DNA of 47,305 nucleotides from a virus: positions 1 through 47,305 of the IMG/VR virus record IMGVR_UViG_3300050821_004394, one strand, 5' to 3'. The notes beneath the pieces are model-generated. The model was not told where the DNA came from. It ran no database searches and saw nothing but the letters and a program-made list of their open reading frames with translations. How positions within the stretch are numbered: position 1 is the first letter of the stretch; each line of letters starts with the position of its first letter. Positions 1 to 47,305 of the stretch are shown in pieces. The translations under genes and the position numbers were made by a program.

Positions 1-25
1 TAACCCCTAACCCCAACCAAGCAAG

Positions 26-154
26 ATGAAAGAAGAAGAAATAATAGAACAGTTTGAGTTATTCTTGAACGAATCTGGAAACTGGATAAACTTTAAATCT
101 TGGATAGAAGATCACGGATATACCATGTCTGACTTTAAAATGAAAGATGAATAA
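26..154 (+). CDS. Hypothetical small acidic protein (42 aa)
   Basis: A short open frame with an ATG after AACCAAGCAAG, an A-rich context like that of other starts in this genome. The product is 42 residues, rich in Glu and aromatic residues (EEEIIEQFELFL near the N-terminus, SWIEDHGY near the C-terminus) and probably helical. I do not recognise the family. It lies 26 bp before the next small gene in the same direction, so the two look like one operon of small early proteins. Support is the plausible start and context only. Confidence 0.45.
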   Translation: MKEEEIIEQFELFLNESGNWINFKSWIEDHGYTMSDFKMKDE

Positions 155-180
155 TCTAACCCAAACCTTATAACCTAAAG

Positions 181-417
181 ATGAAAGACAATTGGATAAA
201 ATGCGAAGATCAGGAACCTGAATTATATCAGAGGATTATGTTTGTTGTTGAATCATGCGATAAGGTGTATAATGGAAAGGTTTATGGGGGAACATATCAG
301 GGCAAATATAAATGGCAAGATAAATTATACTTCAATGCAGCTTGCCCAGGTATATCATGGAAAATCACCCACTGGCAGCCTCTTCCAGAACCACCAACCG
401 ACAAACCTAACACATAA
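181..417 (+). CDS. DUF551-like small protein
   Basis: A 78-residue protein ending in the signature ITHWQPLPEPP, typical of the C-terminus of the DUF551 family, which is common in phages and prophages and has no established function. The N-terminus (NWIKCEDQEPELYQRIMFV) also fits the usual opening of that family. It ends 8 bp before the terminase start, so it is probably co-transcribed with it. The role is unknown; the family call rests on motif recall. Confidence 0.7.
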   Translation: MKDNWIKCEDQEPELYQRIMFVVESCDKVYNGKVYGGTYQGKYKWQDKLYFNAACPGISWKITHWQPLPEPPTDKPNT

Positions 418-425
418 AGAGATTA

Positions 426-2444
426 ATGGAAGCCCTCTATTTAGAACAGCTTGGGGAGATACTTGATGCCGGAGGCCATACGCTTTCGACAATCAAGCCA
501 TCGGAATGGACGGAGAAATTCCGATCCATGGATGCCAGCGTTTCACGATTTAAGGGCCGTTTTTCTTACGATCTTACTCCTTACACCCGGGAGATAGTGG
601 ATTGCCTTTCCCCGGATCACCCTGCGCGGCGTATATCGGTTATGAAAGGCGCACAGGTAGGGTTTAGTGTAGGGGTAATTGAGGCTGGGACGGGGTGGAT
701 TATTTCGGAACAACCGGGAAATATTCTATTTCTTACAGGCCACTCCGACCTTTCGGAGGAAGCGGTGCAGAAGATTGATAACATGATTGATTCCTGTGGG
801 ATACGAAACCTTATAAGGCCAAACGTAAAGCGTACTCGGGGAATGAAAACCGGGGACACGAACACAAAAAAGGAGTTTCCATGTGGCAGTTTGGTTTCTG
901 GGTCGGTGAGCAATCACAAACTTTTGATGCAGCGGTCGGTAAAATATGGCTTCATAGACGACTTTGACGCGGCAAAGAAAAGCTCCAAGTCGGACGGCAG
1001 CACCGTTTCCCTTATCGAGCAACGATTCGCCTCCTATGCGGATGAAATGAAGCTGTTTTATATTTCCACGCCCAGGTTAAAACAAAGCAGCAATATCGAG
1101 CCGGTGTTTATGAAAGGGGATCAGCGGCGGTTTCATGTTCCATGCCCATGCTGCGGGGATATGATTCCTTTACATTGGAGCGTTCCGATTCAGGGCGAAG
1201 AAAATAAGATGGGTGGCATAACATGGGAACTTGACACCGCGCAGGAATTAATTAAAGGTTCAGTGGGGTATATATGCCAATCCTGCGGGGGCTTCTTTAA
1301 TGATTCGAAGAAATACGAAATGAACCTGCATGGCGAATGGAAGCCAACAGCGAAGCCTTCCGAAGAGGGTAATTATTCCTACCATCTGAGTGCGCTTTAC
1401 GCCCCTCACGGCATGTACGATTGGGAGCATTATGTCCGGCAGTTCCTTGAGGCAAACCCACCAGGGGGAACACAGGATGAGGCTTTGCATAAAACGTTTA
1501 TGAATCTTTGCCTCGGGGAAACCTACGAACTCCCAGGGGAAAGCCCCAAGGCCAATGAGCTTCAGAAAAACATTCGTAATTACGAGATAGGAATTATCCC
1601 GGATAAGACTTCGGAGGATGACGGCAACGGCCCAATCGTTTTCCTTTCCTGTACGGCTGACTTAAACGGAACCCCAGACGATGCCCGACTCGACTATGAA
1701 GTACTCGCCTGGAGCGTTTCCGGGGCCACATATAGCATTGATCAGGGAAGTATAGGAACCTTTATCCCAAGGGAAGGCTCAAAGAAAGTAAAAGTCGACC
1801 GGGTTAAATGGACTTATGAAAACAATAAGCCCAATAATGTCTGGGCCGAACTCGAAAATCTTCTTTCTAAGGATTGGAAAACTCAAAAGGGGAAAACAAA
1901 TCGGATCCTTTGTACGGGAATCGATACCGGACATTTTACAATTCACGCCTATTCTTATATCGATAAAACAAATAATATCGTTTTCGGCTTGAAAGGAAAG
2001 GATGCCGATAAATATGTTCCTTTCGGAAGGGATCGAGCAACCTTTAAACCGGCAATAGAACGCGACAAACTCTTCCTTTTGGAGGTTGGGTTAATAAAAG
2101 ATAAGCTCGCGGATATGATTAAACTTAAATGGGACGAGAATGCAGATGAAGTTCAGCCATTTGGGTTTATGAACTTCCCCCAACCGGCAGATGGGAAATA
2201 TTCTTTTAAAAATTATTTTGAGCATTTCGAATCCGAGGAAAGGAAAATCGAAAACAACAAAGATGGCATGGACGTTGCAGCGCGTTGGATGAAGAAACAA
2301 AGCACCTCCCAGAACCACTTCTGGGACGTTCGGGTCTACCAAATTGCAATCCGGGACATCTTCCTTTATCTAATCGCAAAGCAATATAAAGTTAAAAGCT
2401 GTTCCTGGCCCGAGTATTGTGGATTAATAACTAAAAACATCTAA
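426..2444 (+). CDS. Phage terminase large subunit, GpA family
   Basis: Packaging motor ATPase/nuclease that translocates DNA into the prohead at the portal and cuts it. At 672 residues it has the size of lambda GpA-type terminases. A Walker-A-like motif MKGAQVGFS lies at residues 73-81 and a Walker-B-like acidic motif FIDDFDA at 176-182. A Cys cluster follows (CPCCGD near 240 and CQSCGG near 284), the zinc-knuckle-like element common in GpA proteins. Conserved acidic residues in the C-terminal half, for example around CTADLNGTPDD (about 410), fit the nuclease domain. No small terminase subunit was recognised. Unusually, the portal gene is about 18.6 kb downstream, separated by the glycosyltransferase island and the tail operon. 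Confidence 0.93.
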   Translation: MEALYLEQLGEILDAGGHTLSTIKPSEWTEKFRSMDASVSRFKGRFSYDLTPYTREIVDCLSPDHPARRISVMKGAQVGFSVGVIEAGTGWIISEQPGNILFLTGHSDLSEEAVQKIDNMIDSCGIRNLIRPNVKRTRGMKTGDTNTKKEFPCGSLVSGSVSNHKLLMQRSVKYGFIDDFDAAKKSSKSDGSTVSLIEQRFASYADEMKLFYISTPRLKQSSNIEPVFMKGDQRRFHVPCPCCGDMIPLHWSVPIQGEENKMGGITWELDTAQELIKGSVGYICQSCGGFFNDSKKYEMNLHGEWKPTAKPSEEGNYSYHLSALYAPHGMYDWEHYVRQFLEANPPGGTQDEALHKTFMNLCLGETYELPGESPKANELQKNIRNYEIGIIPDKTSEDDGNGPIVFLSCTADLNGTPDDARLDYEVLAWSVSGATYSIDQGSIGTFIPREGSKKVKVDRVKWTYENNKPNNVWAELENLLSKDWKTQKGKTNRILCTGIDTGHFTIHAYSYIDKTNNIVFGLKGKDADKYVPFGRDRATFKPAIERDKLFLLEVGLIKDKLADMIKLKWDENADEVQPFGFMNFPQPADGKYSFKNYFEHFESEERKIENNKDGMDVAARWMKKQSTSQNHFWDVRVYQIAIRDIFLYLIAKQYKVKSCSWPEYCGLITKNI

Positions 2445-2446
2445 AC

Positions 2447-2728
2447 ATGAGCATGGACATTCAAGATCAGGTTATTTTCTTTGTAAGAGGAAAAAGTTTT
2501 CAAGTTTCCGGCGATATCGATGCCGCCAAAAAGGAACTGGAGGCATGGAATTTCAAAAACGATTCCGAAAAAAAGGAATGTCTGGAGATTTTCGAGGCCG
2601 AAATCGTTAAAATAGCCAACGAAATGCTCCAGATAAAGCGCATTTCTGCGAAGCACACCAAGCGAAAAAGCGCAAAACCGCGCAACATAATGCGCCATTT
2701 AACCCCTCCAAAGAAGAAAAGGAAGTAA
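2447..2728 (+). CDS. Hypothetical protein with basic C-terminus
   Basis: A 93-residue protein starting 2 bp after the terminase stop, so very likely translated from the same mRNA. The middle is predicted helical (AAKKELEAWNF, ECLEIFEAEIVKIANEMLQI) and the last 30 residues are strongly basic, ending PPKKKRK, which suggests nucleic-acid contact. I do not recognise the family. The position next to the terminase could suit a packaging accessory protein, but that is context only. Confidence 0.6.
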   Translation: MSMDIQDQVIFFVRGKSFQVSGDIDAAKKELEAWNFKNDSEKKECLEIFEAEIVKIANEMLQIKRISAKHTKRKSAKPRNIMRHLTPPKKKRK

Positions 2729-2774
2729 GATTTTACCTTTAATTATCAATCAGTTACGTTATTTCGCTAAAAAT

Positions 2775-2818
2775 ATACGTTCTTTTATTAGGACGTATTG
2801 ATATTAGGCGTATATTTG
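2775..2818 (+). promoter_or_regulatory. Putative promoter with tandem repeats
   Basis: The Bacteroidota -7 box TATATTTG lies at 2811-2818, 40 bp before the 2858 start. Just upstream are two near-identical direct repeats, TATTAGGACGTAT (2786-2798) and TATTAGGCGTAT (2802-2813), the second overlapping the box. An inverted pair ATACGT (2775-2780) and ACGTAT (2793-2798) is also present. This fits a repressor-controlled promoter for the small genes from 2858 to 4137. No good -33 box is evident. Confidence 0.5.
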
Positions 2819-2857
2819 TTTCAGAAAGGCAATAAAGCCCTGCCAAAACGAAACAAG

Positions 2858-3025
2858 ATGAAAGCTTACAAAACAGCCACCCAGATAGAAGCAGAAAAGG
2901 ACGCACAAAACCGCAAAGACTTTGTAACCCGCTCAAAGGCTGCATTCGCAAAAATGGGCAAAACATACCACAGCCACACCCACATTTCTTATTCTTTCTT
3001 AACCCAAAACGCTAAATCTAAATAG
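2858..3025 (+). CDS. Hypothetical small basic protein (55 aa)
   Basis: The ATG at 2858 follows AAACAAG and lies 40 bp after the TATATTTG box. A longer reading from 2798 would begin upstream of that box, so I reject it. The product is basic and polar (MKAYKTATQIEAEKDAQNRK) with a His/Thr-rich stretch near residue 40. The family is unknown. It is the first gene of a run of six small genes ending with an XRE regulator. Confidence 0.5.
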   Translation: MKAYKTATQIEAEKDAQNRKDFVTRSKAAFAKMGKTYHSHTHISYSFLTQNAKSK

Positions 3026-3044
3026 TACTAAACCCAGACGCAAA

Positions 3045-3281
3045 ATGAAAAATCAAAACGACAAAACCCCAACAATAGAAATAATTGAAGGTGATTATTG
3101 CCCTAGAACCGGCCACATGGACTGGAATGATAAGCTATCCGATGGCACCCCAGTTGAAGGATGGGTACAGGGTGAACTTTCAATCGAAAAAAATGAAGAG
3201 GGTGAGCAGTATGCAACGCACACTGTGTATAAAAAAGATAGCGATGAGGTTTGGTACGAAGTTCACAGTCAGCTTTTTTAA
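3045..3281 (+). CDS. Hypothetical acidic protein (78 aa)
   Basis: The product has 78 residues, is acidic and looks beta-rich (DGTPVEGWVQGELSIEK, THTVYKKDSDEVWYEVHSQ). I do not recognise it. The start is preceded by CCCAGACGCAAA, a leader that recurs directly before several other starts in this window and supports this choice. A weak GC hairpin with a T-rich tail follows the stop. Confidence 0.55.
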   Translation: MKNQNDKTPTIEIIEGDYCPRTGHMDWNDKLSDGTPVEGWVQGELSIEKNEEGEQYATHTVYKKDSDEVWYEVHSQLF

Positions 3282-3304
3282 CCCCACGTTATCGGGGCTT
3301 TATT
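3282..3304 (+). terminator. Weak terminator/attenuator hairpin
   Basis: CCCC at 3282-3285 can pair with GGGG at 3294-3297, followed by CTTTATTT. The stem is only 4 bp, so this is at best an attenuator between two small genes. A similar arrangement occurs at 34522-34547. Confidence 0.3.
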
Positions 3305-3328
3305 TAACCAACTAAAACCAGACGCAAA

Positions 3329-3505
3329 ATGAACATTAACGCCAGAATCAACAGACGCGCAAACCAGGCAAATCAAATAAAATGCTACGGTTTAAACACT
3401 CCCAAAGAGGGTGTTTTCTTTTGGTCGTTCAGAGTGAATGCCTTTGAGCCCATTGAAGAGGAGCTGTATCTTTTTAAAAGAAGAGGAACAAACTATTATA
3501 ATTAA
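3329..3505 (+). CDS. Hypothetical small protein (58 aa)
   Basis: The frame opens at an ATG directly after CCAGACGCAAA, the same leader seen at 3045 and 36738. The N-terminus is basic (NINARINRRANQANQIK) and the C-terminal half is aromatic and acidic (GVFFWSFRVNAFEPIEEELYLF). No family recognised. It is co-oriented with its neighbours and spaced like an operon member. Confidence comes mainly from the shared leader. Confidence 0.5.
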   Translation: MNINARINRRANQANQIKCYGLNTPKEGVFFWSFRVNAFEPIEEELYLFKRRGTNYYN

Positions 3506-3525
3506 CATTTAAGCCCAGACGAAAA

Positions 3526-3690
3526 ATGATTACCAAGAAACAGGAAATCGAAGGTATTTTAAAGCAAAACGGAATCGCAGCAAGAGTTAAAATCACAAGT
3601 AACCGAATTGATGTAAAAAAGGAAAGCGATTTTAAAAAAGCCGTTGTTTTGTTTCCTAGCATGACAATCGTTTATGGTTTCGGATTCTAA
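3526..3690 (+). CDS. Hypothetical small protein (54 aa)
   Basis: The ATG follows CCCAGACGAAAA, a one-base variant of the recurring start leader. The product is a small alpha/beta-looking protein (ITKKQEIEGILKQNG, then ARVKITSNRIDVKKESDF and a hydrophobic C-terminus). Its end overlaps the start of the next gene by 17 bp in another frame, a coupling typical of phage operons. Function unknown. Confidence 0.5.
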   Translation: MITKKQEIEGILKQNGIAARVKITSNRIDVKKESDFKKAVVLFPSMTIVYGFGF

Positions 3691-3892
3691 TTTCAAGCAA
3701 ATTCAAACAACGGAATACAGGGGATACCGAATAGAGACGTATAACCTTCAATCTTATGCTTTCGAGAGCAGCAGCCGGAACCGGAACCCGGTTTTAGGGG
3801 CAATCTCTGAAACCGGGAAAAGCAATTCAGTTGAAATAATCAAACAAATGATAGACGGGCGCATTGAACAGCGTAAAAAATGGCAAATATGA
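3674..3892 (+). CDS. Hypothetical protein (72 aa)
   Basis: A 72-residue polar protein (EYRGYRIETYNLQSYAFE, later EIIKQMIDGRIEQRKKW). It overlaps both the preceding 54-aa gene and the following XRE gene, consistent with translational coupling. No recognised domain. The YRGYRIET opening resembles small phage proteins of unknown function, but I cannot assign a family. Confidence 0.5.
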   Translation: MVSDSNFKQIQTTEYRGYRIETYNLQSYAFESSSRNRNPVLGAISETGKSNSVEIIKQMIDGRIEQRKKWQI

Positions 3893-4137
3893 AAGCAACA
3901 GACAGAATGATTTTACGCGACCGCAAGAAAATCGGTCGTCAAATAAAGCAAAAACGCAAGGACATGTGCTGGAGTATATACCGCCTGGGGGATGAATCCG
4001 GGGTATCCAGAACTATTGTAACAAGCATAGAGGCCGGGAATAGCTCCTATACCATCGATTCGCTTACAAAGATTCTTTACGCGCTTGATATGCGGTGTAT
4101 AGTAGGCATTGCCTTATTCGAAAGACCTAATCTTTGA
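3880..4137 (+). CDS. XRE-family helix-turn-helix regulator
   Basis: DNA-binding regulator of 85 residues. The HTH core runs from about residue 15 to 75: QIKQKRKDMCWSIYRLGDES, then GVSRTIVTSIEAGNSSYTID and SLTKILYAL, the usual helix 1, turn, recognition helix, SIEAG order of Cro/CI-type domains. There is no C-terminal domain, so it is Cro-like or an antitoxin-like HTH. The start at 3880 overlaps the upstream gene; a second ATG at 3889 is possible. It is the last gene before the oppositely oriented glycosyltransferase island and could act on the repeats at 2786-2818 (inference). Confidence 0.8.
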   Translation: MANMKATDRMILRDRKKIGRQIKQKRKDMCWSIYRLGDESGVSRTIVTSIEAGNSSYTIDSLTKILYALDMRCIVGIALFERPNL

Positions 4138-4208
4138 AACCAAAATAGAAACAAATGAACACTTTGTGAACGTAAAGTTTTTCTCGGGAAAATCAACTGG
4201 TTTCATGG

Positions 4209-4865
4209 TTACAGGTTTATGTTAAAATATTGAGAATAGAATTGAAAGCTTTCCGGATCCAAGATTGATCGCAGGAATGATTTATCCGGGTCAGCATCTT
4301 TAAAGAACTCCAGCTGGGTTGTATGGCATGCGCCACCGGACATTCCCACCCCATGTTTGATTCCCATGCAAATATGGGTTTCTGGCCTATAAACAAGCCT
4401 TTGGAGGCCGCAATGTTGCCAGAGCCATATATCGGTATAGGGATCGTGATCGGCGCACCATTTCAAATTTAAATCCGGAACGATTAGAGTGTTCATTGCG
4501 CTTGACCGGGTAACATGCCGCATGGTTAAATGGGCGAATTTCCTAATATGGTAGTAAATGGTATAGTCGTGACCAAAGATATCTGGGCGACCGCGTTCAT
4601 TCCATTCTCGGGTCTGGGTTTCGAGGTAAAGTGGCGAATACCAGTCGTCGTTTTCAATGAAGGCAATAACGTCCATCCCTTGTCGGCGCATTGTTTCATA
4701 CCCGTAACGATAACGAGGGGTGATATCGCATTCCTTTGATTCGGGCTTATAGTTAATAACCGAAATTATTGAAGGTTTAAGCGTTTGAGCTTCCATCATT
4801 CGGAGGCAATTCGCCATAAAGAGGGGCCGGTCGCCGCGATCTGGTATGATTACGCCTACTTTCAT
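4209..4865 (-). CDS. Glycosyltransferase, GT-A fold (GT2-like)
   Basis: Predicted sugar transferase using a nucleotide-sugar donor. The N-terminus MKVGVIIPDRGDRPLFMANC is the usual GT-A opening strand and loop. A DxD-like metal-binding motif sits in FIENDDWYSP (about residues 69-78), the pattern of GT2-type enzymes. The length of 218 residues is a minimal GT-A domain with no membrane segment. It is the last gene of the leftward island and overlaps the methyltransferase by 4 bp (ATGA). Acceptor and sugar cannot be told. Likely roles are modification of host surface glycan or of virion proteins. Confidence 0.8.
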   Translation of the reverse strand: MKVGVIIPDRGDRPLFMANCLRMMEAQTLKPSIISVINYKPESKECDITPRYRYGYETMRRQGMDVIAFIENDDWYSPLYLETQTREWNERGRPDIFGHDYTIYYHIRKFAHLTMRHVTRSSAMNTLIVPDLNLKWCADHDPYTDIWLWQHCGLQRLVYRPETHICMGIKHGVGMSGGACHTTQLEFFKDADPDKSFLRSILDPESFQFYSQYFNINL

Positions 4866-5359
4866 TTCTCACCGAATATCATAAATGAATTATTGAGGTC
4901 GATTCCGGAGCAGAAAACATTTTTAAAGCCCTTGTCTTTGAAATAAGATTTCAATATTTCGGGGGTAAAAACGTTTACGTGCTTGCGATTGTGCCATGGT
5001 TTCCAATATTCCTGGGAGAAATCAGGGAGATAAAGGAAAAGAACTCCCCCCGTTTTAAGTTTTGAATGCCAATAATCAAGAACGTCAACCCATTTCTCGA
5101 TATGTTCTAAGCAATGGGAAGAGAATATATAATCAAGTCCATGAAATTCCTTTGGAAATTTAAGTGCTGTATATCCACCAGAGAAAGCAGAATCTATTGG
5201 GTAGGCATCTGGAAACTTCCATTCAAGACGGTTACATCCAACATCAACCCCTATGCCTTTGCACACTTCCTTTGCAAAAGGAAACGCAAATTTAGCAGCG
5301 AACCCGGTCGCCTGGAAAGCCGGGTAATTAATTCCGTTAAATTGAATGGTTTTAATCAT
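4862..5359 (-). CDS. SAM-dependent methyltransferase (class I)
   Basis: Predicted small-molecule or glycan methyltransferase. The glycine-rich SAM motif is GVDVGCN (about residues 37-43). The SSHCLEHIEKW stretch (80-90) matches the motif after strand 4 in Methyltransf_11-type enzymes, and TGGVLFLYLPD (103-113) gives strand 5. At 165 residues it is short but includes the whole core. It lies between a glycosyltransferase and small membrane genes with 4-8 bp overlaps, so it probably methylates a sugar built by the same island. Confidence 0.82.
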   Translation of the reverse strand: MIKTIQFNGINYPAFQATGFAAKFAFPFAKEVCKGIGVDVGCNRLEWKFPDAYPIDSAFSGGYTALKFPKEFHGLDYIFSSHCLEHIEKWVDVLDYWHSKLKTGGVLFLYLPDFSQEYWKPWHNRKHVNVFTPEILKSYFKDKGFKNVFCSGIDLNNSFMIFGEK

Positions 5360-5555
5360 TTTTCAATCTCTCTTTTATGCGCGATGCTATTTCTAAAAGT
5401 TCTTTGCTATATTTTAATAAAAAATCTGCCGATTCTTTAACAGTTTTTTCTCGCGCCGATAAATTAAGGCGTTCGAAAATTCTGCCGAAATAAGAACCGA
5501 CATATAATAGGAAAAATGTTTTCATCCAAAGAATGAATATCGTGTTCGAGTCCAT
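5352..5555 (-). CDS. Small membrane protein with coiled tail (67 aa)
   Basis: I chose the ATG at 5555 (MDSNTIFILW) because it leaves a natural 7-bp gap to the upstream stop at 5563; a longer reading from 5594 would overlap that gene. Residues 4-21 form one hydrophobic segment (IFILWMKTFFLLYVGSYF), followed by an amphipathic, charged helix (SADFLLKYSKELLEIASRIKE). It looks like a single-pass inner-membrane anchor with a cytoplasmic helix. Family unknown. It is the third of three consecutive tiny membrane genes. Confidence 0.55.
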   Translation of the reverse strand: MDSNTIFILWMKTFFLLYVGSYFGRIFERLNLSAREKTVKESADFLLKYSKELLEIASRIKERLKND

Positions 5556-5562
5556 GATTGTT

Positions 5563-5733
5563 TTATAAATATTTCTTTTTAAGTCCTTCCACAAAGGCTG
5601 TGATTTCGACTTCCCCTTTTGAAATAAGGCTAAGTATATGCTTGTATGCTTTCCTTTTCCCGAGCAAGGATCCGATAATCATTCCAGCCTCAAATATTCC
5701 GAAGTAAAGGAGGTAATTCCAAAGGTAACTCAT
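5563..5733 (-). CDS. Small membrane protein (56 aa)
   Basis: The start codon overlaps the stop of the upstream gene (ATGA, 4 bp). The product is MSYLWNYLLYFGIFEAGMII followed by a GSLLGKRK turn and a charged helix. It has one predicted transmembrane segment (about residues 3-24) with a basic stop-transfer sequence after it. Family unknown. The tight coupling with its neighbours on both sides is the main evidence that it is real. Confidence 0.5.
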   Translation of the reverse strand: MSYLWNYLLYFGIFEAGMIIGSLLGKRKAYKHILSLISKGEVEITAFVEGLKKKYL

Positions 5734-5909
5734 GGCTTTTTTGTTGTTAATTTTTCAAACGAATCTAATTCATTTAATATTTTTCCTTCCAAATATTTCA
5801 GCACTTCCTTTAGTCGTTTCGCTTCCTTTATTTCATAAATAAGCCACTTAACAGGAATATACATAATTGCCGAATACACGACTATGAAAACTATAATAAG
5901 TAATATCAT
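5730..5909 (-). CDS. Small membrane protein (59 aa)
   Basis: The frame opens at an ATG overlapping the stop of the GT9-like gene by 4 bp. Residues 2-20 (ILLIIVFIVVYSAIMYIPV) are a clear transmembrane segment, and the rest is a charged helix rich in Lys and Glu that ends TTKKP. It has the same plan as the next two genes: one N-terminal membrane span and a short cytoplasmic helix. No family recognised. Confidence 0.55.
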   Translation of the reverse strand: MILLIIVFIVVYSAIMYIPVKWLIYEIKEAKRLKEVLKYLEGKILNELDSFEKLTTKKP

Positions 5910-6598
5910 GGCATTGGGGTGTATTTGAATGAAGGATTAAGCTTTGAAATACCGCGCAAACCATCCTCGTTCGGGCGCGGGTATATAAAAACCTTGCCAT
6001 TTAATTGGCCCAAAGCCTGAAGGATATAGAAAGTACAGGTACTTATATGGTGATTTTCTTCCGCAAACTTCATAAGTAGGCACCAATCAAGGACATTGTA
6101 ATTTGGTTTTTGATGCATCTTAACCGTTTTGATTAAGGTCAATGGATTTATTTCAATTGATCCGGCCTGCGAATCCTCGTTAACGAGAATAAACCTTTCC
6201 TTTTCGCTTAACCCTAGTTCAACCATAAGGCAGACGGCTTTCTCTGGCAAAAATTGAAGTTGTATATCTTTCCACATTTCTGGATCTAATCCCGCAAGCC
6301 GGTATTTATCGCCCATCATGTTTTCATAGTCTGAATGGTCATTTCTATCCAGGCCGCGAACGATTTGATTTGCGAATCGTGTGGGAAGATATTCTGGATT
6401 ATTCATGTCCATGGACTCGTAGTCGAGCGCAAACTTTGATTTAGGAACAAAACGCGCGTCCTCGATATAATGTTCGAGCCACATTAAATGATCCATAACC
6501 GGAACTATTGGGCGAATGCCGTCCCGCTCCCGGAAGTGCCTAAACATTGGCTGAAGAAAAAGTAGATCTCCGATTGAGTGGAGTTGGTTAATGACCAT
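5906..6598 (-). CDS. GT-B-type glycosyltransferase (GT9/heptosyltransferase-like)
   Basis: A 230-residue protein opening MVINQLHSIGDLLFLQPMFR. The GD(x)LFLQP pattern at residues 10-17 is characteristic of the N-terminal nucleotide-sugar transferase fold of GT9-like (ADP-heptose:LPS heptosyltransferase-related) proteins in Bacteroidota. The C-terminal part contains WCLLMKFAEENHHISTCTFY and KVFIYPRPNEDG, fitting the donor-binding half. GT9 enzymes are normally near 350 residues, so this is a reduced version. Context: glycosyltransferase island, overlapping the neighbours by 1-4 bp. Confidence 0.65.
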   Translation of the reverse strand: MVINQLHSIGDLLFLQPMFRHFRERDGIRPIVPVMDHLMWLEHYIEDARFVPKSKFALDYESMDMNNPEYLPTRFANQIVRGLDRNDHSDYENMMGDKYRLAGLDPEMWKDIQLQFLPEKAVCLMVELGLSEKERFILVNEDSQAGSIEINPLTLIKTVKMHQKPNYNVLDWCLLMKFAEENHHISTCTFYILQALGQLNGKVFIYPRPNEDGLRGISKLNPSFKYTPMP

Positions 6599-6834
6599 TA
6601 TATCTGGTTCTTTTTAGCATTGTTTTCGGCTTTTTTAAAGTTAGCCTCACGCATGAAAGGAATGCATTCTTTATATATGCAGGAAGCATCGGGAGTAAAT
6701 ATCCAGGTGTCGGTATTTATTAACCCCTTAAATTTAGTAGGAACCCACTCTCTGGTGGTTTCATCCCTTACTAACCCCATTACTTCAGTTGCTTTTACCA
6801 TAACGCGCGCTTTGATCTCATTTTTAAATCCCAT
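6598..6834 (-). CDS. Hypothetical protein in glycosyltransferase island (78 aa)
   Basis: A 78-residue basic protein (IKARVMVKATEVMGLVRDET, then WIFTPDASCIYKECIPFMRE and a Lys/Asn-rich tail). Its stop overlaps the next gene's start by 1 bp. The listed start overlaps the upstream glycosyltransferase by 40 bp; an alternative ATG at 6801 would cut the overlap to 7 bp. No family recognised. Confidence 0.5.
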   Translation of the reverse strand: MGFKNEIKARVMVKATEVMGLVRDETTREWVPTKFKGLINTDTWIFTPDASCIYKECIPFMREANFKKAENNAKKNQI

Positions 6835-7478
6835 TCAACTTGTTTTGTATGTCTTTCCTGAAGATAATGGTGGCCCATATTGTGTTGTAAATTGAAAGGG
6901 CTCATTCTCTTTTGGTACATTAAATGCCGTTCAAACAGGCGATCAAAGCCTCCTATACAACGGAAATGCAATAACCGGCATGTGCCATCCTGGGTAATAT
7001 GCCCGGTGCGCCAGTTCTTATGGCAGCCGTGTACAAAGTTTATCTCGTCGATAAAATTTGGATTAAAGATTGCCTGCTTAGAATAGTTATCGGAAAACTC
7101 CCCGGTCTTAATTTCGGTTATATCTTCTTTTGGAAGTTCATCGGAAATCATATCGTACCCGGTAACTCTTGGGAGGGTCCCGCGAAGATCGTCTGGCATA
7201 ACAAACTCATCGGCATCGACCACAATAACATAATCGCATTTACCCCTTTGTTCTTTCCAGCAATGGTTTTTAACGTCCAGGTAATGCTGATCGTTTAATT
7301 GGCCTTGCATCCCGAAATTACGCACCTCAATACCAAGGTTAATGGCAAGCGCAACACTTCCATCCGTAGAATGATTATCATACATAACAATCTTCTGGCA
7401 GAATTTTGAGTAATGCTTGTGCAGGAATGGTATGTAAAAAGAATCGTTATAATTAATGAAATAGCATACTATCTTCAT
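6795..7478 (-). CDS. Glycosyltransferase family 2/92-like
   Basis: Predicted glycosyltransferase of 227 residues. The N-terminus MKIVCYFINYNDSFYIPFLH with VMYDNHSTDGS (32-41) matches the GT2/GT92 opening where the nucleotide is held. The metal-binding DxD is in VIVVDADEFVMP (84-95). A His/Arg-rich C-terminal half (HLMYQKRMSPFNLQHNMGHH) is typical of acceptor regions in this group. It overlaps the next 58-aa gene by an ATGA. With its neighbours it probably builds or decorates a surface glycan; the exact sugar is not readable. Confidence 0.82.
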   Translation of the reverse strand: MKIVCYFINYNDSFYIPFLHKHYSKFCQKIVMYDNHSTDGSVALAINLGIEVRNFGMQGQLNDQHYLDVKNHCWKEQRGKCDYVIVVDADEFVMPDDLRGTLPRVTGYDMISDELPKEDITEIKTGEFSDNYSKQAIFNPNFIDEINFVHGCHKNWRTGHITQDGTCRLLHFRCIGGFDRLFERHLMYQKRMSPFNLQHNMGHHYLQERHTKQVEWDLKMRSKRALW

Positions 7479-7651
7479 GCTGTCATTTTTATACCCATTC
7501 GCCGGGCGATTTCAGAAGTAATTTCCTTTTTTATTTCGGATGATTTTTTTACAAGACTCGAATCTACACTGTAGATTTGTCCTTCAAAAATATCAAGCAG
7601 AGTAAATCTGTCGATTAATTCCCGGTCGGTTAATTCTGTTAGGGGTTTCAT
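7475..7651 (-). CDS. Hypothetical small protein (58 aa)
   Basis: A short gene with ATG at 7651 and a stop overlapping the next start by 4 bp. The product is polar and helical (LTELTDRELIDRFTLLDIFE, then SSEIKKEITSEIARRMG). No recognised domain. Coupled reading on both sides is the main support. Confidence 0.45.
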   Translation of the reverse strand: MKPLTELTDRELIDRFTLLDIFEGQIYSVDSSLVKKSSEIKKEITSEIARRMGIKMTA

Positions 7652-7660
7652 ATAATAGTT

Positions 7661-7765
7661 TTAGAAATTAAATGTCCATTCCCATGTTTTGTTTTCTTCA
7701 TTCCAATATAAGCGAGCAAACCCAAGCTCCTTACATATCCGGCAAACCCTTATAAATTTATTCAT
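7661..7765 (-). CDS. Hypothetical micro-protein (34 aa)
   Basis: A 34-residue open frame (NKFIRVCRICKELGFARLYW, ending WEWTFNF) whose ATG overlaps the end of the upstream glycosyltransferase by 8 bp. It contains one CxxC pair, which is half of a zinc ribbon. It fills an otherwise empty 107-bp gap in a very tightly packed operon. Low confidence because of length. Confidence 0.35.
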   Translation of the reverse strand: MNKFIRVCRICKELGFARLYWNEENKTWEWTFNF

Positions 7766-8357
7766 GCGTCGATCTCCCTTCCCCTATATGTAGGCAAACC
7801 CCCGGATCGAGCATGGCAACTTTATATCCGGCATCGTAAACCTGTTTAGCGATATCTTGTTCCCATTGCGCGAAAGGAATAAATTGTTTAAGAATATCGA
7901 TCCGGGTAACGCCAGGGTTCCAGGAGAACCCATGCCAAAGAATACCGTCTGTTGATTCCCAAGGTTTGAGTAAGCCCCAATTAATCGTCTGCACTGGGTC
8001 TGCTCCTTCCGGCCTTCCTTTCTTATATCCGATAGTAATTGTTTTATCGAACTCGCAAGGGTGTACGGCATCGGCGCGGCAGAGAACCTTTATAATTGAG
8101 GGGTCGGATTGCATTATTAAAAGGCTGGCCCGGATCCAATCGTATGAATTAGTAAAGCCCCAATCTTCCTCCAGGTGGATGTAATATTTGTTATCCCGAT
8201 TATCGAGAAAGGTTTCAATTGAATTATGCTGGCCCATTCGGGATAAACCATCCTCGTGAACGGTTATAAAGACTTTCCTTTTAAGGTCGCGCTGGAAGCT
8301 TTCAATCGTTTGGCAAAGAAGGTCGGGCCTGCCGCAGGCTGTGATAAGTGCTTCCAT
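7758..8357 (-). CDS. Glycosyltransferase, GT-A fold
   Basis: A 199-residue predicted glycosyltransferase. MEALITACGRPDLLCQTIES is a GT2-like opening with a first strand and a Arg-Pro loop. A DxD-like acidic motif is in YIHLEEDWGFT (59-69), the place where GT-A enzymes bind the metal/nucleotide. GFSWNPGVTR (about 143-152) resembles the acceptor-loop WNP motif found in related phage and polysaccharide transferases. It lies 2 bp from the neighbouring 55-aa gene. The substrate is not identifiable. Confidence 0.78.
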   Translation of the reverse strand: MEALITACGRPDLLCQTIESFQRDLKRKVFITVHEDGLSRMGQHNSIETFLDNRDNKYYIHLEEDWGFTNSYDWIRASLLIMQSDPSIIKVLCRADAVHPCEFDKTITIGYKKGRPEGADPVQTINWGLLKPWESTDGILWHGFSWNPGVTRIDILKQFIPFAQWEQDIAKQVYDAGYKVAMLDPGVCLHIGEGRSTHE

Positions 8358-8359
8358 TA

Positions 8360-8527
8360 TTATTCGGGCAATGGTTTCATTATTATTGCTTGAAGATTAC
8401 GAATATGTGAAATTGGTATATCTGTTTGTCCTGGATGGGCTTTTATATACCCCACAGCTTCTTTTAATGCATGTTTTGCAGCATCGCGTTCCATTTCTGC
8501 TCGCCATCTGGCTTTGGTTGTTTTCAT
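8360..8527 (-). CDS. Hypothetical small helical protein (55 aa)
   Basis: I chose the ATG at 8527 since it overlaps the upstream stop by one base (TAATG); a longer start at 8542 lies inside the previous gene. The sequence is charged and helical (KARWRAEMERDAAKHALKEA) and ends with a proline-rich turn. Unknown family, possibly a small coiled-coil partner. Confidence 0.5.
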   Translation of the reverse strand: MKTTKARWRAEMERDAAKHALKEAVGYIKAHPGQTDIPISHIRNLQAIIMKPLPE

Positions 8528-9210
8528 TAATAGTGAATGCAATTAAGTTTATGAATATGGGCGAAGTAACTGAACATCCGCTCGCAAAGGAAGGCGTGGT
8601 AAGTATAATGGGTAACGCCGAACTGTTTCTGAAGGTTTTCTGGGAGTGGGCCATAGCCGCTGTTTTCCATTAACTCCGGCATTTCCTTCATAATATCCAT
8701 GGCCGGGGCGAGCATTTCAGTAACATAACGCTCATAAATGGGCGATTTTGCCACAAAGGAATTGCAATAAAACACATTTTCAAGCCTTCCAAGATGCCCC
8801 GGATACCCTATTTTACTCATTATCTCATTGAAGAAATGCGAGAATTTAGAATGAAATTGATTAGCGAACATAACCGGATCGTGGGGTACGTGCCTTTGAA
8901 AGCTCATAACGTCTGGGGCATGCCGTTTTAATTCAATCGCAAATGATTCTGGGGTAAACTCATTAGTGGAATGATTGGCAATATTTGGCATTGACCGCCA
9001 TTGCTGTTTCATTTGATATCCGAGTTTGTGTTTCAGCTTCCAGGATACCACCCCAAAGTACTCGGCCCCGATATGCGCTTGATTTTCGACCATCATCCGG
9101 ATGGGGGAATTTTCAAAGAACACGGTACACTCCTTATTAAGGTGAGGTATATAGATAAGATTGGGTAATTGTTCGGCTTGGTAGTAAATCTGGTAAACCC
9201 TTAGAAACAT
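8527..9210 (-). CDS. Probable glycosyltransferase-like protein, first gene of island
   Basis: A 227-residue soluble protein. The opening (FLRVYQIYYQAEQLPNLIYI) and the late segment YHAFLCERMFSYFAH resemble the plan of small capsular-type glycosyltransferases, where a conserved ERLFS-like motif closes the domain. I cannot name a specific family, so the call depends partly on neighbours. It is the promoter-proximal gene of the leftward island, with a 26-bp leader after the TATATTTG box (read leftward) at 9243-9236. Confidence 0.5.
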   Translation of the reverse strand: MFLRVYQIYYQAEQLPNLIYIPHLNKECTVFFENSPIRMMVENQAHIGAEYFGVVSWKLKHKLGYQMKQQWRSMPNIANHSTNEFTPESFAIELKRHAPDVMSFQRHVPHDPVMFANQFHSKFSHFFNEIMSKIGYPGHLGRLENVFYCNSFVAKSPIYERYVTEMLAPAMDIMKEMPELMENSGYGPLPENLQKQFGVTHYTYHAFLCERMFSYFAHIHKLNCIHY

Positions 9211-9234
9211 TGTATGGAATATTTAGACAACACG

Positions 9235-9304
9235 GCAAATATAATTTATATTCCATTTGAAATGGAAAACATTGTCTAATTTATTTAGACAAGGTGTATT
9301 TTTA
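9235..9304. promoter_or_regulatory. Divergent promoter/operator module, copy 1
   Basis: The region between the glycosyltransferase island and the tail operon. In order: CAAATATA at 9236-9243 (a leftward TATATTTG box), the perfect 17-bp palindrome TTCCATTTGAAATGGAA at 9251-9267, a second palindrome with arms TTGTCTAA and TTAGACAA around 5 bp at 9272-9292, and TATTTTTA at 9297-9304, a near match to the TAnnTTTG box, reading rightward. All elements recur with the same spacing at 22944-23013. An extra half site TTTAGACAA lies just upstream, near 9222. Confidence 0.75.
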
Positions 9305-9328
9305 TCCCAAATATATACACCGTACCCC

Positions 9329-10855
9329 ATGGGAAACAATGCCGTTGCACAGAACCGAGTATCCGCAGTCGTTGGCTATTTACTTTCAACCGGCAATTTT
9401 GCAACAGCATCCCCGTTTCTTCCACAGAGGATAGCGATGTTTGGTGAGGCTAACCACGCAAACCAAGGATTATCAACGCTTACAACGCCCACACAAATTA
9501 CATCGGCAAAGCAGGCCGGTGATTTATACGGTTACGGATCCCCGCTTCATATAATGTCCCGCATTCTTTTCCCTGTTACGGGAAATGGCGGGATCGGCAG
9601 CGTTCCGCTTTGGGCTTACCCACAGGCTGAAGCTGGAAGCGCAACGTCTAAAAAAATTGAGATTACCCCCTCCGGTGTTGCAACCGCAAACGGAACCCAT
9701 TATTTAGCAATCGCAGGCCGGGAAGGCTTGGATGGCCAATTTTACGCACTGAACATTGTTGTTGGGGATAACGCGGCAACGATTTCTCAAAAAATTGCCA
9801 ACGCGGTAAACGCGATCCTGGGCTGCCCCATGACCGCTGTTGCCACGCCTTACGTTTGCGACCTTGAAAGCAAATGGAAAGGTCTTACAGCGGATGCCCT
9901 TTCGATCACGGTTGATACCGGAACTCCTGCAAACAGCCTGGGTATTACTTACGGCATAGCCTCTATTCAGAGCGGCTCGGCCACGCCTGATGTTACTGCT
10001 TCGCTTAATCTTTTCCAAGATATCTGGAACACCCTTGTAATAAACTCTTACGGAACAAATACAACCGTTATGGCTTCCCTGGAAGCGTTTAACGGCGTTC
10101 CTGACCCCGTTAACCCGACAGGCCGTTTCGTTGGAATTGTTATGAAACCATTTACGGCTGTTACCGGCTCAACTGACGACGATCCTTCTGCAATTACGGA
10201 TGCGCGTTTGAATCAGTTGACGATTGCCATTGCCCCGGCCCCACGTTCGGCTGGCCTTTCAATGGAAGCGGCAGCAAATATGATCGTTCTGGCCATGTAT
10301 TTGGTAAACGACCCCGAGTTGGATGTTCAGGGAATGAAATACCCCGATATGCCCACCCCACTTGTTATTGGTTCAATGGCCGATTACAACAACCGGGATA
10401 TCATGGTTCAGAAAGGTTGCTCCACGGTCGTTCTTAGCGCGGGCCAATACAAGATAAAGGATTTTGTTACCACCTGGCACCCGGTTGGGGAGATACCCCC
10501 ACAGTTCCGTTATGTACGGAATTTCATGATTGACCTCAATATCCGGTTTATGTACCATATCCTAGAAATGGAGAATGTGGAAAACAAGGTTATTGCAGCG
10601 GATGCGGATCAGGTTGCGGGGCCGAACATTGTTAAACCAAAACAATGGAAGCAGATCATCGATTCTTTCGCTAAAGAATTGGTGGCCCAGGCTTTGGTAA
10701 CTGATGCAAACTTTATGCAGGCTTCAGTAACCGTTGCGCTGAACCCAAGAAACCCCGACAGGTTTGATACTTTCTTCAAATACAAGCGGACAGGCTTCGC
10801 CCGTATTTTGAGTACCCAGGCGCAGGCCGGGTTTAATTTCGGAACTACAAATTAA
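9329..10855 (+). CDS. Contractile tail sheath protein (Mu gpL-like)
   Basis: Forms the sheath that contracts around the tail tube during injection. I start it at the ATG in CCCCATGGGAAAC (9329, 508 aa), since a reading from 9257 would use TTG and start inside the operator. The opening NAVAQNRVSAVVGYLLSTGN is followed by APAPRSAGLSMEAAANMIVL and FRYVRNFMIDLNIRF, the latter being typical of the conserved C-terminal sheath domain, with TDANFMQASVTVALNPRNPDR near the end. It is directly followed by the tube gene, as in Mu. First gene of the rightward tail operon. Confidence 0.85.
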   Translation: MGNNAVAQNRVSAVVGYLLSTGNFATASPFLPQRIAMFGEANHANQGLSTLTTPTQITSAKQAGDLYGYGSPLHIMSRILFPVTGNGGIGSVPLWAYPQAEAGSATSKKIEITPSGVATANGTHYLAIAGREGLDGQFYALNIVVGDNAATISQKIANAVNAILGCPMTAVATPYVCDLESKWKGLTADALSITVDTGTPANSLGITYGIASIQSGSATPDVTASLNLFQDIWNTLVINSYGTNTTVMASLEAFNGVPDPVNPTGRFVGIVMKPFTAVTGSTDDDPSAITDARLNQLTIAIAPAPRSAGLSMEAAANMIVLAMYLVNDPELDVQGMKYPDMPTPLVIGSMADYNNRDIMVQKGCSTVVLSAGQYKIKDFVTTWHPVGEIPPQFRYVRNFMIDLNIRFMYHILEMENVENKVIAADADQVAGPNIVKPKQWKQIIDSFAKELVAQALVTDANFMQASVTVALNPRNPDRFDTFFKYKRTGFARILSTQAQAGFNFGTTN

Positions 10856-10868
10856 AAAATAAATCAAA

Positions 10869-11270
10869 ATGGCAGTAGGCGGCGACATCACCGAAATCAC
10901 TTATAACCACCCCACAATCGGGAGTGGTGTATTTTACCCCAAGGCCGGGACAGCCAGCACTTTCAACCTGGGAGGATTTCGCGTTGCGGATGAATCAAAC
11001 GGCATTGATGGTTCCGGAACGATGATCGCAAAAATGAACCGGGAGCGTTGGTCTTTCGAAGGCGTTATCGCCAACGATATGAACAATGCCAAAGACCTGG
11101 AAAATGCCGTTGCGCTTGCTTCAAACCCGGTTCCTGCGGATTGGACATTTACTCATATCAATGGAGCCATTTATGGCGGCAAAGGAATGCCCGTAGGCGA
11201 TATCAAGGCCGATGGAAACGAGGCTACATTTTCACTAAAAGTTGCCGGAGGCGGCATTTTAAAACAATAA
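10869..11270 (+). CDS. Tail tube protein (Mu gpM-like)
   Basis: A 133-residue protein directly after the sheath gene, the usual place of the tube subunit. The sequence is glycine-rich and beta-rich (TFNLGGFRVADESNGIDGSG, TFSLKVAGGGILKQ), with ERWSFEGVIANDMN in the middle, which fits the tube fold where beta strands line the lumen. The family call relies on position, length and fold impression. 13 bp separate it from the sheath and 3 bp from the chaperone gene. Confidence 0.78.
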   Translation: MAVGGDITEITYNHPTIGSGVFYPKAGTASTFNLGGFRVADESNGIDGSGTMIAKMNRERWSFEGVIANDMNNAKDLENAVALASNPVPADWTFTHINGAIYGGKGMPVGDIKADGNEATFSLKVAGGGILKQ

Positions 11271-11273
11271 AAG

Positions 11274-11705
11274 ATGGCTGAAGAAAAAGAAAAAACCTCA
11301 ATTGTTATTTCAAATGAAATAGCATTAGAAGAGGTAAACAAGTGGCTTGATTTCCGGGAAGTAGATGAAGAGGATCGCGCCGACGACCAAAAAACCATCA
11401 AATTTTTGGCAAAGCAAGTATCACGCGGAAGGCTTGTGATTAATCCAGATTTTTCACTTGTTCAAAAACTACGTTTCCCGTTAGCAATTGAAGGGGCATC
11501 TCCTGTTGATGAGCTTAAATATGCCACCAGAATTAATATGGATAAGGTTCATAATCGTTTGCAGGGGATAAAAGCAAATGATAGTGCCGCGCGCGTTGCC
11601 GCGCATATTGCTGCATTAACCTCGAAACCTCTTTTAATCATTCAAAAAATGGATTCGGAGGATTATAAATTGGCGGCAACAATATACCTGATTTTTTTTT
11701 CCTAG
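11274..11705 (+). CDS. Tail assembly chaperone, short (zero-frame) product
   Basis: A 143-residue helical protein between tube and tape measure, where myo- and siphophages encode tail assembly chaperones (Mu gp41/lambda gpG role: coating the tape measure before tube polymerisation). It is acidic at the N-terminus and ends right after nine Ts with a TAG at 11703. The T-run at 11692-11700 and an open -1 frame that continues to the tape-measure start show that this is the shorter of two products. The short form is expected to be the majority product. Confidence 0.8.
   Translation: MAEEKEKTSIVISNEIALEEVNKWLDFREVDEEDRADDQKTIKFLAKQVSRGRLVINPDFSLVQKLRFPLAIEGASPVDELKYATRINMDKVHNRLQGIKANDSAARVAAHIAALTSKPLLIIQKMDSEDYKLAATIYLIFFS
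11692..11700 (+). promoter_or_regulatory. Programmed -1 ribosomal frameshift site (T9)
   Basis: Nine consecutive Ts, read ATT TTT TTT TCC TAG in the zero frame. Two adjacent TTT codons in P and A sites can both re-pair after a one-base backward slip, fitting the X XXY YYZ rule. Slipping avoids the TAG three bases later and opens a 59-codon extension that stops exactly at the next gene (TAATG). Confidence 0.8.
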
Positions 11706-11878
11706 ATGAATTGAGCCTAAATAATATGGTGCGCTCCGTGGCACGAGAATACAACTGGCCGCCAAAAGTAATTGGCGGCCTTTTTCTTGACCGGAGGGAT
11801 TATAAGGGTCTTTATTACTGGTATGATGCGATTTGCGATAATATAAAAAGAATAAAAGACAACAATAAAAGAAAATAA
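11699..11878 (+). CDS. -1 frame extension of tail assembly chaperone (gpGT-like)
   Basis: After a -1 slip on the T-run, the reading frame gives FLDELSLNNMVRSVAREYNW, then a PPKVIGGLFLDRRDYKGLYY segment and a basic C-terminus, 59 codons ending with TAA at 11876-11878, whose last A starts the tape-measure ATG. The fusion would be about 201 residues. This arrangement is the established form of tail chaperone G/GT pairs. The extension has no start codon of its own and so is absent from simple gene calls. The exact slip point is inferred. Confidence 0.75.
   Translation, partial: FLDELSLNNMVRSVAREYNWPPKVIGGLFLDRRDYKGLYYWYDAICDNIKRIKDNNKRK
11757..11785 (+). terminator. Hairpin plus T-run inside chaperone extension
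   Basis: GGCCGCC (11757-11763), a 10-base loop and GGCGGCC (11774-11780) form a perfect 7-bp GC stem followed at once by TTTTT. The shape is that of an intrinsic terminator, but it lies inside the coding extension and upstream of the tape measure. It may partly attenuate transcription or slow ribosomes. Confidence 0.4.
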
Positions 11879-13749
11879 TGGGCTTTACAATTCCTACATA
11901 TTTTACTGCGGAAGATAGATTTAGTGGTGTCGTCAGGGGAATGGGCCAGGCGACCGAATCATTCTCTCTCAAAGCTGAAGCGGCATTAGCAAAAAGTGAA
12001 CGGGCATTTAGAAAACTTACTCCTGTTCTTGGACATGCAGCAAAAGAATTTCTGGAAATGGCCAGTACAGCAGCAATAGCTGCCGGTATTGTAAAAGGCG
12101 TCGAGTTTTCTTTCGAATCGGTTGAAAAATATGAAGAGAAAATGGCTAATCTGAAGGCGACAACTGGATTGTCAGGGAAAGCCTTTGAAGAGTATAATGA
12201 TAAAATTTTAGAAGTAGCAAAATCAAGCAAAAAAAGCGCGATTGATGTCGCGGATGTATTTACCATCATTGAAAAGGCGAATCCTGAATTAAAGGATAAT
12301 GCAGAAAAGATGGGGGAAATTGCCGATGCCTCTATTCTTATGGCAAAAGCAGCGGGAATACAATTAGCTCCAGCAGCAGAAAGCCTTACAGTAGTAATGA
12401 ATAAAATGGGATTGGAGGCCGAAGAGACGGCATCGATGGTCGATATCTTCGCGGCAGCTTCCCTGGCTGGTAAATATAAGATTACGGAATTAGCTGATGG
12501 ACTTACTCAATTCGGAGCAACAGCCAAATCTATGGGAATGTCGGTAATTGAAGATACAGCTCTACTTCAGTTGAGTTCAACTTTCCGGGCAGCCGGGGAG
12601 GGCGCATCGGAATCGGGCGCGCACATTAGAAAGTTTTTAATTGCCCTTGAGAACATGAAAACGGTTACTCCCCAAACAAGAGCCTCGCTCGAACACATGG
12701 GGGTACATACAAAAGCACTTGCAAGCTCGACGGTATCATTAGCCGATAAACTGGAGATGCTTCAGAAGATCCAAAGTAAAGGGGCATTGATCGATAAACT
12801 TTTTGGGCCACGAAATGCGGAATATGTAAAAGGATTATTATCCCATGCCGGGGCATTAGATGGCATTATGGAAAAAACCAATGAACACGGAAAGGCAGAA
12901 GAGTTGGCGGCGGTTCGGGAAGATACATTATCGGAATCATTAAATCGTTTGAAAAGTGCTTGGATAAATATGTTAATAGGAAATGGGAAAGCGGGAGAAG
13001 GGCTTACAATATTTCAAAGAGCGATTGAGTTTGTTACAGAACATCTGGATGGTTTAGTAACTATTGGGGAGATGGTTGTAGGATTTTTTATAGTATGGAA
13101 AGGGTTATTAGTGGCTGGAAAGATTGCAATGGCAGCATATAATATCGGGTTGGGTATCTATAATGCATTAACAGCAACGGCGACTGTTTATACGGAAGCG
13201 CAATCATTGGCGATGGCATCGCAAGCAGCCACAACAGAACTGGCTACAATTGCCACGGAGGGATTAAACATGGCAATGTTAGCGTCTCCGTTTGGTATTG
13301 CAATCGGAGTTATTGGATTGCTCGGACTTTCATATCTGGGTCTTTCTAAAGATATTCATAAAGCCGCAAAAGAGCAGGCCGATCTAAATGAACAAATTGA
13401 AAGATCTTTTCATTTAAAGGACGATTATTATGCAGAGAAAGATCGGAAAGAAAAGGAGAAAAACGAAAAAATTGAATCCGATAGACTCAAGGCGATGGGA
13501 GGCGATTTGCCATTTGGAAATACTTCGGTTGGAACAAAGGAATATAAAATGAACGACGATGGGACATCAGACAATATCCCGGAGGTAAATAGTAAAGACG
13601 TTCATCATAAGGCAGTGATGAGTAAAATGGAACAAACCAATCACGCAAAGGCTACAATTACAATAAAAGATCCAAATGGTAGGACAGAAACAACCGGCGG
13701 CGGCCCCGGGATAGAGATTAAAACGGTTTCAACACACCCTGCACACTAA
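11878..13749 (+). CDS. Tail tape measure protein
   Basis: Sets tail length and is ejected with the DNA. The product has 623 residues and is long and helical. The first 300 residues match the phage tape-measure domain (TIGR01760-like): ekMANLKATTGLSGKAFEEYND, then MNKMGLEAEETASMVDIFAA and the segment around SAWINMLIGNGKAGEGL. Hydrophobic stretches near 395-420 (MVVGFFIVWKGLLVAGKIAM) and 460-485 (LASPFGIAIGVIGLLGLSYL) are the membrane-active segments usual in these proteins. At about 0.15 nm per residue, a tail near 90 nm is expected. The C-terminus is charged and Gly-rich. Confidence 0.9.
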   Translation: MGFTIPTYFTAEDRFSGVVRGMGQATESFSLKAEAALAKSERAFRKLTPVLGHAAKEFLEMASTAAIAAGIVKGVEFSFESVEKYEEKMANLKATTGLSGKAFEEYNDKILEVAKSSKKSAIDVADVFTIIEKANPELKDNAEKMGEIADASILMAKAAGIQLAPAAESLTVVMNKMGLEAEETASMVDIFAAASLAGKYKITELADGLTQFGATAKSMGMSVIEDTALLQLSSTFRAAGEGASESGAHIRKFLIALENMKTVTPQTRASLEHMGVHTKALASSTVSLADKLEMLQKIQSKGALIDKLFGPRNAEYVKGLLSHAGALDGIMEKTNEHGKAEELAAVREDTLSESLNRLKSAWINMLIGNGKAGEGLTIFQRAIEFVTEHLDGLVTIGEMVVGFFIVWKGLLVAGKIAMAAYNIGLGIYNALTATATVYTEAQSLAMASQAATTELATIATEGLNMAMLASPFGIAIGVIGLLGLSYLGLSKDIHKAAKEQADLNEQIERSFHLKDDYYAEKDRKEKEKNEKIESDRLKAMGGDLPFGNTSVGTKEYKMNDDGTSDNIPEVNSKDVHHKAVMSKMEQTNHAKATITIKDPNGRTETTGGGPGIEIKTVSTHPAH

Positions 13750-14246
13750 TGGGCTTCGATATAGCACTTGTGGAAACTTTAAATGGAGGGGACATTGTTT
13801 TCAATGGCACTGATCTGGTAGTGGTTAATAACGGAGAAAATCAACCATATCTGGCAATGTTTGGGGGTAATAAGGAATCGACCCCAAGCAATAAGGCGGA
13901 CGTGCCACAGAACGCGCAATCGTTTGATTTTTGGGGAAATAATTTATTCTGGGCTTCGGATCAAATTTCACAATTCAATTCCAAAACCGAAAGAATGCTC
14001 AATGATACAGAGCTTTCGAGTGCTGGAAGGATGGAAATTCAAAAAGCAATGGCCGACGACCTTCAATTTCTTTCCCCAGGAGGAAAGGTAAAGGTAACGG
14101 TTGCAATTACCGGCCCCGAAAGAATCGATGCCTCTATATTGATTACACTTCCTTCCGGAGGGCAGCAGGTGAAGATTATTAGCTTCAAAAAGGCTTTAAC
14201 CGGCGACTGGGTTATAACTGATTTTAATAATGATTTCTTGCTATGA
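13749..14246 (+). CDS. Baseplate protein, Mu gp46-like
   Basis: A 165-residue protein with the opening MGFDIALVETLNGGDIVFNG, which fits the phage GP46 family (small baseplate wedge protein in Mu-like tails, analogous to T4 gp25). It starts on the last base of the tape-measure stop and overlaps the gp47-like gene by 4 bp, the same order as in Mu (45-46-47-48 block, here partly rearranged). The C-terminal half forms a beta-rich segment (SILITLPSGGQQVKIISFKK). Confidence 0.72.
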   Translation: MGFDIALVETLNGGDIVFNGTDLVVVNNGENQPYLAMFGGNKESTPSNKADVPQNAQSFDFWGNNLFWASDQISQFNSKTERMLNDTELSSAGRMEIQKAMADDLQFLSPGGKVKVTVAITGPERIDASILITLPSGGQQVKIISFKKALTGDWVITDFNNDFLL

Positions 14247-15418
14247 TAAACATACCCACACTCGTACAGCTTTACAACGGGGTAAAGGCAGATTTGCAAA
14301 CGCAATATAATGCCACTATCACTGCTGGAAAAAGTTTTTTGAATGCTTTATCTTCCACTCAAGCGGCTAAATTAAAGTCGTTTTATTTGGCGATAGCGAA
14401 TCTTCAAAAGAACATTTTTGTGGATACTGCGGATCCTGCTTCTATTGGGGGAACCTTAGAGCGTTTTGGATTGGTTAAGCTTGGCAGAAATCCATATCCC
14501 GCAGTCGCCGCACAATATACCGTCCAATTAAACGGGGTGGCTGGGGCTTTTATTCCAGCATCAACAACCTTTAGAAGTGATGATAATTCTGAAAGCCCAG
14601 GCATATTATTTATCCTTGATAACGCTTATACAATGCTTTCAACGAACGATATAATCGTGGTAAGGGCATTAACTTCAGGAACGGCTGGCCTGCTTAATAT
14701 TTACGATACGCTCACTGCAACCGGGCCAATAGGACTTATAAATTCAAGCGTAATGGTGACCACCCAAGTCGTTCAGCCTTTAGATGCTGAAACGATTGAG
14801 GCTTACCGGCAGGCGATTATTAATTCATATCAGCTTTCCCCCCAAGGAGGATCTGCTGTCGATTACCGTTTATGGTCACAGGATGCCCAGGGAGTTGCTT
14901 TAGTTTATCCTTACGCATCTTCCGGAAACATTAATGAAATTGATCTATATGTTGAGTCTATTGTTGCGGATTCAACAGATGGCAAAGGTACTCCATCGGC
15001 CTCTATGCTTTTGGCAGTTCAAAGCGTTGTGGAATTTAATCCTAATACAGCATTACCAATCCTGGAAAGGGGGAGGCGACCGCTTGGGGTTTGGCAGGTC
15101 AATTATTTGCCTGTAACTATTATTACTGTTGATATTATTGTGACTGGATTTTCGGGAATTACTCCTGCCCAGAAAACACAATTATTGGCGGCATTTACAG
15201 CTGCAATAAATGCCATGCGCCCATTCGTTTCTGCTGCGGATATTTTAGTTAATAAAAACGACACCATTAACGGGAATATTTTAGTTGGGGTTATTATTAC
15301 TTCAATTCCAGGGGCATTATTTACCAGCGCAACGTTTAAGATAAATGGAAGTTTACAAACTTCATATCAATTCTTATTAGGAAATATTCCGTATTTAAAC
15401 ACTGTAACATATGTCTAA
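14243..15418 (+). CDS. Baseplate J-like protein (Mu gp47-like wedge)
   Basis: A 391-residue baseplate wedge protein. The order fits Baseplate_J/gp47: helical N-terminus, then a first domain at VAAQYTVQLNGVAGAFIPAS with NILYDT-like content, and the central segment AYRQAIINSYQLSPQGGSAV, which is the hallmark of gpJ-like proteins (RxxLxxxxxxxxQGGSxxDY). DIIVTGFSGITPAQKTQL marks the C-terminal domain. It connects the inner baseplate with the tail-fibre network. It overlaps the previous gene by 4 bp and the next by 8 bp. Confidence 0.85.
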   Translation: MINIPTLVQLYNGVKADLQTQYNATITAGKSFLNALSSTQAAKLKSFYLAIANLQKNIFVDTADPASIGGTLERFGLVKLGRNPYPAVAAQYTVQLNGVAGAFIPASTTFRSDDNSESPGILFILDNAYTMLSTNDIIVVRALTSGTAGLLNIYDTLTATGPIGLINSSVMVTTQVVQPLDAETIEAYRQAIINSYQLSPQGGSAVDYRLWSQDAQGVALVYPYASSGNINEIDLYVESIVADSTDGKGTPSASMLLAVQSVVEFNPNTALPILERGRRPLGVWQVNYLPVTIITVDIIVTGFSGITPAQKTQLLAAFTAAINAMRPFVSAADILVNKNDTINGNILVGVIITSIPGALFTSATFKINGSLQTSYQFLLGNIPYLNTVTYV

Positions 15419-16124
15419 GATTGGGGATCAGCTTTTATCTCTTTCAAAACAGCTTTACCCCCGTGGCCGCGCATTTTCAATGTATGAAGGAAGCGAGCTG
15501 GAGTCGTTGCACATTGCGCTTGGTAAAAGCGAGGAGCGCGCTTATAATGACGCTACGAGCATTCTAAATGATATACTCCCGGATAACGCTGGATTTACAT
15601 TAGACGATGCTGCGGATTGGGAGCGGAGGTTGGGACTTATTACAAATCTTGCCGTTCCTCTCGCGGCTCGGATGGCACTCATTAAACAAAAGATGAATCA
15701 GCCCGGGCCGAATCCAGCAAAAGGATCTTATTTGTATTTGCAAGAACAATTGAATATCGCCGGATTTAATGTAACTGTTTATGAGAATCGTTTTCCTAAT
15801 TATCCGAGTGGATATACAACGCTTACCCCGGAACAGTTAACCGGATTAAATATTTTTCAAACGCTCAATCGCCACGGTCAATTTCGGCATGGAGAAAGGA
15901 GGCATGGTGGACATTATAATAATATGGTGGTTAATCATATCGATGAATCATTAGATGAACTATTTGGATTCGCCGGGGATTGGAAAAATACTTTTTATGT
16001 CTGCGGTTCTCCTGCGGGAACATTTGCAAATGTTCCCGCAGTTCAGAAAGATCAATTTAGGCAATTAATTTTAAAAACCAAGCAAGTACAAACCGTTGGT
16101 TTCTTGCTTATAAATTATATATAA
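15411..16124 (+). CDS. Baseplate protein, Mu gp48-like (DUF2313)
   Basis: A 237-residue protein with an N-terminal half close to the DUF2313/gp48 (gpI-like) pattern: LLSLSKQLYPRGRAFSMYEG, then ILNDILPDNAGFTLDDAADW and ERRLGL, matching LLP.G.aw...g and the aDWE..LGL motif of that family. In Mu-like tails it follows gp47 and precedes the fibre. A His/Arg/Gly-rich loop (RHGQFRHGERRHGGHYNN) is unusual. The coding region also contains a perfect 30-bp DNA palindrome at 16012-16041. Confidence 0.8.
   Translation: MSKIGDQLLSLSKQLYPRGRAFSMYEGSELESLHIALGKSEERAYNDATSILNDILPDNAGFTLDDAADWERRLGLITNLAVPLAARMALIKQKMNQPGPNPAKGSYLYLQEQLNIAGFNVTVYENRFPNYPSGYTTLTPEQLTGLNIFQTLNRHGQFRHGERRHGGHYNNMVVNHIDESLDELFGFAGDWKNTFYVCGSPAGTFANVPAVQKDQFRQLILKTKQVQTVGFLLINYI
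16012..16041. repeat. Perfect 30-bp palindrome inside baseplate gene
   Basis: The left arm CTGCGGGAACATTTG (16012-16026) is followed without a spacer by its exact reverse complement (16027-16041), centred on GC. It codes for the segment PAGTFANVPAV of the gp48-like protein. In RNA it could form a strong hairpin (with the tip opened); in DNA it could be a protein site or cruciform. Confidence 0.9.
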
Positions 16125-16125
16125 A

Positions 16126-16728
16126 ATGATCCCATTAAAAAACAAACCCAATGTCATCGCTCCTAATATAAATTTTTCTTATGGGAGCATTAAAGACGAT
16201 ACTGGCCCAGGAACAAACGATGGCACTCCGGTTAATACTGAAGTGTATTCGGACATGCACATGTTTTTCGAATCACTTATGGCGGCTGCTGGCATAACAC
16301 CTAACAACACATCTGAAAATGATGTAAATGGATATCAATTAATCGACGCGTTAACCACTCTTATTGGTAGTTCGATAAATGCACCATGGAGGGCGATAGG
16401 ATCGGCGGGGCAGCCTGCATTTACAAATTCCTGGGCAAATGTAAGTGGAGGTGTATATACACCTGCAAGAATAAGAAAGGAAAGCGGGGGAACCATTTTA
16501 AGGATAACCGGATCCATAACAGGTGGAAATAATACGGCGGCTTTTACACTAACTGGTTCTGACATCCCGGCTTATTCTTGTTATAGGCCAATAACACAAG
16601 GTGTGGTGGCCGTTGGGATTATGTATGTGCAGGGTGCTGGCGATTCAAATCCTGGGAGGGTGACAATTTATGCAAATGGAACATCTTCCGTTGCGGTTGA
16701 TATTGACACTACAATCGTATTAGACTAA
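16126..16728 (+). CDS. Putative short tail fibre / baseplate fibre protein
   Basis: A 200-residue protein right after the gp48-like gene, the position of the tail fibre in Mu-like phages. The N-terminus (IPLKNKPNVIAPNINFSYGS) carries a short alignment-rich region with NDGTPVNTEVYSDMHMFFES, typical of baseplate-attachment segments. The C-terminal 90 residues are beta-rich and Gly/Thr-rich (TILRITGSITGGNNTAAFTL), ending in VDIDTTIVLD, as in fibre tips. Too short to be the main receptor-binding fibre; the candidates for that are at 27.3 kb. Confidence 0.55.
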   Translation: MIPLKNKPNVIAPNINFSYGSIKDDTGPGTNDGTPVNTEVYSDMHMFFESLMAAAGITPNNTSENDVNGYQLIDALTTLIGSSINAPWRAIGSAGQPAFTNSWANVSGGVYTPARIRKESGGTILRITGSITGGNNTAAFTLTGSDIPAYSCYRPITQGVVAVGIMYVQGAGDSNPGRVTIYANGTSSVAVDIDTTIVLD

Positions 16729-16988
16729 TGAAAATTAAGAAATATAGATTCGTAAATATTACCGATTCTCAGGAAGGGGATATAATAGAGGATGTGGTTT
16801 ATGTCGATAGGATAAATATGGTAGCCTTTCTTCATTGCCCATGTGGATGCGCCGAAGTAATAAAACTTAATCTTATACCTGGAACCCATCCTGGATGGTC
16901 TATTTCAGAAAACACTATTAAGCCTTCTATAAACAGAACTTTGGGATGTAAATCGCATTTCTCGATTATTAATGGAATAGTACAATGA
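16728..16988 (+). CDS. DUF6527-like zinc-binding protein
   Basis: An 86-residue protein with FLHCPCGCAEVIKLNLIPG (about residues 34-52) and TIKPSINRTLGCKSHFSIIN (62-81). The CPCGC cluster and the closing C-x-SHF-x-I pattern fit the DUF6527 family, probably a small zinc-binding fold. The role is unknown; relatives occur in mobile elements, and I recall some beside ubiquitin-like/E2 genes. Here it overlaps the next gene by 4 bp and the fibre gene by 1 bp, in the middle of the tail operon. Confidence 0.7.
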   Translation: MKIKKYRFVNITDSQEGDIIEDVVYVDRINMVAFLHCPCGCAEVIKLNLIPGTHPGWSISENTIKPSINRTLGCKSHFSIINGIVQ

Positions 16989-17728
16989 ATCTGAATATTA
17001 ACACAGATGCCGTTGTCGGAATGACAAACAAATTAGAGGCGTTGCATAAATCTGCTCTCCCAAGCGCAGTGCGTGGCACACTCAATAAGGCGGCGTATGA
17101 TTTAAAAACTGTTACTATGCCTGCCAAAGCCGATGCGGCCTTTGTGAAGCGTTCCGATAACTTCTTTCGGGCAAATAGTAAATATGAATATGCAACCGGT
17201 TTTAAGGTTGATTCAATGATTGCAAAGGTCGGTTTTGTTTCAGAAAAGCTTAAAGGGGGAGATAATTACGCAGTAAAGGATTTAGAGAAACAGGAGGACG
17301 GTGGATCTATTAATAAACGGGCTTTTGTTCCGTTAGAAGGGGCCAGGAAAGATAACACAATGGCGAGTCTTGTTAAGCCGAATGCTCGTCTGAAAAAGAT
17401 AAGAACGATTATTAATCCTATAAACGCAAAGGCGAAAAACGCAAAAGAAGCGTTTGTGAAATCGGTAATGTTTGCAGGAAAAGGAGGGTTTGTTCTTGGA
17501 GAATTAGGAGGAAATCAGATTTTATGGAGGGTTAACTCCTTGAACAAAACCAAAGGCGGTAATTTTAAATTAACAGCTCTTTATTCTTTTAAAGCTGGCA
17601 GGCAAGCGAAGGTGCGCCCGACATTTTTTATGCGTTCTGCAAGCCTTGAATCCGCTAAGAAAATGGAAAAGTATTATATCGACGAGGCAAAGAGACAAAT
17701 TCACAAATTAGAAGGAGGACATCATTAA
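16985..17728 (+). CDS. Hypothetical tail/virion-associated protein
   Basis: A 247-residue, strongly basic protein (many Lys; RLKKIRTIINPINAKAKNAK). The N-terminal section (LNINTDAVVGMTNKLEALHK) and SAVRGTLNKAAYDLKTVTMP suggest a helical tail-completion-like protein such as those adjacent to Mu N homologues, but I cannot assign a family. It is coupled to the DUF6527 gene by a 4-bp overlap and abuts the N-like gene. A structural role is likely from position. Confidence 0.5.
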   Translation: MNLNINTDAVVGMTNKLEALHKSALPSAVRGTLNKAAYDLKTVTMPAKADAAFVKRSDNFFRANSKYEYATGFKVDSMIAKVGFVSEKLKGGDNYAVKDLEKQEDGGSINKRAFVPLEGARKDNTMASLVKPNARLKKIRTIINPINAKAKNAKEAFVKSVMFAGKGGFVLGELGGNQILWRVNSLNKTKGGNFKLTALYSFKAGRQAKVRPTFFMRSASLESAKKMEKYYIDEAKRQIHKLEGGHH

Positions 17729-18949
17729 ATGAGTTGGCTCGATCTTATTCAAAATGATTTGGTAATTACCACCGGGGATGGGAAGCAATTCACTCCATCT
17801 TGGTTAAACGCAACTAAGGTTAAGGAGTTTAATATTGCCGAGTTCGAATTTCCTAATGTGGATGGTACGCTGGTAAAGCGTGGTCGCCCATTGGGTCGTA
17901 AATATAATCTGGAGCTTTACTTTCAAGGGGATGATCATTTAGACCAGGCCGACGACTTTGATTTTTCTTCCAATGATAATCGCCCATGGAAAATAAATCA
18001 TCCCTTTTACGGTAATTTGATTGTGCAACCCATATCCCTATCTTTTGATAACACGGAGTTTAATGTTACGAAAATAACGGGGACGGTCATTGAAACGATT
18101 GATGATACAAATCCAATAACAACGATCAACCCGGTTGATGAAATTGCAACACTAAAGGTTTCGCTGGATACTGCTTTTTCTGATCAGCTTATTGCGCCAA
18201 TGCCTGCGGATGTCGCAACCACCGTATATAACAACAAAAGGAATTTTAATTTAACGGTTCCAATCATTAAAATTCCTAAAGAGTTTGAGGAGTATAATCA
18301 ACTTTTTAACCAGGCTAATGCTGCGGTAAATACCGCCCTTGTATATCCCAAAACAGCGGTCACCTTAATGCTTGCTTTTATTACTAAGCCGGCCACGTTT
18401 ACCGTAAACCTTCAAACTAAAATAAACACACTTAATCAGCAGTTTCAAAATCTTGGGGCCAATATAGCTGGGTTGCAAACAAAATCGGCAAAGCAATTAT
18501 ACCAAACGTTTGCTGGTTCGGTTATTTCCGCGATTTTATATGGGTCTTCTTTGCCATTACAAGCCGGAGAGATTTTAACCGCTAATCAAGTCCTCGCAAT
18601 AATTGATCAAGTCATTGCAACGTATAATCAATATATAACGAACCTGGATCTGCTTCAATCGCCGAACGGGGGAAGTCCTTTATATTTCATCCCCGATATG
18701 GGCAGTCAAATCGCGCTCAATTATTTGTTTAATACGGCGGTATCTAATTTGTTTAGGATAATGCTTGCATCAAAGCAGGAGCGTGTTTTAATTGTTGAAT
18801 ACGATACAAACATTATACTGCTTACCCATCGATTGTATGGGCTGGATCCTTTTGATAATAATATCGAAGAGCTTCTGTTGGAAAACGATCTCGGGTTAAA
18901 CGGGATTTTACAAATCAAAAAGAATACTAAGATAAAGTATTATATATGA
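17729..18949 (+). CDS. Mu gpN-like baseplate/DNA circularisation-type protein
   Basis: A 406-residue protein in the place of Mu gpN, upstream of the gpP-like hub gene. The N-terminal domain (FEFPNVDGTLVKRGRPLGRK, then YFQGDDHLDQADDFDFSS and PWKINHPFYGNLIVQPISL) follows the gpN plan: a Gly-Arg-(x)4-L strand, then a domain that contacts the hub, and an HPxxG strand. The C-terminal half is helical and Asn/Gln-rich and ends with DPFDNNIEELLLENDL. It overlaps the next gene by 4 bp. Likely baseplate hub collar. Confidence 0.65.
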   Translation: MSWLDLIQNDLVITTGDGKQFTPSWLNATKVKEFNIAEFEFPNVDGTLVKRGRPLGRKYNLELYFQGDDHLDQADDFDFSSNDNRPWKINHPFYGNLIVQPISLSFDNTEFNVTKITGTVIETIDDTNPITTINPVDEIATLKVSLDTAFSDQLIAPMPADVATTVYNNKRNFNLTVPIIKIPKEFEEYNQLFNQANAAVNTALVYPKTAVTLMLAFITKPATFTVNLQTKINTLNQQFQNLGANIAGLQTKSAKQLYQTFAGSVISAILYGSSLPLQAGEILTANQVLAIIDQVIATYNQYITNLDLLQSPNGGSPLYFIPDMGSQIALNYLFNTAVSNLFRIMLASKQERVLIVEYDTNIILLTHRLYGLDPFDNNIEELLLENDLGLNGILQIKKNTKIKYYI

Positions 18950-20148
18950 ATCTAATTATAAACGATAGGATTCGGAAGCGTAATATTGAACTATTCAATG
19001 ACTTTAGGGTTAATTTGAAATACGATAGTATTGCCAGTACTTTCTCTTTTAAATTCTATTTTGATCCAACAAACAAAGAACATGCGGAGTTGGCATGTGT
19101 AAGTCATTTCCATGAAGTAATTGTCGAACACAATGGGGAGAAGCTCATAACGGGATATGCGATTTCAAATGCTTTTAATGCGAGTTCGAAAAAGCACCTG
19201 GTGGAGATTGCCGGTTATTCTAAACCCGGAACCTTAGAAGATTGCGACATTCCCCCCACCTCTTTATATGAAGGGTGTTATCCTCTTGAAACCACCGGAC
19301 TCTCATTGAAGCAAATAGCCGAGAAATTATTAAAGCCATTTAGTATTGGGCTTGTAATTGATGCCGTTGCGGGTGCAAATTCCCAGATTCAATTTGAAGA
19401 GGCGGGAGCTGTTACTCTGGTGGATGGAGAAATACAAAACGGCCCTGGAAATATTTTTGCTTCGGAATCATTGGGAGTTTCGGATGCTGCGGAAAAGAAA
19501 ATAGATAAAGCGAATGCGCGGCAGGATCAAAATATCCGTTCTTATCTAATGGAGTTGGCGGTTCAAAGAAATATTATTTTAAGCCATGATGCGAATGGGA
19601 ATCTGTTATTTACAGAAGCGAAAACGAATCAGAAACCTATAATCGATTTCGATCTTCCAAATGGAGACATCCCAGGAACGAGTATGAGTATGTCTTTTAA
19701 TGGGCAGGGGATGCATTCCCATATCGTTGTTATGAGCCAGGCCGATGCGGCGGGGGACAATGCCGGGGAGGAAACGATTGTAAACCCATATTGTCCTATT
19801 TTGTTTCGCCCGGTCGTCCATATTCAAACCTCTGGCACAAACGTTTCATTAAAAGAGTTCGGAAGGCAAAAACTGGCTGCCGAATTAAAGAATGTTGTTT
19901 TAACGATTGCAACCGACAGGTGGGATATTAACGGGGCATTAATTAAGCCCAACAGCATAGTTACTGTTTATAACCCGGAATGCTACATTTATAATAAGGC
20001 CACGCCCTTCTTTGTTCAGGATGTTGAATATATAGGGGATGCAAAGAAAATGACAGCAAGGCTAACCTGTGTGCCTCCGGAGGCGTATAATAAGCAGAAT
20101 GTAAAGAATCTTTTTGTCGACGCGCACCGTAATTTCCCGAGGATATGA
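18946..20148 (+). CDS. Baseplate hub protein, Mu gpP-like (gp27-type)
   Basis: A 400-residue hub protein that would form the trimeric ring joining the tube to the spike. The strand-rich N-terminus (LIINDRIRKRNIELFNDFRV, then SFKFYFDPTNKEHAEL) is followed by HEVIVEHNGEKLITGYAISN, the pattern of gp27/gpD-type hubs. AVQRNIILSHDANGNLLFTE is the conserved inner motif of gpP (AxxxGxxLxxDxxGxLxF). The C-terminus ends in DVEYIGDAKKMTARLTCVPP. It overlaps the spike gene by 4 bp. Confidence 0.85.
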   Translation: MNLIINDRIRKRNIELFNDFRVNLKYDSIASTFSFKFYFDPTNKEHAELACVSHFHEVIVEHNGEKLITGYAISNAFNASSKKHLVEIAGYSKPGTLEDCDIPPTSLYEGCYPLETTGLSLKQIAEKLLKPFSIGLVIDAVAGANSQIQFEEAGAVTLVDGEIQNGPGNIFASESLGVSDAAEKKIDKANARQDQNIRSYLMELAVQRNIILSHDANGNLLFTEAKTNQKPIIDFDLPNGDIPGTSMSMSFNGQGMHSHIVVMSQADAAGDNAGEETIVNPYCPILFRPVVHIQTSGTNVSLKEFGRQKLAAELKNVVLTIATDRWDINGALIKPNSIVTVYNPECYIYNKATPFFVQDVEYIGDAKKMTARLTCVPPEAYNKQNVKNLFVDAHRNFPRI

Positions 20149-20642
20149 ACCTGGTAAAAGTCTATTCAACTTCGGTCGATAATCTTAAACGGACAATTGT
20201 TAAGTTTCTCCGTTATGGGAAGTCCGATGTCCAAACTTCAATGCAGGCGGCTCCTTATGGAATAGATCACAATCCAATAAAGGATATGATTGCTATTTAT
20301 GGGGAGACGGCAAAGAATGGGGATACAGTAATTGTGGGTTATATCAATAAGAACGCGAAGGCCGGGGAGGGGGAATTGAGGTTATTTTCTACGGATGCCA
20401 ATGGAACCGAGAAGATGTATCTCTGGCTCAAAGCCAATGGAACAATGGAACTCGGGGGAAGTGCGGATAATGTCGTGAAATATACCCCGCTTAATTCGGG
20501 CCTTGCAGCCTTCCAGGCTCAAATACAGGCCCAGCTTGTTTTGATTGCGGCGGGGATTGCATCCGCAGGAGGATCGTATTCTCCAGGAACTTTAAACATT
20601 AATATTTCGGCTTCAAAGGTCGCCCAACTCAAAACCCCATGA
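20145..20642 (+). CDS. Baseplate spike protein, Mu gp45-like
   Basis: A 165-residue protein following the hub gene, the position of the central spike (gp45/gpV) that pierces the outer membrane. The middle contains an OB-fold-like stretch GDTVIVGYINKNAKAGEGEL and RLFSTDANGTEKMYLWLKAN, then GTMELGG, as in gp45 where the OB domain passes into a beta-helix. The C-terminus is Ala/Gln-rich and helical (LAAFQAQIQAQLVLIAAGIA). I do not see the HxH metal motif of classic spike tips. Confidence 0.75.
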   Translation: MNLVKVYSTSVDNLKRTIVKFLRYGKSDVQTSMQAAPYGIDHNPIKDMIAIYGETAKNGDTVIVGYINKNAKAGEGELRLFSTDANGTEKMYLWLKANGTMELGGSADNVVKYTPLNSGLAAFQAQIQAQLVLIAAGIASAGGSYSPGTLNINISASKVAQLKTP

Positions 20643-20722
20643 AAGAGTTAATCGTTGCGTTTTTTCGTGTTGTCTATTATTTCTGTACAGAAAAAGTGTT
20701 AAGAATCAAACCAAAAGGTTAA
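20639..20722 (+). CDS. Possible micro-protein (27 aa)
   Basis: A 27-codon open frame whose ATG overlaps the spike stop by 4 bp (ATGA). It encodes KELIVAFFRVVYYFCTEKVL, with a basic end. It has a hydrophobic aromatic core and could be a tiny membrane-associated peptide. The coupling is good but the length gives little statistical support. A perfect palindrome TTTCTGTACAGAAA (20680-20693) lies inside it. Confidence 0.3.
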   Translation: MKELIVAFFRVVYYFCTEKVLRIKPKG

Positions 20723-20732
20723 ATTTGTAAAC

Positions 20733-21056
20733 ATGATACTCTATTTCTCATCGGCGGTTTATATTAATTCAGCAACGGATAATGTTGCGCGTCTGGCAAA
20801 AGTTAAGGCGATTATCGATGCTTTATACGCAGTTGCTTTAACGGCTGCTGCGGATGAAAATATAACGGAATACATTCTGGATGATGGGCAAACCAAGATC
20901 CAGTGCAATTACCGGGGCGTGGATGCCATTACGAAATCTATTCTTTCCTTCGAAAAGATTCAACAAATGCTCATGAACCAAATAAACGGGCGCATCTTCC
21001 GGGTTCAGGACACTAAATCATTCGGAAATAACAACTTTAATAATGGCCGATACTAA
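20733..21056 (+). CDS. gpW-like head-tail connector
   Basis: A 107-residue protein directly before the portal gene, the place of gpW in lambda-like heads. The C-terminal half (TEYILDDGQTKIQCNYRGVD, then AITKSILSFEKIQQMLMNQI and NGRIFRVQD) follows the gpW plan: helix, a DG(x)-beta hairpin, a second helix and a short Arg-rich end. gpW seals the filled head and provides the site for neck attachment. It overlaps the portal gene by 14 bp. The family call is by pattern and position. Confidence 0.65.
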   Translation: MILYFSSAVYINSATDNVARLAKVKAIIDALYAVALTAAADENITEYILDDGQTKIQCNYRGVDAITKSILSFEKIQQMLMNQINGRIFRVQDTKSFGNNNFNNGRY

Positions 21057-22734
21057 GAACATCTGGAATCAAATAAGCGTTTTCCTTAACCCGACTCCAA
21101 AAATGGAGTCTAAGAAGGTGGTGCAGGCCGATTATTCCGGTAGCGGAGGTGTTGGCTTTCGTTTCATGTTTGCCACAGGATTTACCGGGGAAAAGAACCT
21201 TGGGGAAATGGGGCCGCTGAAGGATTATAAACCGGATTACGCTATTTTAACTTTACGCTCCTGGCAGGCGTTTCTTGAAAGCGATGTGGCCCAGACAATC
21301 ATTGGGAGGAAAGTAAAATGGGTTATAGGTAAGGGACTGAAGCTTCAGGCCGAACCAGCGACAGATATACTAAAAGAGGAGGGGTTTAATTTCGATAATC
21401 AGAAGTTTTGCAACTCTGTTGAGGCGCGCTTCAATCTCTTTAAAAAATCCCTTTCCTCGGATTATGCTGGTATGAATACTCTCGATGAGCTTGCCAGCGA
21501 AGCGTATAAAAACGCAATTGTCGGCGGGGATGTCTTGGTTGTATTACGACTCGTTGATGCGGTTCCCAAGGTTCAATTAATTGATGCCTGCCATATAATG
21601 TCTCCCCAATATGGAAATGAAATATTTCCTTTGGTATTACCTAATGGGAACGTGGTAAGGAATGGGGTGGAGTTGGATATGAAAAAGAGAATCGTGGCTT
21701 TTTATGTTCGGCTTTGGGAGAACCCGAATGATATTTTTAAGTTCGAACGGATCCCGGCCCGGATTGAGGGATTGGATATAGAATGCGCCTTTTTAATTTA
21801 CGGATTGAAATTCCGCCTGGATAGCGTTCGCGGACTTCCCCTTCTTTCCGTTGTCCTTGAAACGCTTAAAAAACTTGATCGTTATAAAGAGGCAGCAGTT
21901 GGTGGTGCAGAAGAGCGTCAGAAAGTAGCATATACAATCGTTCACAATAAGCAATCAACGGGCGAGAATCCTTTCGGGAAACAACTTGTTAAAGCTTTCG
22001 ATTCAAGCAATCCCCGGAATGAGGATATGGCAAAGGATACGGTGGGAAATAACCTTGCAAATACAATCGCGGCGACAACCCAGAAACAGGTCTTTAATCT
22101 CCCTATTGATTCTGAGATAAAAATACTTGCCAATGGGCAGGAGTTAACGTTTAAAGAATTTTTCAGCGTAAACTCGGATCACGCCTGCGCTGCGGTTCAG
22201 ATACCACCAAACGTTGCATTTTCAAAATACGAGGATAGTTTCTCTGCTTCCAGGGCCGCGCTTATGGATTGGCAAAACACGCTCGATGTTGATAGGGATG
22301 GTTTTCAATTTTACAGAAAGATTTATGGTTTCTGGTTTACCATACAGGTTCTCCAGAACAAAATACAAGCACCTGGATATTTAGCAGCCTTGTATGCTGG
22401 GGATTCAATGGTTATTGATGCTTATCTAAAAGCCCGTTTCATCGGCGCGCCGGTTCCGCATATCGATCCGGTTAAGGAAGTAAAAGCCATAAGGGAGAAA
22501 CTTGGATTAACCGGAGAGAGTTTGCCGCTTATGACCCTTGAGGCTGCAACCGAAGCACTGAGCGGAGGAGAGGCTAATCATAACATGGAGCAGTATGCAG
22601 AGGAGCTTCAGAAATCGAAGGATCTTAAAATATTCGAACAGCCTATGACCGTTCAACCTGATGGGGGAAATGTTGGTGGGAAGCCTTCCCCTATACCTGG
22701 GAAGAAAGGCAAAAAACCTGTAAAGAAAAATTAA
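21043..22734 (+). CDS. Portal protein, lambda gpB-type
   Basis: Forms the dodecameric ring through which DNA enters and leaves the head. At 563 residues the length is typical. The motifs follow phage_portal_2: LTLRSWQAFLESDVAQTIIG, then AYKNAIVGGDVLVVLRLVDA (about 165-185), PKVQLIDACHIMSP, FRLDSVRGLPLLSVVLETLK (with the RG-x-P signature) and AAVGGAEERQKVAYTI. The C-terminus is polar and ends in KGKKPVKKN. It follows the gpW-like gene with a 14-bp overlap, as in lambda (W-B). Its stop overlaps the convergent RHH gene by 4 bp. Confidence 0.9.
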   Translation: MADTKNIWNQISVFLNPTPKMESKKVVQADYSGSGGVGFRFMFATGFTGEKNLGEMGPLKDYKPDYAILTLRSWQAFLESDVAQTIIGRKVKWVIGKGLKLQAEPATDILKEEGFNFDNQKFCNSVEARFNLFKKSLSSDYAGMNTLDELASEAYKNAIVGGDVLVVLRLVDAVPKVQLIDACHIMSPQYGNEIFPLVLPNGNVVRNGVELDMKKRIVAFYVRLWENPNDIFKFERIPARIEGLDIECAFLIYGLKFRLDSVRGLPLLSVVLETLKKLDRYKEAAVGGAEERQKVAYTIVHNKQSTGENPFGKQLVKAFDSSNPRNEDMAKDTVGNNLANTIAATTQKQVFNLPIDSEIKILANGQELTFKEFFSVNSDHACAAVQIPPNVAFSKYEDSFSASRAALMDWQNTLDVDRDGFQFYRKIYGFWFTIQVLQNKIQAPGYLAALYAGDSMVIDAYLKARFIGAPVPHIDPVKEVKAIREKLGLTGESLPLMTLEAATEALSGGEANHNMEQYAEELQKSKDLKIFEQPMTVQPDGGNVGGKPSPIPGKKGKKPVKKN

Positions 22735-22940
22735 TCGTTTATTGGCGGTCGACGCATTCTATCCGAATAACTCTCCACAATCTTTCTTAAATGCGGCTTT
22801 AAAATAGCCGATAAGTTATTGCCTTCATTCTTTGCAATGTTGTGTAATTGTTCCAGAATTTCTTCGGGAACCCCCGTAATTCTTAATTCAGGAGTAAGTC
22901 CTTTCTCCTTAAAATCCTTTACCTGTCTTTTTTTCCGCAT
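22731..22940 (-). CDS. Ribbon-helix-helix transcriptional regulator
   Basis: A 69-residue protein with the Arc/CopG order: basic N-terminus (MRKKRQVKDFKEKG), a DNA-contact strand PELRITGVP (about 17-25), helix A EEILEQLHNIAKNE (26-39), an NN-LS turn and helix B SAILKPHLRKIVESY (44-58). It would bind DNA as a dimer of dimers at a palindrome. The gene is read leftward, out of the divergent module at 22944-23013, so it probably autoregulates and also acts on the identical module at 9235. The -7 box ends only 4 bp before the ATG, so the mRNA may be leaderless. Confidence 0.75.
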   Translation of the reverse strand: MRKKRQVKDFKEKGLTPELRITGVPEEILEQLHNIAKNEGNNLSAILKPHLRKIVESYSDRMRRPPIND

Positions 22941-22943
22941 GAT

Positions 22944-23013
22944 GCAAATATAAAATTTATTCCATTTGAAATGGAAAGCATTGTCTAAAATAAATAGACA
23001 ACGTTTATTTTTA
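22944..23013. promoter_or_regulatory. Divergent promoter/operator module, copy 2
   Basis: Same elements as at 9235-9304. CAAATATA at 22945-22952 (leftward TATATTTG), palindrome TTCCATTTGAAATGGAA at 22960-22976, second palindrome with arms TTGTCTA and TAGACAA around 7 bp at 22981-23001, and TATTTTTA at 23006-23013. The distances box to palindrome 1 (15 bp), palindrome 1 to 2 (21 bp) and palindrome 2 to rightward box (25 bp) are the same as in copy 1. It drives the RHH gene leftward and the protease/capsid genes rightward. Confidence 0.78.
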
Positions 23014-23021
23014 CGAGCATA

Positions 23022-23990
23022 ATGAAGAAAGAACTCTATCTCTATTCGGGTATTTACGATTTCACTATTCAGGATCTCCTGGAGAAGATGGAAGCCTGTG
23101 GGGAAGAGGATATGAATATTCGCATTTGCTGCGGAGGTGGTAACATCTTTGCGGCTTGGGGCTTTTACGCTAAAATGAAGGAAGTTCCTGGCGATGTTAC
23201 CCTGAAGGTTGATGGAATGGCCGCGAGCGCAGCCGCATACGCCCTTCTGTTCTGCGATAAGAGCGAGGCTATTGAAACATCAACAATTATGCTTCACAGG
23301 GCTTCCGGGCCAGTAAGTAACCAAGCCGACCAAGATTTTCTCGATCAAAAAAATGCGGATCTCCGCAAAAGGCTCACCGCCAAAATAGATGGTAAGAAAC
23401 TCAAAGAACTCAAGGGTGTAACCATTAAAGACCTTTTTGAAGCCACCGAACGCATAGACGTTTATTTGACGGCAAAAGAAGCCGAGCAAATTGGACTGAT
23501 TGATAAAACAGTTCCGGTTAACGCCACTGAAATACGCGCAATCAACGAGCGGATGTACAATATTGCTGCGGAGCATACGCCCCCCACTCCTCCTATACAA
23601 CAACCACCAAATTCTAAACCTATGGATCTGATCAAATTTAAAGCCGAACACCCTGCATTGTATAAAGAACTTTTTGCAAAAGGGGTTGAAAAAGGAACAG
23701 CCAAAGAACGCGACCGTGTTGGTTCTATTCTCGCTTTCCTGGATGCGGATCCAAAAGCTGTAAAGGCTTTGATTACCGAAGGTAAAGAATTGACGGCCAC
23801 TCAGACTTCCGAGTTTGTTATCAAAATGAACAGCCCTGAAGTTCTGGCAAAAATTGCTGCGGTTGCAACGCCTCCTGTTAAAACCGGAGAACCGGATACC
23901 AAAGAAGTCTCTGCCGAAGAGAAACGCCTTGCAACCATTGAGGCTGCAACCAGGAAAGAACTCGGTCTGGACAAAGAAGTAAAAAAATAA
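23022..23990 (+). CDS. Prohead protease (ClpP/S49-type) fused to scaffold-like domain
   Basis: Processes the scaffold and capsid during prohead maturation. ClpP-type serine protease core in residues 1-165: the Ser nucleophile is in DGMAASAAAY (Ser69), His in MLHRASG (His92) and the likely Asp in ERIDVYLTAKEAEQIGLID (Asp146). A Pro-rich linker (about 186-200) leads to a helical, charged C-terminal half of about 120 residues that looks like scaffold. An internal ATG at 23622 (MDLIKFKAEHPALYKELF) could yield the scaffold alone, like lambda Nu3 inside C. First gene after operator copy 2. Confidence 0.85.
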   Translation: MKKELYLYSGIYDFTIQDLLEKMEACGEEDMNIRICCGGGNIFAAWGFYAKMKEVPGDVTLKVDGMAASAAAYALLFCDKSEAIETSTIMLHRASGPVSNQADQDFLDQKNADLRKRLTAKIDGKKLKELKGVTIKDLFEATERIDVYLTAKEAEQIGLIDKTVPVNATEIRAINERMYNIAAEHTPPTPPIQQPPNSKPMDLIKFKAEHPALYKELFAKGVEKGTAKERDRVGSILAFLDADPKAVKALITEGKELTATQTSEFVIKMNSPEVLAKIAAVATPPVKTGEPDTKEVSAEEKRLATIEAATRKELGLDKEVKK

Positions 23991-24025
23991 TCACTCGAAA
24001 AACAATTTTTTAAATAAGCAAACCC

Positions 24026-24478
24026 ATGAGCAGCGCAAACCAGGTATTAAATAATGGCCAGCAGGCGATTACGAATTACAACACCGCGAAGATATTTATT
24101 TACAATAACCGTTTCCAGAATGAGACATACATCAACTCTGGATATGTTGCAGTAAGTATCCCCTCCGGAACAGTAATGGGCCGTATTGCTTCCACAGGAA
24201 CTGTTGTCCCGATGACTTCCGGAGCCACGGACGGTTCACAGAAGCCGATGGGGGTTCTTGCTTGCGATTTGACAAACATTGCCGCGAGCGCATCTGTTGC
24301 TATTTCGGTTTGTATTGCCGGGGACGTTGCAAAGGAGCAACTCGTTCTTCAGGGAGCGGACACGCTGACCACTGTTGTTACGGGAGAAACCCAGACCATC
24401 GGCGACCTTCTTACCGGAAATTCAATGGGCATAAAGATCGTACCGGGCAGCGAACTTACCCAACTCGATAATCAGTAA
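24026..24478 (+). CDS. Head decoration protein (lambda gpD-like)
   Basis: A 150-residue beta-rich protein between protease and capsid genes, the lambda C-D-E order. The central part (SGYVAVSIPSGTVMGRIAST, then GTVVPMTSGATDGSQKPMGV) is the conserved core of HDPD-type decoration proteins: a strand, the GtvlGri turn, and DGSQkPmGVL. It would stabilise the expanded shell by binding at three-fold sites. 36 bp upstream of the capsid gene. Confidence 0.85.
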   Translation: MSSANQVLNNGQQAITNYNTAKIFIYNNRFQNETYINSGYVAVSIPSGTVMGRIASTGTVVPMTSGATDGSQKPMGVLACDLTNIAASASVAISVCIAGDVAKEQLVLQGADTLTTVVTGETQTIGDLLTGNSMGIKIVPGSELTQLDNQ

Positions 24479-24514
24479 ACAAAAGAATTTTTAACCCCGT
24501 AAAAAAACCATATT

Positions 24515-25567
24515 ATGGATATTTCAGTAGTTGATGCCAGGGCTCTCTTTACCAAAACACTCGCTGATGTTTATCAGCAGAGAAACAAGCCCACAAACTT
24601 CCTGCGTTCTTTCTTTAAGAACGTATTGACACCAACCAAACTCGTATCCATCGAGGTTGAAAGGATGGGGGAGCCTATTGCTGTTGACGTTTTCCGGGGA
24701 ACCGAAGGAAACCGCAATACGTTTTCAAACAGTACTGAAAAGATTTTCGAACCACCGCTCTTGCGCGAGTTCACGGATATTACCCAACTCGATCTGTATG
24801 ATCGCGTAATGGGATCGCAGAGCAACACAAACACCGCAATGTTTGGTGCGCTTATGAACAAGGTTGCGGATCGCCTTGGTATCCTTCAGGATAAAATGGA
24901 TCGCACAAAAGAGTTGATGTGTTCCCAGGTTCTTACCACCGGAATCTTGACTCTTGCTTCCGGAACGAATATCAATTTCAAACGTAAAGCCGGGTCGTTG
25001 GTTGACCTTGGAGCGGGAAACTATTTTGCAAACAACGTTGATCCGTTTGCTGTTTTCGAAGCAGCCGGAGTATTCCTGCGTACCATAGGCCGCAGCCCGG
25101 ATGGGGTGTTTACCGCCATCCTTGGCCACCAGGCGTTGACTGATTTGCTTGCAAACACAAAGTTTACCTCCCGCCAGAATCTTTTCAATATGGCACTTGA
25201 CCAGGTTATCGGTCCGGTACGCGGAACAGAGGGGGCGACCTTCCACGGAATCATTACTGCCGGGTCTTATAAGTTCCAACTGTTCGCATACCCACAGGTG
25301 TATGATGCGCCTGTAACCAACACACCGACATATTACGTTGATCCTAAACAGGTCATTGTATTGCCTTCGGAGCCGCGCTTCATTATGGTTCACGCTGCCG
25401 TACCGCAGCTGATTGATGCGCCTGGAATGCAGCCGGTACAGGGAGAATATGTTATTAACGAGTTCAGGGATCCCCGTTTGGTAGCCCACATCGTTGATAT
25501 CCAAACAGCAGCCATGCCGATTCCGGTTGCAATTGACCAACTGTACACCTTTAAAGCCTGCGCATAA
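24515..25567 (+). CDS. Major capsid protein (lambda gpE-type)
   Basis: The shell subunit, 350 residues, very near lambda gpE (341). The order of motifs fits phage_cap_E: FLRSFFKNVLTPTKLVSIEV at the N-terminus (F-f...), ERMGEPIAVDVFRGTEGNRN (the G..ia.fv..g..g conserved strand), EFTDITQLDLYDRVMGSQSN, a long helix EKL-type region, and the C-terminal FRDPRLVAHIVDIQTAAMPI. It lies directly after the decoration gene and 1 bp before the next gene, in the same operon. Confidence 0.92.
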   Translation: MDISVVDARALFTKTLADVYQQRNKPTNFLRSFFKNVLTPTKLVSIEVERMGEPIAVDVFRGTEGNRNTFSNSTEKIFEPPLLREFTDITQLDLYDRVMGSQSNTNTAMFGALMNKVADRLGILQDKMDRTKELMCSQVLTTGILTLASGTNINFKRKAGSLVDLGAGNYFANNVDPFAVFEAAGVFLRTIGRSPDGVFTAILGHQALTDLLANTKFTSRQNLFNMALDQVIGPVRGTEGATFHGIITAGSYKFQLFAYPQVYDAPVTNTPTYYVDPKQVIVLPSEPRFIMVHAAVPQLIDAPGMQPVQGEYVINEFRDPRLVAHIVDIQTAAMPIPVAIDQLYTFKACA

Positions 25568-25876
25568 ATGAGGCACTTCAAAGTGATATCGCTTACTGTT
25601 GGCGGCCCCGGAAATCAGATTTTCCGTTCAGGGCAGGTCGTAACAGAGGAGCATTTCGAAAAAGGGCAAGCGGATAAACTCGTAAAGGAGAAATACCTTC
25701 AGGAGGTAAAGCTTGAGAAAACGATGGTGATTGCTCCGGCACCGCCTGCCTTTTTGAAGGAAGATTTAATGCCGGAAATTACCCAGGCCGATCCGAATGA
25801 AAAGAGCGAACAGGCCACGGTTGCGGAGATTGAAGATCCAAACGAAAGAGCTGCAAAGCTTTTAGCAGGAAAATAG
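25568..25876 (+). CDS. Hypothetical head/neck-associated protein (102 aa)
   Basis: Starts immediately after the capsid stop. N-terminal region (HFKVISLTVGGPGNQIFRSG, then QVVTEEHFEKGQADKLVKEK) is a small beta-then-helix domain like those seen after capsid genes in many phages; the C-terminal half is acidic and Pro/Ala/Glu-rich (ADPNEKSEQATVAEIEDPNE). Function unknown, probably a head-completion accessory (FI-like position). It is followed by a terminator. Confidence 0.6.
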   Translation: MRHFKVISLTVGGPGNQIFRSGQVVTEEHFEKGQADKLVKEKYLQEVKLEKTMVIAPAPPAFLKEDLMPEITQADPNEKSEQATVAEIEDPNERAAKLLAGK

Positions 25877-25900
25877 AATCATTCACCTATAAAAATAAAA

Positions 25901-25932
25901 GGGCGGACGGCAAACGTCTGCCCTTTGTTGTT
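25901..25932 (+). terminator. Intrinsic terminator after capsid operon
   Basis: GGGCGGACG and CGTCTGCCC form a 9-bp stem with one G-T wobble around a 5-base loop (GCAAA), followed by TTTGTTGTT. It lies between the post-capsid gene and the neck genes, so capsid transcripts probably partly end here. Confidence 0.75.
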
Positions 25933-25934
25933 AA

Positions 25935-26321
25935 ATGGGAATTATAGCCAGAGCCATAAGGGATATAAATAGAATAACCGGGAACCTGGACGGCTTTGGT
26001 GTTGCAATTACTTTAACAGCTCCCACGGGAGAAATAGCAAACATAACCGGCCTACATTCAAAGACCCATTTAGCCGTTGATACGGATGGGAATGCGATGA
26101 GTACAAAGCAGGCCCGGGTTTCTTTTTCGGAACAGAACCTGGTGACGGCAAATCCACTATACCCGTTCAGAAATGCGAATGGGGACGTGGATTTAGAAAA
26201 GCATTTAGTGGACGTTGCGGATAGCACTGGAGTAATAAAGCATTATATGGTTTCCAAGCGCATGCCGGACGAAACGGTTGGACTGATCCTAATTTATCTC
26301 GAAGAGTATGGGGAAGATTAA
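25935..26321 (+). CDS. Head-tail joining / neck protein candidate
   Basis: A 128-residue protein downstream of the capsid block. Sequence landmarks are an N-terminal helix with NRITGNLDGFGVAITLTAPT and the strands ANITGLHSKTHLAVDTDGNA, then QARVSFSEQNLVTANPLYPF. A small beta-barrel neck protein (FII/gp10-like) would fit this plan and position, since the following gene looks like a tail terminator. The specific family is not recognised. It overlaps the next gene by 14 bp. Confidence 0.5.
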   Translation: MGIIARAIRDINRITGNLDGFGVAITLTAPTGEIANITGLHSKTHLAVDTDGNAMSTKQARVSFSEQNLVTANPLYPFRNANGDVDLEKHLVDVADSTGVIKHYMVSKRMPDETVGLILIYLEEYGED

Positions 26322-26919
26322 TAAGGAAATAATGTCATGTGGCTTTGAGGTTGTAAGGGATCAGCTTGCAAACGTTATCGCCTATGAACTTTTCGGGCAA
26401 TTTCAATTAAGCTATGATCCCCATATAAATGCGGAGGTATTGATTGAAGATATCGATCCGGTCGATCAGACCGGCTTACCAACGGTGAATGTTTCTTTTG
26501 CGGGAGGCCCATACGATAATAAAGATTTTGCCGGGAACTCCCGGGGGACATATACATACCAGGTTGATGTTTATACCCACGCCAAAACAAAGCAGAATAT
26601 GGCCGGGGATTATTCAACATCGATGCGGCTTCAGAAGATCCTCCGAATTATACGGTATGTCGTTGATAACCCAATATACAAGACCCTGGGATTCTCGCCC
26701 CCGTTCATTGAGCGCGTTCGTGTTGCAAGGATCGATATAGGGAACGCCCCGGGGAACAATGATGCGGTAAATTCAATGATGGGCAGGTTAACGGTTGAGG
26801 TGGTATTACGGGAAAGTATTGATTTAATAATTCCTTCTTTGATTGCCGGGTTTGATACGGTGGCAATGATTGGAAATTCAAATAGGGGGTATTTCTATTC
26901 AAACGACAATTACCAATGA
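26308..26919 (+). CDS. Tail terminator/completion protein candidate
   Basis: A 203-residue protein. It shows the alpha/beta plan of tail terminators (gpU/gp-Z type): an N-terminal helix (FEVVRDQLANVIAYELFG), EVLIEDIDPVDQTGLPTVNV, then GTYTYQVDVYTHAKTKQNMA, where a central strand followed by an amphipathic helix (STSMRLQKILRIIRYVVDN) is typical, and a last strand MGRLTVEVVLRESID. It would cap the tail and join it to the neck. Starts inside the previous gene and overlaps the next by 4 bp. Confidence 0.55.
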   Translation: MGKINKEIMSCGFEVVRDQLANVIAYELFGQFQLSYDPHINAEVLIEDIDPVDQTGLPTVNVSFAGGPYDNKDFAGNSRGTYTYQVDVYTHAKTKQNMAGDYSTSMRLQKILRIIRYVVDNPIYKTLGFSPPFIERVRVARIDIGNAPGNNDAVNSMMGRLTVEVVLRESIDLIIPSLIAGFDTVAMIGNSNRGYFYSNDNYQ

Positions 26920-27338
26920 TGACTAAGGCGCAACTCATAGTGGAAATTAACGCCAATATCATTACTGGCGGGAATAGAACATCGGCGGCAATGGTCAGGC
27001 AGCTTCTTACCGATATGGTGACCTGGCTCCAAGGCCAAACATCGGCAACGTTTGGAATAGTTGCCAATCCAATCGGCGGCCCAGGTTCCCCGGTTCAACT
27101 CCTAACCAAATATAACCGGATAGATACTTCCGTTGCGGATGGGGATAATGCTATTCTCCAGCCTTCGAATGTCGATGATGAGATTTTGATTCAGAATTAT
27201 TCTGGCTTTGCGGTGGATATTTTGCCTTATGGCGCGGAAAAGTTTTATGGGCAATCGCCTGGATCGGCATTTCGCATTCAGGCAGGACAACAGTTACGGC
27301 TGTTTTGCTATGCCGGGGGGGAATGGTCACAGATTTAA
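26916..27338 (+). CDS. Fibre adaptor-like hypothetical protein (140 aa)
   Basis: A 140-residue protein directly before the large fibre. The N-terminal part (KAQLIVEINANIITGGNRTS, then AAMVRQLLTDMVTWLQGQTS) is a motif I associate with small proteins preceding fibres in Bacteroidota phages, where it may set up trimerisation or attachment. The C-terminal half (ILIQNYSGFAVDILPYGAEK, then IQAGQQLRLFCYAGGEW) is beta-rich, like a carbohydrate- or fibre-head domain. Function is inferred from position. Confidence 0.55.
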   Translation: MMTKAQLIVEINANIITGGNRTSAAMVRQLLTDMVTWLQGQTSATFGIVANPIGGPGSPVQLLTKYNRIDTSVADGDNAILQPSNVDDEILIQNYSGFAVDILPYGAEKFYGQSPGSAFRIQAGQQLRLFCYAGGEWSQI

Positions 27339-27348
27339 AATGATTGAG

Positions 27349-29556
27349 ATGAGAAAATTGTTTCTGTTTTTATTGCTTTTTGCTTCATGTTTCGGGTTTG
27401 GGCAAACTACGCGCTTAACCCTTCCGCAGATTTTTGCCGATTGGAATACAACAAGTGTCCCAAGGGGAGCGGCAATGCAAAACACATTCTATACTCTTTT
27501 TAATCCTCCAGGAGTATTGAGTGGGGGTTTAAATAATTATATCTCCCAATGGACTGGATCAACCACCCTTGGTAATTCCTGGCTTTATCTATCCCCTACT
27601 TATCTCGTAATCCCGCCATCAAAGGCTATAATCGCATCGGACTCTTTGGGAGAAGAGAAATTTTTGATTGGATCACATGGTGGCGTTTTTTTAGGATCAA
27701 ATTTAGGAAGCATTTACAGTCCTTTCCTTTGGTTATCTAGAAATAGTTTTGCGAAATTTTCCTATAATCCATTCAATCAATTATTAATTACTTCCGGTGG
27801 TGTCCTTCAAACAACTGCTACAAATCAAAACAATGCTATTGCAACCGATTCAGCCGGAATAAGATCGGCGGGACTCTATTTAACCGACACCACTGGAACC
27901 ATAAGGAGTAATGGGGCATACGCTTTTAGCGGACTTCAATATTATGCAGATTATTCTTCCCATTATGGAAATAGGTCTTTGATTGATAAAGGATATGCCA
28001 GTTCAACATTTCAGACACTTGGGAGTTATATAACATCCATAACTGGTGACGGTACAGCTTCCGGCCCAGGTTCGTCCGCTTTTACCCTTGCAACGGTAAA
28101 CGGCAATGTGGGTACGTTCGGAGACTTAAACCACTCGCTTGTCGTAACCGAAAATGGGAAGGGGCTAACAACGGCAATTTCCAGCGTTCTATCGAATAGC
28201 TTTTATACAGCATCCCGGATAAACGATTCCATGATTGTGTTTAAAAACCATGTAGCTGCCAATAATGACACTCTTTTATTTTCTTCGGTATCTCCTCCCC
28301 CTGATACAATTATTTTAGCTGGGTATGGGTTTAAACTGCTTTTGTCGGGGTTAAAGAAAACGGGTATGATAGATACCTTATCCGGAACTGTATCTGGATC
28401 TAGACCAGCGACTCAGTTCTATGTTAATAGTCGCGGATTCCTTACAACGATTTCAGGTATAACGGCTGGTGGTGATCTTTCAGGAACGTACCCCAATCCA
28501 ACGGTTTCAAAAATTAACGGCAATACAGTTCCTTCCGGGGCTGTGACCGGGGACATTCTTTACGCCTCTGCTTCAAATGCTTTTTCACGGCTGGCAATAG
28601 GGTCAGGAACACAAATACTCGGCATATCCGGTGGCATTCCGGCTTGGATTGCAGCCCCGGCAACTTCCCCGCTTACAACGAAAGGAGATTTATATACCTA
28701 TTCAACGACAAATGCAAGGTTAGGTATAGGGGCTGACGCAACTATTTTAATGGCAGATGCCGCCCAAACAACCGGTAACAAATGGATTGCTCCTTCCGGG
28801 GACTTTACTATTGCTACGAATGGAGTTACAACAGCCTCCAGTTCAATCGTTAAATCGGTCGTTTTAAACACAACGGGGGTGCTTTATACAAGCCCTGTTA
28901 CTTTTACAACCTCTGGTGGAGCTGCAACAGGATCGCTCGTATTGGTGAATCAGTCAGCGCATAAAGCCCTATTAGGCCCATCCGGAGGAAGCGCAACCAC
29001 TCCCACATTCAGGTCTATTTATGGAAATGATTTAAACCCAATCATTGATACAACCATTTCCCATTCAGGAGGAGGAGCAAACAAACTGACATATTTCACC
29101 AGTGCGAATGCTTTGGCCGGACTCTCAACGGCAAATAACGGGGTATTAGTTACGGATGGTTCGGGAGTTCCTTCAATCGGGTCAACGATTGGGAATAGCA
29201 TTTCTATCACCCCCCCTGCTCAGGTTACTAATTCAGTTTCAGGAGCAGCAATGACTGTAAATGGTCATTCAACTTGGATGGAAACAGATTCAGTTTCCAG
29301 TAATTCAACAGCATGGACAGCCTCTTATTCTAATATCCTCGTTGGCGAAATAGTTACTCTTGATTATTTTAAAACAACTGCGTCTGATCTTGTTGTGACA
29401 TTTCCGGCAGGTACAATTGTTGGCGTTCTTTCTGTTGGAAAACAAACAGCAACAACAATGACAATCCAGGGGAGTGCTACATCAGAATGGGCAATAATAA
29501 TACAGCGCATGTCGCCTACTAGATATTGGGCATATTACTCAAACATACAACAATGA
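27349..29556 (+). CDS. Large tail-fibre-like protein with N-terminal signal peptide
   Basis: A 735-residue, low-complexity, Ser/Thr/Gly/Asn-rich protein. Its middle contains SGITAGGDLSGTYPNPTVSK, the fibre repeat found in many Bacteroidota phage and prophage fibres, and the C-terminus is beta-rich (VSSNSTAWTASYSNILVGEI). It opens with a Sec-type signal peptide: MRKLFLFLLLFASCFGFGQ, with a positively charged start, a 12-residue hydrophobic core and a likely cut after FGQ. An earlier ATG at 27340 would add three residues. A signal peptide on a virion fibre is odd. The next three genes also carry one. Confidence 0.75.
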   Translation: MRKLFLFLLLFASCFGFGQTTRLTLPQIFADWNTTSVPRGAAMQNTFYTLFNPPGVLSGGLNNYISQWTGSTTLGNSWLYLSPTYLVIPPSKAIIASDSLGEEKFLIGSHGGVFLGSNLGSIYSPFLWLSRNSFAKFSYNPFNQLLITSGGVLQTTATNQNNAIATDSAGIRSAGLYLTDTTGTIRSNGAYAFSGLQYYADYSSHYGNRSLIDKGYASSTFQTLGSYITSITGDGTASGPGSSAFTLATVNGNVGTFGDLNHSLVVTENGKGLTTAISSVLSNSFYTASRINDSMIVFKNHVAANNDTLLFSSVSPPPDTIILAGYGFKLLLSGLKKTGMIDTLSGTVSGSRPATQFYVNSRGFLTTISGITAGGDLSGTYPNPTVSKINGNTVPSGAVTGDILYASASNAFSRLAIGSGTQILGISGGIPAWIAAPATSPLTTKGDLYTYSTTNARLGIGADATILMADAAQTTGNKWIAPSGDFTIATNGVTTASSSIVKSVVLNTTGVLYTSPVTFTTSGGAATGSLVLVNQSAHKALLGPSGGSATTPTFRSIYGNDLNPIIDTTISHSGGGANKLTYFTSANALAGLSTANNGVLVTDGSGVPSIGSTIGNSISITPPAQVTNSVSGAAMTVNGHSTWMETDSVSSNSTAWTASYSNILVGEIVTLDYFKTTASDLVVTFPAGTIVGVLSVGKQTATTMTIQGSATSEWAIIIQRMSPTRYWAYYSNIQQ

Positions 29557-30380
29557 AAAACATTCTTATTTTAATTGTTATTATAAAATACTCTTTTGCC
29601 TTTGGACAAAGAGGGTTTTATACAGCTAGGTGTCCCGCAATTAAATCGTACGACAGTGCATGTGCTACCATTCCAATCGGGAAAGTAAACTATGCTTTAA
29701 ACAGATTTGTAATTCGAGAAATACAGCGCGGAAATTTCCAATTGTATGATAAATTTTGGGTTTATGCTCAAGATCAAAGCGCAAACGCAGTTCTATCTAT
29801 TGTAAAAACATCCACGGGGGGGGGGGCAACATCCCTTGTGAATAGCCCAACTTTTACGGCATATCAAGGATATACAGGAAATGGAACAAGCAGTTATTTG
29901 AATACTAATTTCAACGCTGCCGCAAATGGCATTCAATATACTCAGAACTCGGCGTGTTATGGTGCTTACTTTCGAACTCAAGAAGGATCATCAAATAAAG
30001 TTCAAATAGGTTCATATACCAATCCATCGAACATTTCAATCGGATTGCATTTTACAACCACAGGTAAAATATATGACTGCAATACCTTTGCATCTAATGT
30101 AAATGTGTCTGATACAGTAACGATTGGACGTTTTGTTAATGCACGAACATCATCAACTGTTGAATCTCTTTGGAAAAATGGCGTTTCGTATGGCAATGTT
30201 TCCACAAACTCCGTGGCTCCCCCAAATCTTGTTAACACTGTTCTTGCTTGGAATATTCTAGGCGTACCGGCTCGATTCTCAACAAATACTGTGTCGGAAA
30301 CATTCTTTGGTAACGGGGCTATTGATATAAATGGGCTTAATATCGATGCGGAAGAAATGCGAAGTAAAATAGGTTACTAA
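29553..30380 (+). CDS. Secreted lectin/receptor-binding-like protein with G11 tract
   Basis: A 275-residue protein with a signal peptide (MKNILILIVIIKYSFAFGQ) starting inside the previous stop (ATGA overlap). After it, the segment TAYQGYTGNGTSSYLNTNFN followed by ACYGAYFRTQEGSS resembles the LamG/lectin-like receptor-binding module of phage fibres and of the next gene. A run of 11 Gs (29816-29826) codes for TGGG at residues 88-91; removing or adding one G gives a stop codon within 8 codons. Likely a host-exposed or virion adhesin; the exact role is unknown. Confidence 0.6.
   Translation: MKNILILIVIIKYSFAFGQRGFYTARCPAIKSYDSACATIPIGKVNYALNRFVIREIQRGNFQLYDKFWVYAQDQSANAVLSIVKTSTGGGATSLVNSPTFTAYQGYTGNGTSSYLNTNFNAAANGIQYTQNSACYGAYFRTQEGSSNKVQIGSYTNPSNISIGLHFTTTGKIYDCNTFASNVNVSDTVTIGRFVNARTSSTVESLWKNGVSYGNVSTNSVAPPNLVNTVLAWNILGVPARFSTNTVSETFFGNGAIDINGLNIDAEEMRSKIGY
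29816..29826 (+). repeat. G11 homopolymer in coding sequence
   Basis: Eleven Gs reading ACG GGG GGG GGG GCA in the present frame. With ten Gs the reading would hit TGA after QHPL, and with twelve it would hit TAG after GNIPCE. Such tracts slip easily, so this could be an on/off site or a sequencing error. Confidence 0.85.
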
Positions 30381-30390
30381 AAACAAACAC

Positions 30391-31299
30391 ATGAAAAGAA
30401 TAAAATTATTATCGGTTGCGTTCCTTATTTCTTCCTTTTCCATATTCGGGCAAGGAACAATAACGGTTAAAGTACATGCGGGGTCAGGAACAGGAACGAG
30501 CCTTGTTTCTGGCAAAAACTTAATTCCTGAATTACAGGCCTGGAATTTACAGCTTAATTGCGGAACTCAAAAGCCGTCTGCAACGGCACTCCTGAATTTC
30601 ACAAACCTTATTGATTCATTGGTAGCATCTGGCGATTGGGCGCACCTTGTTAGATTTTATGTTGTCACCCAGGAAAACAGGTTATGGTGGAGGGTATCGT
30701 TAAAATATGCCGGAAGCCCCATGAATTACCGAGCTACGGAACACGGTACAAATACATGGGATGGTAAGGGAATTACGAGTGACGGATCAACTGGCTATAC
30801 CGATTTGAACTTTTATCCCGCATCTACTTATCAGGGAGGAAACATAAATATTAATGCTTTTGATTTCGGATGTTGGGTAATTACATACGGGGCTGTTACG
30901 CATAATGACATGGGTTGTATTGATAACACCTATTCCCCGTCAACAGGCACGTTCCTTTCTTCCAGACAGCTAGATAATAATGCCTATTGCTCTGTTAATG
31001 GAAATCAATCTGGAACCACATTGATTGGAACTAATAATCCGGCAGTTGAATTACAAAGCGTTAAGGTTTCAGGAAGTACGGTTACAATGTATAATAAAGG
31101 AGTGATTGTAGGGACGAATACTTGTTCTAATTACCATATCCCTACAAATTCAATGTTTGCTCAATGTGGAGATGTAAACGGAAGTCCTGCCAATTTCAGT
31201 ACTAGCAAATATGCCATGTTCTTTATCGGGGACGGCTCGGTAAATCACGCAAACGTGGAAAGAATTTTCAAATATTTCGCAACCGCTAACGGATATTAA
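30391..31299 (+). CDS. Secreted lectin-like protein, relative of the preceding gene
   Basis: A 302-residue protein with a signal peptide (MKRIKLLSVAFLISSFSIFGQ). The order after it resembles the previous gene: a helical region, then DGKGITSDGSTGYTDLNFYP, an aromatic strand block (FDFGCWVITYGAVTHNDMGC), VTMYNKGVIVGTN and NGSPANFSTSKYAMFFIGDG, ending in a short helix. This appears to be a paralogous lectin/receptor-binding module (inference). Cys residues at GCWV, GCIDN, YCSV, TCSN and QCGD suggest disulfides, which fits export to the periplasm or cell surface. Confidence 0.6.
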   Translation: MKRIKLLSVAFLISSFSIFGQGTITVKVHAGSGTGTSLVSGKNLIPELQAWNLQLNCGTQKPSATALLNFTNLIDSLVASGDWAHLVRFYVVTQENRLWWRVSLKYAGSPMNYRATEHGTNTWDGKGITSDGSTGYTDLNFYPASTYQGGNININAFDFGCWVITYGAVTHNDMGCIDNTYSPSTGTFLSSRQLDNNAYCSVNGNQSGTTLIGTNNPAVELQSVKVSGSTVTMYNKGVIVGTNTCSNYHIPTNSMFAQCGDVNGSPANFSTSKYAMFFIGDGSVNHANVERIFKYFATANGY

Positions 31300-31300
31300 A

Positions 31301-31828
31301 ATGAGAAAACACATCATAATACTTTTGCTTACTATTTCTTCCATCGTTTCGGCTCAAACCACCATTGTTCGTATTGTTCCTTTATGGGATCCGAATGAAG
31401 AGGTGGCGAATTTAACAATGACAGTACCCTACACTTATTTCGTCGCCTATCATGTAAAGGTAGATACCATTTGGAAAGGCTCAATCGTTGAAATTAACTC
31501 ACATGGAGAGGCGACAAACAATTATTCCTACAATATAGGAGTCGGTGGCTATTTGTGTTATGGCAAGGATTCAGCAGATTATGGAGGCACGACCGGTATC
31601 TATTTGCTTGACCATGCAACGGGAGAGGATGTTATTGATTATGGAACCCAGGGACACAATCACATAAAGATTGACAGGGCGGTTACTTATTATTCCGGAG
31701 AGACGATAATAGGAAAATGGATAAACCTTGTATTGTATGCCTACTCATCAAGCGCAAGCCCTGGCGATTACGCTAGTTTAATGACAGGGTACGGGGGAAT
31801 GAGGGTAACTATATATTCACCGAAGTAA
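31301..31828 (+). CDS. Secreted hypothetical protein (175 aa)
   Basis: Starts 1 bp after the previous stop. Signal peptide MRKHIIILLLTISSIVSAQ with a likely cut after SAQ. The mature part looks like a beta-sandwich (TMTVPYTYFVAYHVKVDTIW, then GSIVEINSHGEATNNYSYNI and SGETIIGKWINLVLYAYSSS). No known domain was recognised. Fourth exported protein in a row and the last gene before the holin candidate. Confidence 0.55.
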   Translation: MRKHIIILLLTISSIVSAQTTIVRIVPLWDPNEEVANLTMTVPYTYFVAYHVKVDTIWKGSIVEINSHGEATNNYSYNIGVGGYLCYGKDSADYGGTTGIYLLDHATGEDVIDYGTQGHNHIKIDRAVTYYSGETIIGKWINLVLYAYSSSASPGDYASLMTGYGGMRVTIYSPK

Positions 31829-31850
31829 AATCAAATCATTCCTTATAACA

Positions 31851-32075
31851 ATGGACGGATACACACTATTAGGAGCCTTAATATCGGGAGTTTGTCTCGC
31901 GATTGCTGAAAAAACGGAACTTATTTTACATGGATTTCTTCATATTGTTATGCCGCCAATCGTAATGCAATCATGTCAGGCATTCGCTTGGATTATGACT
32001 GGTGTTGCGGCATCGGTAACCGTTTTCAGTTGGTGGGAAAAACGTAAACATAAAAAGCAAAAGGAGGACAAATGA
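31851..32075 (+). CDS. Putative holin
   Basis: A 74-residue membrane protein. Two hydrophobic segments (about residues 4-18 and 44-62: LLGALISGVCLAIAEK and AFAWIMTGVAASVTVFSWW) surround a middle with charged residues and it ends in a strongly basic tail (EKRKHKKQKEDK). Small size, two spans and a basic tail are the usual holin signs. It overlaps the DUF5675 gene by 4 bp, the common holin-endolysin order. It would make inner-membrane holes at lysis time. Confidence 0.65.
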   Translation: MDGYTLLGALISGVCLAIAEKTELILHGFLHIVMPPIVMQSCQAFAWIMTGVAASVTVFSWWEKRKHKKQKEDK

Positions 32076-32560
32076 TTGCTTTCAAAACTCAAAGATACCA
32101 GTTGGGACATCCGCTTTATTCGGAAGCGTCACAAAGCCACCCGGATCCTAAAACCGGGATCATTCATCCGTTTCAAGCTTGTTTCGGGCAAATGATTGAT
32201 GCGGATGGTAATTACCTCTGGTACACAATGGAACGCCTCGATACCTTAATCGAAGAAGGTATTTATGAGTTTATGTTAATGTGGAGCGATGCGAACCAAT
32301 GCATCGTGCCGGTATTGATTGGAGTTCCCCACATGACCAAAATCGAGGTGCATCCGGTTAATTGGACATGGCAACTCGAGGGATGCACTGGGGTCGGGGA
32401 AGCGATCAATATAAATGTTCCCCAAATAAACCCAGGAACATCTCGGGCCGCATTCGACAAAATGATGAAAATGATCTGTGGGGACACTCCTCCAGCACAA
32501 ATGGTCGGAAAGGTACTCGGCACTTTTGCGTATGAAAAATATGTACCTCAAGCGGCTTAA
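32072..32560 (+). CDS. DUF5675-like protein, endolysin candidate
   Basis: A 162-residue protein that fits DUF5675: a strand region (WYTMERLDTLIEEGIYEFML), then VPVLIGVPHMTKIEVHPVNW and QLEGCTGVGEAIN. The His94-Pro and Cys105 in a GC-x-GVG context resemble the H...GC catalytic layout of L,D-transpeptidase folds, so peptidoglycan cleavage is possible (inference). It directly follows the holin candidate and no other lysozyme or amidase was found in the window, which makes it the best endolysin candidate. Confidence 0.6.
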   Translation: MIAFKTQRYQLGHPLYSEASQSHPDPKTGIIHPFQACFGQMIDADGNYLWYTMERLDTLIEEGIYEFMLMWSDANQCIVPVLIGVPHMTKIEVHPVNWTWQLEGCTGVGEAININVPQINPGTSRAAFDKMMKMICGDTPPAQMVGKVLGTFAYEKYVPQAA

Positions 32561-32570
32561 AAAAAATAAC

Positions 32571-32831
32571 ATGAAAAACTGGAAAACTACATTGTTCGGC
32601 CTTTTGGCTGCTGGTTGCGGACTTATGTCCCAGGTTACACCTCAATATTCCGGGATATTGGTTCCGGCGGCGGCGGCATTTACCGGGATATTGGGAATTG
32701 TTGCGAAGGATGGCAATGTAACCGGCGGCACAATTGCGGCAACTCCTGAAGCTTTATATCGCATTCATGATATAGAGCCGAAACAACCAAGTAAATTATC
32801 ACAAATCGTTGCTATTCTTTTAAACAAATGA
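32571..32831 (+). CDS. Small membrane protein in lysis cassette (86 aa)
   Basis: The start I chose (MKNWKTTLFGLLAAGCGLM) avoids an upstream-frame extension inside the DUF5675 gene. Two hydrophobic stretches (about 6-20 and 29-44: ILVPAAAAFTGILGIVAKDG) suggest two membrane spans, followed by a polar tail and a last hydrophobic stretch SQIVAILLNK. It resembles the small phage membrane proteins next to endolysins in Bacteroidota phages (antiholin or second holin). Overlaps the patatin gene by 4 bp. Confidence 0.55.
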   Translation: MKNWKTTLFGLLAAGCGLMSQVTPQYSGILVPAAAAFTGILGIVAKDGNVTGGTIAATPEALYRIHDIEPKQPSKLSQIVAILLNK

Positions 32832-33700
32832 TAAAGAATCTTGTTTTTAAGGGGGGGGGGGTTCTAGGTATAGCTTATGCCGGGGCTTTGCATGAATTAG
32901 AAGCCAACGGAACCATGGCATCGGTTGAAAGGGTTGCGGGAACGTCAGCGGGGGCGATTGCGGCCTGTTTGATTGCTCTCCGGTATAATGCTGCGGATGT
33001 GGCTGATATCGTTGGGAAAACCGATTTTAAGGCTTTTGAAGACGGGGAGAATCCCTTCCGGCTTCTAACCAAATACGGGCTATATGATGGCCAGGTGTTT
33101 TTGGATTGGATCCGGGAAAAGATCACGGCAAAGGTTTCGAAGCAAGATGCTACATTTTCCGATTTAAACCGGGCTGGATGTTTGGATTTGCACGTCTTTG
33201 CCACCGATCTGAACACCCAATCCCTAAAACGGTTTTCCTTCGCAGAAACTCCCGATACAATCGTTGCGGAGGCCATCCGGGCTTCCATGTCTATTCCCCT
33301 TTTCTTTCATGCGTGGCAATTCTCGAACTCGATCCCAGATAATCATATTTACATCGATGGGGGAGCGGTATATAATTATCCCCTTACAGCCTTCGATGCG
33401 GATGGGGATAATCTAGAAACCATTGGTTTCTTTCTGAATAGCAAATCCTCGTTTTGTGATTTCGGGTTCGATAGCCCGATTAAATATATCGTTCAGCTTG
33501 CCGAAACCGCCCTAAATAGCCAGAACATAAACCTGGAAGAGGATAAGGAAGAGCAAAGCCGGACGGTCATGATTGACTCCATGGGAATTTCTTCCACGGA
33601 TTTCGGACTGGATGTCCTTCAGAAAACGGCCCTTTTCGAATCGGGCCGGGAAGCAATTATCAATCATTTTAAGAATGTCTCCGAACCGCCACCCCAATAA
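32828..33700 (+). CDS. Patatin-like phospholipase
   Basis: Predicted acyl hydrolase (phospholipase A-type) of 290 residues. All parts of the catalytic site are present: the oxyanion-hole Gly-rich loop FKGGGVLGIAYAGALHELE (7-25), the nucleophile elbow VAGTSAGAIAA (Ser40), and the catalytic Asp in YIDGGAVYNYPL (Asp177). The C-terminal 100 residues are charged and helical. It is the last gene of the lysis block and is followed by a strong terminator. It could attack membrane phospholipid at lysis. The GGG loop is coded by an 11-G tract; ten Gs would give a stop at codon 12. Confidence 0.88.
   Translation: MIKNLVFKGGGVLGIAYAGALHELEANGTMASVERVAGTSAGAIAACLIALRYNAADVADIVGKTDFKAFEDGENPFRLLTKYGLYDGQVFLDWIREKITAKVSKQDATFSDLNRAGCLDLHVFATDLNTQSLKRFSFAETPDTIVAEAIRASMSIPLFFHAWQFSNSIPDNHIYIDGGAVYNYPLTAFDADGDNLETIGFFLNSKSSFCDFGFDSPIKYIVQLAETALNSQNINLEEDKEEQSRTVMIDSMGISSTDFGLDVLQKTALFESGREAIINHFKNVSEPPPQ
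32851..32861 (+). repeat. G11 homopolymer in the patatin active-site loop
   Basis: Eleven Gs read as AAG GGG GGG GGG GTT (KGGGV). One base fewer gives GGG TTC TAG, an immediate stop, and one more gives a frameshift. The present length is the in-frame (ON) state. Confidence 0.88.
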
Positions 33701-33735
33701 TTATCCTACCCTTTTAATGCAGTCTGGATCTACTA

Positions 33736-33767
33736 CCGCCTGGAATTGGTTCCCAGGCGGTTTTTTT
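33736..33767 (+). terminator. Strong intrinsic terminator after lysis cassette
   Basis: CCGCCTGG (33736-33743) and CCAGGCGG (33753-33760) form a perfect 8-bp GC-rich stem around a 9-base loop, followed by seven Ts. It ends the rightward late transcript after the patatin gene. Confidence 0.92.
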
Positions 33768-33828
33768 AATGCAACCACCAAAAAACTATGGTAACTATAT
33801 ACGACTTAATACCATAAACGCAAATAAA

Positions 33829-33913
33829 TATATTTGATTATCAACAAGTTGCGCATTTTAACTAAAAAAAGTGTAACCAAAGTGCTTTAGTTCAAGTATA
33901 AGTAGTATATTTG
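33829..33913 (+). promoter_or_regulatory. Two TATATTTG promoter boxes before early gene
   Basis: TATATTTG occurs at 33829-33836 and at 33906-33913, both rightward, 32-109 bp before the 33945 start. The second has TTTAG upstream at a plausible -33 distance. They lie just after the late terminator, so this is the likely start of a rightward early transcript. The 33701-33944 region holds this, the terminator and no gene. Confidence 0.55.
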
Positions 33914-33944
33914 AAGGTAATTTAAACCAAAAAAACCTCGCAAA

Positions 33945-34484
33945 ATGAAGACCTACAACGTAACAACGATTCTCAACTACAACAGCAACAACGGTGATGT
34001 AACTTGCAACACCGACTCTTTCGGAGGCCGGGATGTGGCCGAGTACACTTATGACTTGCTTCTTTCTCAGGAATGTAGCGAACACGGAATGGCTTGTGAA
34101 ATTGGCCTATGGGAAGTTGAAGAAGGACAAGAGCCTGAATTGCTTAAATCGGATTATCAGAAATCGGCTTTGCTTCCCAAAGATGGCGTGGTTGTTACAT
34201 TCGCTCACACAACTTATATGAACTACTGCTACACTATTCTCGATGTACAGAAAGTAGAAGTTGGACAGCGTTATGAATCATTGGCTGTAAGCGAAGATCA
34301 CACTAACCGCCCGTGGGATGCCGTTTACGATTCTATTGAAGAAATGGAAGCCGATTATAGAAAAGGCAACGGAATGCCATTTAACAAGACAAATAAAGGT
34401 CGTGTGATTGTTGAATCATTCCTTGCGGATAACGGCTTTGCCGATTATCAGGAAGTTGAAGAAGAATCAGACGATCAGGAATAA
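33945..34484 (+). CDS. Hypothetical acidic protein (179 aa)
   Basis: First gene after the two promoter boxes. The product is acidic, with a Cys-containing N-terminal half (YNVTTILNYNSNNGDVTCNT, then LLLSQECSEHGMACEIGLWE) and an Asp/Glu-rich C-terminal tail ending EVEEESDDQE. Acidic proteins at this early position may be DNA mimics or protein inhibitors, but there is no direct evidence. No family recognised. A hairpin and weak terminator follow. Confidence 0.65.
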   Translation: MKTYNVTTILNYNSNNGDVTCNTDSFGGRDVAEYTYDLLLSQECSEHGMACEIGLWEVEEGQEPELLKSDYQKSALLPKDGVVVTFAHTTYMNYCYTILDVQKVEVGQRYESLAVSEDHTNRPWDAVYDSIEEMEADYRKGNGMPFNKTNKGRVIVESFLADNGFADYQEVEEESDDQE

Positions 34485-34485
34485 T

Positions 34486-34547
34486 CTTGCACTTGCTCGC
34501 GAGGTGCGTGCAAGCGGACTGACCCCACCGTAACGGGGTTTATTTTT
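34486..34547 (+). terminator. Two hairpins between early gene and transposase
   Basis: First, CTTGCAC (34486-34492) and GTGCAAG (34508-34514) form a perfect 7-bp stem around a 15-base loop. Second, ACCCC (34522-34526) and GGGGT (34535-34539) form a 5-bp stem followed by a T-rich tail (TTTATTTTT). The second may be a weak terminator; the first could be an RNA structure or a transposon-end feature. Confidence 0.4.
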
Positions 34548-34560
34548 CAAACGAAATCAA

Positions 34561-35541
34561 ATGACAACCTTACATAAGTTCAGTAACTTACTTAACCTGC
34601 TCACCTACTTCAAGGATGAGCAGGTTTGCTTAGATTATTTAGAGCAAATCAGATGGAATGGCGAGTTGAAATGCGTGTACAATGATTGCGAAGGTGGTAA
34701 GATTCACCGATGCGCAAACCATCGGTATAAGTGTGCGACTTGTAAGCGCATATATTCTGTGAAAGTCGGCACTATCTTCGAGGGCAGCAAGTTGCCTTTA
34801 CAGAAATGGTATGCAGGTATATACCTGATAACCGCACACAAGAAAGGCATTTCGTCCTTGCAATTATCCCGTGATCTTTCCATAACTCAGAAGTCGGCAT
34901 GGTTCCTTTTACACCGCGTTCGCTTTTCACTTGGCTTAAATGCCGGATCAGAAAAGTTGAAGGGAATTGTTGAAGCCGATGAGACTTTCATCGGAGGTAA
35001 CGAAAAAAATAAGCACAAAAGCAAAAAGACAGAAGATAATCAGGGGCGATCTTTGAAAACAAAGTCAGCCGTTGCCGGGGTAATTGAACGAGGCGGTGAA
35101 CTTCGCGCAAAGCAAGTTGATAGCACTAAAGGCTATCATTTGAAACCTTTTGTTATTTCTCATACAGATTTCGGAAGCAAACTAATGACCGATGAATGGA
35201 TAGGCTACAAGGGCTTGTCAGCATTATACAAGCATTCGTTCGTCAAGCACAATGAAGGCGAGTACGTAACAGGCGATTGTCATACTAACGCAATGGAAGG
35301 CTTCTGGTCGCTCTTAAAGCGTGGAGTAAATGGAATCTATCATAGCGTTAGTAGTAAGCACTTACAGCGTTATGTAGATGAGTTCGTATTTCGCTATAAC
35401 ACACGTACAAATTCCGAAGCAGGCCGCTTCGACGCAATGTTAAATAACATTTCAGCCAGGCTAACTTACAACACACTTATAAATGCAGATAACAGAAATA
35501 ATAGACAAGTGGCATCTGAACAAGGCTCACTTGGCTTGTAA
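34561..35541 (+). CDS. IS1595-family (ISXO2-like) DDE transposase
   Basis: A 326-residue transposase. The N-terminal zinc ribbon has Cys at 38, 43, 58 and 61 (LKCVYNDC, YKCATCKR), then an HTH-like segment (LQLSRDLSITQKSAWFLLHR). The catalytic acidic residues are all present: Asp140 in GIVEADETFIGG, Asp211 in LMTDEWIGYKG and Glu246 in HTNAMEGFWSLLKRG. I could not find terminal inverted repeats on either side, and the gene is packed with its neighbour (59-bp overlap with the next gene). It may be a phage-owned gene rather than a free insertion sequence. Confidence 0.85.
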   Translation: MTTLHKFSNLLNLLTYFKDEQVCLDYLEQIRWNGELKCVYNDCEGGKIHRCANHRYKCATCKRIYSVKVGTIFEGSKLPLQKWYAGIYLITAHKKGISSLQLSRDLSITQKSAWFLLHRVRFSLGLNAGSEKLKGIVEADETFIGGNEKNKHKSKKTEDNQGRSLKTKSAVAGVIERGGELRAKQVDSTKGYHLKPFVISHTDFGSKLMTDEWIGYKGLSALYKHSFVKHNEGEYVTGDCHTNAMEGFWSLLKRGVNGIYHSVSSKHLQRYVDEFVFRYNTRTNSEAGRFDAMLNNISARLTYNTLINADNRNNRQVASEQGSLGL

Positions 35542-35713
35542 ATTGGAAATGACGAAAAGCACTTTCAGAAACAAATTACTTTCATCCTCATTCACAGAGG
35601 ATGAAATGATTTTGCTCCGTTGCGCTTTAATTGAACTAAGAAATGATTTGGAAGCGGTTGATGAAATAGACTTCGATACAGCAATGAGATTGATTGCTCA
35701 GAAAAAAGTTTGA
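35483..35713 (+). CDS. Small HTH-like protein (76 aa)
   Basis: Overlaps the end of the transposase by 59 bp in another frame. Sequence TEIIDKWHLNKAHLACKLEM, then TKSTFRNKLLSSSFTEDEMI and a helical tail. The LACKLEMTKSTFRNKL stretch looks like an XRE-type or phage-repressor-like HTH with a recognition helix. Family uncertain. The overlap indicates coupled expression with the transposase, so it may regulate it. Confidence 0.55.
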   Translation: MQITEIIDKWHLNKAHLACKLEMTKSTFRNKLLSSSFTEDEMILLRCALIELRNDLEAVDEIDFDTAMRLIAQKKV

Positions 35714-35716
35714 GGT

Positions 35717-35746
35717 CAAAAAACGGGCGTAACTGGAAATACGCCC
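35717..35746 (-). terminator. Intrinsic terminator for leftward repressor operon
   Basis: On the minus strand, GGGCGTA and TACGCCC form a perfect 7-bp stem around an 8-base loop and are followed by GTTTTTTG. This is placed right after the leftward gene ending at 35752. On the plus strand there is no T-run. Confidence 0.8.
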
Positions 35747-35751
35747 AACCT

Positions 35752-36021
35752 CTAAACTATAGGTATAATCTCATATATAGTTACCAAAACTATAATGGCT
35801 GCAATAATGGCTGCAATAACTTTTGCCTTTTGTTCCGCGCTTAGTTTCCCTTGCCGATTTGCTTCGGTTGCGCGCAAGATCTCTCCCCTTTCTTTAGGGT
35901 TAAATTGGCATCCGCAATTTAAGCAAGTAATAACGAGTCTGTTTTTTACTCCGGGGGGAAGTTTGTTTTTTTCAATATACCTTTTGAGCATTCGGCCCTC
36001 ATGTAGCATTGAATACCTCAT
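35752..36021 (-). CDS. Hypothetical tail-anchored membrane protein
   Basis: An 89-residue protein. The start overlaps the repressor stop by 4 bp (ATGA). A basic N-terminal half contains ITCLNCGCQFNPKERGEI, a CxxCxC cluster (about 33-38) that may bind zinc, and it ends with a strong hydrophobic segment (VIAAIIAAIIVLVTIYEIIP), i.e. a C-terminal membrane anchor. Together with the repressor it forms a leftward two-gene operon, so a lysogeny-linked role such as superinfection exclusion is possible (inference). Confidence 0.6.
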   Translation of the reverse strand: MRYSMLHEGRMLKRYIEKNKLPPGVKNRLVITCLNCGCQFNPKERGEILRATEANRQGKLSAEQKAKVIAAIIAAIIVLVTIYEIIPIV

Positions 36022-36377
36022 AAGGCTTTCCGTTTAAGAGTTTGCTTCTTATTCGGCATTAATTCTTTCTCTAATTGAGATACGCGCCTAAGTAAATAAT
36101 TAATCGTTTGCTTTTGTTCTGGATTCGTTTCAGGAATTGCGGGTTTTATCATTGCCCCTTCTCCCCTTATAAGCCATTCCATACTTACATCAGGAAATTC
36201 CGTGGCTATTTTTTCCAATAATTCACAGCTGGGTTTGCTTCCCCTGCCCCCTTCCCCTGTACTCACAATATGCCCCATCGAAACGTCTGAAGTCCTTACC
36301 CGCATTGCAAAAGATCGGATGTTAAGCCCCTTCTCTTTCATTAAAATCCTCAAACGTTCATTGATACTAACAATCAT
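36018..36377 (-). CDS. CI-like XRE repressor
   Basis: A 119-residue HTH regulator (NERLRILMKEKGLNIRSFAM with RVRTSDVSMGHIVSTGEG; the stretch EKIATEFPDVSMEWLIRGEG is the hallmark of Bacteroidota phage repressors: the W-L-x-x-G-E-G after the HTH). The C-terminal part is a charged helix for dimerisation (INYLLRRVSQLEKELMPNK). It is divergent from the early gene at 36477, with three CAATCAWTTG sites between, the first overlapping its own start codon, so it very likely represses the early promoter and itself. Confidence 0.85.
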   Translation of the reverse strand: MIVSINERLRILMKEKGLNIRSFAMRVRTSDVSMGHIVSTGEGGRGSKPSCELLEKIATEFPDVSMEWLIRGEGAMIKPAIPETNPEQKQTINYLLRRVSQLEKELMPNKKQTLKRKAL

Positions 36378-36423
36378 TTGTTAATAAATATGCAATCATT
36401 TGTTTGGACAATACAATCAATTG
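36371..36423. promoter_or_regulatory. Three operator half sites CAATCAWTTG
   Basis: CAATCATTTG at 36371-36380 and 36393-36402, and CAATCAATTG at 36414-36423. The starts are 22 and 21 bp apart, two turns of DNA, so they lie on one face. The first overlaps the repressor ATG; the other two lie before the rightward promoter box, the last overlapping the -33/-7 spacer. Confidence 0.7.
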
Positions 36424-36435
36424 AGTGTATATTTG
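36403..36435 (+). promoter_or_regulatory. Rightward early promoter
   Basis: TTTG at 36403-36406 and TATATTTG at 36428-36435, separated by 21 bp, a good match to the Bacteroidota -33/-7 pattern. It serves the rightward genes from 36477 onward and is covered by operators 2 and 3. Confidence 0.65.
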
Positions 36436-36462
36436 CCTTATAGTATTGCCCAGAACTCTTGC

Positions 36463-36493
36463 CAAATATACCTAGAATGAAGCTCAAAACCAA
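36463..36493 (-). promoter_or_regulatory. Leftward repressor promoter
   Basis: On the minus strand, TATATTTG (CAAATATA at 36463-36470) with TTG at 36493-36491, 20 bp upstream. It would start RNA near 36456 and read left across the rightward promoter toward the repressor ATG at 36377, so the two promoters face each other. The leader is about 80 nt. Confidence 0.55.
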
Positions 36494-36719
36494 GCAGAAA
36501 GCCGAAGTGGACCCAATTTTACGCCTACATAAGGCGAAATCGTTGATAATCAAAACAATATACCCGAGCAAATATTATGTTTCTTTTTTCTTGGTCTACT
36601 TTCCCGATTACAATACTCCAAAACAAATTCAACTCATTAACCTGGTCTGGAATTTCAAGCAAATAGACCTGGATGTTATTGATAAGCTCGAACGCTTACC
36701 CGATTTAATTAAGGCTTAA
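36477..36719 (+). CDS. Hypothetical early protein (80 aa)
   Basis: I start at the ATG at 36477, since an 18-bp longer reading would use TTG. The product (MKLKTKQKAEVDPILRLHKA, then LIIKTIYPSKYYVSFFLVYF) is basic then aromatic/hydrophobic. No family recognised. It is the first gene controlled by the early promoter, the position of Cro/early regulators, but no HTH is visible. Confidence 0.55.
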   Translation: MKLKTKQKAEVDPILRLHKAKSLIIKTIYPSKYYVSFFLVYFPDYNTPKQIQLINLVWNFKQIDLDVIDKLERLPDLIKA

Positions 36720-36737
36720 ACCAAAACCAGACGCAAA

Positions 36738-37007
36738 ATGGATCAGACAACAATTAAACTCCCCGGCGGGATAGTAACAGTTAGAATGCCACATTATCGC
36801 CAAGTGGAAAACGTGATCTTTTACAAGATCATTAGTGCCGATAAGGCTATTAAAGTGCTTAACCCAAAACATTCAGATATCCAAATGGGGAGAGAAGTAA
36901 TTAGCGCAGCGGCAGCATTCCATGAAGATTCGAAGCTTTCCTCTGAAGAGGCATTTAATAGCGCGCATTTCTACACCAACGTTCGAATGGAAAATCTTTT
37001 GAAATAA
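36738..37007 (+). CDS. Hypothetical protein (89 aa)
   Basis: ATG preceded by CCAGACGCAAA, the recurring leader. The sequence (TTIKLPGGIVTVRMPHYRQV, then SAAAAFHEDSKLSSEEAFNS) is a small alpha/beta-looking protein. No recognised domain. It ends on the first base of the next start. Confidence 0.55.
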   Translation: MDQTTIKLPGGIVTVRMPHYRQVENVIFYKIISADKAIKVLNPKHSDIQMGREVISAAAAFHEDSKLSSEEAFNSAHFYTNVRMENLLK

Positions 37008-37585
37008 TGAATCTTCCGCACGACACAAATATGGCTCTATACGATTATGATCGTTTCTGGATGGCGCAGCTTTCCGATAATCATTGCTGCGGATCTTGTA
37101 AACGGGATAAAAATAATTGCATATACATACCCCGGATGATTCAGTTTATATGTCCTGAGTGTATTACAAACGCAAAACTGTATCACTGGCAGCGTTTCTG
37201 CAAAACTGGAGAGTTGCTTCATTACCTTCTTAATCTAGTATTAACCCCATCCCAGGTTCAAATGATGCACTCTTCCAAAACAAAAAAGAAGATCGAGCGG
37301 AGAATATTTGATCTGCTTCCAAAACTAAACAGTATTTATTGGACAGGAAATTCGGGCGTTGTTTTAAGGAGCGCGCATAACATTGATATTCTTCCGGATT
37401 TTACCATTGATATTCAAAATCAAATTACGGAGTTATTCATGCTAAATCTTTTTGAAGTACATGGCCATAAGGCAGAATACAACCTAAAGGAAGGCACTTT
37501 AATAACGATAGATGTTCAGTTGTTAATGTGCGATCCTGAAAAGATTGCCAGCCATAAATACAGTAAAAGCAAACGTGGATTTTAA
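37007..37585 (+). CDS. Hypothetical zinc-binding protein (192 aa)
   Basis: A 192-residue protein with a Cys-rich N-terminal region (SDNHCCGSCKRDKNNCIYIP, then QFICPECI), six Cys in two clusters that could bind one or two zinc ions. The rest is helical and charged (SSKTKKKIERRIFDLLPKL), ending with IDVQLLMCDPEKIASHKYSK. No family recognised. Starts 1 bp inside the previous gene; an alternative start at 37031 (MALYDYD) is possible. Confidence 0.6.
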   Translation: MNLPHDTNMALYDYDRFWMAQLSDNHCCGSCKRDKNNCIYIPRMIQFICPECITNAKLYHWQRFCKTGELLHYLLNLVLTPSQVQMMHSSKTKKKIERRIFDLLPKLNSIYWTGNSGVVLRSAHNIDILPDFTIDIQNQITELFMLNLFEVHGHKAEYNLKEGTLITIDVQLLMCDPEKIASHKYSKSKRGF

Positions 37586-37811
37586 GGAAGGTTATCAATA
37601 TCAAGGATGGAGACGCTGGAGAGTATGGCGAGTGATATACAAAGGGCATTATTACGATATCGCTTTGAAGGGTTTTGGGAGTTATTGGGTACATATTTTC
37701 AATAAAAAGCCCGGAAAATATACGATCCCTCTTTTTGAAAAGAAGTGTGAAACATTAGAAGAGGCTAAGGAAGCCTGCGAAAAATTCCCGGTGCCGAATA
37801 TTCTTAAATAA
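37575..37811 (+). CDS. Hypothetical aromatic/basic protein (78 aa)
   Basis: No ATG is available near the start of the frame. The GTG at 37575 overlaps the upstream stop by 11 bp and gives a coherent protein (DFKEGYQYQGWRRWRVWRVI, then KGFGSYWVHIFNKKPGKYTI) rich in Trp, Tyr and Lys/Arg. A TTG at 37545 is an alternative. No known family. Confidence 0.45.
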   Translation: MDFKEGYQYQGWRRWRVWRVIYKGHYYDIALKGFGSYWVHIFNKKPGKYTIPLFEKKCETLEEAKEACEKFPVPNILK

Positions 37812-37845
37812 AGTTTTGGAAGGAACACGGCATAGGCGGGAATAC

Positions 37846-37910
37846 AGCAGCGGGGAAGGCAAGGAAAGCCATGGTTTAGGGATTTGAATGACCAATAATG
37901 CCCCGCTGCT
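37846..37910 (+). ncRNA. Candidate structured RNA or long-range hairpin
   Basis: AGCAGCGGGG (37846-37855) and CCCCGCTGCT (37901-37910) form a perfect 10-bp stem that closes a 45-nt loop, with a further small helix GGC/GCC (37858-37860 and 37868-37870) inside. It lies in a 125-bp gap without a gene, between 37811 and 37936. It may be a small RNA, a 5' leader element of the next gene, or a site for a DNA-binding protein. No family recognised. Confidence 0.4.
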
Positions 37911-37935
37911 TATTTAACCATTTAAAAACAACGTT

Positions 37936-38286
37936 ATGAAATTTAAGATCGGACAAAAAGTTGCTGCCAATCAGACCTCGCATAACGCACATGGGGTTGG
38001 AGTCAAAAAGGGGGAGATTTTCACCATTAAAGATATTTTCATTTGCCCTTCCTGCAAAAACGAATATTATAATGTAGGACTCCCGCGCACTTCAGGTGTT
38101 TTCGTTTGCGGTGTTTGTGGGGCTAATGAATCCGGGTTAACTAATGCTGTTGTTCATGAAAGCGTTCTCGATTCAATAGTTACTAAAAGAGAAGAAAAAA
38201 TCGAATACAAAACCCGAATCGTTGATGTTGAAATTGACAGAAGGCTCCATGTTGAGGCAAAAAAATATTTAGCCCTTTGCAATTAA
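37936..38286 (+). CDS. Hypothetical zinc-ribbon protein (116 aa)
   Basis: Contains IFICPSCKNEYYNV and GVFVCGVCGANESGL (about residues 33-65), a CxxC-x21-CxxC zinc ribbon flanked by SH3-like strands (KFKIGQKVAANQTSHNAHGV, GEIFTIKDI). The C-terminal 45 residues form a charged helix. This looks like a KOW/SH3-type small protein with a zinc ribbon, often seen in phage early regions; exact role unknown. Confidence 0.6.
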   Translation: MKFKIGQKVAANQTSHNAHGVGVKKGEIFTIKDIFICPSCKNEYYNVGLPRTSGVFVCGVCGANESGLTNAVVHESVLDSIVTKREEKIEYKTRIVDVEIDRRLHVEAKKYLALCN

Positions 38287-38733
38287 ATGCCTAGGAAAGC
38301 CATTCTATACGCCGATATAAAGAACGGATCCGGTGGGGCTGCATTCCGGGATCAAGTTGCGACAGCAATTAGAAGCTTTGAAGGTAAAAGGGTAAAGGTT
38401 TCAATTGAGGCTGCATACGGAAAGAGAAGCATTAAGCAAAACCGATATTATTGGGGATGCATTGCAAAGGCTTGTAAGATTGGAATAAAGGAGCAATGGG
38501 ATGAGGATTATAGCTTAGAGGATTGCCATTTCTTTTTAAAGTTCCATTGTAATTACCAAGAAAAGGTAAATATGGATACGGGAGAAATAATACGCTTACC
38601 TCTTACAACAAAGATTTTAAAGACGCTTGAGTTTGAAGAGTTCGAAGAAAGAGCGAGGCGGTTTATAAAGGAGTGGTTTAACATAGAGATTCCCTTACCC
38701 AATACACAAGCAGCACTCGACTACGCAGAATGA
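38287..38733 (+). CDS. NinB-like recombination protein
   Basis: A 148-residue protein. The core AAYGKRSIKQNRYYWGCIAK with the downstream LPLTTKILKTLEFEEFEERA and KEWFNIEIPLPN follows the NinB/YfdQ-like family: KRS.KQN.yYWG and the ...IP.P motif near the C-terminus. NinB proteins are small DNA-binding recombination helpers that feed strand-exchange in phage recombination. It abuts the zinc-ribbon gene and overlaps the Dam gene by 4 bp. Confidence 0.75.
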   Translation: MPRKAILYADIKNGSGGAAFRDQVATAIRSFEGKRVKVSIEAAYGKRSIKQNRYYWGCIAKACKIGIKEQWDEDYSLEDCHFFLKFHCNYQEKVNMDTGEIIRLPLTTKILKTLEFEEFEERARRFIKEWFNIEIPLPNTQAALDYAE

Positions 38734-39560
38734 AAACACCGATAGGATATTACGGAGGTAAGCAGAATTTAGTAAAGGAAATTCTCCCCCTTTTACCGGC
38801 CCATAAACAATACGTGGAGCCTTTCTTCGGGGGTGGTGCGGTTTACTTCGCAAAGCCTAAAAGCGAAAATGAATGCATAAATGATTTGAATTTTTGGGCG
38901 GTTACTTTTTACGAATGCGTGAAACTTCATTTTGAAGAGTTGCAGGCCCGGATCCAAGCCACCCTCCATTCAGAAGCTTTACATGAAGCTGCCGAGGAGA
39001 TATTGAAAAAAGCAATACCACCCCCCCTGTTTGGCACATCTGGCGAGAAAGAAGAGAAAATCGCTATTGCCTGGGCTTTTTGGGTGCAATGTAATATGTC
39101 TTTTGGACATACGATTTTCGGAGGTTTTGCCTTTTCGAATAACGGTCAATCGTTGGGTACGGCAAATAAGAGGCGATCCTTTACAACCGAATACGAGAGG
39201 CGGTTGGAGACTACCGAGATATTTTGCCGGGATGCGGTAAACCTTATTAAGCTTAAAGATGGCGAGGATACCTTCTTTTACGTTGATCCGCCTTATGTTT
39301 CTTCGAATTGCGGCCACTATAAAGGCTATACAACAGAACAGTTCCAGGAATTGCTGGAGGTTCTTTCAACGATTAAAGGGAAGTTTTTGATGAGTTCTTA
39401 TTTCGAGGAGGCATTGGGAGCGGCGATTGATAAATATGGCTGGAATATTAAAAAGATCGAACAGATTCTCCAAGTAACCGGAAAGCGGGAAACGAATAAA
39501 ATGAAAGTCGAATGCCTTACATATAACTACCAAGATTCTCAATATAAACTGTTCAACTAA
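38730..39560 (+). CDS. DNA adenine methylase (Dam-like, D12 class)
   Basis: A 276-residue N6-adenine methyltransferase. SAM-binding motif PFFGGGAVYFAKP (31-43), TPIGYYGGKQNLVKEILPLL at the start (the usual pppl.wpGGK opening), and the catalytic FYVDPPYVSSN (183-193, DPPY). The C-terminus (IEQILQVTGKRETNKMKVEC with LTYNY) is the normal end of the family. Probably protects the phage DNA from host restriction or marks it. Overlaps the NinB-like gene by 4 bp. It contains a C7 tract coding for IPPPLFG. Confidence 0.92.
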   Translation: MKTPIGYYGGKQNLVKEILPLLPAHKQYVEPFFGGGAVYFAKPKSENECINDLNFWAVTFYECVKLHFEELQARIQATLHSEALHEAAEEILKKAIPPPLFGTSGEKEEKIAIAWAFWVQCNMSFGHTIFGGFAFSNNGQSLGTANKRRSFTTEYERRLETTEIFCRDAVNLIKLKDGEDTFFYVDPPYVSSNCGHYKGYTTEQFQELLEVLSTIKGKFLMSSYFEEALGAAIDKYGWNIKKIEQILQVTGKRETNKMKVECLTYNYQDSQYKLFN

Positions 39561-39570
39561 AATCAACAAA

Positions 39571-39774
39571 ATGAAAAAGAAAACAAAGATTGTTCCAGCC
39601 GATGATGCAAGAACTAAAACTGCTATCTCTAAAACCATTGCGAAGCTTATCGCAATTAATGAGCCAACAGCCGCCGGGCAAAAGGAAATGCTTGCATCAG
39701 TAAAGCAGCACATTGATGCTGAAAACAAAAGGCAGCTTGCCCATATCGAAGCCTCCAGGATTGCTCTTTCTTAA
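39571..39774 (+). CDS. Hypothetical protein (67 aa)
   Basis: A small helical, basic protein (MKKKTKIVPADDARTKTAIS, then KTIAKLIAINEPTAAGQKEM). It follows the Dam gene by 10 bp with the A-rich start CAACAAAATG. No family recognised. Confidence 0.55.
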   Translation: MKKKTKIVPADDARTKTAISKTIAKLIAINEPTAAGQKEMLASVKQHIDAENKRQLAHIEASRIALS

Positions 39775-39797
39775 TTAACCTTATTAAATTATTTAAA

Positions 39798-40709
39798 ATG
39801 ATCAAAACAGAAAGCCCGGTTTCCAAAGAAGAAACGCAACAAAAATATTTTGAGGTTGATATTAATAAGATACATCCCCTCCCTAAAGAATATGCAGGCG
39901 GAGGAAATATCCGAGAAGAAATGGGAGATATTCCGGCCCTTGGGGAAAATCTTAAAGAAAATGGCATTCTAAAAGAGTTTCATGGCTTCAGGGATCCTAA
40001 ACGCCCAGGACATTGGTTTTCAATAGATGGGCATAGGAGGTCTGCCGGTGGCGAATACGTTCTCGAAAAATATGGAATCTTATTGCGTGGTCGCATTCGC
40101 CCAATCGATATCCGAAAAATGAAACCCCAAGACTTTATTTATCACATGATGAACACAAACACTGGAAAAGAAAACACGCCGATGGAATTTGCGGAGGCAG
40201 TGCGCAGATTGATTGAAATGGGAGAAGAAAAGTTGGTTATTGCTAAAACGTTTGCAAAAAGTCCCGGTACGATTGATAACTATTATAAACTTTCTCAAGC
40301 CCCGCGTAGGATAAAAGATCATATCCGCGAGCATCGGGTTAATTATGGAGTCGTTTTAGAGTTATTGAATGCCCATACTGAATGGGAAAAAGTTCTGGAT
40401 GTAATTGATTCAAACCTGAAGGTCGCTCAGGAAAATGCCATTCAGAAGGCCAAATCCAAGGCCGGAGACGCTTCAAACGAAATAAACGAGCAAGAGGTCG
40501 CCAAAGGGGCAAAAGTAACACGGGGGCTTCTTAAAACAACTTCCACAAAGCTCGATTCTTTTAAAGAGGTTATGCGCCTTGTTACAAAATTTGACTCAGG
40601 GGAGCATACGGTTCACGACGATCAATATGAAACCATGACCCTTCTAAAGGATATCGTTTACAATAAAATCACTTTTCAACAACTCACCGACAAATTCTTT
40701 GCAGAATGA
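39798..40709 (+). CDS. ParB-like (ParB/Srx fold) DNA-binding protein
   Basis: A 303-residue protein with an N-terminal ParB/sulfiredoxin-type domain: EVDINKIHPLPKE (19-31), GNIREEMGDIPALGENLKEN, then GHWFSIDGHRRSAGG (71-85), which is the conserved nucleotide-binding R-R box. An HTH-like segment follows (KLVIAKTFAKSPGTIDNYYK). ParB-like proteins with this layout occur in phage early regions as regulators or nuclease-like factors. The C-terminus is helical. It overlaps the next gene by 4 bp. Confidence 0.82.
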   Translation: MIKTESPVSKEETQQKYFEVDINKIHPLPKEYAGGGNIREEMGDIPALGENLKENGILKEFHGFRDPKRPGHWFSIDGHRRSAGGEYVLEKYGILLRGRIRPIDIRKMKPQDFIYHMMNTNTGKENTPMEFAEAVRRLIEMGEEKLVIAKTFAKSPGTIDNYYKLSQAPRRIKDHIREHRVNYGVVLELLNAHTEWEKVLDVIDSNLKVAQENAIQKAKSKAGDASNEINEQEVAKGAKVTRGLLKTTSTKLDSFKEVMRLVTKFDSGEHTVHDDQYETMTLLKDIVYNKITFQQLTDKFFAE

Positions 40710-41128
40710 TTCACGAAAACCTTTTCCCCGAGGCAGAGTCCCCGGAACACCGTAAAAAAATGCTGCAAGATGGTTGCAGATCAAAAGAACAGCAGGATGT
40801 GCGCCGCTATTTCTCCGAAGGCGAACATCTTCAAATGAGAAAGGATTTTATGGCAAATGCCATAAAACTTGGAAAACTCAAAGATGAACTCAAGGTTATC
40901 CAGGACGATTTTAACGCCAGAATGAAGCCTTTAACCATTGTAAATGACGAATTGAAGGCGAAAGTAGATGCCGGGTTCGAAGAAGTACCAGGAGATGTTT
41001 TCCTTTTTGATTACCAGGAAGAAGGAATGATGGCCTATTACGATGCGAATGGCGATCTGATTAGTTCCCGCCGTTTGGCCCCGGAAGAAAAGCAGACCGA
41101 CTTAGCCAGAGAGGCAGCAAAAGCATAA
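40706..41128 (+). CDS. Hypothetical coiled-coil protein (140 aa)
   Basis: Helical middle (ANAIKLGKLKDELKVIQDDF, then KPLTIVNDELKAKVDAGFEE) followed by a small strand segment (GDVFLFDYQEEGMMAYYDAN) and an acidic/alanine C-terminus. Coupled to the ParB-like gene by 4 bp. No known family; possibly a partner of that protein. Confidence 0.55.
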   Translation: MIHENLFPEAESPEHRKKMLQDGCRSKEQQDVRRYFSEGEHLQMRKDFMANAIKLGKLKDELKVIQDDFNARMKPLTIVNDELKAKVDAGFEEVPGDVFLFDYQEEGMMAYYDANGDLISSRRLAPEEKQTDLAREAAKA

Positions 41129-41228
41129 CCCAACGCGCAGCGAGCGCAAGAGCGATAAGAGCCGGTATTCCGGACCCGCGAAGCCTGAGCGAGGCTTACT
41201 TAAATAGCAACCTTTAAACCAAAATAAA
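41129..41228 (+). other. GC-rich non-coding segment
   Basis: A 100-bp gap with more G/C than its neighbours, containing GCAGCGAGCG at 41137-41146 (also found at 47147-47156) and a small hairpin AGCCT/AGGCT. I see no gene here. Confidence 0.4.
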
Positions 41229-41975
41229 ATGAACCAAATCAATGCAGCAGCAAATGCTGAAGTAAAAAAAACCCTCTTGCAGCTTGCTGGAGATGAAAAA
41301 GCTCTTGTTCTTTTGACCGGAGATTTTAAACACCCTTTCAAAGGGAAAAGTATAAATATATCCGGAGCGATTGCAGCCCCTTTCGATTTCTACGCAAATA
41401 AGGCGATTAAGAACAATATGTTCGATCCCAAAGATTGCAGGCTTGAAATCAAACGTAGCCTATCAAAAATGACCCTTTTCTGCGGAGAAAGGGATGAGTT
41501 TGATACAATCATTACCGGATCGCTTGTTATTAATCCTGCTCTTGCGGCCTTCAAAATCAATACCGAAGAAAGATGGGACGTTAAAACTCTTACCCGTTTC
41601 CTGAAGTTAAAAAAGTTCTTTTTTCAGGATCGCGATGCTTGCGATAAAATGATTAAGACCCTTATGGGTTTTAAAGCAAAATTTGAAGCCGAAATCGAGA
41701 AATCGGATGACCTAAAAGGAAATACAATTGATTCGTATGTGACAAAACTTACACACGAACTTGATCTTTCTTATTCCCTCAATATGCCCATTTTCATTGG
41801 AGCAGAACCCACACTTTTCAGTGTTGAAATTTGTGTAGATGCTTCCGAGCCGAAACAAGTAAAATTCTGGATGGAATCAGTAAGTCTTGCAGAAAGTCAG
41901 GAATCGGTTCGCGATAAATACATCAACGAACAGCGCGATAAATTCACAGATATCGTTGTCATCGAGTTAGTATAA
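41229..41975 (+). CDS. Hypothetical protein (248 aa)
   Basis: A mixed alpha/beta protein of 248 residues. N-terminus (NQINAAANAEVKKTLLQLAG) is helical; the section IITGSLVINPALAAFKINTE with RWDVKTLTRFLKLKKFFFQD has an acidic/aromatic layout; the C-terminus (PTLFSVEICVDASEPKQVKF, then IVVIELV) is strand-rich. I cannot match it with confidence to a family. Position between ParB-like and DUF1376 genes suggests a replication/recombination accessory. Confidence 0.6.
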   Translation: MNQINAAANAEVKKTLLQLAGDEKALVLLTGDFKHPFKGKSINISGAIAAPFDFYANKAIKNNMFDPKDCRLEIKRSLSKMTLFCGERDEFDTIITGSLVINPALAAFKINTEERWDVKTLTRFLKLKKFFFQDRDACDKMIKTLMGFKAKFEAEIEKSDDLKGNTIDSYVTKLTHELDLSYSLNMPIFIGAEPTLFSVEICVDASEPKQVKFWMESVSLAESQESVRDKYINEQRDKFTDIVVIELV

Positions 41976-41982
41976 CCCCATA

Positions 41983-42036
41983 CCCCCTTCCGAGTATCTT
42001 TCCCGAGTTGCGTCTGGAAAGAGAAAGGAAAGGGGG
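41983..42036 (+). promoter_or_regulatory. Structured leader before DUF1376 gene
   Basis: CTTTCC (41998-42003) and GGAAAG (42016-42021) form a perfect 6-bp stem; the flanking CCCCCTTC (41983-41990) can pair with the GGAAAGGGGG stretch around 42027-42036 with a bulge. This folded stretch lies just upstream of the 42062 start and may control it or act as an attenuator. Confidence 0.35.
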
Positions 42037-42061
42037 TTACTTTAAACCAGGCGCAATCATT

Positions 42062-42826
42062 ATGGCAAAGGATCCAATATGCCCCATGTATTACAACGAT
42101 ATTCTCGGTTCAACCGGAACCTGGAGTGACGAAGAGTTTGGGTGCTATGTACGTTTATTGTTCCACCAATGGGATAAAAACTTCATTCCAAAGGATATGT
42201 TTAGGCTAAAGAAAATCGCTGAAACTGTTGAGAAAAACTGGGCTTTAATCGGGCCAAAATTTGAGGATTTCCCGGAAGGATTGCAGAATAAAGTGATGGA
42301 GGATATTCGCAAAAAACGATTAAAACACAAAGAAAAACAGGCCGAAAATGGCTCCCTCGGAGGCCGCCCAAAAACCCAAACAGAACCCAATTTAAACCCA
42401 AATGAAACCCAAACTAATACCCAAACAGAAGCCAAAAAAAAGCCTTTAGAAGATGAAAAAGAAAATGAAAAGGAAAAGGAAATAGAAAGGGAAAATGTAA
42501 AACGAACCTTTATCCAAGCGGTTGACCTACAAAACGATTTTACAACCGAACTCCGAATCATTTTTAAAGATTACTGGCTTGAGCCCGATAAAAAAGGAAA
42601 ATATCGGTTTGAAGGTGAAAAATATTTTGATTTTAAAAAACGCTTACAAACATTCAAGCGAAACGATGAAAAATTTACCGGCAACAAATCAAAACGCCCA
42701 ACTGCAATCGAACGCACAAACCCCGACACTCGCCTCTCGATTGCTGAAAAGATTTTACAACGGCACCACTCCAACAATCCGGGAAGTGTATCAATCCCGA
42801 AAAATGACCCTCGCCCAAATTGTTGA
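42062..42826 (+). CDS. DUF1376-type replication protein (O-like)
   Basis: I start at the ATG at 42062 (254 aa), since the earlier reading from 42008 would cross the leader hairpin. The N-terminal domain (PMYYNDILGSTGTWSDEEFG, then CYVRLLFHQWDKNFIP) is DUF1376, a winged-helix-like domain in phage replication initiators. A low-complexity linker of Thr/Asn/Gln then Glu/Lys (about 105-145) joins it to the C-terminal part (ELRIIFKDYWLEPDKKGKYR). It likely loads the replisome at the phage origin. Its last 161 bp overlap the next gene in another frame. Confidence 0.8.
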   Translation: MAKDPICPMYYNDILGSTGTWSDEEFGCYVRLLFHQWDKNFIPKDMFRLKKIAETVEKNWALIGPKFEDFPEGLQNKVMEDIRKKRLKHKEKQAENGSLGGRPKTQTEPNLNPNETQTNTQTEAKKKPLEDEKENEKEKEIERENVKRTFIQAVDLQNDFTTELRIIFKDYWLEPDKKGKYRFEGEKYFDFKKRLQTFKRNDEKFTGNKSKRPTAIERTNPDTRLSIAEKILQRHHSNNPGSVSIPKNDPRPNC

Positions 42827-43415
42827 ATCGGATCCGAAAGCTCCGGTTTTCATAAAGATTTTCCTTGGAGATACCATTAACGATTTGGCAAGCGGATTTA
42901 ATATCGGAAATAACTTAGATGTTTCAGATCAAATACCCAGGGCCGTTGATTTGATTTATAGCGAGGTTTTGGGATTAAGGGTACAGGATATTCGGATATG
43001 CTTTGAAAGAGGCAGAAAAGGCAAATACGGGCAATTATTCAACCGATTCGACGAGGGGGTTTTGTGCCTTTGGATTGCAGCCTTTAAAAAAGAGCGCGAG
43101 GAAGAAATAGAGCGAATAAATTATGAAGCCTCCCACAATTATAAAGTCGAAACAAAACAGATTCCTGAAATATTGCAAAATCTTAATCCAGATTTAATAG
43201 AAAAGTTTTCAAAGCCAATTGAAATTGAGGAGAAAGCAATTATCGAACCTCCTGAACAGGATGAATTTTCAAAGGCGGTTTTTGATGAGTTTCATAAGAT
43301 TTGGATGGATCAACAAACCCCAGGAAAAAAAGACCAAGGAATTAGAACGATTGAAGTTGATGGAAGGATATTTACACAGGAGAAATATTTTGAATTAAAA
43401 GCTAAAAACAAATGA
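42666..43415 (+). CDS. Hypothetical replication-region protein, overlapping
   Basis: A frame that opens with ATG at 42666 (MKNLPATNQNAQLQSNAQTP) and runs for 249 residues. The conserved-looking core starts at ESDPKAPVFIKIFLGDTIND, then RAVDLIYSEVLGLRVQDIRI and KYGQLFNRFDEGVLCLWIAA, reminiscent of small phage replication/helicase-loader-like proteins in Bacteroidota phages, but I cannot name it. The start is uncertain: an ATG at 42804 would leave only a 23-bp overlap with the DUF1376 gene. Confidence 0.55.
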   Translation: MKNLPATNQNAQLQSNAQTPTLASRLLKRFYNGTTPTIREVYQSRKMTLAQIVESDPKAPVFIKIFLGDTINDLASGFNIGNNLDVSDQIPRAVDLIYSEVLGLRVQDIRICFERGRKGKYGQLFNRFDEGVLCLWIAAFKKEREEEIERINYEASHNYKVETKQIPEILQNLNPDLIEKFSKPIEIEEKAIIEPPEQDEFSKAVFDEFHKIWMDQQTPGKKDQGIRTIEVDGRIFTQEKYFELKAKNK

Positions 43416-43726
43416 AACAGACAACGAAAAGCTTCCACAACACCCCCGATCTCTTTTCAAAGGTTTTAGAAAAGGCAGACAAAAAGGCTACAAGGCAAGA
43501 GGATCTGGTTCTTGAAATGTTTAAAAGACTGCCATTACCAAAAACCGCAGAGGAGGTAATTGAAATTATGAAACCAATGCATGAATCTTCAGTAAGACGT
43601 TCGCTTTCTAATCTTTCAAATCCTAAAAAACAATGGAAAGCCGCACTATTGAAAACTACTATTTCGAAAGAAGGAAAATGGGGAATAATGGTAAAGCACT
43701 GGAAGTTAAACGAACCTACAAACTAA
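43412..43726 (+). CDS. Winged-helix-like hypothetical protein (104 aa)
   Basis: Starts inside the previous stop (ATGA). DLVLEMFKRLPLPKTAEEVI with EIMKPMHESSVRRSLSNLSN looks like a winged helix (EMFK, AEEVI, SSVRRSLSNL), ending in WGIMVKHWKLNEPTN, the wing. Possibly a small DNA-binding regulator of the replication block. No family named. Confidence 0.55.
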   Translation: MKQTTKSFHNTPDLFSKVLEKADKKATRQEDLVLEMFKRLPLPKTAEEVIEIMKPMHESSVRRSLSNLSNPKKQWKAALLKTTISKEGKWGIMVKHWKLNEPTN

Positions 43727-43917
43727 TGGCCGAACCGCTTTATACGATTGCAGAATGTTATAATGATATTAACTTCTGGAATCAGCGGTATAATTACAAT
43801 GAGGTTATAAAAGAGTATCAAATGGTTTATAGGGAATATATGAACCATCAGAGATTAGAACAGAAACAATTACATCAATATTTAAAAGCCTCAAATGACG
43901 TTTACTCCGAATTTTAG
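43726..43917 (+). CDS. Hypothetical protein (63 aa)
   Basis: ATG at 43726 overlaps the previous TAA by one base. The product (MAEPLYTIAECYNDINFWNQ, then VIKEYQMVYREYMNHQRLEQ) is a tyrosine-rich helical protein, probably coiled coil. A longer frame from 43633 would lie inside the previous gene. It overlaps the NinG-like gene by 23 bp. Function unknown. Confidence 0.5.
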   Translation: MAEPLYTIAECYNDINFWNQRYNYNEVIKEYQMVYREYMNHQRLEQKQLHQYLKASNDVYSEF

Positions 43918-44380
43918 ACCGGATCCAAAGCCTGAACCAAGGGAAAAGAGAAAGCGAATCCCCTTAAAGCGCGTTCCAATCAATAAAACACGAACCGCGA
44001 GGCAATGGCTTGAGAAATGTGCCGATGATTTGTTCTCTGTGCTTATTCGTAGAAGAAACGCAAACGAATGGGGGATGGTTCACTGCTTTACTTGCGAAAA
44101 CTATCAAGCGTGGAAAAATATGGATTGCGGCCATTTTGCCAGCAGATCACACCATTCAACACGTTGGCACGAAAACAACTGCCAGGCCCAATGCAAAACC
44201 TGTAATGGAGAAATGGCGGGAAATTTAAACGTTTTCGCAAAAAATCTGGATGGTAAGTACGGGGTGGGAACTGCCGATGAACTCGGAGCCCTATCCCGGC
44301 TCATCCAACCTTGGAGCAACGATCAACTCCGGGAACTAATTGAATCTCTTAAACTCAAAATAAAACAACTTCCTAAATGA
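43895..44380 (+). CDS. NinG-like (Rap) recombination endonuclease
   Basis: A 161-residue NinG-family protein, a structure-specific endonuclease used in phage recombination. Opening with RKRIPLKRVPINKTRTARQW, then the zinc cluster: VHCFTCENYQAWKNMDCGHF (C64, C67, C78, H80), the SRSHHSTRWHENNCQAQCKT segment (HNH-like His and C100/C103) and GEMAGNLNVF. This is the NinG order C..C...CGHF...N..aQC..CN. It overlaps the SSB gene by 4 bp. Confidence 0.9.
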   Translation: MTFTPNFRPDPKPEPREKRKRIPLKRVPINKTRTARQWLEKCADDLFSVLIRRRNANEWGMVHCFTCENYQAWKNMDCGHFASRSHHSTRWHENNCQAQCKTCNGEMAGNLNVFAKNLDGKYGVGTADELGALSRLIQPWSNDQLRELIESLKLKIKQLPK

Positions 44381-44781
44381 ACAAAACAATTGTAACCGGG
44401 CATCTTGGCAAAGATGCAGAGATGCGCCACCATAACGGCACAAGCATTATTAATTTCAGTGTGGCTCAAACCGATACCTGGAAAGATAGAAATGGAGAAA
44501 AGGCTTCCAAGACTACTTGGTTCGAATGTGCCATCTGGAGAAAAGACGGTCAAAGCACCGCAATTATTGATTATCTCAAGAAAGGGCAAATGGTTTTAAT
44601 TGAAGGAAGAGTCGAAGCGCATTCGTGGGTTGACGAGAAAACAGTTACCTCTCGGCATACACTAAAAATAGAGGTAAGAAATATCGAATTGCTCGGTTCG
44701 GTTAAACCGCGATCCGAAGAAAGCCAGCAGGATAGTTCTTTTCAATCTTCCGGGCATAATGATAACGATTTACCTTTTTAA
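44377..44781 (+). CDS. ssb: Single-stranded DNA-binding protein (SSB)
   Basis: A 134-residue SSB. OB-fold domain residues 1-108: TIVTGHLGKDAEMRHHNGTS at the start and WFECAIWRKDGQSTAIIDYL, KKGQMVLIEGRVEAHSWVDE in the middle; all are standard SSB positions. After a polar linker it ends in the acidic tip DNDLPF, which recruits replication and recombination partners. Binds single-stranded DNA in phage replication and recombination, and the neighbours (NinG, DUF3820) fit that role. Confidence 0.95.
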   Translation: MNKTIVTGHLGKDAEMRHHNGTSIINFSVAQTDTWKDRNGEKASKTTWFECAIWRKDGQSTAIIDYLKKGQMVLIEGRVEAHSWVDEKTVTSRHTLKIEVRNIELLGSVKPRSEESQQDSSFQSSGHNDNDLPF

Positions 44782-44784
44782 AAT

Positions 44785-44952
44785 ATGGACGATAATTCAA
44801 TAATGACATTCGGCCTTCATGAAGGCAAAAAGCTTGCAAATATTCCCGATCATTATTTTCGGTGGCTTTATGAAAAAGGATACGCCCATGGGCCTTTGAA
44901 GGAATATATCGAAGATAATGCAACCTCTTTAAAAATTGAAATAAAGAAATAA
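44785..44952 (+). CDS. DUF3820-like small protein (55 aa)
   Basis: ATG 3 bp after the SSB stop. The sequence (SIMTFGLHEGKKLANIPDHY, then FRWLYEKGYAHGPLKEYIED) fits the DUF3820 pattern: mpFG.hkGk.la.iPd.Yl.WL...g. Function unknown, but DUF3820-type proteins are frequent beside recombination and exonuclease genes. The stop TAA shares its last A with the start of the next gene. Confidence 0.75.
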   Translation: MDDNSIMTFGLHEGKKLANIPDHYFRWLYEKGYAHGPLKEYIEDNATSLKIEIKK

Positions 44953-45722
44953 TGGCAGCTAAAAGCGAAATACAATGGACGCAGGCAACATGGAATCCGT
45001 GGCATGGTTGCAAAAAGGTTTCTCTCGGTTGCAAGTACTGCTATATGTACCGGGACAAAGAACGATATGGGCAAGATCCGTCAATCGTTATGCGCTCGAA
45101 AGGCAATTTTAACGACCCATTGAAATGGAAAAATGGGCTTTTGATCTTTACTTGCAGTTGGAGCGATTTCTTTATAGAGGAAGCCGATGCATGGCGACAA
45201 GAAGCTTGGGACATTATTCGCAAAACCCCGGAGCATACTTACCAGATCCTTACTAAGCGGCCAGAAAGAATACTCCAATGTTTACCCAAAGATTGGGGAT
45301 CTGGATATCCAAACGTATGGCTCGGAGTTTCGATTGAAAGTCAAGAACAGGCCGAACGCGCTAATATTTTAAAGGACATTCCTGCCTGGACAGGAAATCG
45401 TTTTATAAGCGCAGAGCCATTAATCGGACCCTTAGAATTTCCGACGAGTATTTTTAGCTATTTCAGTTGGATAATCATTGGGGGAGAAAGCGGAAATACA
45501 ACAGGTAAATATCTTTATCGGCCTAGTTATGTTGATTGGATTACCAGATTACTAGTTGCCTGCCACGAGACTCCTTGTTTTCCTTTTGTAAAACAATTAG
45601 GAGCCCACTTAGCGAAAGAAATGAATCTCGAGGATCGCTCTGGAGGCGATATTTCGGAATGGTATGAATATTTGAAAATAAGAAAGTTTCCTAAAGAAAT
45701 GCTAAAACACTTCGAACCATGA
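44952..45722 (+). CDS. Phage Gp37/Gp68-family (DUF5131) protein
   Basis: A 256-residue protein opening with SEIQWTQATWNPWHGCKKVS and a Cys cluster HGCKKVSLGCKYCYMY (Cys20, 27 and 30), the signature of the Gp37/Gp68 family, which is thought to be radical-SAM-related. KRPERILQCLPKDWGSGYPN and FISAEPLIGPLEF are the other conserved blocks (the latter ...sAEPllgpl). The enzymatic reaction is not established. It starts with a one-base overlap on the DUF3820 stop. Confidence 0.9.
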   Translation: MAAKSEIQWTQATWNPWHGCKKVSLGCKYCYMYRDKERYGQDPSIVMRSKGNFNDPLKWKNGLLIFTCSWSDFFIEEADAWRQEAWDIIRKTPEHTYQILTKRPERILQCLPKDWGSGYPNVWLGVSIESQEQAERANILKDIPAWTGNRFISAEPLIGPLEFPTSIFSYFSWIIIGGESGNTTGKYLYRPSYVDWITRLLVACHETPCFPFVKQLGAHLAKEMNLEDRSGGDISEWYEYLKIRKFPKEMLKHFEP

Positions 45723-45928
45723 GAGATTATATTTACATCGCCATTATTTGCTTAGTTATTTACATCGGCAGTTGCGAGCAGAAATACAACCCACACCCAC
45801 AGAGGCAATGCAACGAGCAAGCATATCAGGACACCATCGCCCTTCTCATGGATCCGGCTTATCAAGTAAACCAAATTAACAGCGTTGATTCCTTACGGAA
45901 GAAAGCGCATAATTCCAGACGCAAATGA
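45719..45928 (+). CDS. Small lipoprotein-like protein (69 aa)
   Basis: Overlaps the preceding gene by 4 bp and the following by 4 bp. N-terminal hydrophobic segment MRDYIYIAIICLVIYIGSC with a Cys after IGS resembles a lipobox (predicted lipid-anchored Cys19), followed by a polar chain (EQKYNPHPQRQCNEQAYQD). It could be a membrane-tethered phage protein such as a superinfection-exclusion or Rz1-type protein. No family recognised. Confidence 0.5.
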   Translation: MRDYIYIAIICLVIYIGSCEQKYNPHPQRQCNEQAYQDTIALLMDPAYQVNQINSVDSLRKKAHNSRRK

Positions 45929-46476
45929 GCAAAACAATAATCTTTAGTCGGAGATTTCCCGCTCATCATCCTAATTCGGATGATGCAACATATTTTATTG
46001 AGAAGATTCTAAATTGGTATTGGGATCAACCGAATCAAAAATATAATAGTGTTCCAGATATGTTTAAAGAGCTTAATCCAGAAAAAGATTATAGTTTAGA
46101 GCGAGTTCTTAGATCGCTCAACGAGGAAGAAAGAGATATAAAAAGTCATACAATTCGCGCGGGAAAAAGATGGAAAGTTGGCGATAAGTTCAGCCCCCGA
46201 GTATGGTCTGGAAAACCATATAATAGCAAACAAATAATAATATGCCCAGACATTGAAATAAAGAAAATATTCGATTTTGTTGTCATCCCTTTTCCGGATA
46301 AATCATTCAGAATTTATGTTGATTATAAAACAGCAGACGATCAAATTATTAATGACATTGCATTAAACGATGGCCTTTCCTATCGAGAATTTTTGGATTG
46401 GTTTCTTACAAAAGAGACAAAAAGGCATGGATTCAAAGGACAAATTATTTGCTGGAACGAAAACATAAGTTATTAA
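45925..46476 (+). CDS. ASCH/PUA-like hypothetical protein (183 aa)
   Basis: A 183-residue protein. The segment DIKSHTIRAGKRWKVGDKFS followed by PRVWSGKPYNSKQIIICPDI (about residues 90-130) is the conserved block of an ASCH-like domain in Bacteroidota phages (HTIR...RW..G...s...WsGkPY.sk). ASCH domains bind RNA or nucleic-acid parts and act in modification. The start follows CCAGACGCAA, a variant of the recurring leader. Role unknown. Confidence 0.65.
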   Translation: MSKTIIFSRRFPAHHPNSDDATYFIEKILNWYWDQPNQKYNSVPDMFKELNPEKDYSLERVLRSLNEEERDIKSHTIRAGKRWKVGDKFSPRVWSGKPYNSKQIIICPDIEIKKIFDFVVIPFPDKSFRIYVDYKTADDQIINDIALNDGLSYREFLDWFLTKETKRHGFKGQIICWNENISY

Positions 46477-46478
46477 AT

Positions 46479-47009
46479 ATGGACATTGTGATTGGCTGCG
46501 AGAAGTCTGGTGTGATTCGGGAGGCGTTTAGAAAGCGCGGCCATAATGCAATAAGCGTCGATTTAGAACCCACTGAACTTCCTGGGCCTCATGAACAGGT
46601 TGACATTTTTATCTTTTTGCAGAAAAACCCGAAATGGGACATGGCAATCTTTCATCCAGAATGTAAATATTTATGTTTTAGCGGGGAAAAATGGAGAACG
46701 ATTGGGAACAAAGATTATAAACAAGGTCATTTTAGAAAACGTTTGAAAGCATTGGCTTTCTTTAAGCGGCTATGGAACCAAAAGGACATCCCAAGCATAG
46801 TGATTGAGAATAGCCACTCAACGTTCATTAATCGTTATTTCAAGCCTTCCGATCAAATCGTTCAGCCATATCAGTTCGGTGATCCATATCGCAAGCAGAC
46901 GCATTTATGGCTTAAAAATACCCCCCCCCCTAATCTATACGTCTATATGCGAGAGAAGGGAGGCCGCGTGTTATTTAGAGCCACCAGGACCGAAGCGGAG
47001 TGCCAATAG
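46479..47009 (+). CDS. Phage DNA-cytosine-methylase-like protein, frameshifted at C10
   Basis: The N-terminal 145 residues match a phage family annotated as cytosine methyltransferase-like: VIGCEKSGVIREAFRKRGHN, then SVDLEPTELPGPHEQVDIFI, DMAIFHPECKYLCFSGEKW and VIENSHSTFINRYFK. After QTHLWLKNTPPP, coded by ten Cs (46921-46930), this frame runs into unrelated sequence and stops at 47009. In another frame the DNA encodes LEPPGPKRSANRAKSYQGIA followed by NAMAEQWG, stop 47061. That matches the normal end of this family (p.R...SrTFpGIA.AMAdQWG). With nine Cs the gene would read through, 193 residues. Either a phase-variable tract or a base-calling error. Confidence 0.75.
   Translation: MDIVIGCEKSGVIREAFRKRGHNAISVDLEPTELPGPHEQVDIFIFLQKNPKWDMAIFHPECKYLCFSGEKWRTIGNKDYKQGHFRKRLKALAFFKRLWNQKDIPSIVIENSHSTFINRYFKPSDQIVQPYQFGDPYRKQTHLWLKNTPPPNLYVYMREKGGRVLFRATRTEAECQ
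46921..46930 (+). repeat. C10 homopolymer, out-of-frame in methylase-like gene
   Basis: Ten Cs reading ACC CCC CCC CCT AAT in the present frame. Nine Cs would give ACC CCC CCC CTA ATC and join to the open frame that carries the conserved C-terminus and stops at 47061. Confidence 0.85.
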
Positions 47010-47061
47010 AGCGAAGAGTTATCAAGGGATAGCCAACGCAATGGCAGAGCAATGGGGGTGA

Positions 47062-47305
47062 GTATAGCAGAGTCAAACGGTCGAATAGTATATGGTTGGT
47101 GCGATGTGGTATAGCCTACAAAGCCAATAGGCTGCATATAGGGAGGGCAGCGAGCGGAAAGTATAACGCAAGCCACACACGCCGCGCGCAACACACACGC
47201 AACGGCTGTAAGCAGCACAGGCATTGAATCGCCGCCCAATGTAAGGAGGGCGAAAATGTTTAGGTACTCCGGGAAATTCCTTGCTTTTTCGCAATGGATG
47301 CGAAG
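47062..47305 (+). other. Right-end segment without a clear gene
   Basis: A 244-bp stretch with no convincing gene. It is more GC-rich than the rest and holds CA-rich runs (ACACACGCC and AACACACACGCAACGG) and GCAGCGAGCG at 47147-47156, also found at 41137. At 47256 an ATG with AAGGAGGG 6 bp upstream begins a frame (MFRYSGKFLAFSQWMR) that is cut by the window end; it may be the start of the next gene. Confidence 0.45.
47256..47305 (+). CDS. Possible gene start, cut by window end
   Basis: ATG at 47256 preceded by GTAAGGAGGGCGAAA, an unusually good Shine-Dalgarno-like sequence for this genome. Only 16 codons (MFRYSGKFLAFSQWMR) are visible, so identity cannot be judged. Confidence 0.25.
   Translation, partial: MFRYSGKFLAFSQWMR

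Follow-up and report, generated by a model that had tools for sequence, protein, structure and literature searches.

A conserved divergent control module with a probable RHH operator, duplicated before the tail and head operons of a Bacteroidota-type myovirus

The window analysed here, a whole IMG/VR virus record of 47,305 bp, belongs to a myovirus of the Bacteroidota-infecting type and encodes terminase, sheath, portal, a Clp-type head protease and capsid. Its sheath is about 45% identical to those of Flavobacterium and Cellulophaga phages, related sheaths are present in Pedobacter genomes, and no close DNA relative was identified among cultured phages by megablast. The question raised by this genome is why the same 70-bp string of elements stands in it twice, once before the tail genes and once before the head genes, and what it does there. 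A sequence-only reading had proposed a phage-specific late-gene switch that involves an RHH (ribbon-helix-helix) regulator and joins morphogenesis to surface modification.

The two copies occupy positions 9235-9304 and 22944-23013, lie 13,709 bp apart and form one repeat family in a repeat search of the window, with 86% identity over 70 bp. Each comprises, in order, CAAATATA (leftward TATATTTG), the palindrome P1 (TTCCATTTGAAATGGAA), the palindrome P2 (TTGTCTA-N7-TAGACAA) and TATTTTTA. In the first copy the leftward box TATATTTG lies at 9236..9243 on the minus strand, towards a glycosyltransferase island, P1 at 9251..9267 (centre 9259), P2 at 9272..9292, in the spacer of the rightward promoter, and the rightward box TATTTTTA at 9297..9304 on the plus strand. 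Their counterparts in the second copy are found at 22945..22952 (minus strand), 22960..22976 (centre 22968), 22981..23001 and 23006..23013 (plus strand). The sequence-only reading was right that both intergenic regions share these elements, at identical start-to-start spacings of 15, 21 and 25 bp, and that the sequence between them differs: 10 of 10 mismatches between the copies fall within the 23 non-motif columns, for which the figure of 2.9e-6 under random placement is descriptive, since the motif borders were drawn after the fact. P1 and P2 occur in the window at these two places only; with up to three mismatches and both strands counted P1 gave 5 matches against 0.57 expected, and for P2 the expectation was 0.00. 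The argument that a 21-bp spacing puts both palindromes on the same DNA face is inexact, because the palindromes are unequal in length and their centres are 23 bp, about 2.2 turns, apart.

The first leftward gene at copy 1 (8527..9210, minus strand) has no Pfam match itself and adjoins a glycosyltransferase/methyltransferase island (4209-9210) with GT2 and methyltransferase Pfam matches. To the right lies the tail sheath gene (9329..10855, plus strand, start ATG at 9329; PHROG 165, E 4e-84; 45% identity to the sheath of Cellulophaga phage phiSM), first of the tail operon. Copy 2 is the spacer between the gene of a 69-aa RHH-like protein of Arc/CopG type (22731..22940, minus strand), the putative P1 binder, which is divergent from the module, and the gene of the Clp/S49-type head maturation protease (23022..23990, plus strand; PF00574, E 3e-16; PHROG 94), first of the head operon.

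Both boxes of the module correspond to the -7 element of Bacteroidota promoters, TAnnTTTG (PMC7366714), the rightward one with 5/6 positions and the leftward one with 6/6. The rightward boxes are assigned to the promoters of the tail (sheath) operon and of the protease/capsid operon, and the leftward box of copy 2 to the promoter of the RHH gene. A scan of the window for sigma-70-type promoters, run alongside a terminator scan, did no better than chance, as expected for a Bacteroidota-type phage. A -33 TTTG was present 18-22 bp upstream in 2 of 43 late promoters versus 25 of 454 at any TAnnTTTG, that is, without enrichment; this weighs little, since the motif is not always present in Bacteroidota and had not been identified in promoters of Flavobacterium johnsoniae (PMC7366714). 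In most lineages just 5-10 nt lie between the -7 box and the ATG of the protease (window, 23006-23022; G001, G002, G004, G006, G009 and G013), and the protease mRNA may therefore be leaderless; exceptions are G007 and G011, and the sheath copies have longer leaders.

Relatives were sampled as sheath-bearing contigs from IMG/VR, using non-redundant regions upstream of related sheath genes. In 27 such regions with a perfect -7 box, the boxes being chosen without regard to palindromes, palindromicity peaked exactly 37.0 bp upstream of the box (3.44 of 7 pairs versus at most 3.19 in 300 shuffles). With boxes of 5/6 accepted the set grows to 66 regions, the two copies in the window included, and a strong palindrome was identified at a distance D of 37 bp in 17 regions, at 38 bp in 7 and at any other distance in 0-4. 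In 16 sites the rightward box at one of these two distances, 37 or 38 bp, was perfect. In copy 1 the distances from the P1 centre are 38 bp to the rightward box, which lies downstream, and 16 bp to the leftward box; among 45 sites examined, perfect leftward boxes were concentrated at 15-17 bp from the centre of the palindrome, so that P1 lies inside the leftward promoter. The sequence of the palindrome varies by lineage (TTCCATT, TTCCGTT, TTACATT, CTGTAGC, ATGCCG, TTAGCA, TGTCTAA and others), and near half of the fetched contigs have no strict palindrome at D 37 or 38. The exact P1 plus P2 composite has no match in IMG/VR beyond the record itself. A search for P1 plus box gave seven loci, of which L004, L356 and L358 are genuine (the last two being the L041/L043 contigs) and the remaining four were rejected as chance matches within unrelated coding sequence. 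The contig L004 keeps copy 2 with all four elements, in which just the central base of P1 has changed, and with different spacers.

The full sequences of twenty contigs were scanned for a palindrome, a distance of 37 or 38 bp, a box and an ORF. The contig's own palindrome was identified before the sheath and before the protease, and before these two genes only, usually 13-15 kb apart. Sheath and protease sites agreed in 11 of 21 contigs at D 37/38, compared with 0-1 at five control spacings and 0-1 in shuffled genomes; the 11 contigs amount to about nine lineages because G002/G003 and G013/G014 are near-duplicates. In most genomes the sheath promoter is most like the protease promoter of the same genome, and in several contigs without a strict palindrome up to 95 nt of promoter sequence are common to both genes. 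On sequence comparison, the site, its spacing and a regulon of two promoters can be regarded as established. The idea of a phage-specific switch common to the tail and protease/capsid operons thus gains from the geometry in relatives, from the 11 of 21 contig pairs and from the promoter resemblance; lack of conservation beyond chance in related phages had been named as the outcome that would count against it, and the opposite was found, both for the geometry and for the two-site pairs.

Near-identical duplicates of 49-95 nt stand ahead of sheath and protease in G018, G019 and G020, which suggests that promoter copying or gene conversion may keep the sites alike. Such movement of promoter copies would also fit a duplicate that is just a recent mobile or recombinogenic repeat with no regulatory role. 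We find this very hard to credit, as in the window the spacers have diverged and the motifs have not, and motif and spacing are kept across many lineages of otherwise different sequence. Equally improbable is that the palindromes serve as intrinsic terminators or RNA hairpins between operons: T-runs follow the palindrome in some relatives (e.g. L010 and L055), but the window copies have none, the site keeps a fixed distance to the downstream -7 box and lies between divergent genes, two promoters separated by 13-15 kb within a genome carry identical arms, and the palindrome covaries with a DNA-binding protein, as described below.

The RHH gene is widely shared among the contigs and, besides one glycosyltransferase-like gene, is the sole gene so shared that is neither a virion nor a packaging gene. 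Its homologues are on the minus strand just left of the protease promoter, between portal and protease. A profile search, in which the best 80 matches per scan were taken of several hundred portal relatives, gave at least 82 distinct RHH relatives, all on the minus strand and nearly all at this locus, with a portal-like ORF on one side in at least 71 and a protease-like ORF on the other in at least 68. The AlphaFold2 model of the window protein (pLDDT 80) has helices at 26-39 and 43-57 after a strand-length segment, in line with the beta-alpha-alpha fold of about 45 residues by which RHH proteins are recognised. Its best PDB fold matches in Foldseek were CopG (1b01), Arc (1bdv/1par) and AmrZ (3qoq), with probabilities up to 0.87-0.90 and a weak E of 0.5, as expected for a 69-aa monomer. 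By direct search the window protein had no match in Pfam or PHROG, and among 23 relatives five matched Pfam RHH_5 weakly (best E 0.0025) and five the Arc-like repressor of PHROG 582 (best E 8e-5). A profile search of PDB sequences gave mostly spurious matches to designed proteins. No counterpart was identified in cultured phages by tblastn at E up to 1, nor any RHH match in FCV-1, phiSM and the stretch of FL-1 examined. Tandem RHH proteins, with two domains per chain, are present in G006, G009, G011, L208, L286 and L350, and such a chain may act as a built-in dimer.

The link between this protein and P1 comes from 24 dereplicated protein-operator pairs (median protein identity 31%), in which the operators were assigned blind to the protein; three records (G008, G005 and G009) use their sheath-promoter operator. 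Of 414 pairs of protein column and half-site base, the three with the highest scores are those of beta-strand residues 1, 2 and 3 with bases -6, -5 and -4. The residues correspond to HMM columns 8, 10 and 12, which are exposed and alternate, and the bases are consecutive. Each score was reached in 0 of 1000 permutations, a null that ignores shared ancestry, and the other protein columns, which have the same phylogeny, serve as an internal control for kinship. At residue 2, Arg goes with C-5 in 21 of 21 pairs, Val with T in 2 of 2, and Trp with G; at residue 3 (base -4), Thr goes with A (5/5), Gln with T (4/4) and Arg or Lys with C (8/9); at residue 1, Glu goes mostly with C, Thr and Arg with G, and Asp with A. 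A natural swap between the close relatives L350 (IRLQ, TTTGCTA) and L286 (IRLR, TTTGCCA) follows the prediction. Exceptions are G011 and L219 (Arg with A-4), L273 (Thr with G-4) and L349. Among RHH genes left out of the covariation, having no strict site, a clear palindrome is present in some only, and about 4 of the 7 with a usable residue agree with the code (L246, L174, G019 and L184, as opposed to L273, L219 and L349). In staphylococcal SmpO the single substitution F7K switches the site specificity of an RHH protein (PMC8136818).

Alternate beta-strand residues read operator bases in RHH proteins, and the covariation has this form; the window protein therefore very probably binds P1, which supports its involvement as seen by the sequence-only reading. 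A different binder, either a host factor or another phage regulator, with the RHH gene merely a neighbour, is improbable. The link rests on comparison of sequences, and two HTH proteins are also encoded in the window (36018-36377 and 3880-4137), but neither HTH gene has a homologue in 20 relatives, sites that differ from one phage lineage to the next are not what a host factor would use, and the residues that covary with the operator are exactly the DNA-contacting positions of the RHH beta-strand.

Taken together, the module is a genuine, conserved and phage-keyed late-gene control module built on an RHH protein. From these comparisons we consider it probable that it works as a divergent promoter pair with a shared RHH operator, in which rightward activation and leftward repression are both inferred. 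P1 would serve as operator for the RHH protein that the phage itself encodes (22731-22940). Its centre is 38 bp upstream of each rightward -7 box, around -51 from the presumed start, where an RHH dimer or tetramer could touch RNA polymerase and so activate the tail and head operons together. On the other side a distance of 16 bp to the leftward -7 box places P1 between the -33 and -7 regions of the leftward promoter, which bound RHH protein would block; this would give autorepression at copy 2 and shut off the glycosyltransferase side at copy 1. An early-made RHH protein would accumulate until its own gene is off and both morphogenesis operons are on. As the RHH beta-strand is particular to each lineage and the operator matches it, the switch would be keyed to the phage.

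Activation as against repression, and the late timing, are what we infer, and the main rival is that RHH protein binds P1 and only represses, keeping the late operons and itself off until removed or outcompeted. Dual activators and repressors exist among RHH proteins, such as AmrZ and H. pylori NikR, although most RHH regulators are repressors (PMC3325190). P1 also overlaps the promoter of the RHH gene itself, and P2, located in the spacer of the rightward promoter, would fit added repression. Repressor sites usually overlap the core promoter and tolerate variable spacing. P1, on the contrary, spans about -60 to -42, ahead of the rightward core promoter, at a distance of 37/38 bp that hardly varies, and the -33 element is not enriched. 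P1 stays there in the many lineages that lack a leftward gene and have terminase, in the same direction, immediately ahead of the sheath promoter, and its role therefore concerns the rightward promoter. Pure repression is on these grounds held to be rather unlikely. Whether this is an undescribed large phage RHH family that acts as a reciprocal switch, its regulators and operators having diverged together to the point that a simple code of one residue to one base can be read from them (Arg-C/G at residue 2; Thr-A, Gln-T and Arg/Lys-C at residue 3), we judge to be evenly balanced.

As to the composite of both palindromes, P1 proved general and P2 confined to the lineage of the window, being identified in the window and its close relative L004/G001 only. 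The P2 centre is 15 bp from the rightward -7 box, as the P1 centre is 16 bp from the leftward one, and this mirrored position suggests a second regulator. P2 may tentatively be seen as an extra site of the lineage, probably for a second, negative regulator. Two identities for it were rejected: a CI operator, as a different repeat precedes the CI-like gene, and a weaker RHH site, as just 3 of 7 arm positions agree in register. In the region 36018-36480 the CI-like repressor gene (minus strand) is preceded by the repeat CAATCATTTGTT, a candidate operator unrelated to P1 and P2. Also discarded was a candidate operator ahead of the portal (TTGTCTATTATTTCTG at 20670), which would have marked a third regulated promoter but lies inside a small conserved ORF. 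This ORF (20640-20724, MKELIVAFFRVVYYFC...) precedes the portal cluster, is conserved in L004 and contains a 17-bp stretch that recurs inverted at 35492-35508.

The joining of morphogenesis to surface modification stands in part. In G004, G006, G007 and L025 glycosyltransferase-like genes, whose products start with VIIPDRxDRP, point away from the sheath promoter, so that the arrangement recurs in several lineages; it is dispensable, as these genes sit elsewhere in other lineages and terminase precedes the sheath in many. The coupling is a recurrent and not a defining feature of the module.

Other elements were identified in the window. The sequence CCAGACGCAAAATG recurs at 3034, 3318, 3515 and 36727, one copy having a mismatch, and the copies at 3034 and 36727 extend into the start codon (ATG) of a small ORF, possibly as a shared early leader; its counts in the window at up to three mismatches are not above chance (three copies are exact). 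An IS1595/ISXO2-type transposase ORF (34561-35541) lies within the phage record, with a 47% relative in G020, and an ORF for a patatin-like phospholipase (32828-33700) is found downstream of the tail-fibre region.

Little has been described of late-gene control in Bacteroidota phages, and the known RHH proteins are for the most part repressors; a literature search, with most subscription papers outside it, gave neither RHH late activators nor late promoters of this phage group. The repeat of one genome led to a family of dozens of regulators paired with their operators, at one fixed position in the genome, in which both partners carry matching changes. These pairs make it possible to test how an RHH beta-strand specifies DNA and whether activation occurs from about -51 at a TAnnTTTG promoter, and they give a sequence rule for locating the late promoters of these uncultured phages. 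If true, the reciprocal switch possibly stops co-infecting relatives from firing each other's late genes.

A close likeness in action is to Ogr of phage P2 and Delta of P4, where a small phage activator turns on several operons for morphogenesis by way of a dyad (TGT-N12-ACA) present at every late promoter (PMC3931495). One small phage protein and a dyad site at each late promoter are also the components proposed here. The Ogr site is near -55, and the upstream position of P1 is similar. However, Ogr is a zinc-finger protein that works with sigma-70 polymerase, whereas the window has an RHH protein and a Bacteroidota -7 box; its operator is keyed to the lineage, and the RHH gene points away from one of the operons that its product would control. 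The window protein has no cysteine, and thus no CX2CX22CX4C, and its operator differs from TGT-N12-ACA. It is not an Ogr, though it may act in an Ogr-like manner. Phage Mu C has a dyad upstream of weak late promoters, one of them before protease/capsid genes, and belongs to a different DNA-binding family, the comparison being one of descriptions.

In structure the window protein resembles Arc and Mnt of P22 and CopG, small beta-alpha-alpha proteins whose beta-strand reads a palindromic operator. Arc is known as a repressor, while the position of the site in this Bacteroidota phage predicts activation of late operons together with autorepression. AmrZ of P. aeruginosa is similar to the proposal in that it activates some genes and represses its own (PMC3325190), but it is a cellular regulator that activates from 282 bp upstream, and the site in the window is fixed and promoter-proximal. 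Finally, SmpO of the staphylococcal pWBG749-family plasmids is an RHH protein whose specificity diverges with its cognate DNA, as here (PMC8136818); it acts at oriT in conjugation and comprises five subtypes, whereas the pairs described in these phages would act at promoters and number dozens.
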